From Candidatus Hydrogenedentota bacterium (GTDB lineage Bacteria; Hydrogenedentota; Hydrogenedentia; Hydrogenedentales; JAJRTN01): 57,527 nt of DNA. The position numbers and the translations under genes are program-made. Of the stretch, positions 1-57,527 are shown piece after piece (position 1 is the first letter of the stretch; every line of letters starts with the position of its first letter). Location of the stretch: positions 1 through 57,527 of the forward strand of contig JAJRTN010000158.1 in the NCBI GenBank assembly GCA_024278275.1, written 5' to 3'. The notes under the pieces were generated by a model. That model worked only from the letters and a program-made list of their open reading frames with translations, ran no database searches and was not told the origin of the DNA.

Positions 1-32
1 CGTTGTGCTTCCAATTGTTGGAGCCGGGTCAT
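1..32 (-). CDS. 5' end of an unidentified gene (partial, possible DNA-binding regulator)
   Basis: An ATG at 32 on the minus strand follows a consensus AGGAGG (40-45) with 7 bases of spacing, so this is a convincing translation start. Only ten codons are visible before the window edge; they read MTRLQQLEAQ. That opening is compatible with small winged-helix regulators (PadR or BlaI/MecI style), but ten residues cannot identify a family. A perfect palindrome lies about 30 bases upstream, which fits an autoregulated repressor. The regulator idea is inference. Confidence 0.5.
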   Translation of the reverse strand, partial: MTRLQQLEAQ

Positions 33-63
33 ACTCAATCCTCCTGTGGTTGTAATCAACGAC

Positions 64-85
64 CATGTAGTATATATACTACATG
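64..85. promoter_or_regulatory. Perfect 22-bp palindrome, candidate operator
   Basis: The half-site CATGTAGTATA is followed directly by its exact reverse complement, giving a 22-bp dyad with no spacer. It sits 32 bases upstream of the start codon at 32 (minus strand) and is AT-rich inside GC-rich DNA. A dyad of this length is typical of a homodimeric repressor site. It has no U tract or loop, so it is not a terminator. Confidence 0.6.
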
Positions 86-265
86 CTACTGCCCAAAAAC
101 AAAAGAAAAATCGAAAAACTCACTTTGGTGACGCAGGCCCGGAAGGCATTCGCGTTTTCGGTTAAGAAACCCAAGATATGGTATAGTAAAGGCGAAACTG
201 CCCCATTGAAGCAAATGGGGATACAGGAACGCGAGCGGTGGTGTTCTTTCCCGGGAGAGTGACGC

Positions 266-979
266 ATGAGCAGGCTGATGGTGGGTGGATGGGTGTTGAC
301 ATTTGTTTTGGCGGGGGTAAGCGCCATGGCGCAGAACAAGCTGGATTGCCCTGGCGATCTTTCGGAGCCCGATGCCGATTTCGATGGGGAGTTACAGGTG
401 TTGTTCGAGAATCTGGAACCCTTCCTGGGACCGCTTCCCCTGGACTCGACGGACCTGGATGTCAGCGGTATCCCTGATCAGGCGGAGCTGGCGCTGCTGG
501 TAACGTACCTGAAGGGAATGGGCCGGGACGCGCCCCTCACGGTGGAAGCCATCTGCCAGTTCGAGGCGAACAAGGCGCTTTGGCTCACGGACGGGTTGCT
601 CGCGGATTTTGAAAATGTGTTTGGTGCCTCGCCCAATGCCATTGCGGCGCTCATGTCCATGAGTCCGGCCATGAACACGGTGTTTCAGACCCTCGGCGCG
701 ACGGAGACCTATCCGGTCATCCACTGGCCCGGCGAGGAAGGCGAGCCGCCACCTTTTTCAATTAACGGCGATCTCGACCGCGACGGCCTGACTAACATGG
801 AAGAATGGGCCAACGTGATCAGTTCGGATCGTCGCGTGGAGGACTATATACAGGCCGCCGCATATCCGGGCCTGGACGGCAGCAACACGCTTCCCCTGAT
901 CTCCGACGCCGGCCTGGCGTTGCTGATCGCACTTTTGGGCATGGCCGGCCTGCGCCTCTTTCGCCGGCGTGCGGTCTGA
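266..979 (+). CDS. Secreted protein with IPTL-like C-terminal anchor
   Basis: A 237-residue exported protein of unknown role. Residues 1-22 form a signal peptide (hydrophobic WVLTFVLAGVSA, then AMAQ). An acidic Asp-rich stretch (NGDLDRDGLTNMEEW, near 168-182) looks like a single EF-hand or thrombospondin-3-type calcium loop. The C-terminus has LPLISDAG, a hydrophobic helix and RRR, which matches the layout of IPTL-CTERM sorting tails, although the usual IPTL tetrad is LPLI here. The start is supported by GGGAG 8 bases upstream. It ends 25 bases before crcB, with which it shares no obvious function. The exact sorting class is an inference. Confidence 0.75.
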   Translation: MSRLMVGGWVLTFVLAGVSAMAQNKLDCPGDLSEPDADFDGELQVLFENLEPFLGPLPLDSTDLDVSGIPDQAELALLVTYLKGMGRDAPLTVEAICQFEANKALWLTDGLLADFENVFGASPNAIAALMSMSPAMNTVFQTLGATETYPVIHWPGEEGEPPPFSINGDLDRDGLTNMEEWANVISSDRRVEDYIQAAAYPGLDGSNTLPLISDAGLALLIALLGMAGLRLFRRRAV

Positions 980-1004
980 GGCGCGGCATACCGGGATGGC
1001 GTGA

Positions 1005-1388
1005 GTGATTAAAATTGCCATGATAGCGGCCGGTGGGGCCGTCGGGGCCGCCGGCCGCTACACCGTGGCCTATTGGGGCCAGAAACTCTCGCCTGGAATG
1101 TTTCCCCTGGGTACGTTGCTGGTCAACCTTGTCGGTTGTTTTCTCATCGGCTTTTTTTATGTCGTGTTGACGCAACACGCATTGATTCGTGAAGAGTACC
1201 GTGTCGGTCTGCTGGTGGGGTTTCTCGGCGCCTTTACCACCTTCTCCACCTTCGGCTATGAGACTTTCACCTTGCTCAATGACGGGCAGAAAGGCCTGGC
1301 GGTGGCCAATGTTCTCGTGAGCAACGTGGCCGGACTTGCGCTGGTGTGGCTGGGCTACCGCCTGGCCGAGCGCCTTTACGGAGGGTGA
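1005..1388 (+). CDS. crcB: CrcB/Fluc fluoride channel
   Basis: A 127-residue, four-helix inner-membrane protein that exports fluoride as a dual-topology dimer. Family landmarks are GGAVGAAGRY near the N-terminus, GTLLVNLVGCFLIG in helix 2 and TTFSTFGYE in helix 3 (the Phe-box region lining the pore). Length is normal for Fluc. Translation begins at a GTG; the Shine-Dalgarno is weak, and a shorter ATG start at 1020 is possible. It is 4 bases from the DUF190 gene, a common partner. No fluoride riboswitch was seen upstream. Confidence 0.92.
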   Translation: MIKIAMIAAGGAVGAAGRYTVAYWGQKLSPGMFPLGTLLVNLVGCFLIGFFYVVLTQHALIREEYRVGLLVGFLGAFTTFSTFGYETFTLLNDGQKGLAVANVLVSNVAGLALVWLGYRLAERLYGG

Positions 1389-1392
1389 TTCC

Positions 1393-1734
1393 ATGACGAT
1401 TCCGGAAGATGGTTACCAACTCCGTATTTACATCGGCGAGAGCGACCGCTGGCATCGCAAGCCGCTCTACGAAGCCATCGTTGTCAAGGCGCGTGAACTG
1501 AGGATGGCGGGGGCCACGGTATTACGCGGCCCCATGGGTTTTGGCGCCAAAAGTCACCTCCACACCGCCAAGGTGCTGCGTCTATCCGAAGACCTCCCCA
1601 TGGTTATCGAGATCATTGACAGTAAAGAAAAGATTGATACCTTTATTCCCTACATCGACGAAATGGTCGGCGACGGCCTGGTCACCCTGGAACGAGTGCA
1701 GGTGATCAGGTATCACGCGGAGGCCGACACCTGA
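1393..1734 (+). CDS. DUF190 family protein (CrcB-associated)
   Basis: A 113-residue soluble protein of the DUF190 family, often encoded next to crcB. Typical blocks are LRIYIGESDRW, KPLYEAIVVKARE, GATVLRGPMGFG and LPMVIEIIDS, ending with the ferredoxin-like/GlnB-type fold seen in the family. The ATG at 1393 has GGAGGG just upstream; a longer in-frame reading from 1336 lies inside crcB and is not needed. The gene is 4 bases downstream of crcB and so co-transcribed. A role in fluoride homeostasis is inferred from linkage only. Its last 22 bases overlap the end of the convergent radical SAM gene. Confidence 0.88.
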   Translation: MTIPEDGYQLRIYIGESDRWHRKPLYEAIVVKARELRMAGATVLRGPMGFGAKSHLHTAKVLRLSEDLPMVIEIIDSKEKIDTFIPYIDEMVGDGLVTLERVQVIRYHAEADT

Positions 1735-2618
1735 GGTTCGCTGCAACTGGCGCCGTGGGCGAAGCAGGAGAAACAGCGGTGATGGCGCAGCATGACGCGG
1801 GGTGTTATGGCCTCCGTCAGCGTGCCGCCCAGGTCATAACCGGGATCGTCGTCCACCAGCGTACAGGCATAAACCCGCATCCGGCCGTCGCGCTTTACCA
1901 CCATCTTGCTGTAGGCGCACATGAAGCCCGCCCGGCTTTCTTCCGTGTGGTGGGTGGTCATGCAATGCTCGGTGATACGGGGCACACCTTCCGGATGGGC
2001 GCCCGGGGGAAAGAACTCGGGAAACACCACGATGGGGGTCTCGTCCGGCAGTCCGGCGGCGGCAAAATGTTTTCGATAGGCCCCGTTTACCGCTTCCGTG
2101 TCATCATCCCGCCGCCCGAGGCGGGCGATGGAAACACCAAAACCCGCGCGATGGAGCCTCCCCGCGGTATCCAGCGCCAGCGCGAAATTGCCCTCCCCGC
2201 GGTTCGCGTCGTGCAATGCGGGGTCGGGGTAGTCAAAGCTGATACGGAACCGCACGGCGTTGGGCTTTTGCCGCAGCGTGGTAAGTTGCTCAAAGCGCTT
2301 GCCCAAGGGCTTCGTGCCATTGGTGAGTACCAGGCAGGGACGCCGGTCGAGGGCATGGCCCAGGATGGCCAGAATATCCCGGTTCACGAAAGGCTCTCCA
2401 CCAGTGAAGGAAAACTGTTCCACGCCCAGCGTCAATGCTTCCTCCACGAACGGCTTCACGTCATGGAGGGTAATTTGCTGGAGACGTCCGTCACCGGGGC
2501 GCGAGCCTTCCAGGCAAAAGGGACACGACAGATTACACGCGGTCCCCGTGTGAAACCAGAGTTCTTTCAGGGTATGTGGCTGAATATAGCCCGGGGCGGA
2601 CCCCATTGGGGATGGCAC
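1713..2618 (-). CDS. Radical SAM protein with C-terminal Cys cluster
   Basis: A 301-residue radical SAM enzyme. The Fe4S4-binding CNLSCPFC motif is near residue 28, followed by the SAM-binding FTGGEPF motif and a TIM-barrel-like core. A late Cys group (CFSCFAHGASC) resembles an auxiliary cluster or truncated SPASM region. The GTG at 2618 has AAGGA 8 bases upstream; an ATG four codons later is possible. The gene is divergent from arsM across a 252-base region, so it may belong to the arsenic response, but it lacks recognisable ArsS signatures. The substrate is unknown. Confidence 0.75.
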   Translation of the reverse strand: MPSPMGSAPGYIQPHTLKELWFHTGTACNLSCPFCLEGSRPGDGRLQQITLHDVKPFVEEALTLGVEQFSFTGGEPFVNRDILAILGHALDRRPCLVLTNGTKPLGKRFEQLTTLRQKPNAVRFRISFDYPDPALHDANRGEGNFALALDTAGRLHRAGFGVSIARLGRRDDDTEAVNGAYRKHFAAAGLPDETPIVVFPEFFPPGAHPEGVPRITEHCMTTHHTEESRAGFMCAYSKMVVKRDGRMRVYACTLVDDDPGYDLGGTLTEAITPRVMLRHHRCFSCFAHGASCSEPQVSASA

Positions 2619-2870
2619 GTATTAAAATCCTTGGTTTTGTAAATGCCCTGCGGGCAGGACATGTTTTCCAGTCGCCACAGTCAGTATAATTCATCGGACC
2701 CTGGAGATCATGTCATGGGGTTTTCGGTCTCCCCTCCCCCCGGCAGGCCCGGCCCGTGGCATGGTATTGGCCTTGGCCGGAATACAGGGACGGGCAAGGC
2801 GTGTTTTCCGGGTATCTAGCCGAACCTGGCGTGGCGGCCGTGGCGGTGCTTCACGAGCAAAGGACAACGA

Positions 2871-3914
2871 ATGGCGACGACCGACACGTACATCAATGCA
2901 CAAGTGAAGGAATACTACGGGCGGGTGTTGAAGTCGCGGGACGACCTCCAGACCAATGCCTGCTGCACGGCGGAGGACCTCCCGCCGCGGATCAAAGCTA
3001 TTCTCAAGGAACTGGACCCCGAATTGATCGAGCGTTCTTACGGTTGCGGCGCCCCCTTTCCGGAACTGCTCGAAGGCCGAACCGTCCTGGATCTCGGCTG
3101 CGGCACGGGGAAGGACGTTTACGTGGCCGCCCGCCTGGTGGGTCCCGACGGCTTCGTCATCGGCGTGGACATGACCGAGGAACAGCTTGCCGTGGCGCGG
3201 CGTCATGTGGATTCCCAGATGCGGGCCTTCGGTTATGATCAGCCCAACGTGGACTTTCGCATGGGCTACATCGAGGACCTCGATTGCGCCGGCATCGAGG
3301 ACGATTCGGTTGACGTGGTGATCTCGAACTGCGTGATCAACCTGTCGCCCGACAAGGCGCGAGTCTTCAGCGAAATCATGCGCGTGCTCCGGCCCGGCGG
3401 TGAACTGTATTTTTCTGATGTCTTCGCCGACCGGCGCCTGCCTGCCGAATTGCGTGACGATCCCGTACTCTACGGTGAATGCCTCAGTGGCGCGCTCTAC
3501 CGCGAGGATTTCCGCCGTATCATGGTGGACCTGGGCTGTGCCGACGTGCGGGAAGTCAGCGGCTACGCCATCACCATCGACAGCCCGGAAATCGAGGCCC
3601 GCATCGGTTTTGCCAACTTCCGATCCAGTACCATCCGTGCCTTCAAGCTCGATTCCCTGGAAGATCGCTGCGAGGATTACGGTCAGGTCGCCTGGTACCT
3701 CGGCACCATTCCTGACCATCCCCATGCCTTCGCCCTCGACCAGGGCCACGTCTTTGAGACGGGCAAGCCCATGCTCGTTTGCGGCAACACGGCCGCCATG
3801 CTTGAAGACACCCGTTTCGCGCTCCATTTCCGTGTCCAGGGCGACCGCGCCACTCATTTTGGCGTCTTCGACTGTGGCGAAGCGCCGGGGGAAGACACGG
3901 GCGGCTGCTGCTGA
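2871..3914 (+). CDS. arsM: Arsenite S-adenosylmethionine methyltransferase ArsM
   Basis: A 347-residue cytosolic enzyme that methylates As(III) using SAM. The SAM-binding site is VLDLGCGTGKD (72-82). The four cysteines used by ArsM for As(III) binding are recognisable: the CC pair at 31-32, C59 (YGCG), C154 (SNCVINL) and C204 (GECLSGA). A terminal GGCC adds possible metal-binding thiols. The ATG has AAGGA 8 bases upstream. Arsenic genes are scattered here: the nearest other one is arsC at 29.9 kb. No ArsR-type repressor gene is visible nearby. Confidence 0.93.
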   Translation: MATTDTYINAQVKEYYGRVLKSRDDLQTNACCTAEDLPPRIKAILKELDPELIERSYGCGAPFPELLEGRTVLDLGCGTGKDVYVAARLVGPDGFVIGVDMTEEQLAVARRHVDSQMRAFGYDQPNVDFRMGYIEDLDCAGIEDDSVDVVISNCVINLSPDKARVFSEIMRVLRPGGELYFSDVFADRRLPAELRDDPVLYGECLSGALYREDFRRIMVDLGCADVREVSGYAITIDSPEIEARIGFANFRSSTIRAFKLDSLEDRCEDYGQVAWYLGTIPDHPHAFALDQGHVFETGKPMLVCGNTAAMLEDTRFALHFRVQGDRATHFGVFDCGEAPGEDTGGCC

Positions 3915-4058
3915 AGATTTTTTCGGCGTGGGTTCCGGACACAGTGGACGGAAGGGACCGGGTGGGCGAACCCGTGTGTCCATGCACAGACCGGGGAAAC
4001 AGGCACCACTTGCATGGGCGCGTTCATGATGCTCTAATGGCGGCAAGGAGACCCATCC

Positions 4059-6275
4059 ATGCACGCTGCCATTCGACCGAACACCCTGATCGCCTGCTGC
4101 ATAACCTTGATACTAGCCGCGCCGATCATCGCCCAGCCCACGGAAAACGGGAAGGACCCGACCATGAAAGACCAGTTTCTTAATCCGCCCGATGCCTACC
4201 GTATGCTCCAGATTATCCATGGAAACTTCCATTACCCCCCCGTGGGCGACACCATTGAAGCCATGGCTGAGCGTCTGAAGGAAAATGGCTACGGCGGCGT
4301 GGTGGCCAATGTGAGCTTCGATGATTACCTGGAGAGCGAGGAACATTGGGCCACGTTCTTGAAAGCCCTCGATGTTTACCGCGAAAAAGGGATGACCTTC
4401 TGGCTCTACGACGAAAAAGGCTATCCCAGCGGCAAGGCGGGGGGGCTCACTTTGCGCGGCCATCCGGAGTTCGAGTGCAAAGGGATCATCGCGTCACGGA
4501 TCGAAGGCGAGGGCACACTCCGGATCGAACTGCCGAGGAACGAGCGCATCGACGGCCCGCCGCTGCTGGTGATTGCCGCGCCCGTGGTGGATGGCCGGTA
4601 CGACCTTTCCCGCCAGGTGGACCTCACGGACAAGGTGATCGATGGGGCGGTCGCCTTCGAGACGAAGGGCGGGCCGTGGGGGCTCATGGCCTTCCAGGTC
4701 AAGCGCATGTACGAGGGTACCCACATCGAGGCGAACTACTCGGACACGCTTCCCTACGTGGATATCATGGACCGCGACGCCATCGCCCGGTTCATCGAGG
4801 TGACTCACGAGGCGTACAGGAAACGGTGCAGCCCGGAGGCGTGGGACGCCATCGCCGCCATCTTTACCGACGAGCCGTCTCTCATGGTGGCCTACCTCAA
4901 GGAACGGGAAGGACTCCTGCCCGTGGTGCCCTGGAGCCGCCATTTCCGCGACTATTTCCGGACCCGCTTTGACTACGATATCGTGGCGGAACTGCCCAAG
5001 CTCTTCGTGGACGCGGGGGAAACCACCGTCTATCGCCGGCTCGACTTCTGGCGGGCCGTGGCGGAACTGGTGGAGGAGAACTACTACGGCCAGATACAGG
5101 CATGGTGCCGGGCCAACGGTATCGACGCCTCCGGTCACGGCCTCATCGAGGAGAGCATTTACCATCACGCCCTCTTCGAGGGCGATCACTACCGCAACCT
5201 GCGCAGGATGGACGTGCCCGGTATCGACATGCTCAGCTCGAACCCCACGGAGCTGGCGCGGTCGCGCCAGATTCCCGTGCCCAAGTTCGTCAGCAGCGTC
5301 ACGCACATGATCGGCCGGTGGGAGAACCAGAGCGAAACATCGAGTCATGTGCAGCGTGTGCGGAAGCTGCCCTGCTCCTACGAACAGCGCCTCGCCACCA
5401 TCAACTTCCAGTATGTCCTCGGCCTGACGCGCATCACCTCCTATTATCGCTTCGACGAGTTCGACGACGAACAGCGTGTGGAGTTCAACAACCACATCGC
5501 GCGCCTGGGCTACATGCTCACCCAGGGACGGCATATCGCCGACATCGGGGTCTACTACCCCATCCAGAGCGTGTGGGGCGAACTGACACCCACGGGCGAA
5601 CTCACCTGGAAGCCCCCCGTCGGCGAGCGTGTTCAACGGGTGAACAATCACTTCGGCCATGTCTCCCAGGAGTTGCTCGCCAACCAGCGGGATTTCGACT
5701 ACCTTGATGACGAGGCGATTCTGGAGGCTGAGGTGCGGGACGGTGCGCTCCATCTGCAGGGGGAGGCCTTCCGCTGTGTGGTGCTGCCCGAGGCATGGGT
5801 CATGCCCCTGGAAACCCTCCAGCAATTGGCCGACCTCGTCGAGGCGGGCGGTGGCATCGTAGCCTTGGGCGGGCTGCCGGAGAAAGGCATGAACCCCGAG
5901 GAGACGGAAGGCGTGGTGGCCCTGTCGAAACAACTCGCCGCCTCGGACCGCGTCATCGAAATCCGTGATGTGCCCGGCGTGGCGGAGGCCGTGGGCAAGC
6001 TCGTCCCGGCCGACCTCTTCCTGCGCAATCCCTGCCGCGATCTGTTCTACTGTCACCGCAAGCTCGATGGCAAGGACATTTACTTCCTTGCCAACCTCGC
6101 CGAGGAGACGGTTCAGACCTACGCCGTCTTCCGCACGCAAGGAAAAACGGCCCAACGCTGGGAACCCCGCACCGGCATCATCCGCGATATGACCGAGGTG
6201 ATGAGCGACGATGAAACCCTCATCTGCCCCGTCATGCTTGATCCGTTGGAAGGTGTGTTCGTGGTGATCGAGTAG
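4059..6275 (+). CDS. GH106-like (alpha-L-rhamnosidase family) secreted protein
   Basis: A 738-residue exported protein resembling GH106 enzymes, which release L-rhamnose from plant and microbial glycans. Residues 1-25 form a signal peptide ending AQ. The family-like [15 protein letters not shown] block is near residue 117, IFTDEPS supplies a candidate catalytic acid near 270, and GHGLIEE follows in the barrel. The C-terminal third looks like the beta-rich and GATase-like accessory region. It is shorter than many GH106 enzymes (often near 1000 residues), so the activity could differ. AAGGAG lies 8 bases upstream of the ATG. Confidence 0.75.
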
Positions 6276-6279
6276 CCCC

Positions 6280-6369
6280 ACCGGCTCCACCGGCTCCACC
6301 GGCTCCACCGGCTCCACCGGCTCCACCGGCTCCACCGGCTCCACCGGCTCCACCGGCCCCACCGGCCCC
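6280..6369. repeat. 9-bp minisatellite, ten units
   Basis: Eight perfect tandem copies of ACCGGCTCC (6280-6351) are followed by two ACCGGCCCC variants (6352-6369). The array starts a few bases after the stop codon of the GH106-like gene. Because the unit is a multiple of three, it creates long Gly/Ala or Ser/Trp shadow readings on the other strand. Those are not genes. Confidence 0.95.
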
Positions 6370-6375
6370 ATCGAT

Positions 6376-6393
6376 CCCATAGGTCCCATAGGT
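6376..6393. repeat. Second 9-bp direct repeat, two units
   Basis: CCCATAGGT is repeated twice directly after the ACCGGCTCC array and in the same 9-base register. It appears to be a second minisatellite family abutting the first. Confidence 0.8.
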
Positions 6394-6456
6394 CCCCGCC
6401 CGTTGCGCCTTTGGAACGGGCGTTGGTATGATATGCGTCTTCTCGAAAGGTGACGC

Positions 6457-7392
6457 ATGCTGAAAGACGAAGACACGGAACACGGCAAGGAACGGGCCGC
6501 GCTGGACGCGACCAGGGTGGCCATGTCAACCGCGTTGGAGATGGCTTCGTCGGAAGGCCGTGTCAGCCTGATCGTCATGGCCGGTGGTGAAATTGGTCGT
6601 GAGCACGAGGTGCGCCGAGGCAGCCAGCTCATCGGTCGCTCCGAACAGGCAGACATCGTGGTAAGTGCCGCCAGTGTTTCCCGCCGGCATGCCCGCATCG
6701 ATTACCGCGAGGACAGCGGGAAGCCGGGCTATGAAATCACGGACCTGGGAAGCAGCAACGGCACTTTCGTGAACGGGCGGCGCGTGGTGACGGCCCCCCT
6801 GATGAACGGCACGCGGGTGGCCGTGGGTGATGTGGTCTTCAAGTTTGTCATCGAGGACGAGGCCGAGGCGCGGTACCACCAGCAGGTACACCGCCTGATC
6901 AATTATGATCAGCTTACCGGCCTTCTCACCATGGACGCCTTTCGCCGCCGTCTCGACACGCACCTCCGCCGGAGTGGGCCGGGAAACATCTTTTGTCTCG
7001 CCATGACCGATCTGGATGGGCTGAAGAAGGTCAACGACAGCCATGGCCATCTCGCCGGACGCATGACGGTGCGGGAGATGGGCGCCATGATGCGGGACTG
7101 TCTGAGGGAACGGGACGTGGCCGGGCTCTATGGCGGCGACGAGGCCATCATCCTTTTCGATGATGCGGATCTCGACGAGGCGGAGACCGTGGCGGAGAAG
7201 ATTCGCGCCACCATCGAGGCGCGTGAACTTGACCACCAGGGCGCGGTGTTCAAGGTCACCATCAGCCAGGGCCTGGCCGAATGGCCCGCCCACGGCGAAA
7301 CGGCGGAAGCCCTCATCGCCGCGGCCGACCGCGCCCTCTACGCCGCCAAGGCCGCCGGACGCAACCGCGTCGTCCGGTGTGATGCCCTCTAA
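6457..7392 (+). CDS. FHA-GGDEF protein, probably degenerate diguanylate cyclase
   Basis: A 311-residue cytosolic signalling protein. The FHA domain (about 35-130) has the phosphothreonine-binding pattern GRS (60-62), SVSRRH and GSSNGTFVNG (98-107). The GGDEF domain (about 148-310) keeps the metal-binding DLDGLKKVND (185-194) and an inhibitory-site RERD (217-220). However, its signature reads GGDEA (226-230), and the Asp normally five residues after the conserved GH is Arg202 (GHLAGR). That Asp contacts the guanine base in PleD-type cyclases, so activity is doubtful. AAAGGTGA precedes the ATG. No transmembrane segment is visible. Confidence 0.88.
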   Translation: MLKDEDTEHGKERAALDATRVAMSTALEMASSEGRVSLIVMAGGEIGREHEVRRGSQLIGRSEQADIVVSAASVSRRHARIDYREDSGKPGYEITDLGSSNGTFVNGRRVVTAPLMNGTRVAVGDVVFKFVIEDEAEARYHQQVHRLINYDQLTGLLTMDAFRRRLDTHLRRSGPGNIFCLAMTDLDGLKKVNDSHGHLAGRMTVREMGAMMRDCLRERDVAGLYGGDEAIILFDDADLDEAETVAEKIRATIEARELDHQGAVFKVTISQGLAEWPAHGETAEALIAAADRALYAAKAAGRNRVVRCDAL

Positions 7393-7470
7393 ACGCTCTT
7401 TGTGAAAAGATGATTTTCAGCGAAATCGCCACATGGTTCCGTCATGTCGCAACACCGGGGGAGCATCTCC

Positions 7471-8268
7471 ATGACCCATCACCCCTTGTCCCCACTGATT
7501 ACCCTCACCACCGACTTCGGTCCGCGGGACCCTTACGTGGCTGCTATGAAAGGCGTGCTTCACCGCGAATGCCCCGGCGTGCACCTGGAGGATCTCAGCC
7601 ACGAAATCGGGCCGGGAAATCTGCTTGAATGCGCCCTTTTCATCGCGGGTGCCGCGCCCTGGTTTCCCGAGGGGACCGTTCACCTGGTGGTGGTCGATCC
7701 GGGCGTGGGAAGTACAAGAGCCCCCATCATCGCGCGCGCCGGCGGGCAATACTTCGTTTGCCCCGACAACGGCGTACTCTCCCTGTTCCTCGCGGAGCAG
7801 TTGGACTTCTCGGCACGTACCATCACCGATTCCGAGTTCATGCTGCCCGAGGTGAGTGCTACTTTCCACGGCCGCGATGTTTTCGCCGTGAGCGCCGCGC
7901 GGCTGGCGGCCGGGTTTCCCATGGAGGAAGCCGGCCCGCCCACGGAAGAGCTGGTGCAATTGAATCTTCCCCAGCCCGCCATCGAGGAGGACGGCCGCGT
8001 TCAGGGCGTGGTGATCCACGTGGATCACTTTGGCAACTGCATCACCAATATCCGGCCCGTCCACCTGCGGGAGGACACGTCCTACCGCGTGCAATTCGGC
8101 GGGCGTGCCCTGGGAGGCATCCATGGCCACTATGCCGCGGCACGGCCCGACGAAGCGCTGGCATTGTTCGGCGGCACGGGCTATCTCGAGATCGCCGTCC
8201 GCGACGGCAACGCCAACAAAACTTTCGGCCTCGATCCCGGAGAGCCGGTCACGCTCTATTTGCCCTGA
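7471..8268 (+). CDS. SAM hydroxide adenosyltransferase (DUF62 family)
   Basis: A 265-residue member of the SAM hydroxide adenosyltransferase family, related to fluorinase and chlorinase. It splits SAM to adenosine and methionine using water. Family blocks are ITLTTDFGPRDPYVAAMKG at the start, VVVDPGVGS, the FVCPDNGVLS segment, FHGRDVFA and HVDHFGNCITNI. The halogenase-specific insert is not apparent, so a hydrolase is more likely than a halogenase. The ATG at 7471 has GGGGGAG 7 bases upstream; the earlier ATG at 7444 has no ribosome site. Its last 13 bases overlap the convergent protease gene. Confidence 0.88.
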   Translation: MTHHPLSPLITLTTDFGPRDPYVAAMKGVLHRECPGVHLEDLSHEIGPGNLLECALFIAGAAPWFPEGTVHLVVVDPGVGSTRAPIIARAGGQYFVCPDNGVLSLFLAEQLDFSARTITDSEFMLPEVSATFHGRDVFAVSAARLAAGFPMEEAGPPTEELVQLNLPQPAIEEDGRVQGVVIHVDHFGNCITNIRPVHLREDTSYRVQFGGRALGGIHGHYAAARPDEALALFGGTGYLEIAVRDGNANKTFGLDPGEPVTLYLP

Positions 8269-10637
8269 TCGGCCAAACCACGCCGGTTTCGGAAGGTTCC
8301 CCTGCCGACAGCCAGGAGCATGACCAGCATGGCGCCCAAGGCGATCAGGTCGCCACCCGAGCCGAAGGAATTGCCGGGCACGCCGGATCCGCCGTTGCAT
8401 TGGGGCGTGATGGGCGCGCCATCGCATTCCGTCACCAGGTAGGCCGTATCGCAGGTCCCGTAAGCGCTCATGTCGCTCATTTCGAAGTCGGTCGGCACGC
8501 CGCCCCCGGCGGACAGTCCCGTTACGCCGAAAGGATTGGTCAGTTGGATCCAGGTAATACGGATGGCGCCGTCGAAGAATAATTCGATCTGGAAACGCTG
8601 TATGTCGCCCCACCAGTCGGGAATGTCTTCATAGGTCACCGAAACGCGGTCATCCCATTGCTGAACAATCACGGGGGCGTTACCACCGGGCACCAAGTCC
8701 GTGAAGAAACCCGATATCCGGGGCAGGGTGAAATGGGCCTCCTCCAGGCCTTCATAACTTGTGTCGCCGCTCCCAAAGGTGATGTAGCCATTGCTGCCCA
8801 CGAAAAACGAATCATAGCTTATGCCGTAAAAGGTGAATGTCTTGCCGTCCTCGATGCCGACGGAAACGAACGCGTCATCCCCGATGGAATAGGCCGTGCC
8901 ACACGCGGGGTCTGCGGGGAAGGCCGTGGCGGACGTCACGCAGGCACTGTAGCCCGAGGCCGATTCGGTGGGCACGAAGGTCACGGACATGCCCTCCAGG
9001 TCCGACGTTTCATCGGGAAAGGTCTCGGTAAAATAGTCGGCCTGATCAACGGTATTCAATGTGTAACAGGCCCCGCCATTGTTATCCAAGGTCAGGTTGC
9101 CTGCCGCGTCACGCGCTTCGACGGTCAGGAAATAGCCGGCCTGGGGCGTAAGGCCGGTCACATGAATGTTGTGGGTTTCCGCGAGACTGTCCAGCGTCAC
9201 GATATCGTCCCGCCCGCACGAAGTGCCCAGTTGAAGGCGGACCGTGGTCGGTTCGTTGGTGGTGACCATCACCGTAGCGGTGGTTCCGCCAATGGTGGGC
9301 AAGGAAACATTGGTGATGACGGGGGCGGTACAGTCCACCCGGGCGGTGGCTGTCACGGTGGCCGGTTCGCCGTCATTGCCCGAGGCGTCCCGGTAGGTCA
9401 CGGTGAGGGTCTCCCCTTCCGCCGCCTCGACCATGCCGTTGCCGGTGGTCGGGGCCGCATTCCGCAGGGCAATCGTGCCGCTGAACGTGCCTTCGTGGGC
9501 GTTTTCCCCAAGGTTGAGGGTTTCCGCGTCCCCCCCGCTGCCGGTCAGTGAAACGGTAACCAGGCCCGTACCGGCCAGGTCGGTGTCCGTAACCGTAACG
9601 GAAATCGTGTCTGCGCACTGGTAGTGGGTCTTGTCGAAGGACACCGTGCCACCGCCCTGGGCGGGCACGAACTCGGCGAAGGTCAGGCTTTTGCTCACGG
9701 ATTCGCCGGAGCCGCCGTCATTGGGCACCTGGTTGGAAACGAAACAGGTGCCCCGAATGTCGAAATCCGTTTCTCCCCGCACAAGAATACCCTCGACCAC
9801 GCCGGTTTCGGCATTGAAAACAGGCGAACCCGAGTTTCCGCCGTAGGTATCCAGGTTGGCAAGAAAAAAGCCCTCGTTGGTGTTGTCCCGTACCACCGTG
9901 GCATCGCCGAAGGCGATCTTCATGGGAAGCCCGCTGGGATGACCGATGACGCCCACTTTCGTGCCCACGGGAATGACACCCGACCGCCTCAGTTCAAGCG
10001 GGCGCGCACCGGCGGCCGTGATGGGCCGATCCACGCGAATCACCGTGTAGTCGAAGTCCCCCTGGAGTTGGTGTCCCACGACCTCGACGCCCGAATAGAC
10101 TTGTGTGTCATCGAAGGTGGTCACGGGATCCGAGGCGTTGGCCATCTGGAAACCGAAGAGGAAGCGAACGGAGGACAGATCACCCTGGTCATAGCAGTGG
10201 CCCGCCGTGGCGATGAGGGCATCCCCCACGACAAAGCCGGTGCAGAAGGGGGCCGTAGGCTGGTCTCCAAAGGGTTCTTCGGCACACGCGGGCCTGCCGC
10301 TGACCGTGTATTCAGACACGTTGAGCGTGAAGGTGCCGTCGCCGTTGTCGGTCATCTGCCCCGCGGAAACCAGCGCGCACGTCGCCGCGGCCCACGCCAG
10401 GCGCTTCGCATCGGTCTCGGCGTAAACATCGATACGGTCGTCGCTGCCGTAGACGACCTTGCCCGTGGCAGGCGTCCAGGGGATGCCGCCGATGACCGTG
10501 CGGCCTTTCCCGGGGGTCTTCGGGTGCTGCCATGCTTTATCCGCAACGGCGGAAGTTTGAAAGACAAGAAAAGTAAGGACCATCCATCCCGTCAGGCACA
10601 ACACACGGTAACCCGGGAACCCCGTCATGTCACGCAT
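8256..10637 (-). CDS. Secreted trypsin-like serine protease with C-terminal anchor
   Basis: A 793-residue exported S1-type protease. After a signal peptide (ending SAVA) the peptidase domain carries His147 in ATAGHCYD, Asp196 in GDFDY and Ser269 in GGNSGSP, a complete triad. It continues with Ig/FN3-like beta domains (about 330-560), then a beta-rich region (VGSNGYITFG) typical of nidogen-like or choice-of-anchor modules. A Gly-rich spacer, hydrophobic helix and RNRRG end the protein like a CTERM anchor. GAAGGAG lies before the ATG at 10637, favouring it over the ATG at 10661. Confidence 0.88.
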   Translation of the reverse strand: MRDMTGFPGYRVLCLTGWMVLTFLVFQTSAVADKAWQHPKTPGKGRTVIGGIPWTPATGKVVYGSDDRIDVYAETDAKRLAWAAATCALVSAGQMTDNGDGTFTLNVSEYTVSGRPACAEEPFGDQPTAPFCTGFVVGDALIATAGHCYDQGDLSSVRFLFGFQMANASDPVTTFDDTQVYSGVEVVGHQLQGDFDYTVIRVDRPITAAGARPLELRRSGVIPVGTKVGVIGHPSGLPMKIAFGDATVVRDNTNEGFFLANLDTYGGNSGSPVFNAETGVVEGILVRGETDFDIRGTCFVSNQVPNDGGSGESVSKSLTFAEFVPAQGGGTVSFDKTHYQCADTISVTVTDTDLAGTGLVTVSLTGSGGDAETLNLGENAHEGTFSGTIALRNAAPTTGNGMVEAAEGETLTVTYRDASGNDGEPATVTATARVDCTAPVITNVSLPTIGGTTATVMVTTNEPTTVRLQLGTSCGRDDIVTLDSLAETHNIHVTGLTPQAGYFLTVEARDAAGNLTLDNNGGACYTLNTVDQADYFTETFPDETSDLEGMSVTFVPTESASGYSACVTSATAFPADPACGTAYSIGDDAFVSVGIEDGKTFTFYGISYDSFFVGSNGYITFGSGDTSYEGLEEAHFTLPRISGFFTDLVPGGNAPVIVQQWDDRVSVTYEDIPDWWGDIQRFQIELFFDGAIRITWIQLTNPFGVTGLSAGGGVPTDFEMSDMSAYGTCDTAYLVTECDGAPITPQCNGGSGVPGNSFGSGGDLIALGAMLVMLLAVGRGTFRNRRGLADQGK

Positions 10638-11123
10638 AAATATCTCCTTCGTGGCGGGCACATTGCCGACGCATTCTCCTGCAAACCGTAAACAGACCCA
10701 TGCTTAACTATATTCGGGGATGCCCACGTATTCAAACGTGGCGGAGTGGCGGAGGCATTCTCAGAACCGACTCCCGCCCAAGTCCGCCCGAAGCAGGCCG
10801 TCACACCCAGCACGAGCGCCGCACAAGATGGTCGGGGATGACCAACAATTACCGGGCGACACGTATCGAAGTCGACAGGATTGGCACCCTCTCGTTTGTA
10901 AGTACTTCTATTCTTAGACTTATGAATCCCCCCTGAAACGCGAAACCCGGTACGGAAAATGCATCCGAAACAAAGCAAAGGTTTTTCTCAAGCGTTTGAG
11001 AGCAGCCATGAGCAGCAAACGTGTGCCACCCAAACTTGCCCAAACGATACTTCCCAACCCGTCACTGAGAAACCAGGCGGACTGATTTTCAGGAAGCGGA
11101 CCGGGACAACGGGGAGACGAACA
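10638..11123. other. Divergent intergenic region, no gene seen
   Basis: This 486-base stretch separates the divergent protease and PEP-CTERM genes and must hold both promoters. It contains two short hairpins: CCACGT-loop-ACGTGG near 10718-10735, and TCTCAA-GCGT-TTGAGA near 10983-10998. The long reading frame extending upstream of the PEP-CTERM gene lacks a ribosome site and reads like non-coding sequence. Base composition is more AT-rich than the neighbouring genes. Confidence 0.6.
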
Positions 11124-12002
11124 ATGAGGATGATTCTTAAGGGCAGTATTATTGCATTGGCTTTGTTTGGCCTGATGGTACCCTCGTGGGCCACGCTTAC
11201 GGATATCGAGACCAACAATTCCTTCACACTCCGGTATGAGAGCGACAATTTCGACCCCTACGACCCATGCGAGGGTGTAACTCCGGGAGGCACATGGTTG
11301 AACGACTTGGAGTATCTGGACTTAGGTGCCACAAGCAACAACACACTGAGCGGCAACATTCTTGCCGGTCTGAACAGCCAGTACAGTATCCGTGATTACA
11401 TGGGGGGGTCGTTACTCTACCAGTATACATTGGCAAGCAGTCACCTTTCCGGAACGATGAGCATCGATTGGTACAAGGCCTTTGATCGGGAAGTAGGCAG
11501 CCAATGTTTGCATGGAGCGGAGATCTCCGCATACTACGATTATGAGACCAACGAGGCGAATTTGGGACTCGACTGGGTTCAGCTTTACTATGAGCATGGT
11601 CAGTCCGACTTCGTGCCTCTTGATAGCTACGAGGTTGATGGAACGGGCGACGAGCACCCGGCCTATTACTCCTCAACGCAAGGGCCGTGGACACCACCGG
11701 GCCACACGCTTGAAACCGGGCATGATATGACTTGGACTGATGGTCCCCAGGACGTGCATCCAGAGGTCAACGCGTGGAATGGCGGAGTGGATTTCTATAT
11801 GTTTCTGGCGTCCTTCGGTACTATCCAGCAGGCCTCGTTTAGTAACAACTGGTGGATCCAGGAGGTCGTGATCTATGACGGGCTTTCATGGGGCTATACC
11901 GGCTTTTGTGACCCTGTGCCTGAGCCCGCAACCGTCGTCTTGATGAGCTTGGGGCTTATCGCCTTGGTCGCACGTCGCCGTGTCATGTGTTTACAGGCTT
12001 GA
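11124..12002 (+). CDS. PEP-CTERM exported protein
   Basis: A 292-residue exported protein of unknown function with a textbook PEP-CTERM tail: VPEPATVVLMSLGLIAL, then RRR. In this system an exosortase/archaeosortase recognises the tail at the inner membrane. Residues 1-23 form a signal peptide (SIIALALFGLMVPSWA). The body is rich in Tyr, Asp and Trp with no motif I recognise. The ATG at 11124 has GGGGAG 7 bases upstream; the reading open from 10959 is not supported. No exosortase gene is in the window, so the sorting enzyme lies elsewhere. Confidence 0.85.
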   Translation: MRMILKGSIIALALFGLMVPSWATLTDIETNNSFTLRYESDNFDPYDPCEGVTPGGTWLNDLEYLDLGATSNNTLSGNILAGLNSQYSIRDYMGGSLLYQYTLASSHLSGTMSIDWYKAFDREVGSQCLHGAEISAYYDYETNEANLGLDWVQLYYEHGQSDFVPLDSYEVDGTGDEHPAYYSSTQGPWTPPGHTLETGHDMTWTDGPQDVHPEVNAWNGGVDFYMFLASFGTIQQASFSNNWWIQEVVIYDGLSWGYTGFCDPVPEPATVVLMSLGLIALVARRRVMCLQA

Positions 12003-12101
12003 AGCCCGCCACACCATGTTGTGCGAGTTGCGGAGAGCAGGCCACATGGTTTCACCCGTGGAAACCGAGGGGGAACTTCCTTTTTGCCGAAACGCGCGCC
12101 C

Positions 12102-13181
12102 TCATCCCACCAGGGCCAAACCAATCTCATTGTTGAGATAAAACCCCCGGGCGGTGGGGTGAAAGTGGGTTTGGCTCTCTTCGACGAGACCGCGTGCCAA
12201 TAGAGCCGTCAAGGCGTCCCCGAAATGCTCGTTTACGTCGGCGCCAAAACGGTCGCGATAGGCCGCTTTCGGCAGGCCCTCGCGAAGGCGCATGTGTTGA
12301 ATCACCGTCTCCAGCCGGATCTCTTCTTCCGAAAGGATAAGGGCCTCCATCTTGGTGCCCGGCGCGTTGAGATAGGCGGTCGTGTCGATGACATTGCGCG
12401 CGCGGATACCGTCAATGAAAGAATAGGCGGCGGTCCCAAAGCCCGCGTATTCGGTATTGCGCCAATAGACGAGGTTGTGCTTTGAGGCGTGGCCCGTCTT
12501 AGCAAAATTGGATATTTCGTAATGGTCATAAGCGGCAAGTTTTCGCTCCAGGACCTGGTACAGGGCCAGCGACACATCGTCCTCCACCGCGTTGTCCATT
12601 CGGCGGGCAAAGGGCGTGCCCGGTTCATAGGTAAGTCCGTAGGCGGCGACATGGGGCGGGTCGAGTTCGAGGCACTGGTCCAGGGTCCGTTCCCAGGCGT
12701 TGTTGGGCGGTGCGCCGTAGATAAGGTCGAGACTCCAGGTGTTGAAAACCGCCGCCACGGCCTCGCACGCCCGCCGGGCGGCGGAAGCGTCGTGACGCCG
12801 CCCCAGGTAACGGAGCACGGCATCGTCGAAGCTCTGCACGCCCAGGCTCACGCGATTGATTCCCGTGTTCCGCCAATCGTGGACCAACGCGGGGGTCACG
12901 TCATCGGGGTTGGCCTCGATGGTGATCTCCGGGTTGGTAAACCGAAAGCGCCGACGCAGCGCGTCCAGGATCTCCGCGAGGTCCTTCGGCGGCAGCAGCG
13001 AGGGGGTTCCACCACCGAAGAAAACGCTGCCCGCCTCGTCAGGGCCTCCAAACCTTTCGATCTCGGCACATAATGCCTTCAGGTAGGCCTTCGGTACCGA
13101 AGTGGAAGTGCGCTCTTTTACGAAGTCGCAGTATGGGCAGAGCGTACGGCAATAAGGGATGTGAATGTAGATGCCGATCAT
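12102..13181 (-). CDS. hemW: HemW-type radical SAM heme chaperone
   Basis: A 359-residue radical SAM protein of the HemW (HemN-like) family. HemW proteins bind heme and deliver it to respiratory enzymes rather than acting as coproporphyrinogen oxidases. The cluster motif is CRTLCPYCDF with C11, C15 and C18. FFGGGTPSLL is the SAM-binding glycine motif, and HNLVYWRNTEYAGFGTAAYS is the conserved HemW block. The extra Cys found after the cluster in true HemN is absent (Phe20), supporting HemW. The C-terminal HemN_C-like winged helix is present. No strong ribosome site is visible at the ATG. Confidence 0.9.
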   Translation of the reverse strand: MIGIYIHIPYCRTLCPYCDFVKERTSTSVPKAYLKALCAEIERFGGPDEAGSVFFGGGTPSLLPPKDLAEILDALRRRFRFTNPEITIEANPDDVTPALVHDWRNTGINRVSLGVQSFDDAVLRYLGRRHDASAARRACEAVAAVFNTWSLDLIYGAPPNNAWERTLDQCLELDPPHVAAYGLTYEPGTPFARRMDNAVEDDVSLALYQVLERKLAAYDHYEISNFAKTGHASKHNLVYWRNTEYAGFGTAAYSFIDGIRARNVIDTTAYLNAPGTKMEALILSEEEIRLETVIQHMRLREGLPKAAYRDRFGADVNEHFGDALTALLARGLVEESQTHFHPTARGFYLNNEIGLALVG

Positions 13182-13272
13182 TGTCGCGCCGGCCCCACGG
13201 GAATGGAAAGGAAATCAGTCCCTTGCCGTGGAGTTTTGTACAGAATGTCCCAAATCAATGCTTGCCCCCCCC

Positions 13273-13360
13273 GCCGTCATTCCCGCGAAATCGGGAATCC
13301 ACGAAAGAGGTCAAGGTGTTGTGCCGTATCATGGGGCCCCGCTTTCGCGGGGGTGACGGT
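13273..13360. repeat. REP-like inverted pair (GTCATTCCCGCG family)
   Basis: Two palindromic units face each other across a short spacer. The left unit has TCCCGCGAAATCGGGA (about 13276-13302), and the right unit has CCCCGCTTTCGCGGGG (about 13331-13359). The outer ends match as CCGTCA and TGACGG. This is the layout of bacterial REP doublets. A related hairpin lies at 17428. Confidence 0.8.
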
Positions 13361-13409
13361 TGGTCGTGGCATGGAGGCGGCAGCAATTCCCGGTTCCGGC
13401 GGCATCGGG

Positions 13410-14882
13410 TCAGGGGCGTCCCCAGCGTGATGGCGGCCACCAGGAACAAACGGCCTTTCCCACCAGTCCGCGCCGGGGCACCCAACCCACGGAACGACTG
13501 TCCACGGTTTCTCCCTCGGCTTCCGACAGAATGAAATAGTGTTCTTCGGGAACCCGTGACTTGCCTTTCCCTTTGCCCACGCCAAAGTGTGCATCGGCGA
13601 CCGCTTCGCTGAACGTACGTGAGGCAAGGCTGTCCGGCGTCTCCACCGGCGCGCCATCCACGTGCAGTATGCCGTGGCTGACCTTCACCGTTTCGCCGGG
13701 CAGACCGGCGATGCGCCCGACGAGCATCTCCTTCGTGCCCGGACGGCTCTCCGGCGGATGATAGGCCACCAGGTCGCCCCGACCGGGACGGCCCCACTGG
13801 TAAAGCCAGTATCGCGTGAAGGGAAGGCGCAAACCAAAGGCGCCAAAGCTGATCCAAAGATGGCTCTTGCCCTTTTCCGCGCCGGTCCGCACGGCCACCG
13901 AACGCCCCAGCAGCAGCCGGATGGCGGTCCATAGCGCGAGCAGAACCAACAGCGTGCGCCACCAGAGGGTTTGGGAAAAACCCGTGAAATCGCGCCATCG
14001 CGGCGGCGGCCAGAAGATGGAGGCCACACGGCCAACGATATGCTCGTTGGGTACGAAACCGTAGTAGCGGCCGTCCTTGCTGTTTGCGCTGTTGTCGCCC
14101 AGCATGAGGTAATGGCCCTCGGGCACGACGGCAAACTCCTTTTCGGGGCGCACGGCGTAGAGCATGCCAAACCCCTTCTCGGAAGGAGATGGCATCTTCA
14201 GGGGGGCGGTATAGAAATGATCCTTGGGCATGAAATCGGGATAGGGGACGCGCTTACCGTCGATGTAGAGATCGGCTTTGCCCATGGCGCCCTGCATCAG
14301 GTGCCGACCACTGTTTCGCACGGACTCATCCCGCAGACGCAACTCCACGCGCTCGCCGGGAAGACCGACAATACGTTTGACCAGCGTGCCATGGAGTGCG
14401 TTCTTCTCCACTGCCTTGAAGACCACGATGTCCCAGCGTTCGGGCTTCTTGCCGTGGTAGAGGCGATGGTTCATGAAAGGGACCTTCAGCCCGTACACCC
14501 ACTTATTCACCCATACCCGGTCACCCCGCCCGATGCGTGGGTCACCGTGTAAGGTGGTTTCCATCGACCCGGAAGGGATCCGATACGGCTCGGCGATGGC
14601 CCAACGGAAGGTCAGGGCCAGGCTCAGCGCGAAGATCTCGCTCTTGAACCATTCAATGGCCTGTTCACGGGGAAGGGTGGCGTAAAAAACCAGGTGCAGG
14701 CCAATCACGGCGAGAAGGGCGCCCGCGTACCACACCCACCCTGGCAGGGAGGGGTTCCGCTTGGTCATTACGATGGCCGCGACCCCCGCCACCAGGCAGG
14801 CCGCGCCCATGGCCCAAGCCTGCTTGGGCAAGGCACGGCGCCCATTCGTGGCATCATGTTTCTTGCGTGGTTTCTTTGCCAT
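13410..14882 (-). CDS. lepB: Signal peptidase I with a second, degenerate peptidase domain
   Basis: A 490-residue inner-membrane protein. Two N-terminal helices precede a complete S26 signal peptidase domain with nucleophile Ser106 (IPSGSM), general base Lys169 (LVKRIVGLPGE) and GDNSANSKDGRYYG. After a linking helix (about 306-326) a second copy (about 333-490) repeats the same order: GLRLPFTRYWLYQWGRPGRGD, VGRIAGLPGETVKV and ILSEAEGETVDSRSVGWVP. In this copy the GSM serine segment is missing and the lysine is Gly389, so it cannot cleave. It is 27 bases downstream of another lepB and shares its operon. The second half may bind substrate or partner; that is inference. Confidence 0.88.
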   Translation of the reverse strand: MAKKPRKKHDATNGRRALPKQAWAMGAACLVAGVAAIVMTKRNPSLPGWVWYAGALLAVIGLHLVFYATLPREQAIEWFKSEIFALSLALTFRWAIAEPYRIPSGSMETTLHGDPRIGRGDRVWVNKWVYGLKVPFMNHRLYHGKKPERWDIVVFKAVEKNALHGTLVKRIVGLPGERVELRLRDESVRNSGRHLMQGAMGKADLYIDGKRVPYPDFMPKDHFYTAPLKMPSPSEKGFGMLYAVRPEKEFAVVPEGHYLMLGDNSANSKDGRYYGFVPNEHIVGRVASIFWPPPRWRDFTGFSQTLWWRTLLVLLALWTAIRLLLGRSVAVRTGAEKGKSHLWISFGAFGLRLPFTRYWLYQWGRPGRGDLVAYHPPESRPGTKEMLVGRIAGLPGETVKVSHGILHVDGAPVETPDSLASRTFSEAVADAHFGVGKGKGKSRVPEEHYFILSEAEGETVDSRSVGWVPRRGLVGKAVCSWWPPSRWGRP

Positions 14883-14909
14883 GTTCTCTCGTAATCTCCG
14901 CCCGGCGGG

Positions 14910-15836
14910 CTAAACGTTTAAGCCCCGTTTCCGCATTTTTCGACGGCGAAAAAAATGCCGGATTTCGTTTCCGGCCAGCAGGAGTGGAAGCCCAAAGAGC
15001 AAGAGCCTGCCCCACCACGTGCGTGAGAAACCGGTGAAATCCCGCCAGTGCGCGGGCGGCCACCAGATATTGGATACCCGTCCCAGAATGTGGTCCTTCG
15101 GCAGCCAGCCGAAATAGCGGCCGTCCCGGCTGTTGCCGCTGTTGTCCCCCAGGACAAGATAATGTCCCTCGGGTACGTGCATGGACTGGGGCGTTTCATA
15201 CACCGCGTACCGCATGCGGGGATCCGTCGTGTAACGCTGATCCTTGGCCATGCCTTGGCCCCAGGGGACCACTTTGCCATTTACCCAAAGACGTCCATCC
15301 CGAATGAGAACGTCCTCGCCGGGCAGACCGGCGATGCGTTTCACCAGCGTCCCATACCTGGCGTTTTCCTCGGCGCTGTGAAACACCACGATGTCCCACC
15401 GTTCCGGGTCCTTCCCTTCCCAAATACGCTTGTTTGTGAAAGGGATACGCAAACCATAAACCCACTTATTGACCAGTACGCGGTCATCGGTAAGGAAATT
15501 GCCCTTACCGTGCAGCGTAGGCTCCATGGAACTCGACGGGATTTTGAAAGGTTGTGCAATGGCCCACTGCACCGGCAGCAGCACGGCTAATACCAGTGCC
15601 GCGGCACGCATCCACTCGAAAACATGGCTCCGTTCCACGCCGCCGGAAAGAAACACATAGGTTCCCATCGCGCCGAGAATGATACCCAGTCCCCGAAGCC
15701 AATCGGGCAGGAGATCGCCGTTGACCATGCCCAGGATCACCATGCCCACGCCGATGGCGGCAAGCACCACCCCCCCAATCGCGGGGATTCCCATACTTTG
15801 GATCGTTGTGGATTGACGCTGGTGTTTTTCATTCAT
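14910..15836 (-). CDS. lepB: Signal peptidase I
   Basis: A 308-residue signal peptidase I, which removes signal peptides from Sec- and Tat-exported proteins on the periplasmic side. Helices span about 19-36, 48-64 and 76-92. The catalytic Ser103 lies in IPSSSMEPTLHG, Lys166 in GTLVKRIAGLPGE, and the S26 box GDNSGNSRDGRYFG follows. A further helix near the C-terminus precedes a basic tail (RRRKMRKRG). It is the promoter-proximal gene of a two-gene lepB operon. The two proteins share many exact stretches (VNKWVYGL, DFTGFS), so they arose by duplication. Confidence 0.93.
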   Translation of the reverse strand: MNEKHQRQSTTIQSMGIPAIGGVVLAAIGVGMVILGMVNGDLLPDWLRGLGIILGAMGTYVFLSGGVERSHVFEWMRAAALVLAVLLPVQWAIAQPFKIPSSSMEPTLHGKGNFLTDDRVLVNKWVYGLRIPFTNKRIWEGKDPERWDIVVFHSAEENARYGTLVKRIAGLPGEDVLIRDGRLWVNGKVVPWGQGMAKDQRYTTDPRMRYAVYETPQSMHVPEGHYLVLGDNSGNSRDGRYFGWLPKDHILGRVSNIWWPPAHWRDFTGFSRTWWGRLLLFGLPLLLAGNEIRHFFRRRKMRKRGLNV

Positions 15837-16025
15837 GGTGAGGCGGACCCGTGGTTAGCGGAACACGTTTTAAGTGGTTAAGGAGCGAATGATACCGCAC
15901 CAGGCCCCCCAATGTCGCGCGAACGGCGGCATGGGTTGAAAAAATGGACCGTAACCATTCCAGGAACTTCGATAAGGTTTCGCTCCCCTACGCCCCCCCG
16001 GATGCCCGTGAAAGACTACCCCGAA

Positions 16026-16054
16026 ATAAAAACAGAGCGGACCCGCAGGTCCGC
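16026..16054 (-). terminator. Rho-independent terminator of the pseudopilin gene
   Basis: GCGGACC and GGTCCGC (16037-16043 and 16048-16054) form a perfect 7-bp stem with a 4-base loop. On the minus strand the stem is followed by TCTGTTTTTATTT. It lies about 25 bases after the stop codon of the pseudopilin gene at 16080. Confidence 0.8.
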
Positions 16055-16079
16055 CCCGTGCATGCCCGGTTCATGGTCA

Positions 16080-17141
16080 CTATTCGTATTTATAGATCCA
16101 GGGGCCCTGACCGCCCGGCATCTTGGGATCGGGAAGGTCGTTATCGGTGGTGAAGGTGCCCCGTTTGGTCCTCACTTCATAGGGTCCCACGCTGCCTTCG
16201 CCCCTCTTGGTCCGCGCCGTGAAATCGAAATCCAACTCGCCATTCGTGTTCAGGTCGCGCGTGGCGAGGAAGTACGTCCGAAGGGCGGAGATGTGATACC
16301 AGTCAAGCTGATTGATCCCCGTTCCGGTAATGGGGGTGTTGGCGAGAATACCGTGTGTGTTGGTGCCGGGCCCCACGCTGATCAGCACGAAAGCGTCGTA
16401 GGTCGCGGGGGGAAAGGTAACATTCCGAAGACGGGGGTCGTTGGGTTCCCAGATGCGCGCCTCCAGGGCGGCGTTGGTACCATTGGCGTCCGTGCCGATC
16501 TCGGCCGCCCGTTCAAGCCAGTACTTCCGCACGGTTTTGAATTGACGGAGGTTTACCGGAACGTAAATGAAAGGGCGCTGTTGCAGCGACATCTGCTGCT
16601 GTACCTGGCCGGAAAGGTTGTTACCCAGGTAAAGCTCCAGGGGATAGGACTTCACCCCGGTGACCACGTCTTCTTGCGGGATGGGTGAATACTCCATCAT
16701 GCCCAACTGGTTGTCCCGGTCCGTGTCGTAGCCTTCGCTGAACTCGTCGACAATATCCTTGTCCTCGTTGAGTCGAAGGAAGCCGGACAGAGGGATCAGA
16801 TAATAAACGACCTCTTGCATCAACCTCTTGCTGAGGTCGTTATCTTCTCTGAACCTCGGATCTTGCTGTACTTGTTGCCATGTTTGTCCCCGTGTGGCCC
16901 ACGACCGGAAGCCGTAGCCGGGAGGATAGGAACCATGGTCGGCCATGTAGGTGACCAGGGCGGTACGGATCTGGTTCAGATTGTTGGTAAGTGCCTTCTC
17001 CCGGGCTTTTTCCAGGACGCGCGGCAGGGCGCCGAAGGTAAGGCCGGCCAGGATGGCAATGATGGCAATGACCGTGAGCAATTCGATGAGCGTGAAGCCG
17101 TCGTGCTGCCGGGTGGCCGTTCGGTTTCGGGTCTTGTTCAT
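16080..17141 (-). CDS. Type II secretion/type IV pilus-like major pseudopilin
   Basis: A 353-residue prepilin-like protein. A short basic leader ends at Gly, then FTLIELLTVIAIIAILAG forms the class III signal and hydrophobic spine. A prepilin peptidase cuts before Phe and methylates it, and Glu5 is present. The soluble part is larger than typical GspG and includes an Asp-rich loop (DTDRDNQ, DLNTNGELDFD) that may bind calcium. The ATG at 17141 has GGGGAG 9 bases upstream. It stands alone, with its own terminator, as many planctomycete-style DUF1559/GspG-like pseudopilins do. Its secretion machine is not in the window. Confidence 0.85.
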   Translation of the reverse strand: MNKTRNRTATRQHDGFTLIELLTVIAIIAILAGLTFGALPRVLEKAREKALTNNLNQIRTALVTYMADHGSYPPGYGFRSWATRGQTWQQVQQDPRFREDNDLSKRLMQEVVYYLIPLSGFLRLNEDKDIVDEFSEGYDTDRDNQLGMMEYSPIPQEDVVTGVKSYPLELYLGNNLSGQVQQQMSLQQRPFIYVPVNLRQFKTVRKYWLERAAEIGTDANGTNAALEARIWEPNDPRLRNVTFPPATYDAFVLISVGPGTNTHGILANTPITGTGINQLDWYHISALRTYFLATRDLNTNGELDFDFTARTKRGEGSVGPYEVRTKRGTFTTDNDLPDPKMPGGQGPWIYKYE

Positions 17142-17618
17142 GCTGGGCATCTCCCCAAATGATGTTGGTCGCGGCGCTGCCTGTCTCGCGCGGCACGCGA
17201 CAACCACGGGCGGCACAAGCCATGGAAAGCAACTCCACAGTTTACAAAATGATACCATGCCTCCCTTGGACGGTCAACATATCTCTTTACAGGTTGCCCT
17301 TCGTAAATCCAGCGGTTCTAAGTGGATACAACGCAAAATAAGATTACTGCGGGAGGAAGCGGTTTACGACATCCCGACCCGGCCAGGCCGGGACCGGTAA
17401 TCGCCCCCGCCGTTCGTGCCACGCCCCCCCGTCATCCCCGCGAAAGCGGGGCTGACGGGGTAAACACATTTCCGTGACCATAGGCATGGAGCTTCACGGG
17501 GAAGAGACCAATCCGTACATGTTGGGAGCGCAGCGGGGGTGGCGTGTCTTTGGATATGTCCAGATTGCCACGGCCGCCCAGGCTCCCGGCAATGACGGTC
17601 CATGAAAGGCGTAAGCGG
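17142..17618. other. Intergenic region with one REP hairpin
   Basis: This 477-base gap separates the downstream end of hemL from the start of the pseudopilin gene. It holds the pseudopilin promoter (not resolved) and a REP-type hairpin at 17428-17459. I see no credible gene. Confidence 0.6.
17428..17459. repeat. REP hairpin (GTCATCCCCGCG family)
   Basis: CCCCGC-GAAA-GCGGGG forms a perfect stem with a GAAA tetraloop, flanked by CCCGTCA and TGACGGG that extend the pairing. It is related to the doublet at 13273-13360 and lies downstream of hemL on the minus strand, where it may also protect the 3' end of the mRNA. Confidence 0.8.
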
Positions 17619-18905
17619 TTAACCCAACTCCGCGAAAACCGCCTTTGCCGCCTCCAGGGTTCGCGCGATGTCGCCCTCGCCGTGGGCATTGCTCATAAAG
17701 GCCGCCTCGTATTGCGAAGGTGCGAAGTAAATGCCCCGTTCCAGCATGCCCCAGAAAAACTTCGCGTACCGTTCCGTGTCCGAGGCCGTGGCCTGGGCAT
17801 AGTTGGTTACGGCGTTCTCGTTGAAAAACAGGCAGGCCATGGAGCCCACCTGTGTGCGGTAGACCGGGATGCCGGATTCGGCGGCAATCTCGCCCAGGCC
17901 CTCGCCAAGCTGCCGGTGTTTCTTCTCGATGGATTCAAACACGCCCGGCGCCGTGAGCACGTCGAGCGTGGCGATACCGGCCGCCGTGGCGAGGGGGTTG
18001 CCGCTGAGGGTGCCCGCCTGGTAGACAGGCCCCACGGGGGAGAGTTGGTCCATCAGTTCCGCCGGGCCGCCATAGGCCCCCACGGGCAGGCCGCCGCCGA
18101 TAACCTTTCCCAGCGTGGTGAGGTCGGGCGTGACGCCGTAACGTTCCTGCGCGCCGCCCAGGGCCACGCGGAAACCCGACATGACTTCGTCGAAGATGAG
18201 CAGGGCGCCATGCTTTTTCGTGATGGCGCGCAGTCCTTCGAGGTAGCCCGGCTCCGGGGGAATCACCCCCATGTTTCCGGCCACGGGCTCGACAATGATG
18301 CAGGCAATGTTCTCCCCATGCTCGTTGAAGACGGCCTCCGTGGCCTCCAGGTCGTTGTACGGCATGGTGAGCGTGCAGGCCGCGTGCGCTTCGGGTATGC
18401 CGGGACTGGTCGGCGTGCCGAGGGTGGTCAACCCGCTGCCCGCCGCCACGAGGAGACTGTCCACATGGCCGTGATAGCAGCCTTCGACCTTTACAACCAG
18501 GTCGCGGCCGGTGCAGCCCCGCGCGAGGCGGATGGCGCTCATGGTGGCCTCCGTGCCGCTGTTTACCAGGCGCACCTTTTCGATGCCTGGCACGAGAGCG
18601 GCAATCTTCTCCGCCAGGATGATTTCCGCTTCCGTGGGGATGCCGAAGCTCGCCCCCCGCTCCATGGCCTTGCACACCGCCTCGACCACCGCCGGGTGGG
18701 CGTGCCCCAGCACCAGGGGCCCCCACGACAACACGTAGTCAATCAGTTCATTGCCATCGGCATCCGTAATGGTGGCTCCCTTGCCCGACGTGACGAAGAA
18801 GGGATCGCCGCCCACGCCCTTGAAGGCCCGCACGGGACTGTTTACGCCGCCCACCAGGGTCCGGTTCGCCTGCCGCCAAAGGGAATTCGAGGTGTCACGT
18901 TTCAT
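17619..18905 (-). CDS. hemL: Glutamate-1-semialdehyde 2,1-aminomutase
   Basis: A 428-residue PLP-dependent enzyme that converts glutamate-1-semialdehyde to 5-aminolevulinate in the C5 tetrapyrrole route. VGGVNSPVRAFKGVGG near the start, NSGTEATMSAIRLARG, the PLP-contacting FDEVMSGFR (238-246) and Lys267 in TTLGKVIGGGLPVG are diagnostic. Length is normal. The ATG follows GGGAGAG. With hemW about 4.5 kb away, the region has two heme-related genes, but they are not in one operon. Other C5-pathway genes are not in the window. Confidence 0.95.
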   Translation of the reverse strand: MKRDTSNSLWRQANRTLVGGVNSPVRAFKGVGGDPFFVTSGKGATITDADGNELIDYVLSWGPLVLGHAHPAVVEAVCKAMERGASFGIPTEAEIILAEKIAALVPGIEKVRLVNSGTEATMSAIRLARGCTGRDLVVKVEGCYHGHVDSLLVAAGSGLTTLGTPTSPGIPEAHAACTLTMPYNDLEATEAVFNEHGENIACIIVEPVAGNMGVIPPEPGYLEGLRAITKKHGALLIFDEVMSGFRVALGGAQERYGVTPDLTTLGKVIGGGLPVGAYGGPAELMDQLSPVGPVYQAGTLSGNPLATAAGIATLDVLTAPGVFESIEKKHRQLGEGLGEIAAESGIPVYRTQVGSMACLFFNENAVTNYAQATASDTERYAKFFWGMLERGIYFAPSQYEAAFMSNAHGEGDIARTLEAAKAVFAELG

Positions 18906-19028
18906 GGTGCTCTCCCGGGGATCAAATACAAGGATAAGAAGGTAAAACCAACTCGGAGAGCTTACGGGTTAAACGTGTCTCCCGTCAAATACACCAACGG
19001 GGGCCGACGGGGGCCAGGGCCTGCCCCG

Positions 19029-20066
19029 CTAGGGTGTCGCCACGCCCAGGCGCACCGTGCCGCCGAAGGCGATGAGACGAAGCTCGCGGACGATACGGGC
19101 GGTTTCGGGGGTCGTGCCCGGCATGAAGTGGAGCTTACCGCCGGTGACCGTGGCGTACAGGCCGGAGGCGAGGTCGCCGTGGGGCCACGGAAAGGTGCCG
19201 TAAAACGGTGCGTTTCGGCTGAAATCCACCCACACGCCAACGGCCTGGTCCGGTATGGTGTCCTCGGTGACGGCGATGGCGGACGCAGTTCCCGGCACGT
19301 TGAGCGTGATGGTGGCCGGACTGGCGAGAGGTGCGCCGTACGTTCCCGTGGCACTGGTCCAAAAGACTTCCTGGTTCGCCGTGTTCAAGGCGATTTGCAG
19401 GGGAGTGGCCCGGCTTCCCGTCAACACGACCTCCTCTAATCCGGCGCCATCGAGCGGTACACGGCGAATCCGGGAACCGTCCCGCTCCGCCCAGTAGCAA
19501 TAACGGTTGTCCAGGTCAAGGGCCAACCATTCGGGGCGATCCAGGTTGGACACGAGCGTGGTAATATCGCCTGTTTCCAGGAAGGCGGAACCGATTATGC
19601 CCGCGTCACGGTCCGCCCAGTAGATAACCCTGTTCCCGGCGTCCACGGCGATGCCCATGGGCCGCCGCGGGCCGACCACCACGTCCGTGATGGGGCCACC
19701 GCTCGACAGGGCACACTGGATACGTCCGGGGGAAGACCAATACAACTTCTCCTGTGTCGTGTCCAGCACGATACCCCCGGGAGCGTCCAGATTGGCCACG
19801 ACGGTTTGAATGGCGCCGCCCGCTGCCGGGGCGCGAAGAATGCGCCGCCCGTCCCGGTCGAGCCAGTACAGCGTGGCCGCGTCGAAGTCCAGCGCCAGGC
19901 TCGCGGCGTCACGGGCCATCGGCAGGGGCCGCTCCACCGCGCCGGCATCAAGATTGATACGACTGACACCGGCCGACTCGGCATAATAAACATCCTGCGC
20001 GGCGCGGGCGGACACGAGCCCCCACACCGCCCCGCCCGTCACAAGGGCCGCCCAAAACATGCGCAT
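19029..20066 (-). CDS. Secreted YWTD-type beta-propeller protein
   Basis: A 345-residue exported protein. Residues 1-22 form a signal peptide ending ARA. At least four repeats carry the LDL-receptor class B pattern, with (L/I/C)YW followed by Asp and a basic strand (LYWLDRDGRRI, LYWSSPGRI, IYWADRDAG, CYWAERDGSRI), so it should fold as a propeller for ligand or surface binding. A C-terminal beta segment (about 250-345) follows. The ATG at 20066 has GGAGG 8 bases upstream and is preferred over two earlier ATGs. Its binding partner is unknown. Confidence 0.82.
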   Translation of the reverse strand: MRMFWAALVTGGAVWGLVSARAAQDVYYAESAGVSRINLDAGAVERPLPMARDAASLALDFDAATLYWLDRDGRRILRAPAAGGAIQTVVANLDAPGGIVLDTTQEKLYWSSPGRIQCALSSGGPITDVVVGPRRPMGIAVDAGNRVIYWADRDAGIIGSAFLETGDITTLVSNLDRPEWLALDLDNRYCYWAERDGSRIRRVPLDGAGLEEVVLTGSRATPLQIALNTANQEVFWTSATGTYGAPLASPATITLNVPGTASAIAVTEDTIPDQAVGVWVDFSRNAPFYGTFPWPHGDLASGLYATVTGGKLHFMPGTTPETARIVRELRLIAFGGTVRLGVATP

Positions 20067-20102
20067 CGTCATCACCTCCATCGCACTTGGAGATCACCCA
20101 CT

Positions 20103-20660
20103 TCAGGGCATTTCCGCACCGGTCTCCACGTCCCAGCCCTTGACCACCGTCTCCTGGAGCGCTCCGGTCGCATCATAGCGCTTGTAGGTGAACTTTATGG
20201 TCCGGAAATTCAACTTTACTTCTTCGGTGGGAGTGTCCGTGGCCGCGCCACCGCCCGAATAGCCTTAAATAACCACATCCGTCATTTCGATGAGCAGATA
20301 GGACTGGGGCGCATCGCCCATAGAACTTGTAAAGTCAATGTTCACCGTGGCGAAACGCGTTCCGGCGGCACAAGCCACCATGAGTTTGGGCGACGACTTG
20401 TCCAGCGTCTTGAGCATGGTAAGGTCGGAAAACCCCGGTTCCAGTGCCCGCCGGCCGCCACGGGGATCCGTGCGGTGCGAGACCGCTTGCGTCGTGCCCC
20501 AACTCACCGAAAGGACATCAATCCAGTTCACGTGATCGGCGTCGGTCGACTCGCCATCCACACCGTCATATTGAGCAAAAACCGCAGCCGCGGCATTGTG
20601 TTGTACCACGGCGCCGAGACAAAGCACACCAATAATCACGCTTATCCGAAGTTTGTTCAT
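20103..20660 (-). pseudogene. Exported Hcp-like protein interrupted by an in-frame stop
   Basis: The gene starts at 20660 after GGGAG and encodes a signal peptide (SVIIGVLCLGAVV, then AAAA). An Hcp/T6SS tube-like domain follows (YDGVDGESTDADHVNWIDVLSVSWG). The frame meets TAA at 20267-20265 right after MTDVVI. With no shift it then continues for 53 more codons to TGA at 20103, encoding GYSGGGAATDTPTEEVKLNF and the final Hcp strands. Thus one nonsense codon splits an otherwise intact 185-codon gene. Readthrough or a sequencing error is possible. A Sec signal means it is not a classical T6SS effector tube. Confidence 0.8.
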
Positions 20661-21236
20661 GGAATCGTCTCCCGTCAGCCCGTTTGGCCCGTGTCCAGCC
20701 TTTCTTTGCCAAATACTTTGTACCAAACCCTTCATTGATGCCGCCTATTCCCTTCGCATGGTATTTTAACATTTTTTTCATTTTGGCCGGGTGGGCCGGT
20801 GTTATTTTCAACAAGGCGAAAAAATGGAGGGGCGGATTCACCCTGGTGTCATGGGTCGGTGAGCGTGCCAATCCCGGCGAGACGGTTTCCCGCTTAACCC
20901 GGATATTTCACCCGTTTCCTGTTGCGCACGCGTATCCCGGGCCGTCTCAAGGACTTGTCTTGCCCGGCGAACTCGACGTGCATCTACAGGCGGTCGCCTC
21001 CCCCGTTTCGCCAAGCCCTTTACCTGGCCCCATTCACCCATGCTTATGACGAGCGGGGGTGATAATGTCCGGGCTGGAAATGGAAACCCCGTCGAGAGCA
21101 GAAGCGACGGTGAGACCTTGGGGCCGTTTGCGGGGGATTTTGTGAGATTCCTCACAAAAAAGTTGCGATTCCTGCGTCATGACAGACGGGGCGGCCGGCG
21201 GCGCAGACCCGGCCAGGCCGGAAGCACGCATCACTA
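20661..21236. other. Intergenic region with a TIR-bounded repeat
   Basis: This 576-base gap lies between the Hcp-like gene and the glycosyltransferase. Its main content is the inverted-repeat-bounded element at 20898-21075. The rest, including the sequence near 21130-21230, shows no gene, and the small readings there have no ribosome sites. Confidence 0.6.
20898..21075. mobile_element. MITE-like element, copy A
   Basis: The left end CCCGGATATTTCACCC and the reverse complement of the right end, CCCGGACATTATCACCC, match with one mismatch and one gap, giving terminal inverted repeats around 178 bases. A second copy is at 36698. The two share the ends plus internal blocks such as TTGCGCACGCGT and GTTTCGCCA. 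There is no coding capacity, so any transposition would need an enzyme encoded elsewhere. Confidence 0.65.
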
Positions 21237-22037
21237 TCACCGTTTCATGGGCGCCTTGGTCTCCCCCATGAGGTCGTCGAGGATCAGGAGCCGTTCGCAC
21301 CAGATCATGAGGAGGGTGCAGAGGTATCGTCGGCCCATTTTTCGGAGTTTGAGGTTGGATTGTCCCCAGGTGCGTCCGGACCAGGAAATAGGGATGGCGG
21401 CGATGCGATAACCGCGGATGAGCGATGACAGGGACATCTCGATGGTGATGTTGAAGTGGGCGGCCTGCAAGGGACTGATGCTCTCGATAACGTGGCGACG
21501 GTAGACTTTGAAGGCGTTGGTAAGGTCATTGTGGTGGGTGAAAAACATGAGTTGCATCATGCGGTTGACCATGCGGTTCACCACGCGCTTTACGGGCGGG
21601 TAATGGGTCACCTTTCCACCCTTGCTGAAACGCGATCCGAAGACGCAATCATAGCCTTCTTCAATTTTCCGGTAGCACCGGACCACGTCCTCGGGGTGGT
21701 CGGAGGAATCGGCCATGACCACGGCCAGCACGTCACCGTCGAAATGGCGGAGGCCGCATCGAATGGCCCGGCCCAGGCCACCGGGCGGGGTGTTTGTTAC
21801 CATGTGCAGTTCAGGGATCGACGCCCGTGCGTTTTCGACCACGGCGGGCGTGTCGTCGGTGCTGTTGTCGTTCACCACGAGCAGGTCGAAGGGAATACCT
21901 TCGGCGCGCAGGAGGGATGCCAAAGCGTTCAGCGTGGGCAGGATGTTCGCCGACTCATTGTAGGCCGGGATCAGGACGGTGTAGCGGAGTGTGTTGGGCG
22001 CCTCGGGGCGCAATTCAGATGCGGCCCTCGAAACCAT
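21237..22037 (-). CDS. Family 2 glycosyltransferase (dolichol-phosphate mannosyltransferase-like)
   Basis: A 266-residue GT-A enzyme, likely transferring a sugar from a nucleotide donor to a lipid or glycan. The N-terminal [12 protein letters not shown], the [10 protein letters not shown] donor-site block and [12 protein letters not shown] (DxD region) are typical of the polyprenyl-phosphate glycosyltransferase group. No C-terminal membrane helices follow. Its ATG lies inside the last 23 bases of the upstream epimerase gene, indicating translational coupling. The pair probably makes and transfers a modified hexose for surface polysaccharide; the sugar is unknown. Confidence 0.88.
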
Positions 22038-23076
22038 GGTAAATCTCCCGCAGAATATCGTCGATGTTGTAGGTGAAACGCCAATCGGGATAGTGTGCCT
22101 GAAACTTACGCACGTCGCCTATCCACCAGATGTGGTCGCCGCTGCGGTTTTCGTCCACGTAGACGGTGTTCATCCGTTTCCCGGTGATGAACTCGCACTT
22201 GGCAATGGCCTCCTGCATGGAACAGTTGCTGTGGCGGCTGCCGCCGATGTTATATACCTCGCCCGCGCGCGGCGCCCGGGCGACCTCGAGGAAACACGAC
22301 ACGAGATCATGGCTGTGGATGTTGTCGCGCACCTGCTTGCCGCCGTAGCCGAAGATCCGGTATTCCCGGCCAGTCATGGCGCACTTCATGAGGTAGGAGA
22401 GGAAGCCGTGCAGTTCCGCGCCGGCATGGCCCGGCCCCGTGAGACAGCCGCCCCGGAAGACCGCCGTCTTCATGCCGAAATAGCGCCCGTACTCCTGCAC
22501 CATCACGTCCGCCGCCACCTTCGACGCGCCGAAGACCGAATGCTTGCACTGATCGATGGACATCGTTTCGTCGATGCCGTGCTCCGCCCAGGGATGGCCG
22601 GGATCCAGCTCCCACCGCGTCTCCCGCTCCACCAGGGGCAGGGCGTTGGGCGCATCGCCGTAGACCTTGTTGGTCGAGGTGAAGGCAAAGGTGGCCTCCG
22701 GCGCGTGTTTGCGGGTAAGTTCCAGCAGGTTCAGCGTGCCCATGGCGTTGACGCCGAAATCGGTGAGGGGTTCGCGCGCGGCCCAATCGTGACTGGGCTG
22801 GGCGGCTGTGTGGATGATGACGGCAATCTCGCCGGCGAACTCGGCGAAGATTTTCTCCAGCGCGGCGAGGTCGCGGATATCCGCCTCGAAGTGGCGGTAG
22901 GCCGGGCAGGTTTCACGCAGGCGATCCACCGCCCAGCGCGTGGACGCTTCCTCCCCAAAGAAATACGCGCGCAGGTCATTGTCGATGCCCGCCACGGCAT
23001 AGCCTTCCGCCGTGAAACGGCGCACCGTCTCCGCGCCGATCAGCCCCGCCGACCCCGTCACGATTGCTACCGCCAT
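22015..23076 (-). CDS. NAD-dependent epimerase (CDP-paratose 2-epimerase-like)
   Basis: A 353-residue extended-SDR enzyme. [10 protein letters not shown] binds [13 protein letters not shown] carries the catalytic Ser/Tyr region, and [23 protein letters not shown], then FRGGCLTGP, strongly resemble CDP-paratose/tyvelose 2-epimerases of O-antigen synthesis. The ATG at 23076 follows GAGGAG; a longer reading from 23106 is not supported. Downstream, the glycosyltransferase start overlaps its 3' end. An imperfect inverted repeat lies upstream at 23148-23210. Confidence 0.85.
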
Positions 23077-23147
23077 GTCTGCTCCTCGTGGACCTGTTTC
23101 GGGCACAATTCTATCCCACTTCCCCTGCCGTGCGCCACGCCAGCGTT

Positions 23148-23210
23148 CGGGATGACAAAGAAGGGGAAGGAAGCAGGCCGGTTCGTGTCTTTTTCTCCCT
23201 TGTCATTCCG
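23148..23210. repeat. Imperfect inverted repeat (GTCATTCC family)
   Basis: CGGGATGACAAAGAAGGGG (23148-23166) and TCTCCCTTGTCATTCCG (about 23194-23210) are imperfect reverse complements across a short spacer. This is a decayed relative of the GTCATTCC-type palindromes at 13273 and 17428. It lies between divergent genes. Confidence 0.55.
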
Positions 23211-23302
23211 TGGCAAGATCCTTTACCCGGTTTCATCCTGTGCTATATTGTGCCTGGTTCACCGCGCCGGTTGGCGGCGCAGCACACGGAGGGATTCAGA
23301 CC

Positions 23303-24325
23303 ATGTTGAGTTATCTCTTGGTATCCACGTTGACCTTGACGGCGCCAGTTCCACCGGCCACGCCGGTGCCCATCATTTTTGATACGGACATGGATACCGA
23401 CGTGGATGACGTGGGGGCACTGGCCGTGTTGCACGCGCTCATGGACCGGGGGGAAGCCCAACTGTTGGCGGTCATCCATTCCGCCCCGGCGCCTGACGGT
23501 CCCGTCTGTGTGCAGGCGGTGAACGCCTGGTATGGCCGGGAAAACCTTCCCGTAGGTTGGACCGACTGGCCGACGGTAGAGACAAGCCCGGTATATGCCC
23601 TGTACCGCCAGGCACGCCGGCACATCCGCGATACGGGCGCGGACTATGTACCCGCCGTGGCCGAGATGTACCGTGCGGCCAAGGGCGGCAAGACTCCGGC
23701 CGTGCAGGACGGCGTGCGGCTCTACCGAAAAACCCTGGCCGCCGCGGACGATGGATCGGTGGTCATTTGCGCGGTGGGGATGCTGACGGCCCTGGCGGGA
23801 CTCCTGGAGAGCGGTCCCGACGACATCAGCCCCCTGTCGGGGCGCGACCTGGTGGCGCGCAAGGTCAAGCGGCTGGTCACCATGGCCACCAGTGGTTTTC
23901 CGGAAGGGCATCAGACCTTCAATTGGCACTGCGACCTGCCGTCCGCCGCGAAGGTGCTCAACGGCTGGCCCGTGGCCCTGGCGGTGATGCCCCACGGGGA
24001 AAGCATTCTCACCGGCGGCCGCCTGGTGCGCGAGGGGGATCCCGAGAATCCCTGCGTGCGCGCCTACGACATTTACGTGAAAACCCCCGCCAAGGCGCGT
24101 TCCAGCTGGGATCTCCTCACCGCCCTCTACGCGGTACGGGGGGCGGCGCCTTTCTTCCGGGACAAGACCGGGTATCGCCTGGCCCTGGACGGCCGGACGG
24201 GCACGATCCAGTGGCGCGAGGCTCCCGCCTCACCCCATATTTTTGTCGAGCAGACCGCGAAGGACGAGGCAATTGCCGAGGCACTGGAAGCGCTGCTTCT
24301 CCACGTCCCCGCATCGCGCCAATAA
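23303..24325 (+). CDS. Nucleoside hydrolase-like protein
   Basis: A 340-residue protein of the inosine-uridine nucleoside hydrolase fold. These enzymes cleave the N-glycosidic bond of nucleosides using a calcium held by an Asp cluster. IIFDTDMDTDVDDVGAL (about 23-39) is that cluster. A short hydrophobic start (LSYLLVSTLTLTAP) suggests export. The ATG at 23303 has GGAGGG 9 bases upstream. The neighbouring DUF5722 gene follows 38 bases later on the same strand, so the two may form an operon for exported scavenging. The true substrate might be a ribosyl glycoside other than a nucleoside. Confidence 0.82.
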   Translation: MLSYLLVSTLTLTAPVPPATPVPIIFDTDMDTDVDDVGALAVLHALMDRGEAQLLAVIHSAPAPDGPVCVQAVNAWYGRENLPVGWTDWPTVETSPVYALYRQARRHIRDTGADYVPAVAEMYRAAKGGKTPAVQDGVRLYRKTLAAADDGSVVICAVGMLTALAGLLESGPDDISPLSGRDLVARKVKRLVTMATSGFPEGHQTFNWHCDLPSAAKVLNGWPVALAVMPHGESILTGGRLVREGDPENPCVRAYDIYVKTPAKARSSWDLLTALYAVRGAAPFFRDKTGYRLALDGRTGTIQWREAPASPHIFVEQTAKDEAIAEALEALLLHVPASRQ

Positions 24326-24363
24326 CCGACGCGTCCGGCGCGAATGGGAAAGGACACGCCACC

Positions 24364-26412
24364 ATGTCGATTGCATACGCCCTTCTGGCGGGGATCCTGG
24401 CGACGGCGCCCCCCGGCATTCACCACATAGACGCCACGGCCGATCGCCTCGAAATCCATCTGGCGGGGGCCTCGGAGGGTACCTGGACGCTGGTGGAGTT
24501 GTGGCCCCATGAATCCCCAACGCCGGCCCTGGCGGCAACACGCACCGTCTGGAGGGGAAATCCCGGCAAGACTCCCGTGTCCATCCCACGCTTCGACGGG
24601 CCGCGCGACCGTCTGTATATGAAGTTCCAGTTGCTCCAGGAAGGCCGGCCCGAGGGTGACCCGCAATACGTAACCGGCCTCTCAGGCCTCCCGGCACGCG
24701 ATTTTCCCATTCCATGGCCCGAGAGCAAGAAGGGCCTCACGTGTCCCGTGGACCTGGACGACGTTATTGCCCTCGGAACGAAGTACGCCGTGGTTAACTC
24801 TCCCGTCAGCATGCTTCTTGATGTACACAACGAAGACCCGGAGTACACATGGGCTGTGGACGGCGAAGAGGTGCCCATTAACATGCCCTGGGTACGGCCG
24901 TGGCTGGATGCCCGCATCAAGCGCATGAGCGACGCGGGCATCAACATCACCCTCGTCTGTACCAACCTTATCCCCCAGGCACCGGACCCCGCCAACCCGC
25001 TCATTCACCCCGATTCCGACCTCGCCAACGCCCCCGCACACCATGGCGCGTTCAATATGCGCGATTCGAAGGGCATCCGCTACTTCCGCGCCGCCATGGA
25101 GTTCCTGGCCGACCGCTACACCCGCTCCGACGGCCAATACGGCCGTATCAGCGGGATCGTCGTGGGCAACGAGGTGCAAAGCCACTGGGTCTGGTACAAC
25201 CAGGGGGAAGCCACGGTGGAGGAAATCGTGCGGGACTACGTGGTGGCCCTGCGTATCGCCGACCTGGCCGCCCGGAAAACGCACCGGGGGCTGCGGGTTT
25301 ATGCTTCCCTTGAACACCACTGGACCAAACGGGGCTACACGAACAATCCCCTGAAGGAAGCACGGGGCCGGGAAGTCCTCGAACGGCTGGCCCGCTCATC
25401 CCGGCGTGAGGGTGATTTCCCCTGGAACCTGGCGTTCCACCCCTACCCGGACAACCTCTTCGAGCCGCGCTTCTGGAAGGACCGCATCGCCCCCCTGCGT
25501 TTTGACGCGCCCAAAATCACCTTTAAGAATATCGAGGTGCTGCCTGCCTTCATGGCCCGGGAAGAGATGCGGTACGCAGGCAAACCCCGGCGCATTATTC
25601 TCTCGGAACAGGGCTTTCACACGCCGGACGGTCCCGATGGCGAGCAGGTGCAGGCGGCGGCATTCGCCTATGCCTATTACAAGGTAAAGCATCTCGATGG
25701 CATCGACGCGTTGATGTTGCACCGTCATGTATCCGCGCGGGACGAGGGCGGCCTCAAGCTGGGCTTGTGGACCTGGGATCCCAAGGGGAAAACCGGTTTC
25801 GAGCCGGGACGGAAAAAGTATATCTGGGAGGTCTTCCGCAAGGCGGACACCCCCGAGTGGGAAGAGGCTTTCGCCTTTGCCCTGCCCATCATCGGGCTGA
25901 AAACCTGGGAAGACGCCCTGCCCGCCACGGAAATCGACACCCGTCCCGCACCGGTCGTGGACGCTTCCCGCGTGGTTCTTGACTGCTATGAGGATTTGCG
26001 GCGGGCGAAAGTCGAGAACAGCCTTGATTTCCGCCCCGTCGAGGTGATTCGCGCCGCGGGTTGGCTTGCACCGGCCATCTTCCACCACCCCATGGACAAG
26101 GGCGTGGGAACGGCCACGTACACCGTATCGCTTCCACGGGCGGACCAGGGGAGCCGGCTGGTTTTTCGCTTTGACACGCAACTCCAGGCCAAGAGCGCCA
26201 ACGGCGTGGGTTTCTCCGTGTTGGTCGATGGCAAGACCGTTTGGTCCGTCGAGCAGGTGACTGAAGCCGGCATTGCGCGGGAAGTGGAACTCACTTCCTG
26301 GGCGGGAAAGGAGATTCGCTTGGGCCTGGGCGTGGATGCTTTGGGGAACGCCGCCAACGATTGGGCGGTTTGGGTTCAGCCGCTTGTAATGATTGAGGCA
26401 CCCGGACGGTAA
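24364..26412 (+). CDS. DUF5722 secreted glycosidase-like protein
   Basis: A 682-residue exported protein. After a signal peptide (YALLAGILATAP) and a small beta domain (about 20-110), a TIM-barrel-like DUF5722 region spans about 130-500. GNEVQSHWVWYN supplies a candidate acid/base Glu, and IILSEQGFHT a candidate nucleophile Glu, the spacing and setting of clan GH-A glycosidases. HPYPDNLFEPRFW is another conserved-looking block. A jelly-roll-like domain ends the protein (about 545-682). AAAGGA precedes the ATG. Substrate and activity are not established by sequence alone. Confidence 0.75.
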   Translation: MSIAYALLAGILATAPPGIHHIDATADRLEIHLAGASEGTWTLVELWPHESPTPALAATRTVWRGNPGKTPVSIPRFDGPRDRLYMKFQLLQEGRPEGDPQYVTGLSGLPARDFPIPWPESKKGLTCPVDLDDVIALGTKYAVVNSPVSMLLDVHNEDPEYTWAVDGEEVPINMPWVRPWLDARIKRMSDAGINITLVCTNLIPQAPDPANPLIHPDSDLANAPAHHGAFNMRDSKGIRYFRAAMEFLADRYTRSDGQYGRISGIVVGNEVQSHWVWYNQGEATVEEIVRDYVVALRIADLAARKTHRGLRVYASLEHHWTKRGYTNNPLKEARGREVLERLARSSRREGDFPWNLAFHPYPDNLFEPRFWKDRIAPLRFDAPKITFKNIEVLPAFMAREEMRYAGKPRRIILSEQGFHTPDGPDGEQVQAAAFAYAYYKVKHLDGIDALMLHRHVSARDEGGLKLGLWTWDPKGKTGFEPGRKKYIWEVFRKADTPEWEEAFAFALPIIGLKTWEDALPATEIDTRPAPVVDASRVVLDCYEDLRRAKVENSLDFRPVEVIRAAGWLAPAIFHHPMDKGVGTATYTVSLPRADQGSRLVFRFDTQLQAKSANGVGFSVLVDGKTVWSVEQVTEAGIAREVELTSWAGKEIRLGLGVDALGNAANDWAVWVQPLVMIEAPGR

Positions 26413-26423
26413 GATAATATCAT

Positions 26424-26443
26424 GAGGCCGGGAGCCTTTTTTT
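26424..26443 (+). terminator. Weak Rho-independent terminator after the DUF5722 gene
   Basis: AGGC, a 5-base loop and GCCT form a short stem followed by seven T residues, 12 bases after the stop codon at 26412. The stem is only 4-5 bp, so it is a moderate candidate. Confidence 0.55.
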
Positions 26444-26704
26444 CGTCTGGACATACGGAGAATATCGTGCGATAATCCGGTTGGTTTTCAGTCGCCGACG
26501 GTGCATATGGCGCCGTTTGGCGCAAACGTCTTGCCACGCGCGCCCTTACCGGGGGAGGAGATTACAACGTCATGGCTGATCCGCCTGAACGTTGATGCCT
26601 TGTTGGGCGGCCTGTCCGTGGCCCCCGCGAAGCAACGTCTCGGAGCAACGTTTCGTTCCATAGCCCCTCACCATTTTACCCTCACACAAGGATGTCTCGC
26701 TGTC

Positions 26705-29700
26705 ATGCCTGACAAACAGCCCAAAGAATCCCGTAACAGGCCCGTGTCCAAAAACGCCCACCAGGAGAACCGGGTCGAGCGTTCGCCATTACGAGGCGGA
26801 CGGCGCGGCACGGCGAAAAATCGGGATAAACAAGCCGCCGTCCGAAACCGGGAAGAACCCAGCATCGCCAAAACACCGGCGACCGTCGCCTTGAAGCGGG
26901 AAGTGCCCGCGCGTGTGTCGGAGGCGTTGGCGGAACGCGGTATCAAGCCGGACCAGATCAAGATGGCCACCAATTCCGACTTGGATATTACCGGTGAATA
27001 CTCCGAAACCTGGGTGGTGGTCACCGACACGCATCTGCTGGTTTACTGGCTTGACCTGGAAGAAGACACGGCTATCCTGTCCAAGGAAATCGCTATTGCG
27101 GATATTAGTGGCGTTCGTACCGATACCCGCGTGGGGTCCGGTTTTCTCGAAGTGAAGACCGGGGAGGTCTACGAGGAGATTGTCCGCTACTCGAATCGCC
27201 ATGGCGAGAAATTCGCCAAGGTCGCCTCACAACTCACCAGTCTCAGTGGCGGTCGCGACATCGACGTGAAACCCGAAGCGGAGTTGGCCGAGGATCTGCT
27301 GCGTGGTCGCCCCGAAATGCGCGTGCGCCGGGGCACCGTGTTCTTCCGCTTTCTCAAGTATACCCGCAAGTACAATCTGGCCATGGCGGGGGCCATGGCG
27401 CTGGTCGTGCTTACCATCGCTATCAGCCTCTTTCCGCAGCAACTGGTGAAAGTGTTGCTGGACCAGGTTATGGAAGGCGACATTGAGAATGCGCCGACCT
27501 GGTTTTCCAGCCTGACCGCCGCTTTCGGCCTGGAGGCCGCGCCCGAGGTTCGTATTTATTGGCTCTACTTGCTGGTGGGCCTGCTTGCCCTCACCACGCT
27601 GCTGGGGTCCATCGTGGGTATCCTGCGCGAATTCCTGAGCGTGTGGATTAACAATCACCTGGGCCTTGAGATGCGCCGGCGTGTTTTTGAGAAATTACAG
27701 GATCTTGAGGTGCGCTATCACGAAGAGCGACCCGTGGGCTCCCTCATGACCCGTTGCTCGCAGGATATCGAGACGCTTCAGGCCTTTCCCAACCAGCTTA
27801 CTTCGGGTTTTGGCTTCCAGTTGCTGCAGGTTACCGGTGTGGCCGCGGTTATGTTCTGGATGAATTGGCGTCTTGGCCTCATTGCCTGTGTGCCCGCCCC
27901 CATCGTGATGTTTTTTACGGTCATCTTCTACCGTTTGGTGGTGCCGAAATGGCGCAAGTACTGGACGGCCCGGTCGGATCTCAACACCTCCCTTTTCGCC
28001 GTACTCTCCGGGGTGCGGGTGGTGAAGGCCTTTGCCCAGGAGCGTCGGGAGGGCAGTCGTTTCAAGAAAGTGAGCTCCCGTTTCTATCGGGCGGGAACCA
28101 ACGTGGGCTATGCCCAGGCCATGTTCTACCCGCCCATGAGTTTCGTGTTCCAGTTGGGCAGCTATTTCATTTGGATCTCCGGCGGCTCCCAATTACTGGA
28201 CCCCACGGGGTCGAGCATCACCATTGGTGAACTCATCGCCTTCCTCGGATACCTCGGCATGTTCTACGCGCCCCTCAACTCGCTCACCCAGATGTCCACC
28301 TGGTTTACCCAGTTCACCACCCAGGCCCACCGGGTCTTCGAGGTGCTGGACCAGACCACGGAGATCGATGACGACCCCGATGCGGTGGACGTGGAGATCC
28401 AGGGTTCCATTTCCTTTCATGACGTGACTTTTGGCTACGACCCTCATATTCCCGTGCTGAAAAACGTGACCTTCGACATTCACCCCGGTGAAATGGTTGG
28501 TATTGTGGGCCATAGTGGTTGTGGCAAATCCACCACCGTCGGTCTCATCATGCGTTTCTACGACCCCAACGAGGGTGAGGTCACGGTGGATAATATCGAG
28601 TTGCACAAGGTCAAGAAACAATGCCTGCGCCGGCAAATCGGACTGGTCGCGCAGGACCCCCACCTTTTCCGGGGCACCGTTGCGGAAAACATCGCTTACG
28701 GCAATCCCGACGTGGCGCCGGAGCGGTTGCTCAACGCGGCGCTTCAGGCCAATGCCCACATGTTCATTACCCGCAACCACGACGGTTATGATTCACGTAT
28801 CGGCGAGCGGGGCGCGGGGCTTTCCGGTGGTGAACGCCAGCGTGTGGCCATATCCCGTGCCCTGGTGACCAACCCCCGGATCCTCATTCTCGACGAAGCC
28901 ACGTCCAGCGTGGATACCATCTCGGAACGGGAAATTCAGAATGCCCTCGAAGCGCTCAGCCGGGGGCGGACCACCATCGCCATCGCCCACCGGCTCAGTA
29001 CGCTTAAGAACTGTGACCGCATACTCGTCTTCGAGGAGGGCGAGATCCGGGAGCAGGGGTCACATGAGCAGTTGATGGCCATGCGCGGCATGTACTGGCG
29101 GCTCGTGCAAACCCAGATGGAATTGGCCATCGGCCCCGGCGCCACCGAGGAAGAGGCGGCTGGCATCGAAACCACCGCCGCGCAGGCGGCACCCCGCCGC
29201 GTGCGTCATGCCCAAGTGCCGCAGATTCGCTACCTGGACCCGAAGAAACTGCACGTTCACACCCTGGAACAGGGTGATCTCAGCATCACCTACGGCGAAG
29301 AAGAGTATGATCACGTCCGTGCCTACCGATGTTTTCCCGTGTCGCGTCCCACCGAGTTTATTGCCCTGTGGACCGGCGACACGGCCCTGGAACACCATGA
29401 AGTCGGCGTGGTTCGGCGGTTGCGGGAACTCTCGCCGGGTTCACGCCTCGCGATTGAATACGAGCTGCAAAAGCGTTACTTTATCCACTACATCCAGGAA
29501 ATCTACTCCATCCGTGAAAGCCGTGAAAATATCGGCTTCCTTGTGTGGGACGTGAAGTCCGACAAAGGCGATATGCGCTTCGTGACACGTCGTTTCGACC
29601 GCCATGCCGTTGTGGAAGGCGGAAAGAATGGTCGTATCATCTTCGATATCGACGACAACCGCTACGAAATCGTGGATATGGATGAACTGGACAAGGAAAG

Positions 29701-29734
29701 CCGCGCCATTTTCCTGACCCATATCTACTGGTAG
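26705..29734 (+). CDS. ABC exporter with N-terminal PH-like and C-terminal DUF1854 domains
   Basis: A 1009-residue ABC half-transporter. A Lys/Arg-rich start leads to a PH-like soluble domain (about 70-185; VVVTDTHLLVYWLDLEEDT). Six membrane helices follow (about 220-530). The nucleotide-binding domain has Walker A GHSGCGKST near 600, LSGGERQRVAISRAL and RILILDEATSSVD. The last about 165 residues are a DUF1854 domain (ITYGEEEYDHVRAYRCFP to the end). DUF1854 proteins elsewhere neighbour cyanophycin genes, but none is seen here. The start is uncertain: AGGA lies 12 bases upstream of 26705, and an in-frame start at 26501 is possible. Confidence 0.85.
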   Translation: MPDKQPKESRNRPVSKNAHQENRVERSPLRGGRRGTAKNRDKQAAVRNREEPSIAKTPATVALKREVPARVSEALAERGIKPDQIKMATNSDLDITGEYSETWVVVTDTHLLVYWLDLEEDTAILSKEIAIADISGVRTDTRVGSGFLEVKTGEVYEEIVRYSNRHGEKFAKVASQLTSLSGGRDIDVKPEAELAEDLLRGRPEMRVRRGTVFFRFLKYTRKYNLAMAGAMALVVLTIAISLFPQQLVKVLLDQVMEGDIENAPTWFSSLTAAFGLEAAPEVRIYWLYLLVGLLALTTLLGSIVGILREFLSVWINNHLGLEMRRRVFEKLQDLEVRYHEERPVGSLMTRCSQDIETLQAFPNQLTSGFGFQLLQVTGVAAVMFWMNWRLGLIACVPAPIVMFFTVIFYRLVVPKWRKYWTARSDLNTSLFAVLSGVRVVKAFAQERREGSRFKKVSSRFYRAGTNVGYAQAMFYPPMSFVFQLGSYFIWISGGSQLLDPTGSSITIGELIAFLGYLGMFYAPLNSLTQMSTWFTQFTTQAHRVFEVLDQTTEIDDDPDAVDVEIQGSISFHDVTFGYDPHIPVLKNVTFDIHPGEMVGIVGHSGCGKSTTVGLIMRFYDPNEGEVTVDNIELHKVKKQCLRRQIGLVAQDPHLFRGTVAENIAYGNPDVAPERLLNAALQANAHMFITRNHDGYDSRIGERGAGLSGGERQRVAISRALVTNPRILILDEATSSVDTISEREIQNALEALSRGRTTIAIAHRLSTLKNCDRILVFEEGEIREQGSHEQLMAMRGMYWRLVQTQMELAIGPGATEEEAAGIETTAAQAAPRRVRHAQVPQIRYLDPKKLHVHTLEQGDLSITYGEEEYDHVRAYRCFPVSRPTEFIALWTGDTALEHHEVGVVRRLRELSPGSRLAIEYELQKRYFIHYIQEIYSIRESRENIGFLVWDVKSDKGDMRFVTRRFDRHAVVEGGKNGRIIFDIDDNRYEIVDMDELDKESRAIFLTHIYW

Positions 29735-29857
29735 CATGCGGCGACAGACCGCGAACTGCGGCTTGGTTTTCGCTACCTTTTCCGCAATGACGAACTTTTG
29801 ACGCCGACGTCAGTCTTGCACAAGACCGGGTTCATGACAACGCAAAAGGTGATGGCC

Positions 29858-30283
29858 ATGTGTGTCAATGTCCTGTTTCTATGCACCGGAAACTCCTGCC
29901 GGAGCCAGATGGCCGAAGGTTGGGCAAAACACCTCAAGCGTGGGGAGATCAACGCCTACTCCGCGGGCATCGAGACCCACGGACTCAATCCCAATGCCGT
30001 GCGCGTCATGCAGGAAGCCGGTGTGGATATTTCGAACCATCGTTCCAAGCATGTCGATGAACTGGCGGAGGTAGCCTTCGATTTCGTTGTGACTCTTTGC
30101 GGTCATGCCGATGAGCATTGCCCCGCATTCCCGCGCCGGGCGAAGGTTATACATATCGGCTTCGATGATCCACCCCTGCTCGCACGGACGGCTTCCAGCG
30201 AGGAAGAAGCCCTGGACCATTACCGTCGTGTACGTGACGAGATTCGGGCCGCCGTGAGCGCCATGCCGGCCTGTCTTTCCTGA
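29858..30283 (+). CDS. arsC: Thioredoxin-coupled arsenate reductase
   Basis: A 141-residue enzyme of the low-molecular-weight phosphatase fold that reduces arsenate to arsenite. The P-loop CTGNSCRS gives catalytic Cys9, and [10 protein letters not shown] carries the two further cysteines of the redox relay used by thioredoxin-dependent ArsC. HIGFDDPP is the conserved late loop. The ATG at 29858 has AAGGTG 6 bases upstream; two upstream in-frame ATGs (29834 and 29852) are less likely. It produces the arsenite that ArsM (2.9 kb) could methylate. No arsenite efflux gene is seen in the window. Confidence 0.92.
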
Positions 30284-30312
30284 CCACGCTTCTCCTGGCG
30301 GCATCGCCGTCA

Positions 30313-30347
30313 CCGTGGAATCCCCCCGCCGGGGGGGTATTCCGTGG
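30313..30347. terminator. Long hairpin between convergent arsC and mtgA
   Basis: CCGTGGAATCCCCCC and GGGGGGGTATTCCGTGG can pair with few mismatches across a very short loop, giving a long stem midway between two convergent 3' ends. There is no U tract, so it may be a bidirectional transcription barrier or a REP-type palindrome. Confidence 0.55.
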
Positions 30348-30381
30348 GTTGGACCGGCGTTTCCTTCCTCATCCCCTCGTG

Positions 30382-31269
30382 TCAGCCTGCGTCTCCCCGA
30401 ACGGTCTCCCCCACTTCGGACAACTTTTCCAGGTAGTCCCGGCCGCCCAGGTTCTTCATCTGTTGCAGGATCCAGTCGCGTTTTCGCAAAACGCGGGCCG
30501 AGGGCCGGGCGGCGCTGTACAGGCGGGGATTGGGCAGCACGGCGGCCAAAGTAGCGGCTTCTTCGGGCGTGAGTTCAGCGGCGGAGCGTCCGAAACAACG
30601 CCGTGCCGCCGTTTCCGCACCGTAGATGCCGTCTCCGAATTCGACAATGTTCAGGTAGACTTCCAGGATGCGTTTTTTGCCCCACAGTACCTCGATCAGC
30701 CCGGTGAAGTAGACTTCGAGGCCTTTGCGCACCCAGGAGCGCGACGGCCAGAGGAAGGCGTTCTTGGCTGTTTGCTGACTGATGGTGCTGGCGCCGCGGA
30801 GCGAAGCACCTTTGCGCCCTGCTTCGATGGCCTTCCGCAACTCGACCGTGTCGAAGCCGTGATGATTGGGGAAACGCTGATCTTCCGCAGCGATGACGGC
30901 CAGGAGGAGATCGGGGGAGATATCATCCAGATCCTGCCATTCGCGGGCCATGGCGGCGTCCTCACGGAAGTGCCGCGTCAGCATCAGGATGGTTACGGGA
31001 GGATTGACGTAGCGGTAGAGGAGCACCCATCCGGCGGATGTCCCTAGGAAAAGGAGTGCAAGCACGACGGCCCAACGCAGCATCCGCCGCCACGGGGACT
31101 TATGTGGTCTTATTTCCGGGCGCTTGGTCCGGTCCGTGTTTCGTGGCTTTGTCCTTGTTTTGCGGGTGGCTTTCGCCTTTGCCCGGGGCTTTGCCTTCAC
31201 GGCGGATGGTTTCCGCCTGGTGGTTTTTTTCTTGGGCCTGGGTTTGGGAGCCTTTGGGGATTCAGCCAT
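30382..31269 (-). CDS. mtgA: Monofunctional peptidoglycan transglycosylase
   Basis: A 295-residue GT51 enzyme that polymerises glycan strands from lipid II at the periplasmic face. The catalytic block AAEDQRFPNHHGFD and GASTISQQTAKN, then RKGLEVYFTGLIEVLWGKKRILEVYLN, are family hallmarks. One transmembrane helix (about 63-82) anchors it. The N-terminal about 55 residues are extremely rich in Lys, Arg, Ala and Pro, resembling histone H1-like tails, which is unusual for MtgA. No transpeptidase domain follows. The ATG at 31269 lacks a clear ribosome site. Confidence 0.88.
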   Translation of the reverse strand: MAESPKAPKPRPKKKTTRRKPSAVKAKPRAKAKATRKTRTKPRNTDRTKRPEIRPHKSPWRRMLRWAVVLALLFLGTSAGWVLLYRYVNPPVTILMLTRHFREDAAMAREWQDLDDISPDLLLAVIAAEDQRFPNHHGFDTVELRKAIEAGRKGASLRGASTISQQTAKNAFLWPSRSWVRKGLEVYFTGLIEVLWGKKRILEVYLNIVEFGDGIYGAETAARRCFGRSAAELTPEEAATLAAVLPNPRLYSAARPSARVLRKRDWILQQMKNLGGRDYLEKLSEVGETVRGDAG

Positions 31270-31687
31270 GCGGTGTCCACACTTTTCGTTACATGTTTTT
31301 GGATCGTGGGGATTATACCGGACCGCCGCCGCCGTGGAATACAGACGCGGCGGAAAACACTGGTAACGGCTGGCGGCTTTCATGGGCCGTCATTGCGAGG
31401 AGGAACGACGAAGCAACCTGGTGTAGCCGCAGTTTTGGCGTGTACGTTCTCGTTGCATGAATTTGGGATTGTAAGCGGGGATAAACGGAGGAATTGGTCG
31501 TAATCATGGGTTGAAATGGCTTCCGGAGGGGGCTTGGCGCATGGTGGGCTGGAATGCGCTCAATCAGGGGGCGCTTCCCCATTCTTGAAGCGTAACCTTG
31601 GTCACGCGCGCAGTGTATACCTCTCGTGAAAACGATGAGGAAAACAATGTGACGGGACGACCTTTCGTCGCACTGGAGATTGCCGCC
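31270..31687. other. Divergent intergenic region with a dispersed repeat
   Basis: This 418-base gap lies between the starts of mtgA and a membrane protein gene. It contains the GTCATTGCGAGG-type repeat at 31388-31418. Promoters for both sides should be here, but I cannot place them. No credible gene is seen. Confidence 0.55.
31388..31418. repeat. GTCATTGCGAGGAG-type dispersed repeat
   Basis: The sequence CGTCATTGCGAGGAG followed by GAACGACGAAGCAACC closely resembles a palindromic intergenic repeat known from many unrelated bacteria. A shortened relative (GTCATTGCGGGAACC) appears near 48724. Confidence 0.65.
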
Positions 31688-32719
31688 ATGACCCTGTTGA
31701 AACGGATACCCAAGCCTGTTTGGTTTCTCCTGTTTCTTTCGCCCGCCGTGGGCGAGTTGCTCTCGGGATCGGCGCCGCCCGCGGAGTTTTTTCACCCCGT
31801 AGGATTGATTTTCCTGATGCTGCTCTATGGCGGGGGCGCGGTGCTCTGCCGGGAGCTTACCTTTCGCTGGGGCAAGGGCTGGCCCACGCTTCTTTTGCTC
31901 GGCGCGGCCTATGGCGTTATTGAGGAGGGACTGGTGATCGCCAGTTTCTTCAACCCCGACCACGGTGATCTTGGCCCGATGAAGGGATATGACCGCTGGC
32001 TGGGTGTGAACTGGTTCTGGACCCTGGACCTGACCATTTACCATGCGGTAATCAGTATTGCGGTTCCCGTGGTTCTCGTTTCGGTTGTTTTCCCGAGGTA
32101 CCGCGAGCGAGCCTGGTTGAACAAGCGCGCCTTCAACCTCCTGGCGGCCCTCTTCATCCTCAACGCAGCGGTCATGCACGTGCTCTTCGTGGTGGCCATT
32201 ACGGGGTACCGGCCACCCCTGCCCGCCTACCTCGCAGCCACGCTGCTCACGATCTTTTTCTTCCTGCTTGCGCGGCGCATCCCGCACGTACCCCTGGAGC
32301 GGAAGGCCGGGATCCGGCCTTTCTGGCTCGGATGCGCTTCCTTCCTAGCAACACTGGCCTTCTTCCTGCAGATGTTCCTCGTGCCGGCCACGGGGATACC
32401 GTTGGCCGTGGGCCTGTTTCTCATGGTCGCCTCCATGGCCCTGACGGGGGTCATCCTGCTCAAGATGATCGGCCGGGACGCGGCGCTTGGCCCCCGGCAA
32501 CAACTGGCACTGGCCTGTGGCCCGCTCATTCTCATGTCGTTGATGGCCGCCATCCAGCAGATGGACAACGCCAATCGTCCCGACAACACGGGGGGCATGG
32601 CGTTGGTCGGATTGTGCGCGCTCCTGTTCCTGGGCGCGCTGGCGTGGCGGGTCCGGCGCCGCGAAAGGGCTTTTCCCACGGATACCCCGAACCCTTCGCA
32701 ACAACTGGCGGGGTCATGA
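31688..32719 (+). CDS. Unknown polytopic membrane protein
   Basis: A 343-residue protein with about nine or ten predicted helices and almost no soluble part. I do not recognise the family. AYGVIEEGLVIASFFNP in helix 3 has two adjacent glutamates, and TIYHAVISIAVPV has an intramembrane His, an arrangement that recalls CPBP-type intramembrane glutamic proteases without matching their motifs. The ATG at 31688 has GGAG about 9 bases upstream; upstream in-frame codons to 31598 are possible. The next gene appears to be a distant relative with the same layout, 54 bases downstream. Confidence 0.6.
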   Translation: MTLLKRIPKPVWFLLFLSPAVGELLSGSAPPAEFFHPVGLIFLMLLYGGGAVLCRELTFRWGKGWPTLLLLGAAYGVIEEGLVIASFFNPDHGDLGPMKGYDRWLGVNWFWTLDLTIYHAVISIAVPVVLVSVVFPRYRERAWLNKRAFNLLAALFILNAAVMHVLFVVAITGYRPPLPAYLAATLLTIFFFLLARRIPHVPLERKAGIRPFWLGCASFLATLAFFLQMFLVPATGIPLAVGLFLMVASMALTGVILLKMIGRDAALGPRQQLALACGPLILMSLMAAIQQMDNANRPDNTGGMALVGLCALLFLGALAWRVRRRERAFPTDTPNPSQQLAGS

Positions 32720-32773
32720 AGTGAACCAGGTTACGGATTTTCTCAAACGTCAAGACAGACTGCGGAGACTGAT

Positions 32774-33850
32774 ATGAAACCATCGACGGAAACCGATGAA
32801 ACCGTGACCGATGCGCTGCCACCTCAACGTGCCGGGGTTGTCTTTCCGCGCTTATGGATCGGACTGATCGTTCTCATTTGTACCGAGGTATTTTCCGGGG
32901 CTTCCCTCCCAATGGGACTGTGGAATCCCTGGGTCTGGTTGGTGACCTACTGGCTCTACTTCGCGCACTTCTTCTTTTTTACGACGCTCGCCGTGCGAAC
33001 AGGCAGGACGTCTCTGTCCTCGCTTTACCTGTGGGGGGTTCTATTCGGCCTGTACGAATCGTGGATCACCAAGGTCATCTGGTCGGGCTACGGGGGTGAC
33101 GGCACGTTCGCCGTAGGCGCCATCGGCCCCTACGGTCTCTCCGAGATCAGTATGGTGTTTATTTTTCATCCCGTGGCGGCTTTTATTCTTCCCCTGAGCG
33201 TGGTATGCCTGCTTTATCCCTCCTTACGGCGTTTTTTCCCGGACCTCGCCTGGTTTACCGGCACGGGCAAAGGCGCGCGGGCCGTGCAGGTTTACCTGAT
33301 TTTTTCCCTCGTGCCCATCATGGCCGTGAACTCGGGCGGTCCGGTCAATCTGGTTCTGAACCTGGCCTTTGTGCTGGCTCTTTTGTTCACGCTCTCGCGG
33401 AGGGCGCGTGTTGCTTTCACCTCCCCGGACGCACGCCCCATTGTTGTCTTCGGCCGTTGGGGCATCATGGGCCTGTGCCTCTACCTCGTGGTGCTTTATG
33501 GATTGGCGTATCGCTTCATTCGGTACGAGGCGCTTCCCTCGATCCCGGTTCAACTGCTGACCTTCCTTTTCTACGGACTCGCCATCGGGGGGCTGTGGCT
33601 GCACCCCACCCGGACGCCCCGGCTCATTTCCGCCGTCCAAGTGGCGCCGCGGGAGCTGCGTCTCGTCAAGAACCTCTTCGGTCTGATGCTGGGTCTTGGT
33701 CTTGCCCTTTCGTGTTTTTCGGGAACGCCAGAGGTTTTTCTTCCGGTGGTTCCCAACTTCGTTATCTGGACGTTTCTGGGGTTCTTCCTTACAATGATGG
33801 CCTTGGTGCATGGTGTTCGAGCACGTGAAACGCCACTACGCCGGTATTGA
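32774..33850 (+). CDS. Unknown polytopic membrane protein, distant paralogue of its neighbour
   Basis: A 358-residue protein with about nine helices and short loops. I cannot name a family. YLWGVLFGLYESWITK parallels the AYGVIEE segment of the upstream gene, and MVFIFHPVAAFILPLSVV parallels its YHAVISIAVPV segment, each followed by a YP/FP..R turn. This suggests an old tandem duplication. The run of genes 31688, 32774 and 33871 lies on one strand with short gaps, so co-transcription is likely. Confidence 0.6.
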   Translation: MKPSTETDETVTDALPPQRAGVVFPRLWIGLIVLICTEVFSGASLPMGLWNPWVWLVTYWLYFAHFFFFTTLAVRTGRTSLSSLYLWGVLFGLYESWITKVIWSGYGGDGTFAVGAIGPYGLSEISMVFIFHPVAAFILPLSVVCLLYPSLRRFFPDLAWFTGTGKGARAVQVYLIFSLVPIMAVNSGGPVNLVLNLAFVLALLFTLSRRARVAFTSPDARPIVVFGRWGIMGLCLYLVVLYGLAYRFIRYEALPSIPVQLLTFLFYGLAIGGLWLHPTRTPRLISAVQVAPRELRLVKNLFGLMLGLGLALSCFSGTPEVFLPVVPNFVIWTFLGFFLTMMALVHGVRARETPLRRY

Positions 33851-33870
33851 CCGCAAGGAGAGGAGCGATC

Positions 33871-35007
33871 ATGTTTTCCCCCTGCCGCGCAACGCGAAAG
33901 GGAAGACTCCTTTTGTGCTTCCTGCTTCTTCCCTTTCTACCCTGGACCGTCGCTACGGCTGCGGTGGACAGCGATCCAATCACGGCGGTGCCGGTGCAGG
34001 ACGGCTGGTCATTCAACACCGGCAACCCGGTCATCAGCTTCGGTGACTTTCGGCCGCTCGGATCCTGGAATGATCCCTGCGTTCTGCGGGGGCCATCGGG
34101 ATACATCATGTATCTGACCACCAGCATGGGCGCCTCGGGGTCGCCTCCGGTCCTGCCTTTCCGCGCCGTTTCGGAGGACGGTCTGAAATGGAGGCTTGAA
34201 CCGTCAACGCCCTTGATGGCGACGGGCAAGGCGGGCGCGTTCGATTCGACAAAGGTGGAAACCCCGTCGGTAGTGCTTTTCGAGGGCGTCTACCACATGT
34301 ACTATACGGGTGTCGGTGCTGAGGACATGAGCGGCCCCATGTCTATTGGCCATGCCACATCGTCCGATGGCGTCCACTGGCGGAAGGATGCCGAACCGAT
34401 CCTTTCTCCGACAGGCAGAATGAGCGATTGGAACGGGATCCAGGTGGCCGAACCCGGCGCCGTGGTCTATCGGGACCGGATCTATCTGTATTTCACCTCC
34501 GTGGGACTTCGGGGCGGAAACGGCCCGCCCGTGAAGCGTGTCATCGGGCTGGCCACGTCCGACGACGGGATGCAATTCAGTCCGCCGGAAGCGGTGCTCG
34601 AACAGAACGTGCTGTACCCACCATCAAAGGGCTTTGACGGGTATTCGACGCCTTCGGCCACGGTCTGCGAGGGCAGGATTCACCTCTATTTCGACGTCGG
34701 TCTTTGGGACGAACAAAAAGAGCGCAAATGGTCCCAGGTGGCCCTGCATCACGCCGTATCCGAAGATGGCAGGAACAACTGGATTCAGGATGGCGCGGCC
34801 ATCGTCACGCGGAACCAAGCCGCTTGGACACGCATGGAGGTGAGGTCGCCCAACGTCTTGTTCGAGGACGACCGGGTAATGCTCTGGTTTGCCGGTAACG
34901 CCTTGGTCGAGGATATCAAGGACGCCATCCTGACGACGGGAAAAACACGGCTCTTTGGCATCGGCTTTGGCGCGCACCCCATGGATTCCACACCACGGCA
35001 CAGGTAA
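33871..35007 (+). CDS. Exported five-bladed beta-propeller protein (GH43/GH32/GH130-like)
   Basis: A 378-residue exported protein. A signal peptide (LLLCFLLLPFLPWTVATA) is followed by blades with the recurrent pattern of these glycosidases: WNDPCVLRGPSGYIMYLT, ETPSVVLFEGVYHMYYTG, AEPGAVVYRDRIYLYF, STPSATVCEGRIHLYF and RSPNVLFEDDRVMLWF. Acidic residues at blade starts (NDP, ETP, AEP) would line a sugar pocket. Which of the propeller families it belongs to cannot be fixed by eye. The ATG at 33871 follows AGGAGAGGAG, and it lies 20 bases after the upstream membrane gene. Confidence 0.78.
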   Translation: MFSPCRATRKGRLLLCFLLLPFLPWTVATAAVDSDPITAVPVQDGWSFNTGNPVISFGDFRPLGSWNDPCVLRGPSGYIMYLTTSMGASGSPPVLPFRAVSEDGLKWRLEPSTPLMATGKAGAFDSTKVETPSVVLFEGVYHMYYTGVGAEDMSGPMSIGHATSSDGVHWRKDAEPILSPTGRMSDWNGIQVAEPGAVVYRDRIYLYFTSVGLRGGNGPPVKRVIGLATSDDGMQFSPPEAVLEQNVLYPPSKGFDGYSTPSATVCEGRIHLYFDVGLWDEQKERKWSQVALHHAVSEDGRNNWIQDGAAIVTRNQAAWTRMEVRSPNVLFEDDRVMLWFAGNALVEDIKDAILTTGKTRLFGIGFGAHPMDSTPRHR

Positions 35008-35187
35008 GGACGCGGGTCGGAGGAAGACGGTCAAGCAAGGGATGCGACGCAAACGAATTGAGGCGGACCTGCCGCGAAAAATCAGAACCTCGATTTCGCA
35101 AACGCCCCACGCTCCGTGATAATCTTGGCCGGGGGAACAGGCCATAATGGCATGATGGGTTATCGCGTCGGCGAGCGGGAGGAAAAC

Positions 35188-36699
35188 GTGGCACGGTCAA
35201 GCTACTCTCCTGGGAAGCTCGGGGTGCTTTTCCTGGCGCCGGTCCTGGCCCTGTTGCTGCTGGTGCTTCCGACACCCGGGGGTATGAGCGTCGAGGGACA
35301 CCGGGCGGGGGCCGTAGCCCTGCTCATGGTGGCGTGGTGGGTCACCGAAGCCCTGCCCCTGGCCGCGACCGCGTTGCTTCCGCTGGCCTTGTTCCCCTTG
35401 CTTGGCGTGATGAGCGGCAAGGCGACGGCCTCGGCCTATGGCGACGCGAACATTTTCCTTTTCGCGGGGGGCTTTTTTATTGCCATGGCCATGCAGAAGT
35501 GCGGGCTCCACGTGCGCATCGCTTTGAACATCGTGACCCGAACAGGCACCAACCCCCGCGGCCTGGTGCTGGGCTTCATGGTCGCCACGGCCTTTCTCTC
35601 CATGTGGATATCCAACACGGCGACCACCCTCATGATGTTGCCCATTGCCCTGGCGGTGAGCGACTACCTGGAGACGGATACGCCGGACCGGGGAATCGGA
35701 AACTTCCCGGCGTGCCTGTTGCTGTCCATCGCCTATGCCGCCAGCATCGGCGGCGTGGGAACCCTCGTCGGTACCCCGCCCAATATCGTTCTCGCCGCGC
35801 AGTACGCCGAAATGTTTCCCGACGCCGAACCCATCGGATTCCTCCAGTGGATGTGCGTCGGTATCCCCTTTGTGCTGCTCTTCTTGCCCCTGGCCTGGAT
35901 TTTCCTGACGCGGGTGCTGTTCCGTCTCGACGCACGGTCCGACTGCCGCGCATCCGATGAGATTCGCCGCCGAAAGACGGCATTGGGTTCCATGAGCCGG
36001 GCCGAAAAAATCGTGCTGACTGTCTCGGCGATGACGGCCTTGAGTTGGATCTTTCGTAAGAACATCGACCTGGGCCTGTTTTCAATCCCCGGATGGTCCA
36101 GCCTCTTTCCGAATCCCGGCGGCATTCATGACGGTACGGTGGCCATCTTCTTCGCCGTGTTGCTTTTCGCCATCCCCACCGACCTGCGCAAGGGCGAGTT
36201 TGCCCTCGACTGGGAATGGGCCAAGCGCATCCCCTGGGGCGTGTTGCTGCTTTTCGGCGGCGGGCTCGCCCTGGCCAAGGCCTTCAAGGAAACCGGCCTG
36301 GTGGAATGGCTGGGCGCCTGCTTCGTTCACCTGTCCGTGTTGCCGCCCGTTCTCGTCGTGCTGATGATCGCCCTGACCCTCACCTTCCTCACCGAAATGA
36401 CCTCAAACACCGCCACCACCACCATCATGCTCCCTTTGCTCGGGGGTGCCGCGGCCTTGGCCATCGGCGTGGACCCGCTGCTCCTCATGATTCCCGCGGC
36501 CATCAGCGCTTCCTGCGCCTTCATGCTGCCCGTGGCCACGCCCCCCAACGCCATTGTCTTTGGATCGGGCCGCATCACGGTGGAACAAATGGCGTGGGCC
36601 GGGCTTCTGTTCAACCTAGCGGGGGCCCTGTTGGTGACCCTCCTCACCTGGTTTCTCGCTGTGCCGGTTTTCGGGATCAAGATTACCTTCGGTCTTTAG
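35188..36699 (+). CDS. DASS/SLC13-family Na+-coupled carboxylate transporter
   Basis: A 503-residue inner-membrane symporter for di- or tricarboxylates or sulfate. The two inverted-repeat halves each carry the family SNT signature: WISNTATTLMMLPI and TSNTATTTIMLPL. GGVGTLVGTPPN and PVATPPNAIVFGSG are the matching re-entrant loops. A GTG start at 35188 has GGGAGG 5 bases upstream, better than the ATG at 35116. Its TAG stop codon overlaps the left inverted repeat of the MITE-like element at 36698. The substrate cannot be read from sequence. Confidence 0.9.
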   Translation: MARSSYSPGKLGVLFLAPVLALLLLVLPTPGGMSVEGHRAGAVALLMVAWWVTEALPLAATALLPLALFPLLGVMSGKATASAYGDANIFLFAGGFFIAMAMQKCGLHVRIALNIVTRTGTNPRGLVLGFMVATAFLSMWISNTATTLMMLPIALAVSDYLETDTPDRGIGNFPACLLLSIAYAASIGGVGTLVGTPPNIVLAAQYAEMFPDAEPIGFLQWMCVGIPFVLLFLPLAWIFLTRVLFRLDARSDCRASDEIRRRKTALGSMSRAEKIVLTVSAMTALSWIFRKNIDLGLFSIPGWSSLFPNPGGIHDGTVAIFFAVLLFAIPTDLRKGEFALDWEWAKRIPWGVLLLFGGGLALAKAFKETGLVEWLGACFVHLSVLPPVLVVLMIALTLTFLTEMTSNTATTTIMLPLLGGAAALAIGVDPLLLMIPAAISASCAFMLPVATPPNAIVFGSGRITVEQMAWAGLLFNLAGALLVTLLTWFLAVPVFGIKITFGL

Positions 36700-36827
36700 C
36701 CCGGATATTTCACCAGCCTCCCCTTGCGCACGCGTCTCCACGCGCTTGTCGCCCGCCTCGTTTCGCCAGGCCCCTGCCCTGGCCAATCCACGCATGCCCA
36801 CAGCGAAGTTGGTGATACTTCCGGGCT
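36698..36827. mobile_element. MITE-like element, copy B
   Basis: The left end AGCCCGGATATTTCACC and the right end, whose reverse complement is AGCCCGGAAGTATCACC, form terminal inverted repeats around 130 bases. It shares ends and internal blocks with copy A at 20898. It starts on the stop codon of the DASS gene and may have supplied or replaced that stop. Confidence 0.65.
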
Positions 36828-36866
36828 GACATCCGGCACGAAACGCCGGGTGGAGGGGCCGCCTGG

Positions 36867-37718
36867 TTATCCATCGCCTTTCGATGTGCGCCATCGGAAA
36901 AGATACAGATACAGATAGGCCAGGGCCGCGAAGGCGATGAGTCCCAACGATACCACCTGTGAGAGGGTCATGCCCAGGTAGGGACGGGGGCTGTCGCCCC
37001 GCAGGGCTTCGGTGGAAAAGCGCAGGGCACCGTAAAGCAGGGGGTACAGAAACAGAATGGAGCGGACCGGGTGCGGTTTTTTGTAGGCATGGCGCATGAG
37101 GAAAAAAAGGAGCAGCAGGCCCGCCGCGTTGTAGATCTGGGTGGGATGAACCGGCAGGGAGGCGGGGGCCGAAGCGTCGATAAGATGGTCCGCCACATGG
37201 GCTTTGAAAGCGTAACTGCCGCGGGGAAAGACAATGCCCCACGGCATATGCGTGACACGTCCCCAGCAGCAGCCATTCAAGAAACATCCGACGCGCGTAA
37301 TCGCGATACCGAGCATGAGGTAAGGCATGCACACGTCACCGATGGGCAGAAGGGGCACGCGTTTGAACTTCATGTAGGCGATGGCCGCCGCGAGTCCGCC
37401 TGCCAGGCCGCCGTAATAGACCAGGCCCGGCTGCCAGATGAAGAACGATTCGTAGAGATAAATCTCTTTGCCCCAGAGGGGTTCATACTGGTTGCGGTAC
37501 TGAAGAATCCACCAGGCATGGGCGCCCACGCGGCCGGCCAGGGCGATCCAGATGCCCGCAATCGGGGTGATGGGGAAAGGCTTTTCCAGCTTGTAGTTTT
37601 CCCGCACCGCCAGCAGCGTACAGGCCACGAAGGCAATCGCCATCATCACCGTGTAGGCGTGGAAATACAAATCCCCGAGCAAGGGAACGTCGTGAATGGA
37701 AAACAGGGTCGGCCGCAT
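36867..37718 (-). CDS. lgt: Prolipoprotein diacylglyceryl transferase
   Basis: A 283-residue polytopic enzyme that adds diacylglycerol to the lipobox Cys of prolipoproteins. Family blocks include LAGRVGAHAWWIL, YYGGLAGG (Tyr where many have His), GIAITRVGCFLNGCCWG and LPVHPTQIYNA, with a late conserved Arg. The ATG at 37718 overlaps the stop of the upstream secreted-protein gene as TGATG, and there is no separate ribosome site. Its translation should therefore depend on re-initiation. Longer upstream readings belong to the other gene's frame. Confidence 0.93.
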   Translation of the reverse strand: MRPTLFSIHDVPLLGDLYFHAYTVMMAIAFVACTLLAVRENYKLEKPFPITPIAGIWIALAGRVGAHAWWILQYRNQYEPLWGKEIYLYESFFIWQPGLVYYGGLAGGLAAAIAYMKFKRVPLLPIGDVCMPYLMLGIAITRVGCFLNGCCWGRVTHMPWGIVFPRGSYAFKAHVADHLIDASAPASLPVHPTQIYNAAGLLLLFFLMRHAYKKPHPVRSILFLYPLLYGALRFSTEALRGDSPRPYLGMTLSQVVSLGLIAFAALAYLYLYLFRWRTSKGDG

Positions 37719-38860
37719 CAGGCATGCCGCTTTCGCCGACATACCCAGGCGGGCGACAGCCATGCCAGCACGAGCAGGACCGCGCCGAAGACTACTTCTC
37801 CAAGGCCGCCGAAGCCGGCGGTGAGCAGTGTTTTGCCTCCCCGGCGGAAGCCGCTCGCGGCCACGCCGGACGGCGGTTGTTCGCACCCCACGGGCGTGCG
37901 GGAGGCCACCCAATAATAGTACGTGGGGCCATCGGCGGGCGGCGCGCCATTACAGCCGCCCGGCGCCATCGAATCCGCCGGGTTGGCTGTGATATCCAGG
38001 AAGTCCGTTGCTTCCACCCACCCCTCGCCCAGCGGAAGGGCGACTTCGAGGTCGTCTGTATCCGCGCGGTACACGCGATAGGTCACCCCGGGGGAATCCA
38101 CGGCGTCCCAGGCGATCAGAATCCCGTCGCTTCGGCCCTGGCTCGCGGTAACGTTTTCAGGAAGATCGGGCGCCGAACAGCCCACCAGGATTCCGCCGTC
38201 GCGCATGGCAAGCACAATCGGCCCTTCCGTGTCGCTGGCGGAGCTGCGCCGCTCCGCGCCGTCCACGACCACCGGGTTATTCGTGTCGTGTCCCACGACA
38301 TCGAGTGTCGGCCCCACGGAAAGCGACGGATCGATGCGAAAGGCCAGCGTCAAGAGCGGCCCTTCAGGGATGGCGGCCTGATCGGTTCCCAAACCGGCGA
38401 TGCTGATCGCGATGGCACCTTCCGCCGGGTGGTACGCCACCGTGAGCATCTTCCCCGTATCCTCCAGGGAGAAATCGGCGCGGACACCGCTTCGGGTCGT
38501 CATAACATGGCCCTCGTCGTCCCGTACCGGGTTGCCCTGGTCATCCCGTACGATGGTCTCGAAGTAGTCCTCCACGGGGGTCAACCGGGCCGGGTCATAG
38601 CCTATCCAGAGAACCATGGTGGCCGGTTGGTGGATACCCCGAAAAAAGTCCACGGGCAATTCGACGGTTTCACCGGCATTTCCTGCACTATGCCCAATCT
38701 CCACGGTGACCCCTTCGCCTTCCTGGGCGTACGCGGAAGCTACGGAGTAGAGCAGAACCACAACAAGGCAAAGCGGCCGCAGGGCGGAGAAAACAAGGCT
38801 TGGCGCAAGTGAACGAAGCGGTTTCCGGAATTTTTTCACGGGTACCAGGCAAATTGACAT
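37718..38860 (-). CDS. Secreted cohesin-like plus FN3-like protein with C-terminal anchor
   Basis: A 380-residue exported protein. A long basic N-region and hydrophobic core (LCLVVVLLYSVASAYA) form the signal. Residues about 47-205 resemble a cohesin-type domain (GNAGETVELPVDFFRGIHQPATMVLWIGYDP). An FN3-like domain follows (VTASQGRSDGILIAWDAV). The end is a hydrophobic helix plus RRKRHA, like other sorting tails in this window. The ATG at 38860 has AAGGGA upstream. No dockerin partner is recognised nearby. Its stop codon is shared with the lgt start. Confidence 0.78.
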   Translation of the reverse strand: MSICLVPVKKFRKPLRSLAPSLVFSALRPLCLVVVLLYSVASAYAQEGEGVTVEIGHSAGNAGETVELPVDFFRGIHQPATMVLWIGYDPARLTPVEDYFETIVRDDQGNPVRDDEGHVMTTRSGVRADFSLEDTGKMLTVAYHPAEGAIAISIAGLGTDQAAIPEGPLLTLAFRIDPSLSVGPTLDVVGHDTNNPVVVDGAERRSSASDTEGPIVLAMRDGGILVGCSAPDLPENVTASQGRSDGILIAWDAVDSPGVTYRVYRADTDDLEVALPLGEGWVEATDFLDITANPADSMAPGGCNGAPPADGPTYYYWVASRTPVGCEQPPSGVAASGFRRGGKTLLTAGFGGLGEVVFGAVLLVLAWLSPAWVCRRKRHA

Positions 38861-39243
38861 ACCATATCCCTTCACGGTGGCGTTGAAACTCTATCCTTGG
38901 GGGACGGCGGGTGTCAAGCCGCTTTGCAGGGCGCTCGATGGAGATTGCTCACAAACCCTTCACCGCTTCCGTGCATCCCGTCCTTCCATCGCCCACGCGG
39001 GAATCCATACGCTTTGCAGACAGCATTTGTTCCATGGTGCCGATTTTCGTTTTTGTGAGAATGACGGTGGGGGTATGAAAGGTGCCAGGCCGGGTTCCAG
39101 GGAGAACAGGGGGCAATCCCTTCAGCCCTCCTTGTGTACGGGCCTCAAGTGCCGTTGTTTGGAAGGGAGTTACGAGGCATCTCCCAAAAACGCCCGGACG
39201 TCAAATACGTCCGGGCGCGAAAAACATGACACACACGGTGATC
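38861..39243. other. Intergenic region, terminator only
   Basis: This 383-base gap between the secDF 3' end and the cohesin-like gene contains the secDF terminator at 39186-39217 and, near its other end, the promoter region of the cohesin-lgt pair. I see no other gene or repeat. Confidence 0.6.
39186..39217 (-). terminator. Rho-independent terminator of tgt-yajC-secDF
   Basis: CGCCCGGACGT and ACGTCCGGGCG form a perfect 11-bp stem with a 5-base loop (39191-39217). On the minus strand the stem is followed by TTTTTGGG. It lies 26 bases beyond the secDF stop codon. Confidence 0.9.
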
Positions 39244-42054
39244 CTAGGCACGCGATCCTTTGTATTTCGACTTTGAACCGCCGCGGCCTTTCTTGACGGT
39301 TTTCTTCTTCGCTTCATTTCCCGCCTCGGCCTTGTTGCCCTTCTTGGCGGTTTCGGTGCGCGTCTCACGGCGCATCCAGTAGACGGCCGAACTCGCCACG
39401 AAAATGGAGGAGTAGGTACCAACGATCACACCGATCATCAGGCACAAGGCAAAATCGTTGATGGCGTCGCCACCAAAGAGGAATAGCACCAGGACCACGA
39501 ACAAGGTGGTCAAGGAAGTAAGGAGCGTTCGGCTCAAGGTCTGGTTGATGGCGAAATCGAGGATTTCAATGTACTTCAGGCCTTTGCCGCGATAATTCGC
39601 CACATCCTCGCGGATACGGTCGAACACCACGATGGTGTCATTCAAGGAGTAACCGATGATGGTCAGGACGGCCGCCACGACATTCATGGAAATATGGCGC
39701 CCCAGGAGGGCCAGGATCCCCACGGTGATAAGCACGTCGTGGGCCAGGGCCAGGAAAGCGCCGGCGGCAAAACGCCAGTCAAAGCGGAAGACAATGTATA
39801 TGCTGATGAACACGAAGGACCAAATAATGCAGGCAATGGCGTCGGTTCGGAGTTGCTTGCCCACCGCGGGCCCGACGGTCTCCACCTGGTCGGGCACGAT
39901 TTTTCCATCGCCCGCCAGGGGCAGCAAAGCATCCTCGATACGGGCGGCCACCGTCTTCACCCCGTTTTTGCCGCCTTTACCGGAAGCGGTGTCATCGGTC
40001 ACCTTTTCCGGCGCATTTCCCTCGCCACTCACGCGAATCAGGAAACGGTTCTCGGAAAAGCCGCCTCGGCTGGCTTCCTGTACCTGGGGTCCTTTGAAGC
40101 CGGCCTCCACGAGGGCCGAGCGCACGTGCCCCACTTCAATGTTGTCTTCCGTGTCAATGTGCAGCGTGACATTGGTGCCCTCGGTGAAGTCCACGCCATA
40201 CATGTCTTTGCCGCGCATGCCGAAAACCACCATGCCGACGGTGATGACGACAAGGCTCACGGTGACGGCCACCCACCGGGCGCTCAGGAAGCGGACCTTG
40301 CTTTCGGCGGGGACGACACTGAGCATGGTCAACTTCTTCAGCCACCCCTTGGCGAGGAGGAAATCGAAGATGGCCCGGGTCACCACGAGGGCGGAAAACA
40401 CGCTGGTGCAGACGCCCACGCTGAGGGTGATGGCGAAGCCTTCGATGGGACCCGTGCCGAACTGCATGAGTACGGCGGCCGCGATGAGGGTGGTTACGTT
40501 CGCATCCAGGATGGTGATCGTGGCCCGGCTGAAACCACTGTCCACGGAGGAGGCCAAGGAATGGCCCAGGCGCAGTTCCTCGCGGATGCGCTCGAAAATG
40601 AGCACGTTGGCGTCCACCGCCATGCCGATGGTGAGGATCAAACCCGCGATGCCGGGAAGGGTGAGGGTCATGTCGAAGTAGGCCATGGCGGCCACCACGA
40701 AGATGGCGTTCAGCGCCAGGCCGATCAAGGCGATAATACCGGCAATGTGGTAATAAACGAGCATGAAGATGCCGACCAGGGCGATACCGATGAGCGCGGA
40801 GGTCACGCCGCTGTGTACAGAATCGGCGCCCAGGGTGGCGCCGACCACGCCGCTGTATTCTTCCTTGATGGGCACGACCATGGAGCCCGAGTTCAGGGCG
40901 ATGGCCAGGTCGGTGGCGTCGGCCGCCTCGAAATTCCCGGTGATCTGTCCGCTGTACCCGATGGCCTCATTGATGACCGGCGCGGAGAGCACCACGTCAT
41001 CCACGACGATAGCCATGCGGCGGCCCACGTTTTCCCCGGTGGCCTTTTTGAAATCGTTGGCCGCCTCGTTCTGCATCTGGAAATTGATCATCCAGGAGGG
41101 GGCGCGCTGCTGGTCGGGCATGGCTATGGCGGACTTGATGCCCGAACCGGAAGCCAGGGGCTTTTTCTCCAGCACGTACAGCCTGTAATCCGTCTGCTTT
41201 TCCCATGGCTTGGGGGGCTGGCTGAAGCGAACGACCTTGTCTTCGGGGATGATGCCGTCCGCCTCGGCCTTGGCCAGGAAGGTCGCCATGTGGTTGTAAT
41301 TCTCGGCGCTCACATGCCAGTCATCGCCCCGCAGCTCGGGTGGAATGAGAAGGTTGGTGAAGGCCTCGCCGTACTTCGCCTTCATCTTGGTGAAAACATC
41401 CACCGTTTCGTCGGCGCCGGCCACGATCTGAAAGTTGAGCACGGCGGTCTTGGTGATCAGGGCCTGGGCACGGCGGACATTCTTTTCGCCGGGGAGCTGT
41501 ACCTGCACTTTATCGTCGCCCAGGGCCTGAATGATCGGCTCGCGGGCCTCGAAATCATGGATGCGGCGGCTGACCTGTTGAACTACCGTGTCCTGGATTT
41601 GTTTACGGATATCCGCATCGCTCATCTTGTATTCATTGCGCAGGATGTCCAGTTTTTCCTTGGGAAGGTCGTTGATGTCGAAACCAATAATCATATGGAC
41701 GCCGCCCTGGAGGTCGAGCCCCAGGGTAATGACGCGGCTGCGGTCGAATTCCGACCAGCGGCGGATGTTGTGCCAGAGTTTTTCGAAGTAACCGAGCTTT
41801 TTACCGGCCCATTGGGCGTCCTGTTCCCGCCAGATCTCTTCGCGCCACTCGCGGGTTCCCTTGGCGGGTTTTGGCAGGGCTTCGAGCGCTTTCTGCCGTT
41901 CGGCCCTGTCCTCGATGGCCAGGGCCTGCTCGCGCTTGGCGAGCCATTCCTGGTCGCTGTCAAGGGTCATCCAGCCGATGGTGGGGTAGATGTTCACCAA
42001 GGCCACGACGATCACAAACCAAATGAGGAGAGCGCGGTAAGGGTGCTTGTTCAT
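39244..42054 (-). CDS. secDF: Fused protein-export factor SecDF
   Basis: A 936-residue proton-driven accessory factor of the Sec translocon. The SecD half (1 to about 600) begins with one helix, then the periplasmic region with GLDLQGGVHMIIGFD near 113, followed by the helix bundle. The SecF half (about 610-905) has a new first helix, GKDMYGVDFTEGTNVTL and the second bundle with AHDVLITVGI and SLNDTIVVFDRIRED. A single continuous frame joins both halves, as in other bacteria with fused SecDF. The C-terminus is Lys-rich. It is the last gene of tgt-yajC-secDF and is followed by a strong terminator. Confidence 0.95.
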   Translation of the reverse strand: MNKHPYRALLIWFVIVVALVNIYPTIGWMTLDSDQEWLAKREQALAIEDRAERQKALEALPKPAKGTREWREEIWREQDAQWAGKKLGYFEKLWHNIRRWSEFDRSRVITLGLDLQGGVHMIIGFDINDLPKEKLDILRNEYKMSDADIRKQIQDTVVQQVSRRIHDFEAREPIIQALGDDKVQVQLPGEKNVRRAQALITKTAVLNFQIVAGADETVDVFTKMKAKYGEAFTNLLIPPELRGDDWHVSAENYNHMATFLAKAEADGIIPEDKVVRFSQPPKPWEKQTDYRLYVLEKKPLASGSGIKSAIAMPDQQRAPSWMINFQMQNEAANDFKKATGENVGRRMAIVVDDVVLSAPVINEAIGYSGQITGNFEAADATDLAIALNSGSMVVPIKEEYSGVVGATLGADSVHSGVTSALIGIALVGIFMLVYYHIAGIIALIGLALNAIFVVAAMAYFDMTLTLPGIAGLILTIGMAVDANVLIFERIREELRLGHSLASSVDSGFSRATITILDANVTTLIAAAVLMQFGTGPIEGFAITLSVGVCTSVFSALVVTRAIFDFLLAKGWLKKLTMLSVVPAESKVRFLSARWVAVTVSLVVITVGMVVFGMRGKDMYGVDFTEGTNVTLHIDTEDNIEVGHVRSALVEAGFKGPQVQEASRGGFSENRFLIRVSGEGNAPEKVTDDTASGKGGKNGVKTVAARIEDALLPLAGDGKIVPDQVETVGPAVGKQLRTDAIACIIWSFVFISIYIVFRFDWRFAAGAFLALAHDVLITVGILALLGRHISMNVVAAVLTIIGYSLNDTIVVFDRIREDVANYRGKGLKYIEILDFAINQTLSRTLLTSLTTLFVVLVLFLFGGDAINDFALCLMIGVIVGTYSSIFVASSAVYWMRRETRTETAKKGNKAEAGNEAKKKTVKKGRGGSKSKYKGSRA

Positions 42055-42151
42055 GGGAGAACTCCACTTGGAAAACGCGCTGAACGGTCCCGTTCTCGGA
42101 CCGGCAATGCGCGAGGGCTTCGGAAATCCCGGGCGATGGGCGGATATTCCG

Positions 42152-42529
42152 CTACTCGCCGTCCTTCTTTTTCGTGACTTGGGCGATGGCGCTGCGAACG
42201 AACTCGACGGTCACGTCGTCATCCACGCGCAACACGGCGTGCGTGTCCGACAAGTTCACGATGGTGCCGCAGATTCCCCCCGTGGTCACCACGGCATCCC
42301 CCTTGGCCAGGGCGGCGAGCATGTCCCGGCGCTCCTTATCACGTTTTTGCTGGGGGCGCAGCATAAGGAAGTAGAAGATGGCGGCAAAGGCGATCAGCAT
42401 GGGGATCATGCTGCCAAGAGGGTTCGCGCCCCCGGCGCCCGGGGGGGCGGCCGGAGCGCCGTCTCCGCCTTGGGCGACCGCCTGGGCCACGACCAACTTC
42501 GCTGCGTCAAGGTAGGGTAAAATACTCAT
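42152..42529 (-). CDS. yajC: Preprotein translocase subunit YajC
   Basis: A 125-residue small membrane protein that associates with SecDF. An Ala/Gly/Pro-rich start precedes one helix (MIPMLIAFAAIFYFLMLRPQ), immediately followed by the YajC hallmark RPQQKRDKERRDMLAALAKGDAVVTTGGICGTI. The ATG at 42529 has a weak ribosome site; the longer reading from 42814 runs into tgt and is rejected. It lies 97 bases before secDF and 65 after tgt, the classical order. Confidence 0.93.
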   Translation of the reverse strand: MSILPYLDAAKLVVAQAVAQGGDGAPAAPPGAGGANPLGSMIPMLIAFAAIFYFLMLRPQQKRDKERRDMLAALAKGDAVVTTGGICGTIVNLSDTHAVLRVDDDVTVEFVRSAIAQVTKKKDGE

Positions 42530-42594
42530 CGTTCGGCTATTCCCATGTCCCCAAAGCAGACCGTGTGGCGCACCCACACCGGTCCGGTTTTCCG

Positions 42595-43755
<1,161 letters not shown>

Positions 43756-43877
43756 TTACGGAACGGACAGGAGGAAAAACGGGCCGGGCAGCGCGATAAG
43801 GGAGTGAATTGGGGTGTACCCGGGTTGGCACGGTCACTTAGGCTCCCTCACGATGACGGCCTGTGAAAGTTGTGAAC

Positions 43878-46800
43878 TCAAGGCGTTGCCCGGACCCGGG
43901 CTTTGCGTTGGGCCAGTAACTGCTGCACAAGCGCAAGCACCCGGGGTCTTTTCGCCTGCGTCGCAATGGACTCGGATGATTTGCCGAGTGCGGAAGGCTG
44001 TGTCAGGGATGCGCCGTGTTCAACCAACAGCCTGATCATCTCCAGGTGTCCCTCCTGGATCGCCTCCTGGAGAGGGGTAAATCCGTCCATCGTGTCCGCC
44101 TGCCGTTCCAGGGAGGCGCCATGATTCAGCAGGAATCGGGCGGCATCCAGGCGCCCGAACCGGGCGGCCCAGTGCAGGGGGGTTCGGCCAAAGCTGGAAT
44201 GATCCAGGTATTCCGGATAGAACTCATGAAGCGTTGTGAGCCTTTCCATGTCGCCGGCGATGGCGGATTGCCGGTATTCCTCGTAAACGACCGCGCGCAG
44301 GTAGAAACGCATTCGACTGTAGCGCCAATGGCGCTTCAGTTTTTCCTCGTTTGACAGCGAGGCCAGCCGGCGTGGCTCCAGCATGATCGCTTCGGTGAGG
44401 TCGATAGGGGTTTGGCCTTTTTGGTTTCGGACCGTGAACTCTCCACCCTTGCGGATAACATTCTGAAGAAATTCGATGTTGCCGCCGATAATGGCGCAAT
44501 GGACCACCGTATCGCCCGCTTTGTCCGGCCTGTTGGGATCCTGCCCCCGAATGGAAAACGGCCTTGCGGCGCGCACATTGCCCGCCAGGGCACAGAGATG
44601 GAGCGGCATGCGTCCGTCGGCGTCTGGCCGATTCGGGTCCGCGCCCGCTTTAATCAGGGTGTCAATGAATTCGACATTACCACGCAATGCCGCCAGGTGG
44701 AGGGGGGTGCGGCCATCTTCATCTGCGGGGTTGACATCGATTTTCCGGGCGAGAAGCAGGTCGAGCACTTCCCTGCCGCCCTCGCGGGCGGCTATATGAA
44801 GGGGGGTGCGGCCATGCCGGTCGGGTTGCGAGGCATCGGAACCCATGAAGAGAAGCCATTCCAGCATGAGCCCGCGGTCAAGCCTCGCGGCGATATGGAC
44901 CAGGCTTTGTCCCTTTCGGTCACGCCTGGCGAGGTCGCTTCCGAGAATGGCCAAGTGGCGGGCCAGGGAAAAGTGGTCCCTCGCCACGGCGAGTGCAAGC
45001 GGCGTGTGCCCCTCGCGGTTGATGGCGTCGAGGCCCGCGCTCTGTGAGACCAGCCAATCGACCATGCGGCGGTGTCCAGATTCCGCGGCGAGATGAAGGG
45101 GGGTGTCCCGGCCCCGGTCGCGTGCGGTGAGAACGGCGCCCGCGCCGGCCAACATGCGGGCAATGTCCATGTGGCCCTGAACGGCCGCAATGTGCAGTGG
45201 TGTACGTCCGTAAATATCACGACGGGAAATCACGGCGCCCCGTTCGATGAGGCATTTAACGGCGGCGGGGTGGTCGGCGCGGGTTGCAGTGTGAAGCGGT
45301 GTAAAGCGCAGACGCGCCACGGCGTTCACGTCGGCCCCATGGTCGAGGAGACAGGCCAGGGTATCCGGCAGTCCCAGGCTCGCGGCGATATGAAGGGGCG
45401 TGCGGCCTTCCTTATCGTGATGGTTGATTTCGGCTCCCCGGTCGGTGAGTAGTGCGATGGCCGCGCACTGTCCTTTCGCGGTGGCCGAGAAAACCGCGGT
45501 CTGCCCTTTGAAATCAAGGTTCTCCACCTGGGCACCATAGTCGAGGAGAAACCTGATTACCTTCAGTTTTCCCGCGCGCGCTGCCCGGTGCAGCAGGGGA
45601 TCACGTATCTGGAAGACGCCGATTCCATCCACGCGGGCCCCGGCCTTGAGCAGTAATTCCGCGATATCGAAGGTGGGCAGTGCCAGGGACTGGCTGAAGG
45701 CGGAATCACCGGCGCGGGTGATGGCATGGACGTTGGCGCGTTTTTTGAGCAGGAAGAGCACCATATCACGCTGGTTACCCGCGACGGCGGAGAAAAGGGG
45801 CGTTTGGCCCAAGTAGTTTTCTTCTTCAATCCGGGCGGGCCGACGTTGGATCATGTCGCGCACGGCGTTGATGTCGCCCAAGGCCGCGGCCTGGTGAATG
45901 TTGTAATCGGGGCCCAAGCGCCGCAACAGCGCTGTGGCCGCCCACTGCTTCGCTCTTCCCGCGATGAGCAGGGGTGGAGAATAAGCGTTGGGTTCCGCCT
46001 TGGCCGCCATATCGGCGCCCAGGGCGACGAGGGTTTCGATGGCGCCCAGGCTTCCGTGTTCGGCGGCCACATGGAGCGGAGTGTAATGCTTGCCATTGCG
46101 CGCCATGATATCCTGCCCGCGCCGGTGCAGCATGCGAATCATGTAGACACGGTTTGCGGCCGCGGCCAGGTGGATGGCGTAATTGCCAAAGGCATCACGC
46201 GCGTTTGTATCGGCGCCGCTGTCCCAAAGGGCGTTCATCATATGGGCGTCCCCTTCCTCCGCGGCGATGAGCACGGGGGAACCCGCTGGATCAGCGTTTC
46301 CATCATTCGCCATTCCCGCATCGATGAGATCCAGGGCCGTGTAAAGATCGTGAGCGGCCACGGCCTGCGCCAGCGATGCGTACAGGAAGGGGTGCCCCCG
46401 CGGTCGAAGGCCCTTTACATCCAACGCGCCAATGCCGTCCAGAACGGGCGGCGGCATTACCATGGCGGGCAATTCGCGTTTCGCGATGGGGCCGCGCGCG
46501 GAGGGCGTCAGCCGCAATTCACGGGGCCGGTCATAAATGTTAGGCTCTATCTCCAGGTCCTTCGGAAGGGGTTGCCAAGGTACTTCCGGCTCGTTTTTTC
46601 CAGTTTGTAATATCTTGTCATCTGTGGGTGACGGTGGAGCGGTCTGCTTCGGTGGCGGTGCTGCCGGTTCCGGCGCTTCGCGCAGCACGGTGGGAATGGT
46701 GGGGCCGTAAGCCCCCTCGATGGCCTGTTTCAGCAAGGTTTCGGAGGCGCTGAGTTCCTCCTCGGAGGGGGATGATGTGTCGGAGGGCTTTTCGGTTGCC

Positions 46801-47057
46801 TGCGCGGTCTCGTCGGGCGCAACGTCCGATGACGGCGCTGCCGGTTCCGGCGCTTCGCGCAGCACGGTGGGAATGGTGGGCCCGTAAGCGTTCTCGATGG
46901 CTTTTTTCAGCAAGATTTCGGAGGCGCTGAGTTCCTCCTCGGTTGGTTCGGAAAGGGTCCCGTTTTCTGGATTTTCATCCCCTGCCCGGGCCATGGAACA
47001 CAGCACGGCCATTCCGCCGGCGATGAGGAACACGAAAAGCCAAAACAGCCGATTCAC
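43878..47057 (-). CDS. Giant membrane-anchored ankyrin-repeat protein
   Basis: A 1059-residue protein. Residues 1-25 form a signal or anchor helix (LFWLFVFLIAGGMAVLCSMARAG). A Pro/Glu/Ser-rich region (about 27-190) contains a 35-residue unit duplicated almost exactly, with ELSASE, LLK.AIE and AYGPTIPTVLREAPEPAAP. About 22-25 ankyrin repeats follow (about 195-1045; GRTPLHIAA and similar), likely a long protein-binding solenoid facing the periplasm. The GTG at 47057 has AAAAGGA 8 bases upstream, preferred over the ATG at 47129. The function is not deducible; it is separated from tgt by 140 bases. Confidence 0.88.
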   Translation of the reverse strand: MNRLFWLFVFLIAGGMAVLCSMARAGDENPENGTLSEPTEEELSASEILLKKAIENAYGPTIPTVLREAPEPAAPSSDVAPDETAQATEKPSDTSSPSEEELSASETLLKQAIEGAYGPTIPTVLREAPEPAAPPPKQTAPPSPTDDKILQTGKNEPEVPWQPLPKDLEIEPNIYDRPRELRLTPSARGPIAKRELPAMVMPPPVLDGIGALDVKGLRPRGHPFLYASLAQAVAAHDLYTALDLIDAGMANDGNADPAGSPVLIAAEEGDAHMMNALWDSGADTNARDAFGNYAIHLAAAANRVYMIRMLHRRGQDIMARNGKHYTPLHVAAEHGSLGAIETLVALGADMAAKAEPNAYSPPLLIAGRAKQWAATALLRRLGPDYNIHQAAALGDINAVRDMIQRRPARIEEENYLGQTPLFSAVAGNQRDMVLFLLKKRANVHAITRAGDSAFSQSLALPTFDIAELLLKAGARVDGIGVFQIRDPLLHRAARAGKLKVIRFLLDYGAQVENLDFKGQTAVFSATAKGQCAAIALLTDRGAEINHHDKEGRTPLHIAASLGLPDTLACLLDHGADVNAVARLRFTPLHTATRADHPAAVKCLIERGAVISRRDIYGRTPLHIAAVQGHMDIARMLAGAGAVLTARDRGRDTPLHLAAESGHRRMVDWLVSQSAGLDAINREGHTPLALAVARDHFSLARHLAILGSDLARRDRKGQSLVHIAARLDRGLMLEWLLFMGSDASQPDRHGRTPLHIAAREGGREVLDLLLARKIDVNPADEDGRTPLHLAALRGNVEFIDTLIKAGADPNRPDADGRMPLHLCALAGNVRAARPFSIRGQDPNRPDKAGDTVVHCAIIGGNIEFLQNVIRKGGEFTVRNQKGQTPIDLTEAIMLEPRRLASLSNEEKLKRHWRYSRMRFYLRAVVYEEYRQSAIAGDMERLTTLHEFYPEYLDHSSFGRTPLHWAARFGRLDAARFLLNHGASLERQADTMDGFTPLQEAIQEGHLEMIRLLVEHGASLTQPSALGKSSESIATQAKRPRVLALVQQLLAQRKARVRATP
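46659..46940. repeat. Internal duplication in the ankyrin gene
   Basis: Bases 46659-46763 and 46836-46940 are near-identical 105-base units with a 177-base period. Both encode the ELSASE-to-EPAAP segment. Bases match as well as residues, so the duplication is recent. Confidence 0.85.
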
Positions 47058-47477
47058 GTGTAAAATCCTTTTCCCGGTCCTTCCACCGGGAGCGTATTTG
47101 CGCCGCGGCCGGGGACCCGTTATTGACATCGTGATCTTGACACAGGCGCGGAGGGCCTCTCAACTTATTAAAGCCCTACCCCGTGAAATCCTGTACAAAC
47201 GGCATGGAGCCCCGTGCTCGCGGGGATGAGGATAACGTAGAAGCGGCTTCCAGCCGCTTTGAAGAGGCGGGAAGCCGCTTGTCCGTTGGGCCGGACCGTG
47301 ATTCCCCACGGGGAGGATGCTCCCCCCCTGGCGTGGAGCCTTCGCCGCAAACGGTCGCGCGGGAGTGCGATCCGACCGGGTTTCCATGAGCGGTTACGGA
47401 GTGCTTTTTGTGCCGGGGGGGACGGGTCAAAGCAGACAGGCCTCGCCGTCCCCAGGCTGCGGGGTATTCGCACGGGG
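47058..47477. other. Intergenic region with palindromic repeats
   Basis: This 420-base gap holds palindromes. AAGCGGCT-TCC-AGCCGCTT lies at 47241-47259, with a further AGCCGCTT at 47273. A CCCCGTGCTCGCGGGG unit lies at about 47211-47226, and GGAGGATGCTCC lies near 47311. No gene was identified in it. Confidence 0.6.
47241..47280. repeat. AAGCGGCT palindromic repeat
   Basis: An 8-bp perfect stem with a 3-base loop (47241-47259) is followed by another copy of the right arm (47273-47280). It belongs to a different palindrome family from the GTCATTCC type. Confidence 0.65.
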
Positions 47478-48680
47478 TTACCACATCGTGTATTGGGGAA
47501 TCTTGAGGAGCTCGCCATCCTTTAAGGCGGACTGGTGGGACACCACGCCGGCCACGGTCATGTTAAGGGCCCAGGCGATATTGACGAGGGGGGTACGGTC
47601 TTCGAGGATGGCCGTGATGAACTCGTTCATCAGGTAGCCGTGGGAGCCGCCATGGCCCCCGGGCTGCACGCCGGGGGGCAGCGGGGGCTTTTCAAGGGCA
47701 AGGCCGCCGATATCGACGATGCCATCGAATTTCATGCCCGTCATGGAACCTGTCTGCCCCCGAACCCGGCCTTTCTCGCCGCCGAGGCCGGGCGTGTCCC
47801 AACTGACCCCCATGCGGGCCATGCCTCCCTCGCTGGTGCGGAGGAGGGCGATCTCCGTGCCGAAAGGATTCTTGTAGGGATTGTTTTCCGGCTGAAGAAG
47901 GGGCCTGATGCTGGGGATGCCCATGCAGGAGACCTCGGTGAAGCTCCCGCCCGTGGCGGCCACATAGTAGGCGTTGGAGTGGGTCGGATACCACTGGGGC
48001 GGGGCGCCGACGCGCCAGCCTTTGTAGGAGGGGATTTGCCCGACTGCATAATGGAAATACTCGCCTTCGCTGTATACCATTTTGCCGAATTTACCGGCGT
48101 TGTAGAGTTGGCGTATGGCGTACAGGTCATTGTGGAAGGTGGAAGTCTCGAACATCATGTACTTGAGGCCCGAGGCTTTGACGGCATCGTAGAGCGCCTC
48201 GGCCTCTTCCAACGAACCCCACGCGGCCGGTACCGCGCAGGCCACGTGCTTGCCGTGGCGCAGCACGTCCATGCAATGGCGCGGGTGACTGGGGGCATCG
48301 GTAGCAACGAAAACCGCCTCGATGCTGTCGTCTTTCACCAGTTCTTCGAGCGAGGGATATTTCTTGTCGCAACGGCAGGCATCGGCCAATCCCTGGCAAC
48401 GGTCGGGAAAAAGGTCGCTCACGGCCACCACCTCCACGTTGGGATGATCCTGGAAGCCGAAAGCGGCACCGAATTTGCACACGCCGTAGCCGACGATGCC
48501 CACGCGAACCTTCCGGTCGGACACGGGCTGCCAGACCTTGTTCTTCTGAAGGGTGCTGTCGGTGTCTTCGAAACCCGCAATGGGTTTCTCTTTTGCCGAG
48601 GCAAGGGGCCCCATGCCGAGCAGGGCCGCGCCGGTGGCGGTGGTTTTCAGGAAGGAACGCCTTGAACTGGTCTCGTTCAT
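47478..48680 (-). CDS. Tat-exported Gfo/Idh/MocA-family oxidoreductase
   Basis: A 400-residue NAD(P)-dependent sugar or cyclitol dehydrogenase-like protein. SSRRSFLKTTATGAALLGMGPLA is a twin-arginine signal, so it should fold with cofactor and be exported. VGIVGYGVCKFGAAFG binds the dinucleotide. The EKP catalytic motif of the family is replaced in the expected place by AVPAAW, with Lys absent. This suggests a non-standard or lectin-like role. GGSHGYLMNEF is a typical C-terminal block. It lies near sugar uptake genes of the same strand. The substrate is unknown. Confidence 0.82.
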   Translation of the reverse strand: MNETSSRRSFLKTTATGAALLGMGPLASAKEKPIAGFEDTDSTLQKNKVWQPVSDRKVRVGIVGYGVCKFGAAFGFQDHPNVEVVAVSDLFPDRCQGLADACRCDKKYPSLEELVKDDSIEAVFVATDAPSHPRHCMDVLRHGKHVACAVPAAWGSLEEAEALYDAVKASGLKYMMFETSTFHNDLYAIRQLYNAGKFGKMVYSEGEYFHYAVGQIPSYKGWRVGAPPQWYPTHSNAYYVAATGGSFTEVSCMGIPSIRPLLQPENNPYKNPFGTEIALLRTSEGGMARMGVSWDTPGLGGEKGRVRGQTGSMTGMKFDGIVDIGGLALEKPPLPPGVQPGGHGGSHGYLMNEFITAILEDRTPLVNIAWALNMTVAGVVSHQSALKDGELLKIPQYTMW

Positions 48681-48916
48681 GATTAGGGTCTCCTTTATGC
48701 CCTGGGATCTTCCCCATATCCCGCGTCATTGCGGGAACCTGGTGAGATCACCTTCTTCAGGCAATGCCTTTCTTCAGTATTACCGGCGGGGAGGCAGTGA
48801 AACCACCTTCCGCTCACCAACCGCCGCCGCTTTTGAATACCCTCGTCTTGCGCGTCCGCGTCATGACCACGTCTTCCCCCATACCGTTCCCTGCGCAGGG
48901 GTCTTATTGAATGTAG

Positions 48917-48953
48917 CACAGCCGCCCTCGGCTGTGGAACCCGCAAGGGTTCC
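48917..48953. repeat. CACAGCCG palindrome with adjoining GCAA-loop hairpin
   Basis: CACAGCCG-CCCT-CGGCTGTG (48917-48936) is a perfect 8-bp stem. It merges into GGAACCC-GCAA-GGGTTCC (48936-48953), a second perfect 7-bp stem with a GNRA-type loop. Confidence 0.75.
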
Positions 48954-49083
48954 ACCCCTGGTTCCGTTCAATACTTCTTGCCACGAATGAAAGCACACCC
49001 CACCACGATGAACGGTTTTCAGACCGACAGCCTGCATTAAACTGAGACCTGTCGGCCCCACGGTCCCCGGTTCGCGTACGGCC

Positions 49084-49106
49084 CACAGTCGCCCTCGGCT
49101 GTGGAA
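49084..49106. repeat. Second CACAG(C/T)CG palindrome
   Basis: This copy differs from the one at 48917 by a single base in the first 20 and also ends GGAA. It lies just downstream of the CBM9-like gene on the minus strand. Confidence 0.75.
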
Positions 49107-49137
49107 GAAGGAAGGACCGTGAACGGTTATCTTTCAA

Positions 49138-49917
49138 CTATGGGCTTCCCGGAAGGGAGCGCTTCAATTCCAACCGGGCGTAGTTCGGGAGGTCGTGGTA
49201 GTTGGTTTTGGGCAGACGGGGCGTCATGGTCAATTCAGGCCCCTGTTTGTCCAAGTATCGTCCATAGTTGTACCGTGCGACGAGAATGGTCCAGCCGTCA
49301 CTTGGAAATGGGACGCCCTGGCGCGCCAATTCGCCCCGTGGGATGGCCATTTCCCCCACCCAACCCTGATCCCGGTCGGTCCAGTCGTTCAGGGTGCCCT
49401 CCACCCGGGCCGCCACGGGGAGTTTCATCTTGTATTCAAAAGAACTGGGGAGGCTGCGCGCCCAACCGGGGAAAAAGAAGGTGGACTTCTTCCCATGGGG
49501 GGTAACATATAACTCCCAGTAGACGGTGTGGTGTTCGTTCTTGATGAACACCTCTCCCACATCGCCCTTGAAACAGTGCATTTCGTTGTCCTTTTTCCCC
49601 TCGGCGACCACATCGCTGTCGAAGTAGTGAACCGCGACATAGAGATTGTTTTCGTCCCAGGCCAACCGTGCTTCCCCGGGCTCCTGTACCTTGTCCAGGC
49701 CGTTCGGATCCCTGTCATCGGCCAGGTGGAGGGGATAGACGGGAGCCTTGTCCCAGACGGGGTCGTCCAACTTGCCGTCCACGGTTATGGGCGTCTCCGT
49801 GTAGAGGGCGATCATGACGGGGCGGCCCGCCGGATTCTCGTTCTCCGCAACGCTAACACCACCCGTGAAGAACAGGACAAAGAGCAGGGCTTGGCAAATC
49901 TGCGTTTTTCCAGCCAT
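49138..49917 (-). CDS. Exported CBM9-like carbohydrate-binding protein
   Basis: A 259-residue exported protein. After a signal peptide (LLFVLFFTGGVSVA) nearly all of it resembles a family 9 carbohydrate-binding domain: ITVDGKLDDPVWDKAP, ARLAWDENNLYVAVHYFD, then WELYVTPHGKK and WVGEMAIP. Such domains cap sugar chain ends. The ATG has AAGGAG upstream. The SSS transporter ends 5 bases before its start region, so they share an mRNA and probably a substrate. Confidence 0.8.
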   Translation of the reverse strand: MAGKTQICQALLFVLFFTGGVSVAENENPAGRPVMIALYTETPITVDGKLDDPVWDKAPVYPLHLADDRDPNGLDKVQEPGEARLAWDENNLYVAVHYFDSDVVAEGKKDNEMHCFKGDVGEVFIKNEHHTVYWELYVTPHGKKSTFFFPGWARSLPSSFEYKMKLPVAARVEGTLNDWTDRDQGWVGEMAIPRGELARQGVPFPSDGWTILVARYNYGRYLDKQGPELTMTPRLPKTNYHDLPNYARLELKRSLPGSP

Positions 49918-49922
49918 GGTGT

Positions 49923-52010
49923 TTACTCCTTTTTACCGTTTGTAGAACGGTCATTTTCCCCGGTATCCACGGATTCCAGGTCCGCCAGGGCCTGGCCCGC
50001 CACGACGGTACCGTCATCACTGGCATTGCGCCTGACCCGCGACAGATCCCTGAAGAGACGGCGCAGGTCCCGAATTCCCCCCCACGTGAGCCAGACGAGA
50101 ATGACGCCGCCCCCAAGCACGGTTCCCAGGGCGTACCAATACCACAGGACGCCCCAGAATCCGTCGCCGAAATCGATGCCGAAAACAGTGAAGACCACGG
50201 TAAGGACGATGAAAACGGCGAAAATGGCGAGGGTGTAAATCAGGGAAGCGACATAGAGTATTTTGTCGTCCAGGGCAAATTTGTGGTCCATCTTGAGGGC
50301 CCGCCAGCCCCGAACCGGCTGTTCCCCGCCCTCGACGGCATAGCTGCCGCGGTGAAGCATGCGGTCCATGTTGAAGGGGTCTTTGCCGGAGAGCAGGGAG
50401 ACGACGACGTAGACAATGCCGGTGATGAGCATGCTCCAGAAGAAAAGGATCTGGGCGTTGATGGGGCACTTGTCGCCGGCCAGATCGGGCCACCCGTTTT
50501 CCGCCTTCGTCCACAAGGCCGGGTTCAACGCTTCGAGAAAAGCCCGGAAGGTGTCCCAGTGGTACGTGATGAACCAGCCGCCGATGGAGAGGGCCAGGCC
50601 CGTGAGCGCGGCGGCCCACACCCCGGGGGTGGTGCCCCGGCTCCAATAGAGGCCGCCGCAAATGGCCCATCCGGCCCAGCCCAGGTAGAAGGTCCCGGTA
50701 AGGGCGAAGAACATAAGGATGTCCTGTTGCTGGGAGAAGAAAAGGCTGAAGAGGAAAATGAAGAGGGCCACGCCGAGAATGGAATAACGCAGCATCTTCA
50801 TGTGGGTTTTCTCGGAAATGGGGGTGTCATCGCCCCGGATCATGAGTCGTATGGGAAGAAGGACATCCTGGATGAAGATGCTGCCCCAGGAATGCAGGTA
50901 GGTGTCATGGGTGGAAACGAAGGCGGCGAACATGACGGCGGCGAGGAGGCCCAACAAACCCGTGGGCAGCAGGTGCGCCAGGGCCACGGTGACGGTTTGC
51001 TGGCCGCGGATGGTCTCGCTGTTGATGCCGTCGAGCACCTGTTCGGCCCCGAGGGCGTCCTGGGCGAAACTCGCGTGGTGCAGGAAGGTGTAGGCGGCCA
51101 ACACCAGCAGGACGATGGCCGTGTTCTGCACCAGGGGGCGGAGTTGCCCGACGACGCGTCCCATGCGTGCGGCATGGGGTGTTGTGGCACATCCGAAATA
51201 CCCCTGGCTCCCCTGCCAGGCCATGGCGTTGAGAAAAGCCCCGAAAAGCCCCACGAGGAAGTAGGACGCGCTGAAGTTTTCCGTGCCGCTGCTGTGGGCG
51301 GGATTAATGAGAGAGGCATCGGCGGGCGCCGCGGAGAAGGCCTCCAGCATGGTGGACCAATCGAAGCGGAAAAAGAGGATGTAGACGGCGAGCACGAAGA
51401 AAGCGATATTGCTGAAAGCGCCCTGTACGAAGTCCGTCACGATCACGGCAATCTGACCGCCCATGAAGGTAAAAGCCAATGAAATCGTGAGCAGCACCGC
51501 CATGATGGCCGCGAAGGTGAGGTCGATCTCCGCGAAGCCCAGGGATACGGGGTAAGGGGGAAGACCGCAGAAGTACTGGAAAAAACGCCCCCCCACCGCG
51601 GGGAAAATACCGAAATTGATGATGCCCGAAAAGAAGGACATGATGCCCGCGAAAATGCGGAAACGCCGGCTATAGCGCATTTCCATGAACTGCGCCATGG
51701 TGAGCACGCGGGTCTCGCGATACCGGTACTGCACCCAGCCGCTGAGGGCGATGATCAACCCGAAGGGCATCATCATGGCGCCCCACCACACCGCGGAGAA
51801 ACCGGCCTTGTAGTACATCTCGAAAAAACCGACCACCGTGATGGCCCCGAGGCCGGCGATGCCATCGGCCACGCCGAGAACATATTTCCCCGCGCACCGG
51901 TTGGCCGCGAGAAAATCCGCCACGCTCCGGGTGTATTTCCGCGTCTGGTAGGCCACGACGCAAATGACCGCAGTCATACCCAAGAGAATGGTCCAGTCAA
52001 TCCAGTGCAT
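49923..52010 (-). CDS. Sodium:solute symporter (SSS family)
   Basis: A 695-residue LeuT-fold transporter with about 14-15 helices. Blocks include GIAGLGAITVVGFFEMYYKAGFSAVWW at the sodium/substrate site, GGQIAVIVTDFVQG in a middle helix and GLLGLLAAVMFAAFVSTHDTYLHSWGS. The C-terminus is an extended cytosolic tail. It is longer than most SSS proteins (about 500-550). The ATG at 52010 has GGGGAGGG 5 bases upstream; the reading to 52028 is not needed. Its start lies inside the end of the lactonase gene, so lactonase-SSS-CBM9 form one transcription unit. Confidence 0.9.
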   Translation of the reverse strand: MHWIDWTILLGMTAVICVVAYQTRKYTRSVADFLAANRCAGKYVLGVADGIAGLGAITVVGFFEMYYKAGFSAVWWGAMMMPFGLIIALSGWVQYRYRETRVLTMAQFMEMRYSRRFRIFAGIMSFFSGIINFGIFPAVGGRFFQYFCGLPPYPVSLGFAEIDLTFAAIMAVLLTISLAFTFMGGQIAVIVTDFVQGAFSNIAFFVLAVYILFFRFDWSTMLEAFSAAPADASLINPAHSSGTENFSASYFLVGLFGAFLNAMAWQGSQGYFGCATTPHAARMGRVVGQLRPLVQNTAIVLLVLAAYTFLHHASFAQDALGAEQVLDGINSETIRGQQTVTVALAHLLPTGLLGLLAAVMFAAFVSTHDTYLHSWGSIFIQDVLLPIRLMIRGDDTPISEKTHMKMLRYSILGVALFIFLFSLFFSQQQDILMFFALTGTFYLGWAGWAICGGLYWSRGTTPGVWAAALTGLALSIGGWFITYHWDTFRAFLEALNPALWTKAENGWPDLAGDKCPINAQILFFWSMLITGIVYVVVSLLSGKDPFNMDRMLHRGSYAVEGGEQPVRGWRALKMDHKFALDDKILYVASLIYTLAIFAVFIVLTVVFTVFGIDFGDGFWGVLWYWYALGTVLGGGVILVWLTWGGIRDLRRLFRDLSRVRRNASDDGTVVAGQALADLESVDTGENDRSTNGKKE

Positions 52011-53166
52011 GTACACCCTCCCCGTCACGATTATTCACGAAAATCCCCGGCACTATAGCAAAAAGAATACAAACAGGCGAAGGCACCGATACGCTCCGGC
52101 CCGTGGGGTTGAGCAGGCCGCTTTCAGGGTCGATGCGAAACACGACGATGCTGCTCGATTCCTGGTTGGCGGCGAGAAGGTAGCGGCCCGTGGGATCGAT
52201 ATTGAAGTTGCGCGGGATTTTGCCGCCCGTGGGCGTGTGCTCCAGGGGAGTGAGTTTGCCGTCGGCCCCGTCGATGGAGAACACGGCGATACTGTCGTGA
52301 CCCCGGTTGGAGGCGTAGAGAAAGCGTCCGGATGGGTGTACGCGGATCTCCGCCGTATGGCTTTCGCCATCGAAATCGGCGGGAAGCGTTGAAACCGATC
52401 CGATACATTTCGTTCCCCGAAAAGCGGTCACGGTATTATCCAGTTCATTGACCACGTAGGTGTAGCGGCCCGAAGGATGAAACGCGAGATGGCGCGGACC
52501 CGCCCCCGGCGCAAAAGCCACGAAAGGCGGATCGCCGGGCGTCAGCGTTCCATGATCGGGGTCGTAGCGGTAGATGAACAACTTGTCCACCCCCAGGTCC
52601 GCGGCATGGACGAAACGGCCCGCCGCGTCGAAATTGACCGAATGGGCGTGGGGCCCTTCCTGCCGCCGGGGGTTCACGCCATGGCCCTCGTGTTGAATTA
52701 CCGCGCTCGCTTCGCCCAGTCCACCGCCGGGCAGAATAGGAAAAAGGGCCACGGTGCCGCTCGAATAGTTGGCCACGGCCACATGCTTTCCCGAGGGCGC
52801 GACTGCGAGGTGGCACGGCGTGGCGCCCCCGGAGGGCTGCTCATTGATCAGTGTGAGGCCACCGCCCTCGGAATCGACGCGATAGGCGCCGACCGTGCCT
52901 TCGGGACGCACCGTTTCATTGACGGCGTAGAGAACGGGCTGGTTTGGGTGCATGGCCAGGAAACTGGGGGATTCGGTCTCACAGACACGGCCCCTGTAAG
53001 TCAGTTGGCCGGTGTCGGAACGAAACTCCAGGAGATAAATCCCCCTTTCTTCGCCCCGCGCATAGGTCCCGACATACACGCGCAAAGGGGCGACGGCATG
53101 GGAACCCGCGCCCACGCTCGACATGGCGGCGAAGGGAAGGAAAGCGAAGGGAAAGAGTGCGCTCAT
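51997..53166 (-). CDS. Lactonase family protein (6-phosphogluconolactonase-like propeller)
   Basis: A 389-residue seven-bladed propeller of the YbhE/Pgl lactonase family, which opens sugar lactones to acids. Blocks are VYVGTYARGEERGIYLLEF, PSFLAMHPNQPVLYAVNE, GPHAHSVNFDAAGRFVHAADLGVDKLFIYRYD and GPRHLAFHPSGRYTYVVNELDNTV. A short hydrophobic start (SALFPFAFLPFAAMSSVGAGSHA) suggests export. The last about 17 residues (VPGIFVNNRDGEG...) read past the usual family end. The ATG at 53166 has GGAG 10 bases upstream. The SSS gene starts within its last 14 bases. Confidence 0.85.
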   Translation of the reverse strand: MSALFPFAFLPFAAMSSVGAGSHAVAPLRVYVGTYARGEERGIYLLEFRSDTGQLTYRGRVCETESPSFLAMHPNQPVLYAVNETVRPEGTVGAYRVDSEGGGLTLINEQPSGGATPCHLAVAPSGKHVAVANYSSGTVALFPILPGGGLGEASAVIQHEGHGVNPRRQEGPHAHSVNFDAAGRFVHAADLGVDKLFIYRYDPDHGTLTPGDPPFVAFAPGAGPRHLAFHPSGRYTYVVNELDNTVTAFRGTKCIGSVSTLPADFDGESHTAEIRVHPSGRFLYASNRGHDSIAVFSIDGADGKLTPLEHTPTGGKIPRNFNIDPTGRYLLAANQESSSIVVFRIDPESGLLNPTGRSVSVPSPVCILFAIVPGIFVNNRDGEGVHALD

Positions 53167-53394
53167 CGAGCCGGGTCTCCAAGGGTTGTGTGCCACCCAG
53201 TCTGCATTACGGGGCTGGGGATTGTCCAATGCGGCTTGATCCTTATGCAACATTGGGGCCTACTTGTTTTCGCCATCCGCATGGCACCCCGGTTTAACGG
53301 GCAATCGGGCGCCTGCCCCTACCGGATGCGCCGCAGGTTGCCCGGCGCGCCTTCCGTTGGCTATGGTCATGCCCTGACCACAAGGAGGGATCCC

Positions 53395-54210
53395 ATGGAT
53401 GATCTGACCGAGCGCCCCCATGATCCTGTCACGGCGCTGTTTCCGAACCTTGCGGGGAAGACCGCCCTCGTCACGGGGTGCAGCCGGGGCATTGGTTGCG
53501 GCATCGCCCGCGAGCTGGGCCGCCAGAAGATGCGGCTGGTGCTCGCGGCCCGGTCGGAGGAACGGGGAAGGGCCTTCGCCGCGACGTTGATCGAGGACGG
53601 CATGGAAGTGTGCTGGGTTACGGCGGACCTGACACGGCGGGAGGACGCGCAACGGTTGGTAGAGACCGCCGTCGATACCTTCGGCGCGGTGGATCTGCTG
53701 GTGAATAACGCGGCTCAGCTTCGCTCCAGACCTTTCCTCGAACTCGATGAAACGTGGTACCGGCAATCGCTGGTGGACAATGTCCACATGGTCTACGGTC
53801 CCAGTTGGTTCGCCGCGCGGCACATGGCCGATCATGGCGGCGGCGGCATCATCCATATATCGTCCGTCGGCGCGACGCGAAGCCACCGGGGCCTTTCCGG
53901 TTACGACGCGTCGAACGGTGCCATCAACACGCTGACCCGATCCATGGCGTTGGACCTCGCGCCCCATGGCATCCGGGTGAATGCCGTGGCCCCGGGCGCG
54001 ACCTTCAGTGTCACCACCAACGAACGAACCCGGTCCGCTTTCGACCGGAGGGCCAGGGGCATTCCCCTGGGCCGGCTCGGCGGTCCGGAGGAGATGGGCG
54101 CGGCGGTGGCCTTCCTGGCCTCCGACGCCGCGGCCTACATCACGGGGCAAGTGCTCCATGTGGACGGCGGCCTCACGGCGCAACTGACACCCCCGGGAAT
54201 CTTCATATGA
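53395..54210 (+). CDS. Short-chain dehydrogenase with Asn in place of catalytic Lys
   Basis: A 271-residue classical SDR. TGCSRGIG (27-34) binds NAD(P), NNAA (104-107) and Ser156/157 plus Tyr170 are in place. However, the YxxxK motif reads YDASN, with Asn174 encoded by AAC. In normal SDRs that Lys lowers the Tyr pKa and holds the cofactor ribose, so activity is uncertain. The C-terminal PLGRLGGPEEMGAAVAFLASDAAAYITGQVLHVDGG is fully typical. AAGGAGGG precedes the ATG. Its TGA overlaps the next ATG (ATGA), coupling it to the dehydratase. Confidence 0.88.
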   Translation: MDDLTERPHDPVTALFPNLAGKTALVTGCSRGIGCGIARELGRQKMRLVLAARSEERGRAFAATLIEDGMEVCWVTADLTRREDAQRLVETAVDTFGAVDLLVNNAAQLRSRPFLELDETWYRQSLVDNVHMVYGPSWFAARHMADHGGGGIIHISSVGATRSHRGLSGYDASNGAINTLTRSMALDLAPHGIRVNAVAPGATFSVTTNERTRSAFDRRARGIPLGRLGGPEEMGAAVAFLASDAAAYITGQVLHVDGGLTAQLTPPGIFI

Positions 54211-55412
54211 ACAAGCTGACGATTACCGATGTGAAAACGATCCTGACCCAACCCAAGGGGCTGCCGCTGGTGATCGTGAAAGTGTTGACCTCGGATCCGG
54301 CAATCCATGGGCTGGGTTGCGCCACCTTCAGTTGGCGGTACCGGGCGGTGGAAGCCTGCATCGAGAAGCATGTGAAGCCTTTCATGATCGGCAGGGACCC
54401 CGCCTCTATTGAAGATATATGGCAGTCCTCCATGGTAAACGGCTATTGGCGGAACGGTCCTGTCCTCAATAACGCCGTGAGTGGCATCGACATGGCCCTG
54501 TGGGACATCAAGGGGAAGATGCTGGGTGTTCCCTGTTATGAACTGTGGGGCGGCATGAGCCGGCCGGCGGCGGCGGTCTATGTCCATGCCGACGGCAAGG
54601 ACAAGCACGAGGTGGCCGACCGTGCGCGGGCCTATTACGAGCAGGGCTTCCGCCACATCCGCTGCCAGGTGGGCGGATACCGTGGCGTCAGTTGGGAAAA
54701 GAATGGGCCGCCGCCCGGCGCGTTTCCCGGACAATACTGCAATCCCAAAGAAAAGTTGTATCTCGTGCCGGAACTCTTCGCCCACCTGCGCGAGGTGCTG
54801 CCAACGGATGCGGAATTGCTCTACGACGTGCATGAACGCCTGGCCCCCATTGACGGCGTGTGGCTGGCCAAGGCGCTGGAACCCATGCGGCTGTATTTCC
54901 TGGAAGACCTCTTCGCGCCCGAGGACATGGGCTGGTTCAGCACGGTGCGCGGCCAATGCGCCACGGCGCTGGCCATGGGCGAACTCTTCGTACACCCCGG
55001 CGAGAGCCTGTCGCTCATCTCGCAACGACTCATCGACTTCATCCGGGTCCACCCCTCCGACGTGGGTGGCATCACGCCGTGCCTGAAGCTGGGCCATCTC
55101 TGTGACAGCTTCGGCGTGCGCACGGCCTTCCACGGCCCCTGCGACGTGTCGCCCGTGGGCATGGCCGCCAACGTCCACATGGACGTTCATCTCCACAACT
55201 TCGGCATCCAGGAATGGGCCTTCCGAAGTGAACTGGAGGAAGCCATGTTCCCCGGTCTGCCCCAAGTGCGCGAAGGCTACGCCTACCCGAATGAACGCCC
55301 GGGCCTCGGCATCGAGATCGACGAAACCCTCGCCGCGAAATACCCCTGCGAAGACAAGGTGACGGAATGGACCATGGCCCGCCTGCCCGACGGGACGATT
55401 ACCCGGCCATAG
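54207..55412 (+). CDS. Enolase-superfamily sugar-acid dehydratase (ManD/RspA-type)
   Basis: A 401-residue member of the mannonate dehydratase subgroup of the enolase superfamily. These enzymes remove water from aldonates such as mannonate or gluconate to give 2-keto-3-deoxy acids. Expected residues are present: Asp207 and His209 (LLYDVHERL), Glu233 (FLEDLFAPED), Glu259 (MGELF) and His309 (RTAFHGPCDVSP). The barrel lid (1-110) has DMALWDIKGK. It starts at 54207 by ATGA overlap with the SDR gene. Exact substrate within ManD-like enzymes varies greatly and cannot be assigned here. Confidence 0.88.
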   Translation: MNKLTITDVKTILTQPKGLPLVIVKVLTSDPAIHGLGCATFSWRYRAVEACIEKHVKPFMIGRDPASIEDIWQSSMVNGYWRNGPVLNNAVSGIDMALWDIKGKMLGVPCYELWGGMSRPAAAVYVHADGKDKHEVADRARAYYEQGFRHIRCQVGGYRGVSWEKNGPPPGAFPGQYCNPKEKLYLVPELFAHLREVLPTDAELLYDVHERLAPIDGVWLAKALEPMRLYFLEDLFAPEDMGWFSTVRGQCATALAMGELFVHPGESLSLISQRLIDFIRVHPSDVGGITPCLKLGHLCDSFGVRTAFHGPCDVSPVGMAANVHMDVHLHNFGIQEWAFRSELEEAMFPGLPQVREGYAYPNERPGLGIEIDETLAAKYPCEDKVTEWTMARLPDGTITRP

Positions 55413-55497
55413 GGGGAATGGACAGATACGGACATATTTCTTCACTTGTCCGTGTGAGTCCCCACCCGATTCTGTGCATCCAACTGATTGCTTCCCA

Positions 55498-55837
55498 TTA
55501 CCCCGCTTCAATCCGTACCGGCTTGGTGATCCGGATGGGTTCGGTGATCGTCGCGATGTCCCCCTTGATCTTGATCATGCCCCCCGAATCCACCGCGGCC
55601 ACCGCTTCCGACAGCGTGTTATAGGGCTTCGTCTCCGTCCCCAGTTCCTCGCCCGTATAGTTCACGTCCAGCCACACCACCGCCCGATCCAGCTTCCCTG
55701 TCAACACGATCCCGCTCAAGGCGATCCCGTCCCGAAACGCCGGTTGGTTGTCATACTGGCCAAAGCGGATACGGAAGGCCGGGCCATAGGCAATCCCCGG
55801 GGCCGTCTTGTTCGATGCTTGTCGGTGGAATGTTCAT
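55498..55837 (-). pseudogene. Frameshifted small gene (DUF1565-like fragment)
   Basis: Translation should start at 55837 (ATG AAC ATT, after GGGGG with 8 bases spacing) with MNIPPTSIEQDGPG. A run CCCCGGGG at about 55795-55802 then shifts the frame by one base. Removing one G restores GIAYGPAFRIRFGQYDNQPA, LSGIVLTGKLDRAVVWLDVNY and KPYNTLSEAVAAVDSGGMIKI, ending at TAA 55498. The last block resembles the start of DUF1565-type beta-helix proteins. Total length is 340 bases, one over a multiple of three, so a single indel explains it. Its 5' end matches the gene at 56841. Confidence 0.7.
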
Positions 55838-55840
55838 GGT
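55797..55840. repeat. Direct repeat, copy 1
   Basis: On the minus strand this begins ACCATGAACATTCCACC and runs about 44 bases to GGCCCCGG. It matches 56801-56844 with about two base differences. The two copies bracket the PIN toxin-antitoxin pair in direct orientation. Confidence 0.85.
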
Positions 55841-55994
55841 TCGGTCCCCCTTTCGCGTTCAGCGCTCTATTCCAACGCTCCGCACGTGAACAAAAGCCGT
55901 GGAACAGGCTTGCAGCCTCTTTCAACACGGCGAGATGGCGTGTATTCCACCGAAGGAAAAACGCCTGCCTGCTCAGACACATACCCGATAGGCT

Positions 55995-56186
55995 TCACTT
56001 GGCCATGTGCTCCGCATGGTCCAATTCGCGGAGTCGCGGATGCTCCCGCCGGGTCGCTTCGTCACGTTCGCGCCAATACGCAAGTTTTTCTTCGCGCGTC
56101 TTGCCCTTCAATTCTTCGTGGATGCGCAAACCACCCGTATGCATCATTTCCACGCAATCAAAGGCTTTCTTCTTGGTCGTCGTCAT
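55995..56186 (-). CDS. Small antitoxin-like partner of the PIN protein
   Basis: A 63-residue charged protein (KKKAFDCVEMMHTGGLRIHEELKG then TREEKLAYWRERDE) typical of small unannotated partners of PIN toxins; it probably binds and blocks the RNase. The ribosome site at 56193-56201 is AGGAGGTGA, a near-perfect match to the 16S tail, so it should be translated very strongly. It overlaps the toxin's 3' end by 29 bases and comes after the toxin, an order less common than antitoxin-first. Confidence 0.75.
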   Translation of the reverse strand: MTTTKKKAFDCVEMMHTGGLRIHEELKGKTREEKLAYWRERDEATRREHPRLRELDHAEHMAK

Positions 56187-56628
56187 AAGAGATCACCTCC
56201 TGGGGGGTATGTATCGCAATGGGCGGGAATCCACGCGCCATGTTCACACCATTATACAATGGAATCTTCTCGAAATGGACAATATGCCGGAAATTCCAAC
56301 TGACAATCACCCGGCAACCCCGAACCGTGGCCGTTGCAACATGCAGGGCGTCTGTTTCGTATTTTCGACTGACCACATGCGCATCGAGGTAAGCTTCCTG
56401 GAGATCATACGCCGCCTCGCCCGTATCCACGCGCACAAACAAAGGCTCCAATTCCGCGAAAAACGCCCGCACCCGCGCTGGCGCCAGCTTCAGTTCTTCC
56501 AACACAAGCGCGGAAATCACTGCCTCGAACACGCCCTCACGAACCCGATCAAAAAACGCACGGGAAGCCCGCTCAAATTCCACATCAAAGACCCCGCCAA
56601 ACACCGATGTATCCACATAGACCAGCAT
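56158..56628 (-). CDS. PIN-domain toxin-like protein
   Basis: A 156-residue PIN-fold protein, likely an Mg-dependent RNase. Acidic residues sit in VYVDTSVFGG (Asp6), then ALVLEELKLAP (Glu) and YETDALHVATATVRGC (Asp), ahead of VIVSWNFRHIV. It is intact and has AAGGGAG 8 bases upstream of the ATG. The antitoxin-like gene overlaps its end. It starts 12 bases after the stop codon of the fragment at 56641, so it would be read on the same transcript. Confidence 0.85.
   Translation of the reverse strand: MLVYVDTSVFGGVFDVEFERASRAFFDRVREGVFEAVISALVLEELKLAPARVRAFFAELEPLFVRVDTGEAAYDLQEAYLDAHVVSRKYETDALHVATATVRGCRVIVSWNFRHIVHFEKIPLYNGVNMARGFPPIAIHTPQEVISYDDDQEESL
56193..56201 (-). promoter_or_regulatory. 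Very strong ribosome-binding site of the antitoxin-like gene
   Basis: AGGAGGTGA on the minus strand, 6 bases from the ATG at 56186, lies inside the toxin coding sequence. Its strength would favour excess antitoxin over toxin from one mRNA. Confidence 0.8.
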
Positions 56629-56640
56629 GTCGCTCTCCCT

Positions 56641-56841
56641 TCATTCTTCCCAAGACTCCATCGCCGCGAACGACAACCGCGCCGTCACCGTCCCCGACAG
56701 ATCAAAGGTCAACGTGACCGCATTCCGCGCATACGTAAAATCCGACACGGGATCCGCCATCCGGATTGCGATGCCCTCGGGCTGATTGGACAGGTCGATG
56801 CCGGGACCGTCTTGTTCGATGCTTGTAGGTGGAATGTTCAT
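56641..56841 (-). pseudogene. Truncated fragment sharing its 5' end with the gene at 55837
   Basis: A 66-residue reading that starts MNIPPTSIEQDGPGID, the same 5' end as the pseudogene at 55837, and then diverges (LSNQPEGIAIRMADPVSDFTYARNAVTLTFDLSG) to stop at ESWEE. The later part reads like a beta-rich module that should go on. It lacks a signal peptide and looks like the stub of a longer gene cut just before the PIN gene. AAGG precedes the ATG. Confidence 0.6.
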
Positions 56842-56844
56842 GGT
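56801..56844. repeat. Direct repeat, copy 2
   Basis: This copy matches 55797-55840 on the same strand, about 1.0 kb apart. See that entry for the shared sequence. Confidence 0.85.
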
Positions 56845-56847
56845 GCC

Positions 56848-57216
56848 TTAGTTCCCAATCTTCTGTCGGCTTGGTGCTCTAAACTGCTCGGGTAAATTCT
56901 TCACTAATTCGACCTCGTAACGACGGCGATCCAGCACTTCGAGGAATCCCATGACGTCTCTATCTTGCACGACGAGTTGCCCGTTGGCTTTTTCAAGACT
57001 AACGTTTGTCCTCGTACAGAGATTCTTCAGGGCGTCCTTGTCTATGTTTGACATCTCTTTGAGCGATTTGATCGAAGCCAGATAGCGAGCAGCCCTCGGG
57101 TGGGTCTTGGCATACTTTTCAACGCCCGTGAAATCGACGAATGTGAGATCGGAAGCAACGGCTTGGATATTGTTCGGGACAGCTTTCATCATCGGCGGGT
57201 CACCCGTCACGGGCAT
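56848..57216 (-). CDS. Protein resembling the C-terminus of KwaB-like (DUF4868) proteins
   Basis: A 122-residue reading. HPRAARYLASIKS, DKDALKNLCTRTNV, then LVVQDRDVMGFLEVLDRRRYEVELV resemble the end of DUF4868 proteins such as KwaB of the Kiwa phage-defence system. Full DUF4868 proteins are near 300 residues, so this is either only their last third or a short relative. The ATG at 57216 overlaps the stop of the upstream HEPN-like reading by 17 bases, with AAAGGA only 2 bases before it. Family recall is from memory and uncertain. Confidence 0.45.
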   Translation of the reverse strand: MPVTGDPPMMKAVPNNIQAVASDLTFVDFTGVEKYAKTHPRAARYLASIKSLKEMSNIDKDALKNLCTRTNVSLEKANGQLVVQDRDVMGFLEVLDRRRYEVELVKNLPEQFRAPSRQKIGN

Positions 57217-57460
57217 TGTCCTTTTGAACCAAGTACATGGCCACAGATGAAGAAAGACCGAGAATCAGTTGGGCCTCCGCCCGTGTCAGATTGCGGTCTT
57301 CTTTTCCATGCCTGGCTTCGTTGGAGGCATACCCCCAAACCTTGCTCATCACCTCATCCAGCGGTTTTGGAAACAGATGCTTATTGTCACTGCTGTCCAA
57401 GACAGAATCGCCGTAACGCTTCGACCCGCATAGAATAGGGTTCTTTCCTTCTGAAAACAC
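57200..57460 (-). CDS. C-terminal piece of a HEPN/Abi-like protein
   Basis: An 86-residue reading whose last 50 residues (SKVWGYASNEARHGKEDRNL, then AEAQLILGLSSSVAMYLVQK) resemble the C-terminal helices of abortive-infection or HEPN-like proteins. The frame has an upstream TGA and only a GTG at 57460, so the N-terminal body is missing. A palindrome at the window edge lies just upstream. It appears to be truncated by rearrangement. It overlaps the following reading, so the two may once have been an operon. Confidence 0.4.
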   Translation of the reverse strand: MFSEGKNPILCGSKRYGDSVLDSSDNKHLFPKPLDEVMSKVWGYASNEARHGKEDRNLTRAEAQLILGLSSSVAMYLVQKDNARDG

Positions 57461-57492
57461 CTTTTTTGGGGATCAGGTCTCCCGTTTTCCTG

Positions 57493-57527
57493 TTGCCCGG
57501 TTAAGGGGCCTGTCCAAGACCGGGCAA
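57493..57527. repeat. Inverted repeat at the window edge
   Basis: TTGCCCGGT (57493-57501) and ACCGGGCAA (57519-57527) are exact reverse complements around a 17-base loop. With the adjoining GGATCAGGTCTCCCG it looks like the border of a REP or transposase-associated palindrome. The window ends here, so the full element is not visible. Confidence 0.55.

What the first reader, a model, noticed from the sequence alone, without database searches (positions are those of the whole stretch)
13410..15836. Tandem signal peptidases, one carrying an inactive second peptidase domain
Two adjacent lepB genes encode three S26 domains. The third (residues about 333-490 of the downstream protein) keeps the fold landmarks but lacks the Ser segment and has Gly389 instead of Lys. 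A catalytic plus pseudo-peptidase fusion could widen or gate substrate choice in a cell with many sorted exoproteins.
Basis: partly seen in the sequence, partly recalled or inferred. Interest (0 to 1): 0.6.

Follow-up and report, generated by a model that had tools for sequence, protein, structure and literature searches.

The report
Signal peptidase with conserved dead domain
An enzyme that trims exported proteins carries, at its end, a second copy of its own domain that has lost every catalytic residue, and this odd arrangement is kept under selection throughout a whole bacterial phylum (Candidatus Hydrogenedentota), so the dead copy very probably does a job other than cutting.

Summary
Window 14910-15836 (-) and 13410-14882 (-) encode two type I signal peptidases with three S26 domains; the third (residues ~327-490 of the downstream protein) lacks the Ser box and has Gly389 in place of Lys. 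The C-terminal part is predicted with high confidence (pLDDT 88, pTM 0.87) and matches only S26 structures. The fusion occurs in 57 of 68 genomes and all 11 families of its phylum, Candidatus Hydrogenedentota. The dead domain has one origin, Gly at the Lys site in 46/46 proteins, a lost box-E Gly in 46/46, and pooled dN/dS about 0.21 (catalytic domain 0.06). It was not seen elsewhere (115 Verrucomicrobiota genomes, other top hits). The proposed role in sorting exoproteins is not supported: the fusion is equally present in genomes without exosortase or PEP-CTERM proteins, and often sits beside lepA and hemW. A single transmembrane helix (306-325) joins the domains, so the dead domain is predicted on the cytoplasmic face. 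Best reading: a non-catalytic docking or regulatory module, comparable to S. pyogenes SipA but fused and phylum-wide. The function is inferred, not shown.

The parts
14910..15836 (-). P0002: upstream single-domain type I signal peptidase, 308 aa, Ser/Lys dyad kept; B-like catalytic domain but A-like C-terminal TM and basic tail
13410..14882 (-). P0001: downstream fused signal peptidase, 490 aa (catalytic S26 + TM4 + pseudo-S26)
14595..14825 (-). P0001 residues 20-96: three predicted N-terminal transmembrane helices (20-42, 48-68, 72-96)
   Evidence: AF2 model; hydropathy
14007..14591 (-). P0001 residues 98-292: catalytic S26 domain
   Evidence: PF10502 76-291; model
14565..14567 (-). Ser106, nucleophile of the catalytic domain (46/46 conserved)
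14376..14378 (-). Lys169, general base of the catalytic domain (46/46 conserved)
13908..13967 (-). P0001 residues 306-325: TM4 linking the two S26 domains
   Evidence: AF2 helix; KD19 1.85; basic flank on its C-terminal side
13413..13904 (-). P0001 residues 327-490: pseudo-S26 domain without catalytic residues
13716..13718 (-). [quoted passage not shown]
13482..13526 (-). Residues 453-467: box E remnant; the Gly272-equivalent is Ser453 (never Gly in 46), DSRxxGW largely kept

Best explanation
The downstream gene encodes an active-type signal peptidase I whose C-terminus carries a second, catalytically dead S26 domain. SHOWN by sequence comparison: three S26 domains; intact dyads in two of them; loss of Ser, Lys and the box-E Gly in the third; the fusion throughout Candidatus Hydrogenedentota with one origin of the dead domain; purifying selection on it. 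PREDICTED: it folds as an S26 domain and is joined by a single membrane helix (TM4), which puts it on the cytoplasmic face if the catalytic domain is outside. INFERRED: it works as a non-catalytic binding or docking module, holding the peptidase next to a partner (for instance the translocon or the preprotein before cleavage) or modulating it, in the way SipA uses a dead S26 fold for something other than cutting.
For: Domain hits and dyad states. Fold: full-length pLDDT 85; dead domain alone pLDDT 88, pTM 0.87; all 25 PDB matches with E <= 1e-3 are S26 proteins, including SipA 4n31 (TM-score 0.66 on the target). Distribution: C-domain ORF in 57/68 genomes and 11/11 families, 54 genomes with a full-length two-domain ORF; some absences are contig ends (G004, G037). 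One origin of the C-domains (group support 99). Selection: pooled omega 0.21 for the dead domain (Fisher p 5e-47) against 0.06 for the catalytic domain. Gly389 46/46 and Gly453 0/46 repeat the Lys->Gly plus Gly272 replacement described in SipA (PMC4049620). Topology: TM4 as hydrophobic as TM1-TM3; K/R after TM4 exceed K/R before it in 41 of 68 proteins against 8 the other way; the homologous TM4 of single-domain copies ends in a strongly basic tail.
Against: No function was tested. No coordinates or inter-domain error were available, so domain contacts are unknown. The net charge of the dead-domain core does not separate it from the outer domain (more positive in 22 of 46), so topology rests on one helix and its flanks. 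The dead domain has about 3-4 times the omega of the catalytic one, is eroded at its end or box E in five f3 genomes (G011, G013, G014, G016, G017) and is absent from A copies of most families, so it is not indispensable everywhere.
Confidence: 0.5

Rival explanations
1. The dead domain lies on the outer face beside the catalytic domain and binds or gates signal peptides. TM4 would then be an in-plane helix rather than a crossing one.
For: The strand bearing the former Lys keeps its hydrophobic neighbours; SipA, on the outer face, keeps a peptide-binding cleft after losing the dyad (PMC4049620). TM4 holds Arg near both ends.
Against: TM4 is a 20-residue predicted helix as hydrophobic as the other TMs, with a basic C-terminal flank. 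The Ser-bearing strand that forms the other cleft wall is replaced by variable sequence. No link with exosortase or PEP-CTERM proteins.
Confidence: 0.22
2. The dead domain is a leftover of an internal duplication that now serves only as a structural or stability element and is slowly being lost.
For: Faster evolution than the catalytic domain (omega 0.21 against 0.06); end or box-E erosion in five f3 genomes; short degenerate C-domains in A copies of f5 and f11 and none in A copies of other families.
Against: Intact across all 11 families with invariant Gly389, P354 and G350 and a conserved DSRxLGW and WWP; omega significantly below 1 in each of six close pairs; only one frameshifted copy found (G002).
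Confidence: 0.22
3. The third domain is an active peptidase with unusual catalytic residues.
For: It keeps the S26 fold and the Asp-Ser-Arg of box E.
Against: Nucleophile region variable, general base Gly in 46/46, box-E Gly lost in 46/46; no conserved Ser/Lys/Asp set replaces them. SipA with similar losses has no detectable peptidase activity (PMC4049620).
Confidence: 0.03
4. The fusion is an assembly or reading-frame artefact of this genome.
For: The source is a draft genome of 200 contigs; no read data were available.
Against: The same two-domain ORF recurs uninterrupted in 54 independent genomes with selection on both halves.
Confidence: 0.01

Closest known systems
Type I signal peptidase LepB / SPase I (MEROPS S26A; PF10502, TIGR02227)
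   Same: Both N-terminal domains: profile hits above cut-off, Ser-Lys dyad, box E; lepA-lepB adjacency as in the E. coli lep operon (the latter recalled from general knowledge).
   Different: P0001 has a second, dead S26 domain after an extra TM; three TMs precede the catalytic domain.
SipA of Streptococcus pyogenes (PDB 4n31, 4k8w)
   Same: S26 fold without dyad; Gly at the Lys site and the Gly272 equivalent replaced by a larger residue; matched by Foldseek with the dead domain.
   Different: SipA is a separate protein in pilus/sortase operons of streptococci and has Asp at the Ser site; here the dead domain is fused to an active-type enzyme and the Ser site is variable.
SpsA next to SpsB of Staphylococcus
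   Same: An inactive S26 homologue lacking both catalytic residues in the same genome as an active one (PMC12445088).
   Different: Separate proteins; SpsA is dispensable. Here one polypeptide, conserved across a phylum.

Membership tests
Type I signal peptidase (S26A): P0002 and residues 76-292 of P0001 | Profile match above curated cut-off (PF10502, TIGR02227) | tested here: met
Type I signal peptidase (S26A): P0002 and residues 76-292 of P0001 | Ser nucleophile and Lys general base in boxes B and D | tested here: met
   IPSGSM / LVKR in P0001, IPSSSM / LVKR in P0002; 46/46 in the fused proteins
Type I signal peptidase (S26A): P0002 and residues 76-292 of P0001 | Cleaves signal peptides | not testable with these tools
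   needs an enzyme assay or complementation
Type I signal peptidase (S26A): residues 327-490 of P0001 | S26 fold / profile | tested here: met
   79.4 bits PF10502; model pTM 0.87, PDB matches all S26 at E <= 1e-3
Type I signal peptidase (S26A): residues 327-490 of P0001 | Ser-Lys dyad and box-E Gly | tested here: not met
   no Ser box, Gly389 for Lys, Ser453 for Gly: so not filed as a peptidase
SipA-type pseudo-signal-peptidase | S26 fold with Gly for the catalytic Lys and loss of the box-E Gly | tested here: met
   PMC4049620
SipA-type pseudo-signal-peptidase | Stand-alone protein in a pilus/sortase gene cluster | tested here: not met
   fused to a catalytic domain; recurrent neighbours are lepA, hemW and recO
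SipA-type pseudo-signal-peptidase | Required for assembly of a surface structure | not testable with these tools
   needs mutants
SpsA-type inactive paralogue | Separate inactive SPase gene beside an active one | tested here: not met
   the adjacent gene P0002 keeps its dyad; the dead unit is a domain of P0001

The most novel reading that the evidence does not exclude
In Candidatus Hydrogenedentota a signal peptidase duplicated its membrane-helix-plus-S26 unit within one gene so that the second copy was inserted with inverted topology. The dead copy folds on the cytoplasmic face and has become a phylum-wide adaptor that couples the outer-face peptidase to cytoplasmic or translocon-side partners.
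Probability: 0.35. Interest if true: 0.75.

Novelty: new variant of a known kind. Interest (0 to 1): 0.5.

Why it matters
Signal peptidase I is normally thought of as a single-domain membrane enzyme acting alone, and dead S26 homologues are known as separate proteins in some Gram-positive bacteria. A phylum in which the dead unit is built into a signal peptidase and kept under selection gives a natural system for asking what an S26 fold does without cutting. If the cytoplasmic placement holds, it would be a case of a signal peptidase with a working part on the other side of the membrane.

Tried and rejected
First scan of genome contigs with P0001 alone found no relatives. The dead-domain alignment over the whole phylum had no stretch conserved enough for a pattern scan; a narrower full-length alignment worked. 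Link with PEP-CTERM/exosortase sorting: rejected as an explanation, because many exosortase-free genomes keep the fusion. The five eroded copies are all exosortase-free but belong to three genera of one family, so this is only a hint. Overall domain charge as a topology marker: not informative. Presence outside the phylum: ten other genomes and 115 Verrucomicrobiota genomes gave no two-domain match; scans keyed on the catalytic domain could miss very diverged fusions elsewhere. Literature searches found no description of such a fusion in the open-access library; subscription journals were not searched. A promoter/terminator scan gave no more sites than shuffles.

Full report
Observation. The two genes lie on the minus strand: P0002 (308 aa, 14910-15836) is followed 27 nt later by P0001 (490 aa, 13410-14882), then hemW (12102-13181). 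P0002 and the N-terminal domain of P0001 are ordinary type I signal peptidases by profile and by Ser/Lys dyad. The C-terminal part of P0001 scores on its own as S26 (PF10502 79.4 bits, TIGR02227 72.1 bits). It aligns with the post-Ser part of P0002 at 36% identity, lacks the Ser box and has Gly389 for the Lys. The finding is confirmed in every checkable detail.

Fold. An AlphaFold2 model of P0001 with 45 relatives has mean pLDDT 85 and shows three N-terminal helices, the catalytic domain, a 20-residue helix (306-325) and a second domain with the same order of strands. The dead domain alone has pLDDT 88 and pTM 0.87. Its 25 PDB matches with E <= 1e-3 are all S26 proteins: E. coli LepB, SpsB, other SPases and SipA, with TM-score on the target 0.65-0.70 for SipA and 0.67 for 4me8. 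The first refutation test is passed.

Relatives. P0001 finds full-length fusions in most of the 68 genomes of the phylum. Extracted ORFs give a C-domain in 57 genomes from all 11 families, and a full-length two-domain ORF in 54. Several absences are contig ends (G004; G037) or incomplete genomes. The non-Hydrogenedentota loci among the 80 best of the genome scan, ten such genomes searched whole and 115 Verrucomicrobiota genomes show only single-domain proteins. The second refutation test is passed.

Anatomy of the dead site. Among 46 fused proteins the catalytic domain keeps Ser106, Lys169, Gly262, Ser268, Asp270 and Arg272 without exception. In the C-domain the Lys site is Gly in 46/46 and the box-E Gly site is mostly Ser, Ala or Thr and never Gly, while Asp-Ser-Arg and Gly-Trp of box E and the terminal Trp-Trp-Pro are mostly kept. 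The paired loss of Lys and of the neighbouring Gly is what the SipA structure paper describes for SipA (Lys145->Gly85, Gly272->Asn140; PMC4049620).

Origin and selection. In a tree of N- and C-domains with outgroups, all 65 C-domains form one group (support 99), so the dead domain most simply arose once. The B (downstream) copy is two-domain in every family. The A (upstream) copy is single-domain in f1-f4 and f6-f10 wherever it was seen and mostly two-domain, with a shorter and more degenerate C-domain, in f5 and f11; a few f11 A copies are single-domain. Six close pairs give pooled omega 0.21 for the dead domain (Fisher p 5e-47; each pair p <= 4e-6) and 0.06 for the catalytic domain. So it is under purifying selection, weaker than on the enzyme. 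Five f3 genomes have lost the terminal motif or box E.

Topology. TM4 has median Kyte-Doolittle 1.84 over 68 proteins, as high as TM1-TM3 (1.67-1.88). K/R after TM4 exceed those before it in 41 proteins against 8. The homologous TM4 of single-domain copies, P0002 included, ends in a tail such as RHFFRRRKMRKRG. With the catalytic domain outside, one crossing puts the dead domain inside. A hairpin just before box E carries on average -1.4 charge in the catalytic and +1.9 in the dead domain. The net charge of the domain core is not informative. The placement is a prediction.

Context. Recurrent neighbours are lepA (21 loci), hemW (17) and recO (14) (identified by eye from the sequences, hemW also by Pfam in the window). 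In this genome the recO-lepA-lepB(A) part is on contig C121 and the fusion with hemW is in the window. Exosortase is found in 35/68 and PEP-CTERM in 38/68 genomes. The fusion is intact in many genomes without them, so it is not a device for sorted exoproteins. All 42 genomes at least 90% complete hold several S26 matches, so the fused enzyme need not be the only signal peptidase.

Explanation. The best-supported account is an active-type signal peptidase with a dead S26 domain used as a binding, docking or regulatory module, probably on the cytoplasmic face. Fold, distribution, selection and loss of the dyad are shown or strongly predicted; the side of the membrane is inferred; the partner and the function are unknown. 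Confidence in the anatomy is about 0.95; in the functional statement as worded, 0.5.

Comparison with the known. It works most like SipA (dead S26 fold with a Gly in place of the Lys) but is not a SipA member: no pilus/sortase context and not a stand-alone protein. SpsA/SpsB is the nearest pairing of dead and active units, as separate proteins (PMC12445088). I found no report of the fusion in the library searched. I rate it a new variant of a known kind.

Noticed in passing
window 14910-15836: P0002 groups with B-type (fusion) catalytic domains in the tree but has the A-type C-terminal TM and basic tail, while a proper A copy sits beside lepA on contig C121: it looks like a chimera made by gene conversion or recombination between the tandem copies.
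   Followed up: partly
L156 (Spirochaetaceae bin Cd354_bin11) 4091-5842: An active-type lepB (PSGSM, LIKR) is followed at once by a paralogue with Thr for the catalytic Ser (NETMQP) and Lys kept.
   Followed up: no
L132 (Actinomycetota MAG54) 216-2722: Four consecutive lepB genes, all with Ser and Lys motifs.
   Followed up: no
L157 2847-5636 and L160 3396-5636: S26 domain at the C-terminal end of 930- and 747-aa open frames in Vicinamibacteria/Acidobacteria.
   Followed up: no
L034, L039, L041, L042, L044 (G011, G013, G014, G017, G016): The dead domain is eroded at its end or in box E in three genera of family f3, all without detectable exosortase; most other exosortase-free genomes keep it intact.
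   Followed up: partly
window 39247-42054 (-): 936-aa SecDF-type translocase subunit in the same window, about 25 kb from the signal peptidases.
   Followed up: no
window 43881-47129 (-): 1083-aa protein made largely of ankyrin repeats.
   Followed up: no
window 16083-17258 (-): Protein with a type IV pilin N-methylation motif directly upstream of the signal peptidase pair.
   Followed up: no
G002:C281 (L065, L124): The only frameshifted fusion found: two overlapping frames meet near the end of the catalytic domain; could be a sequencing error.
   Followed up: no
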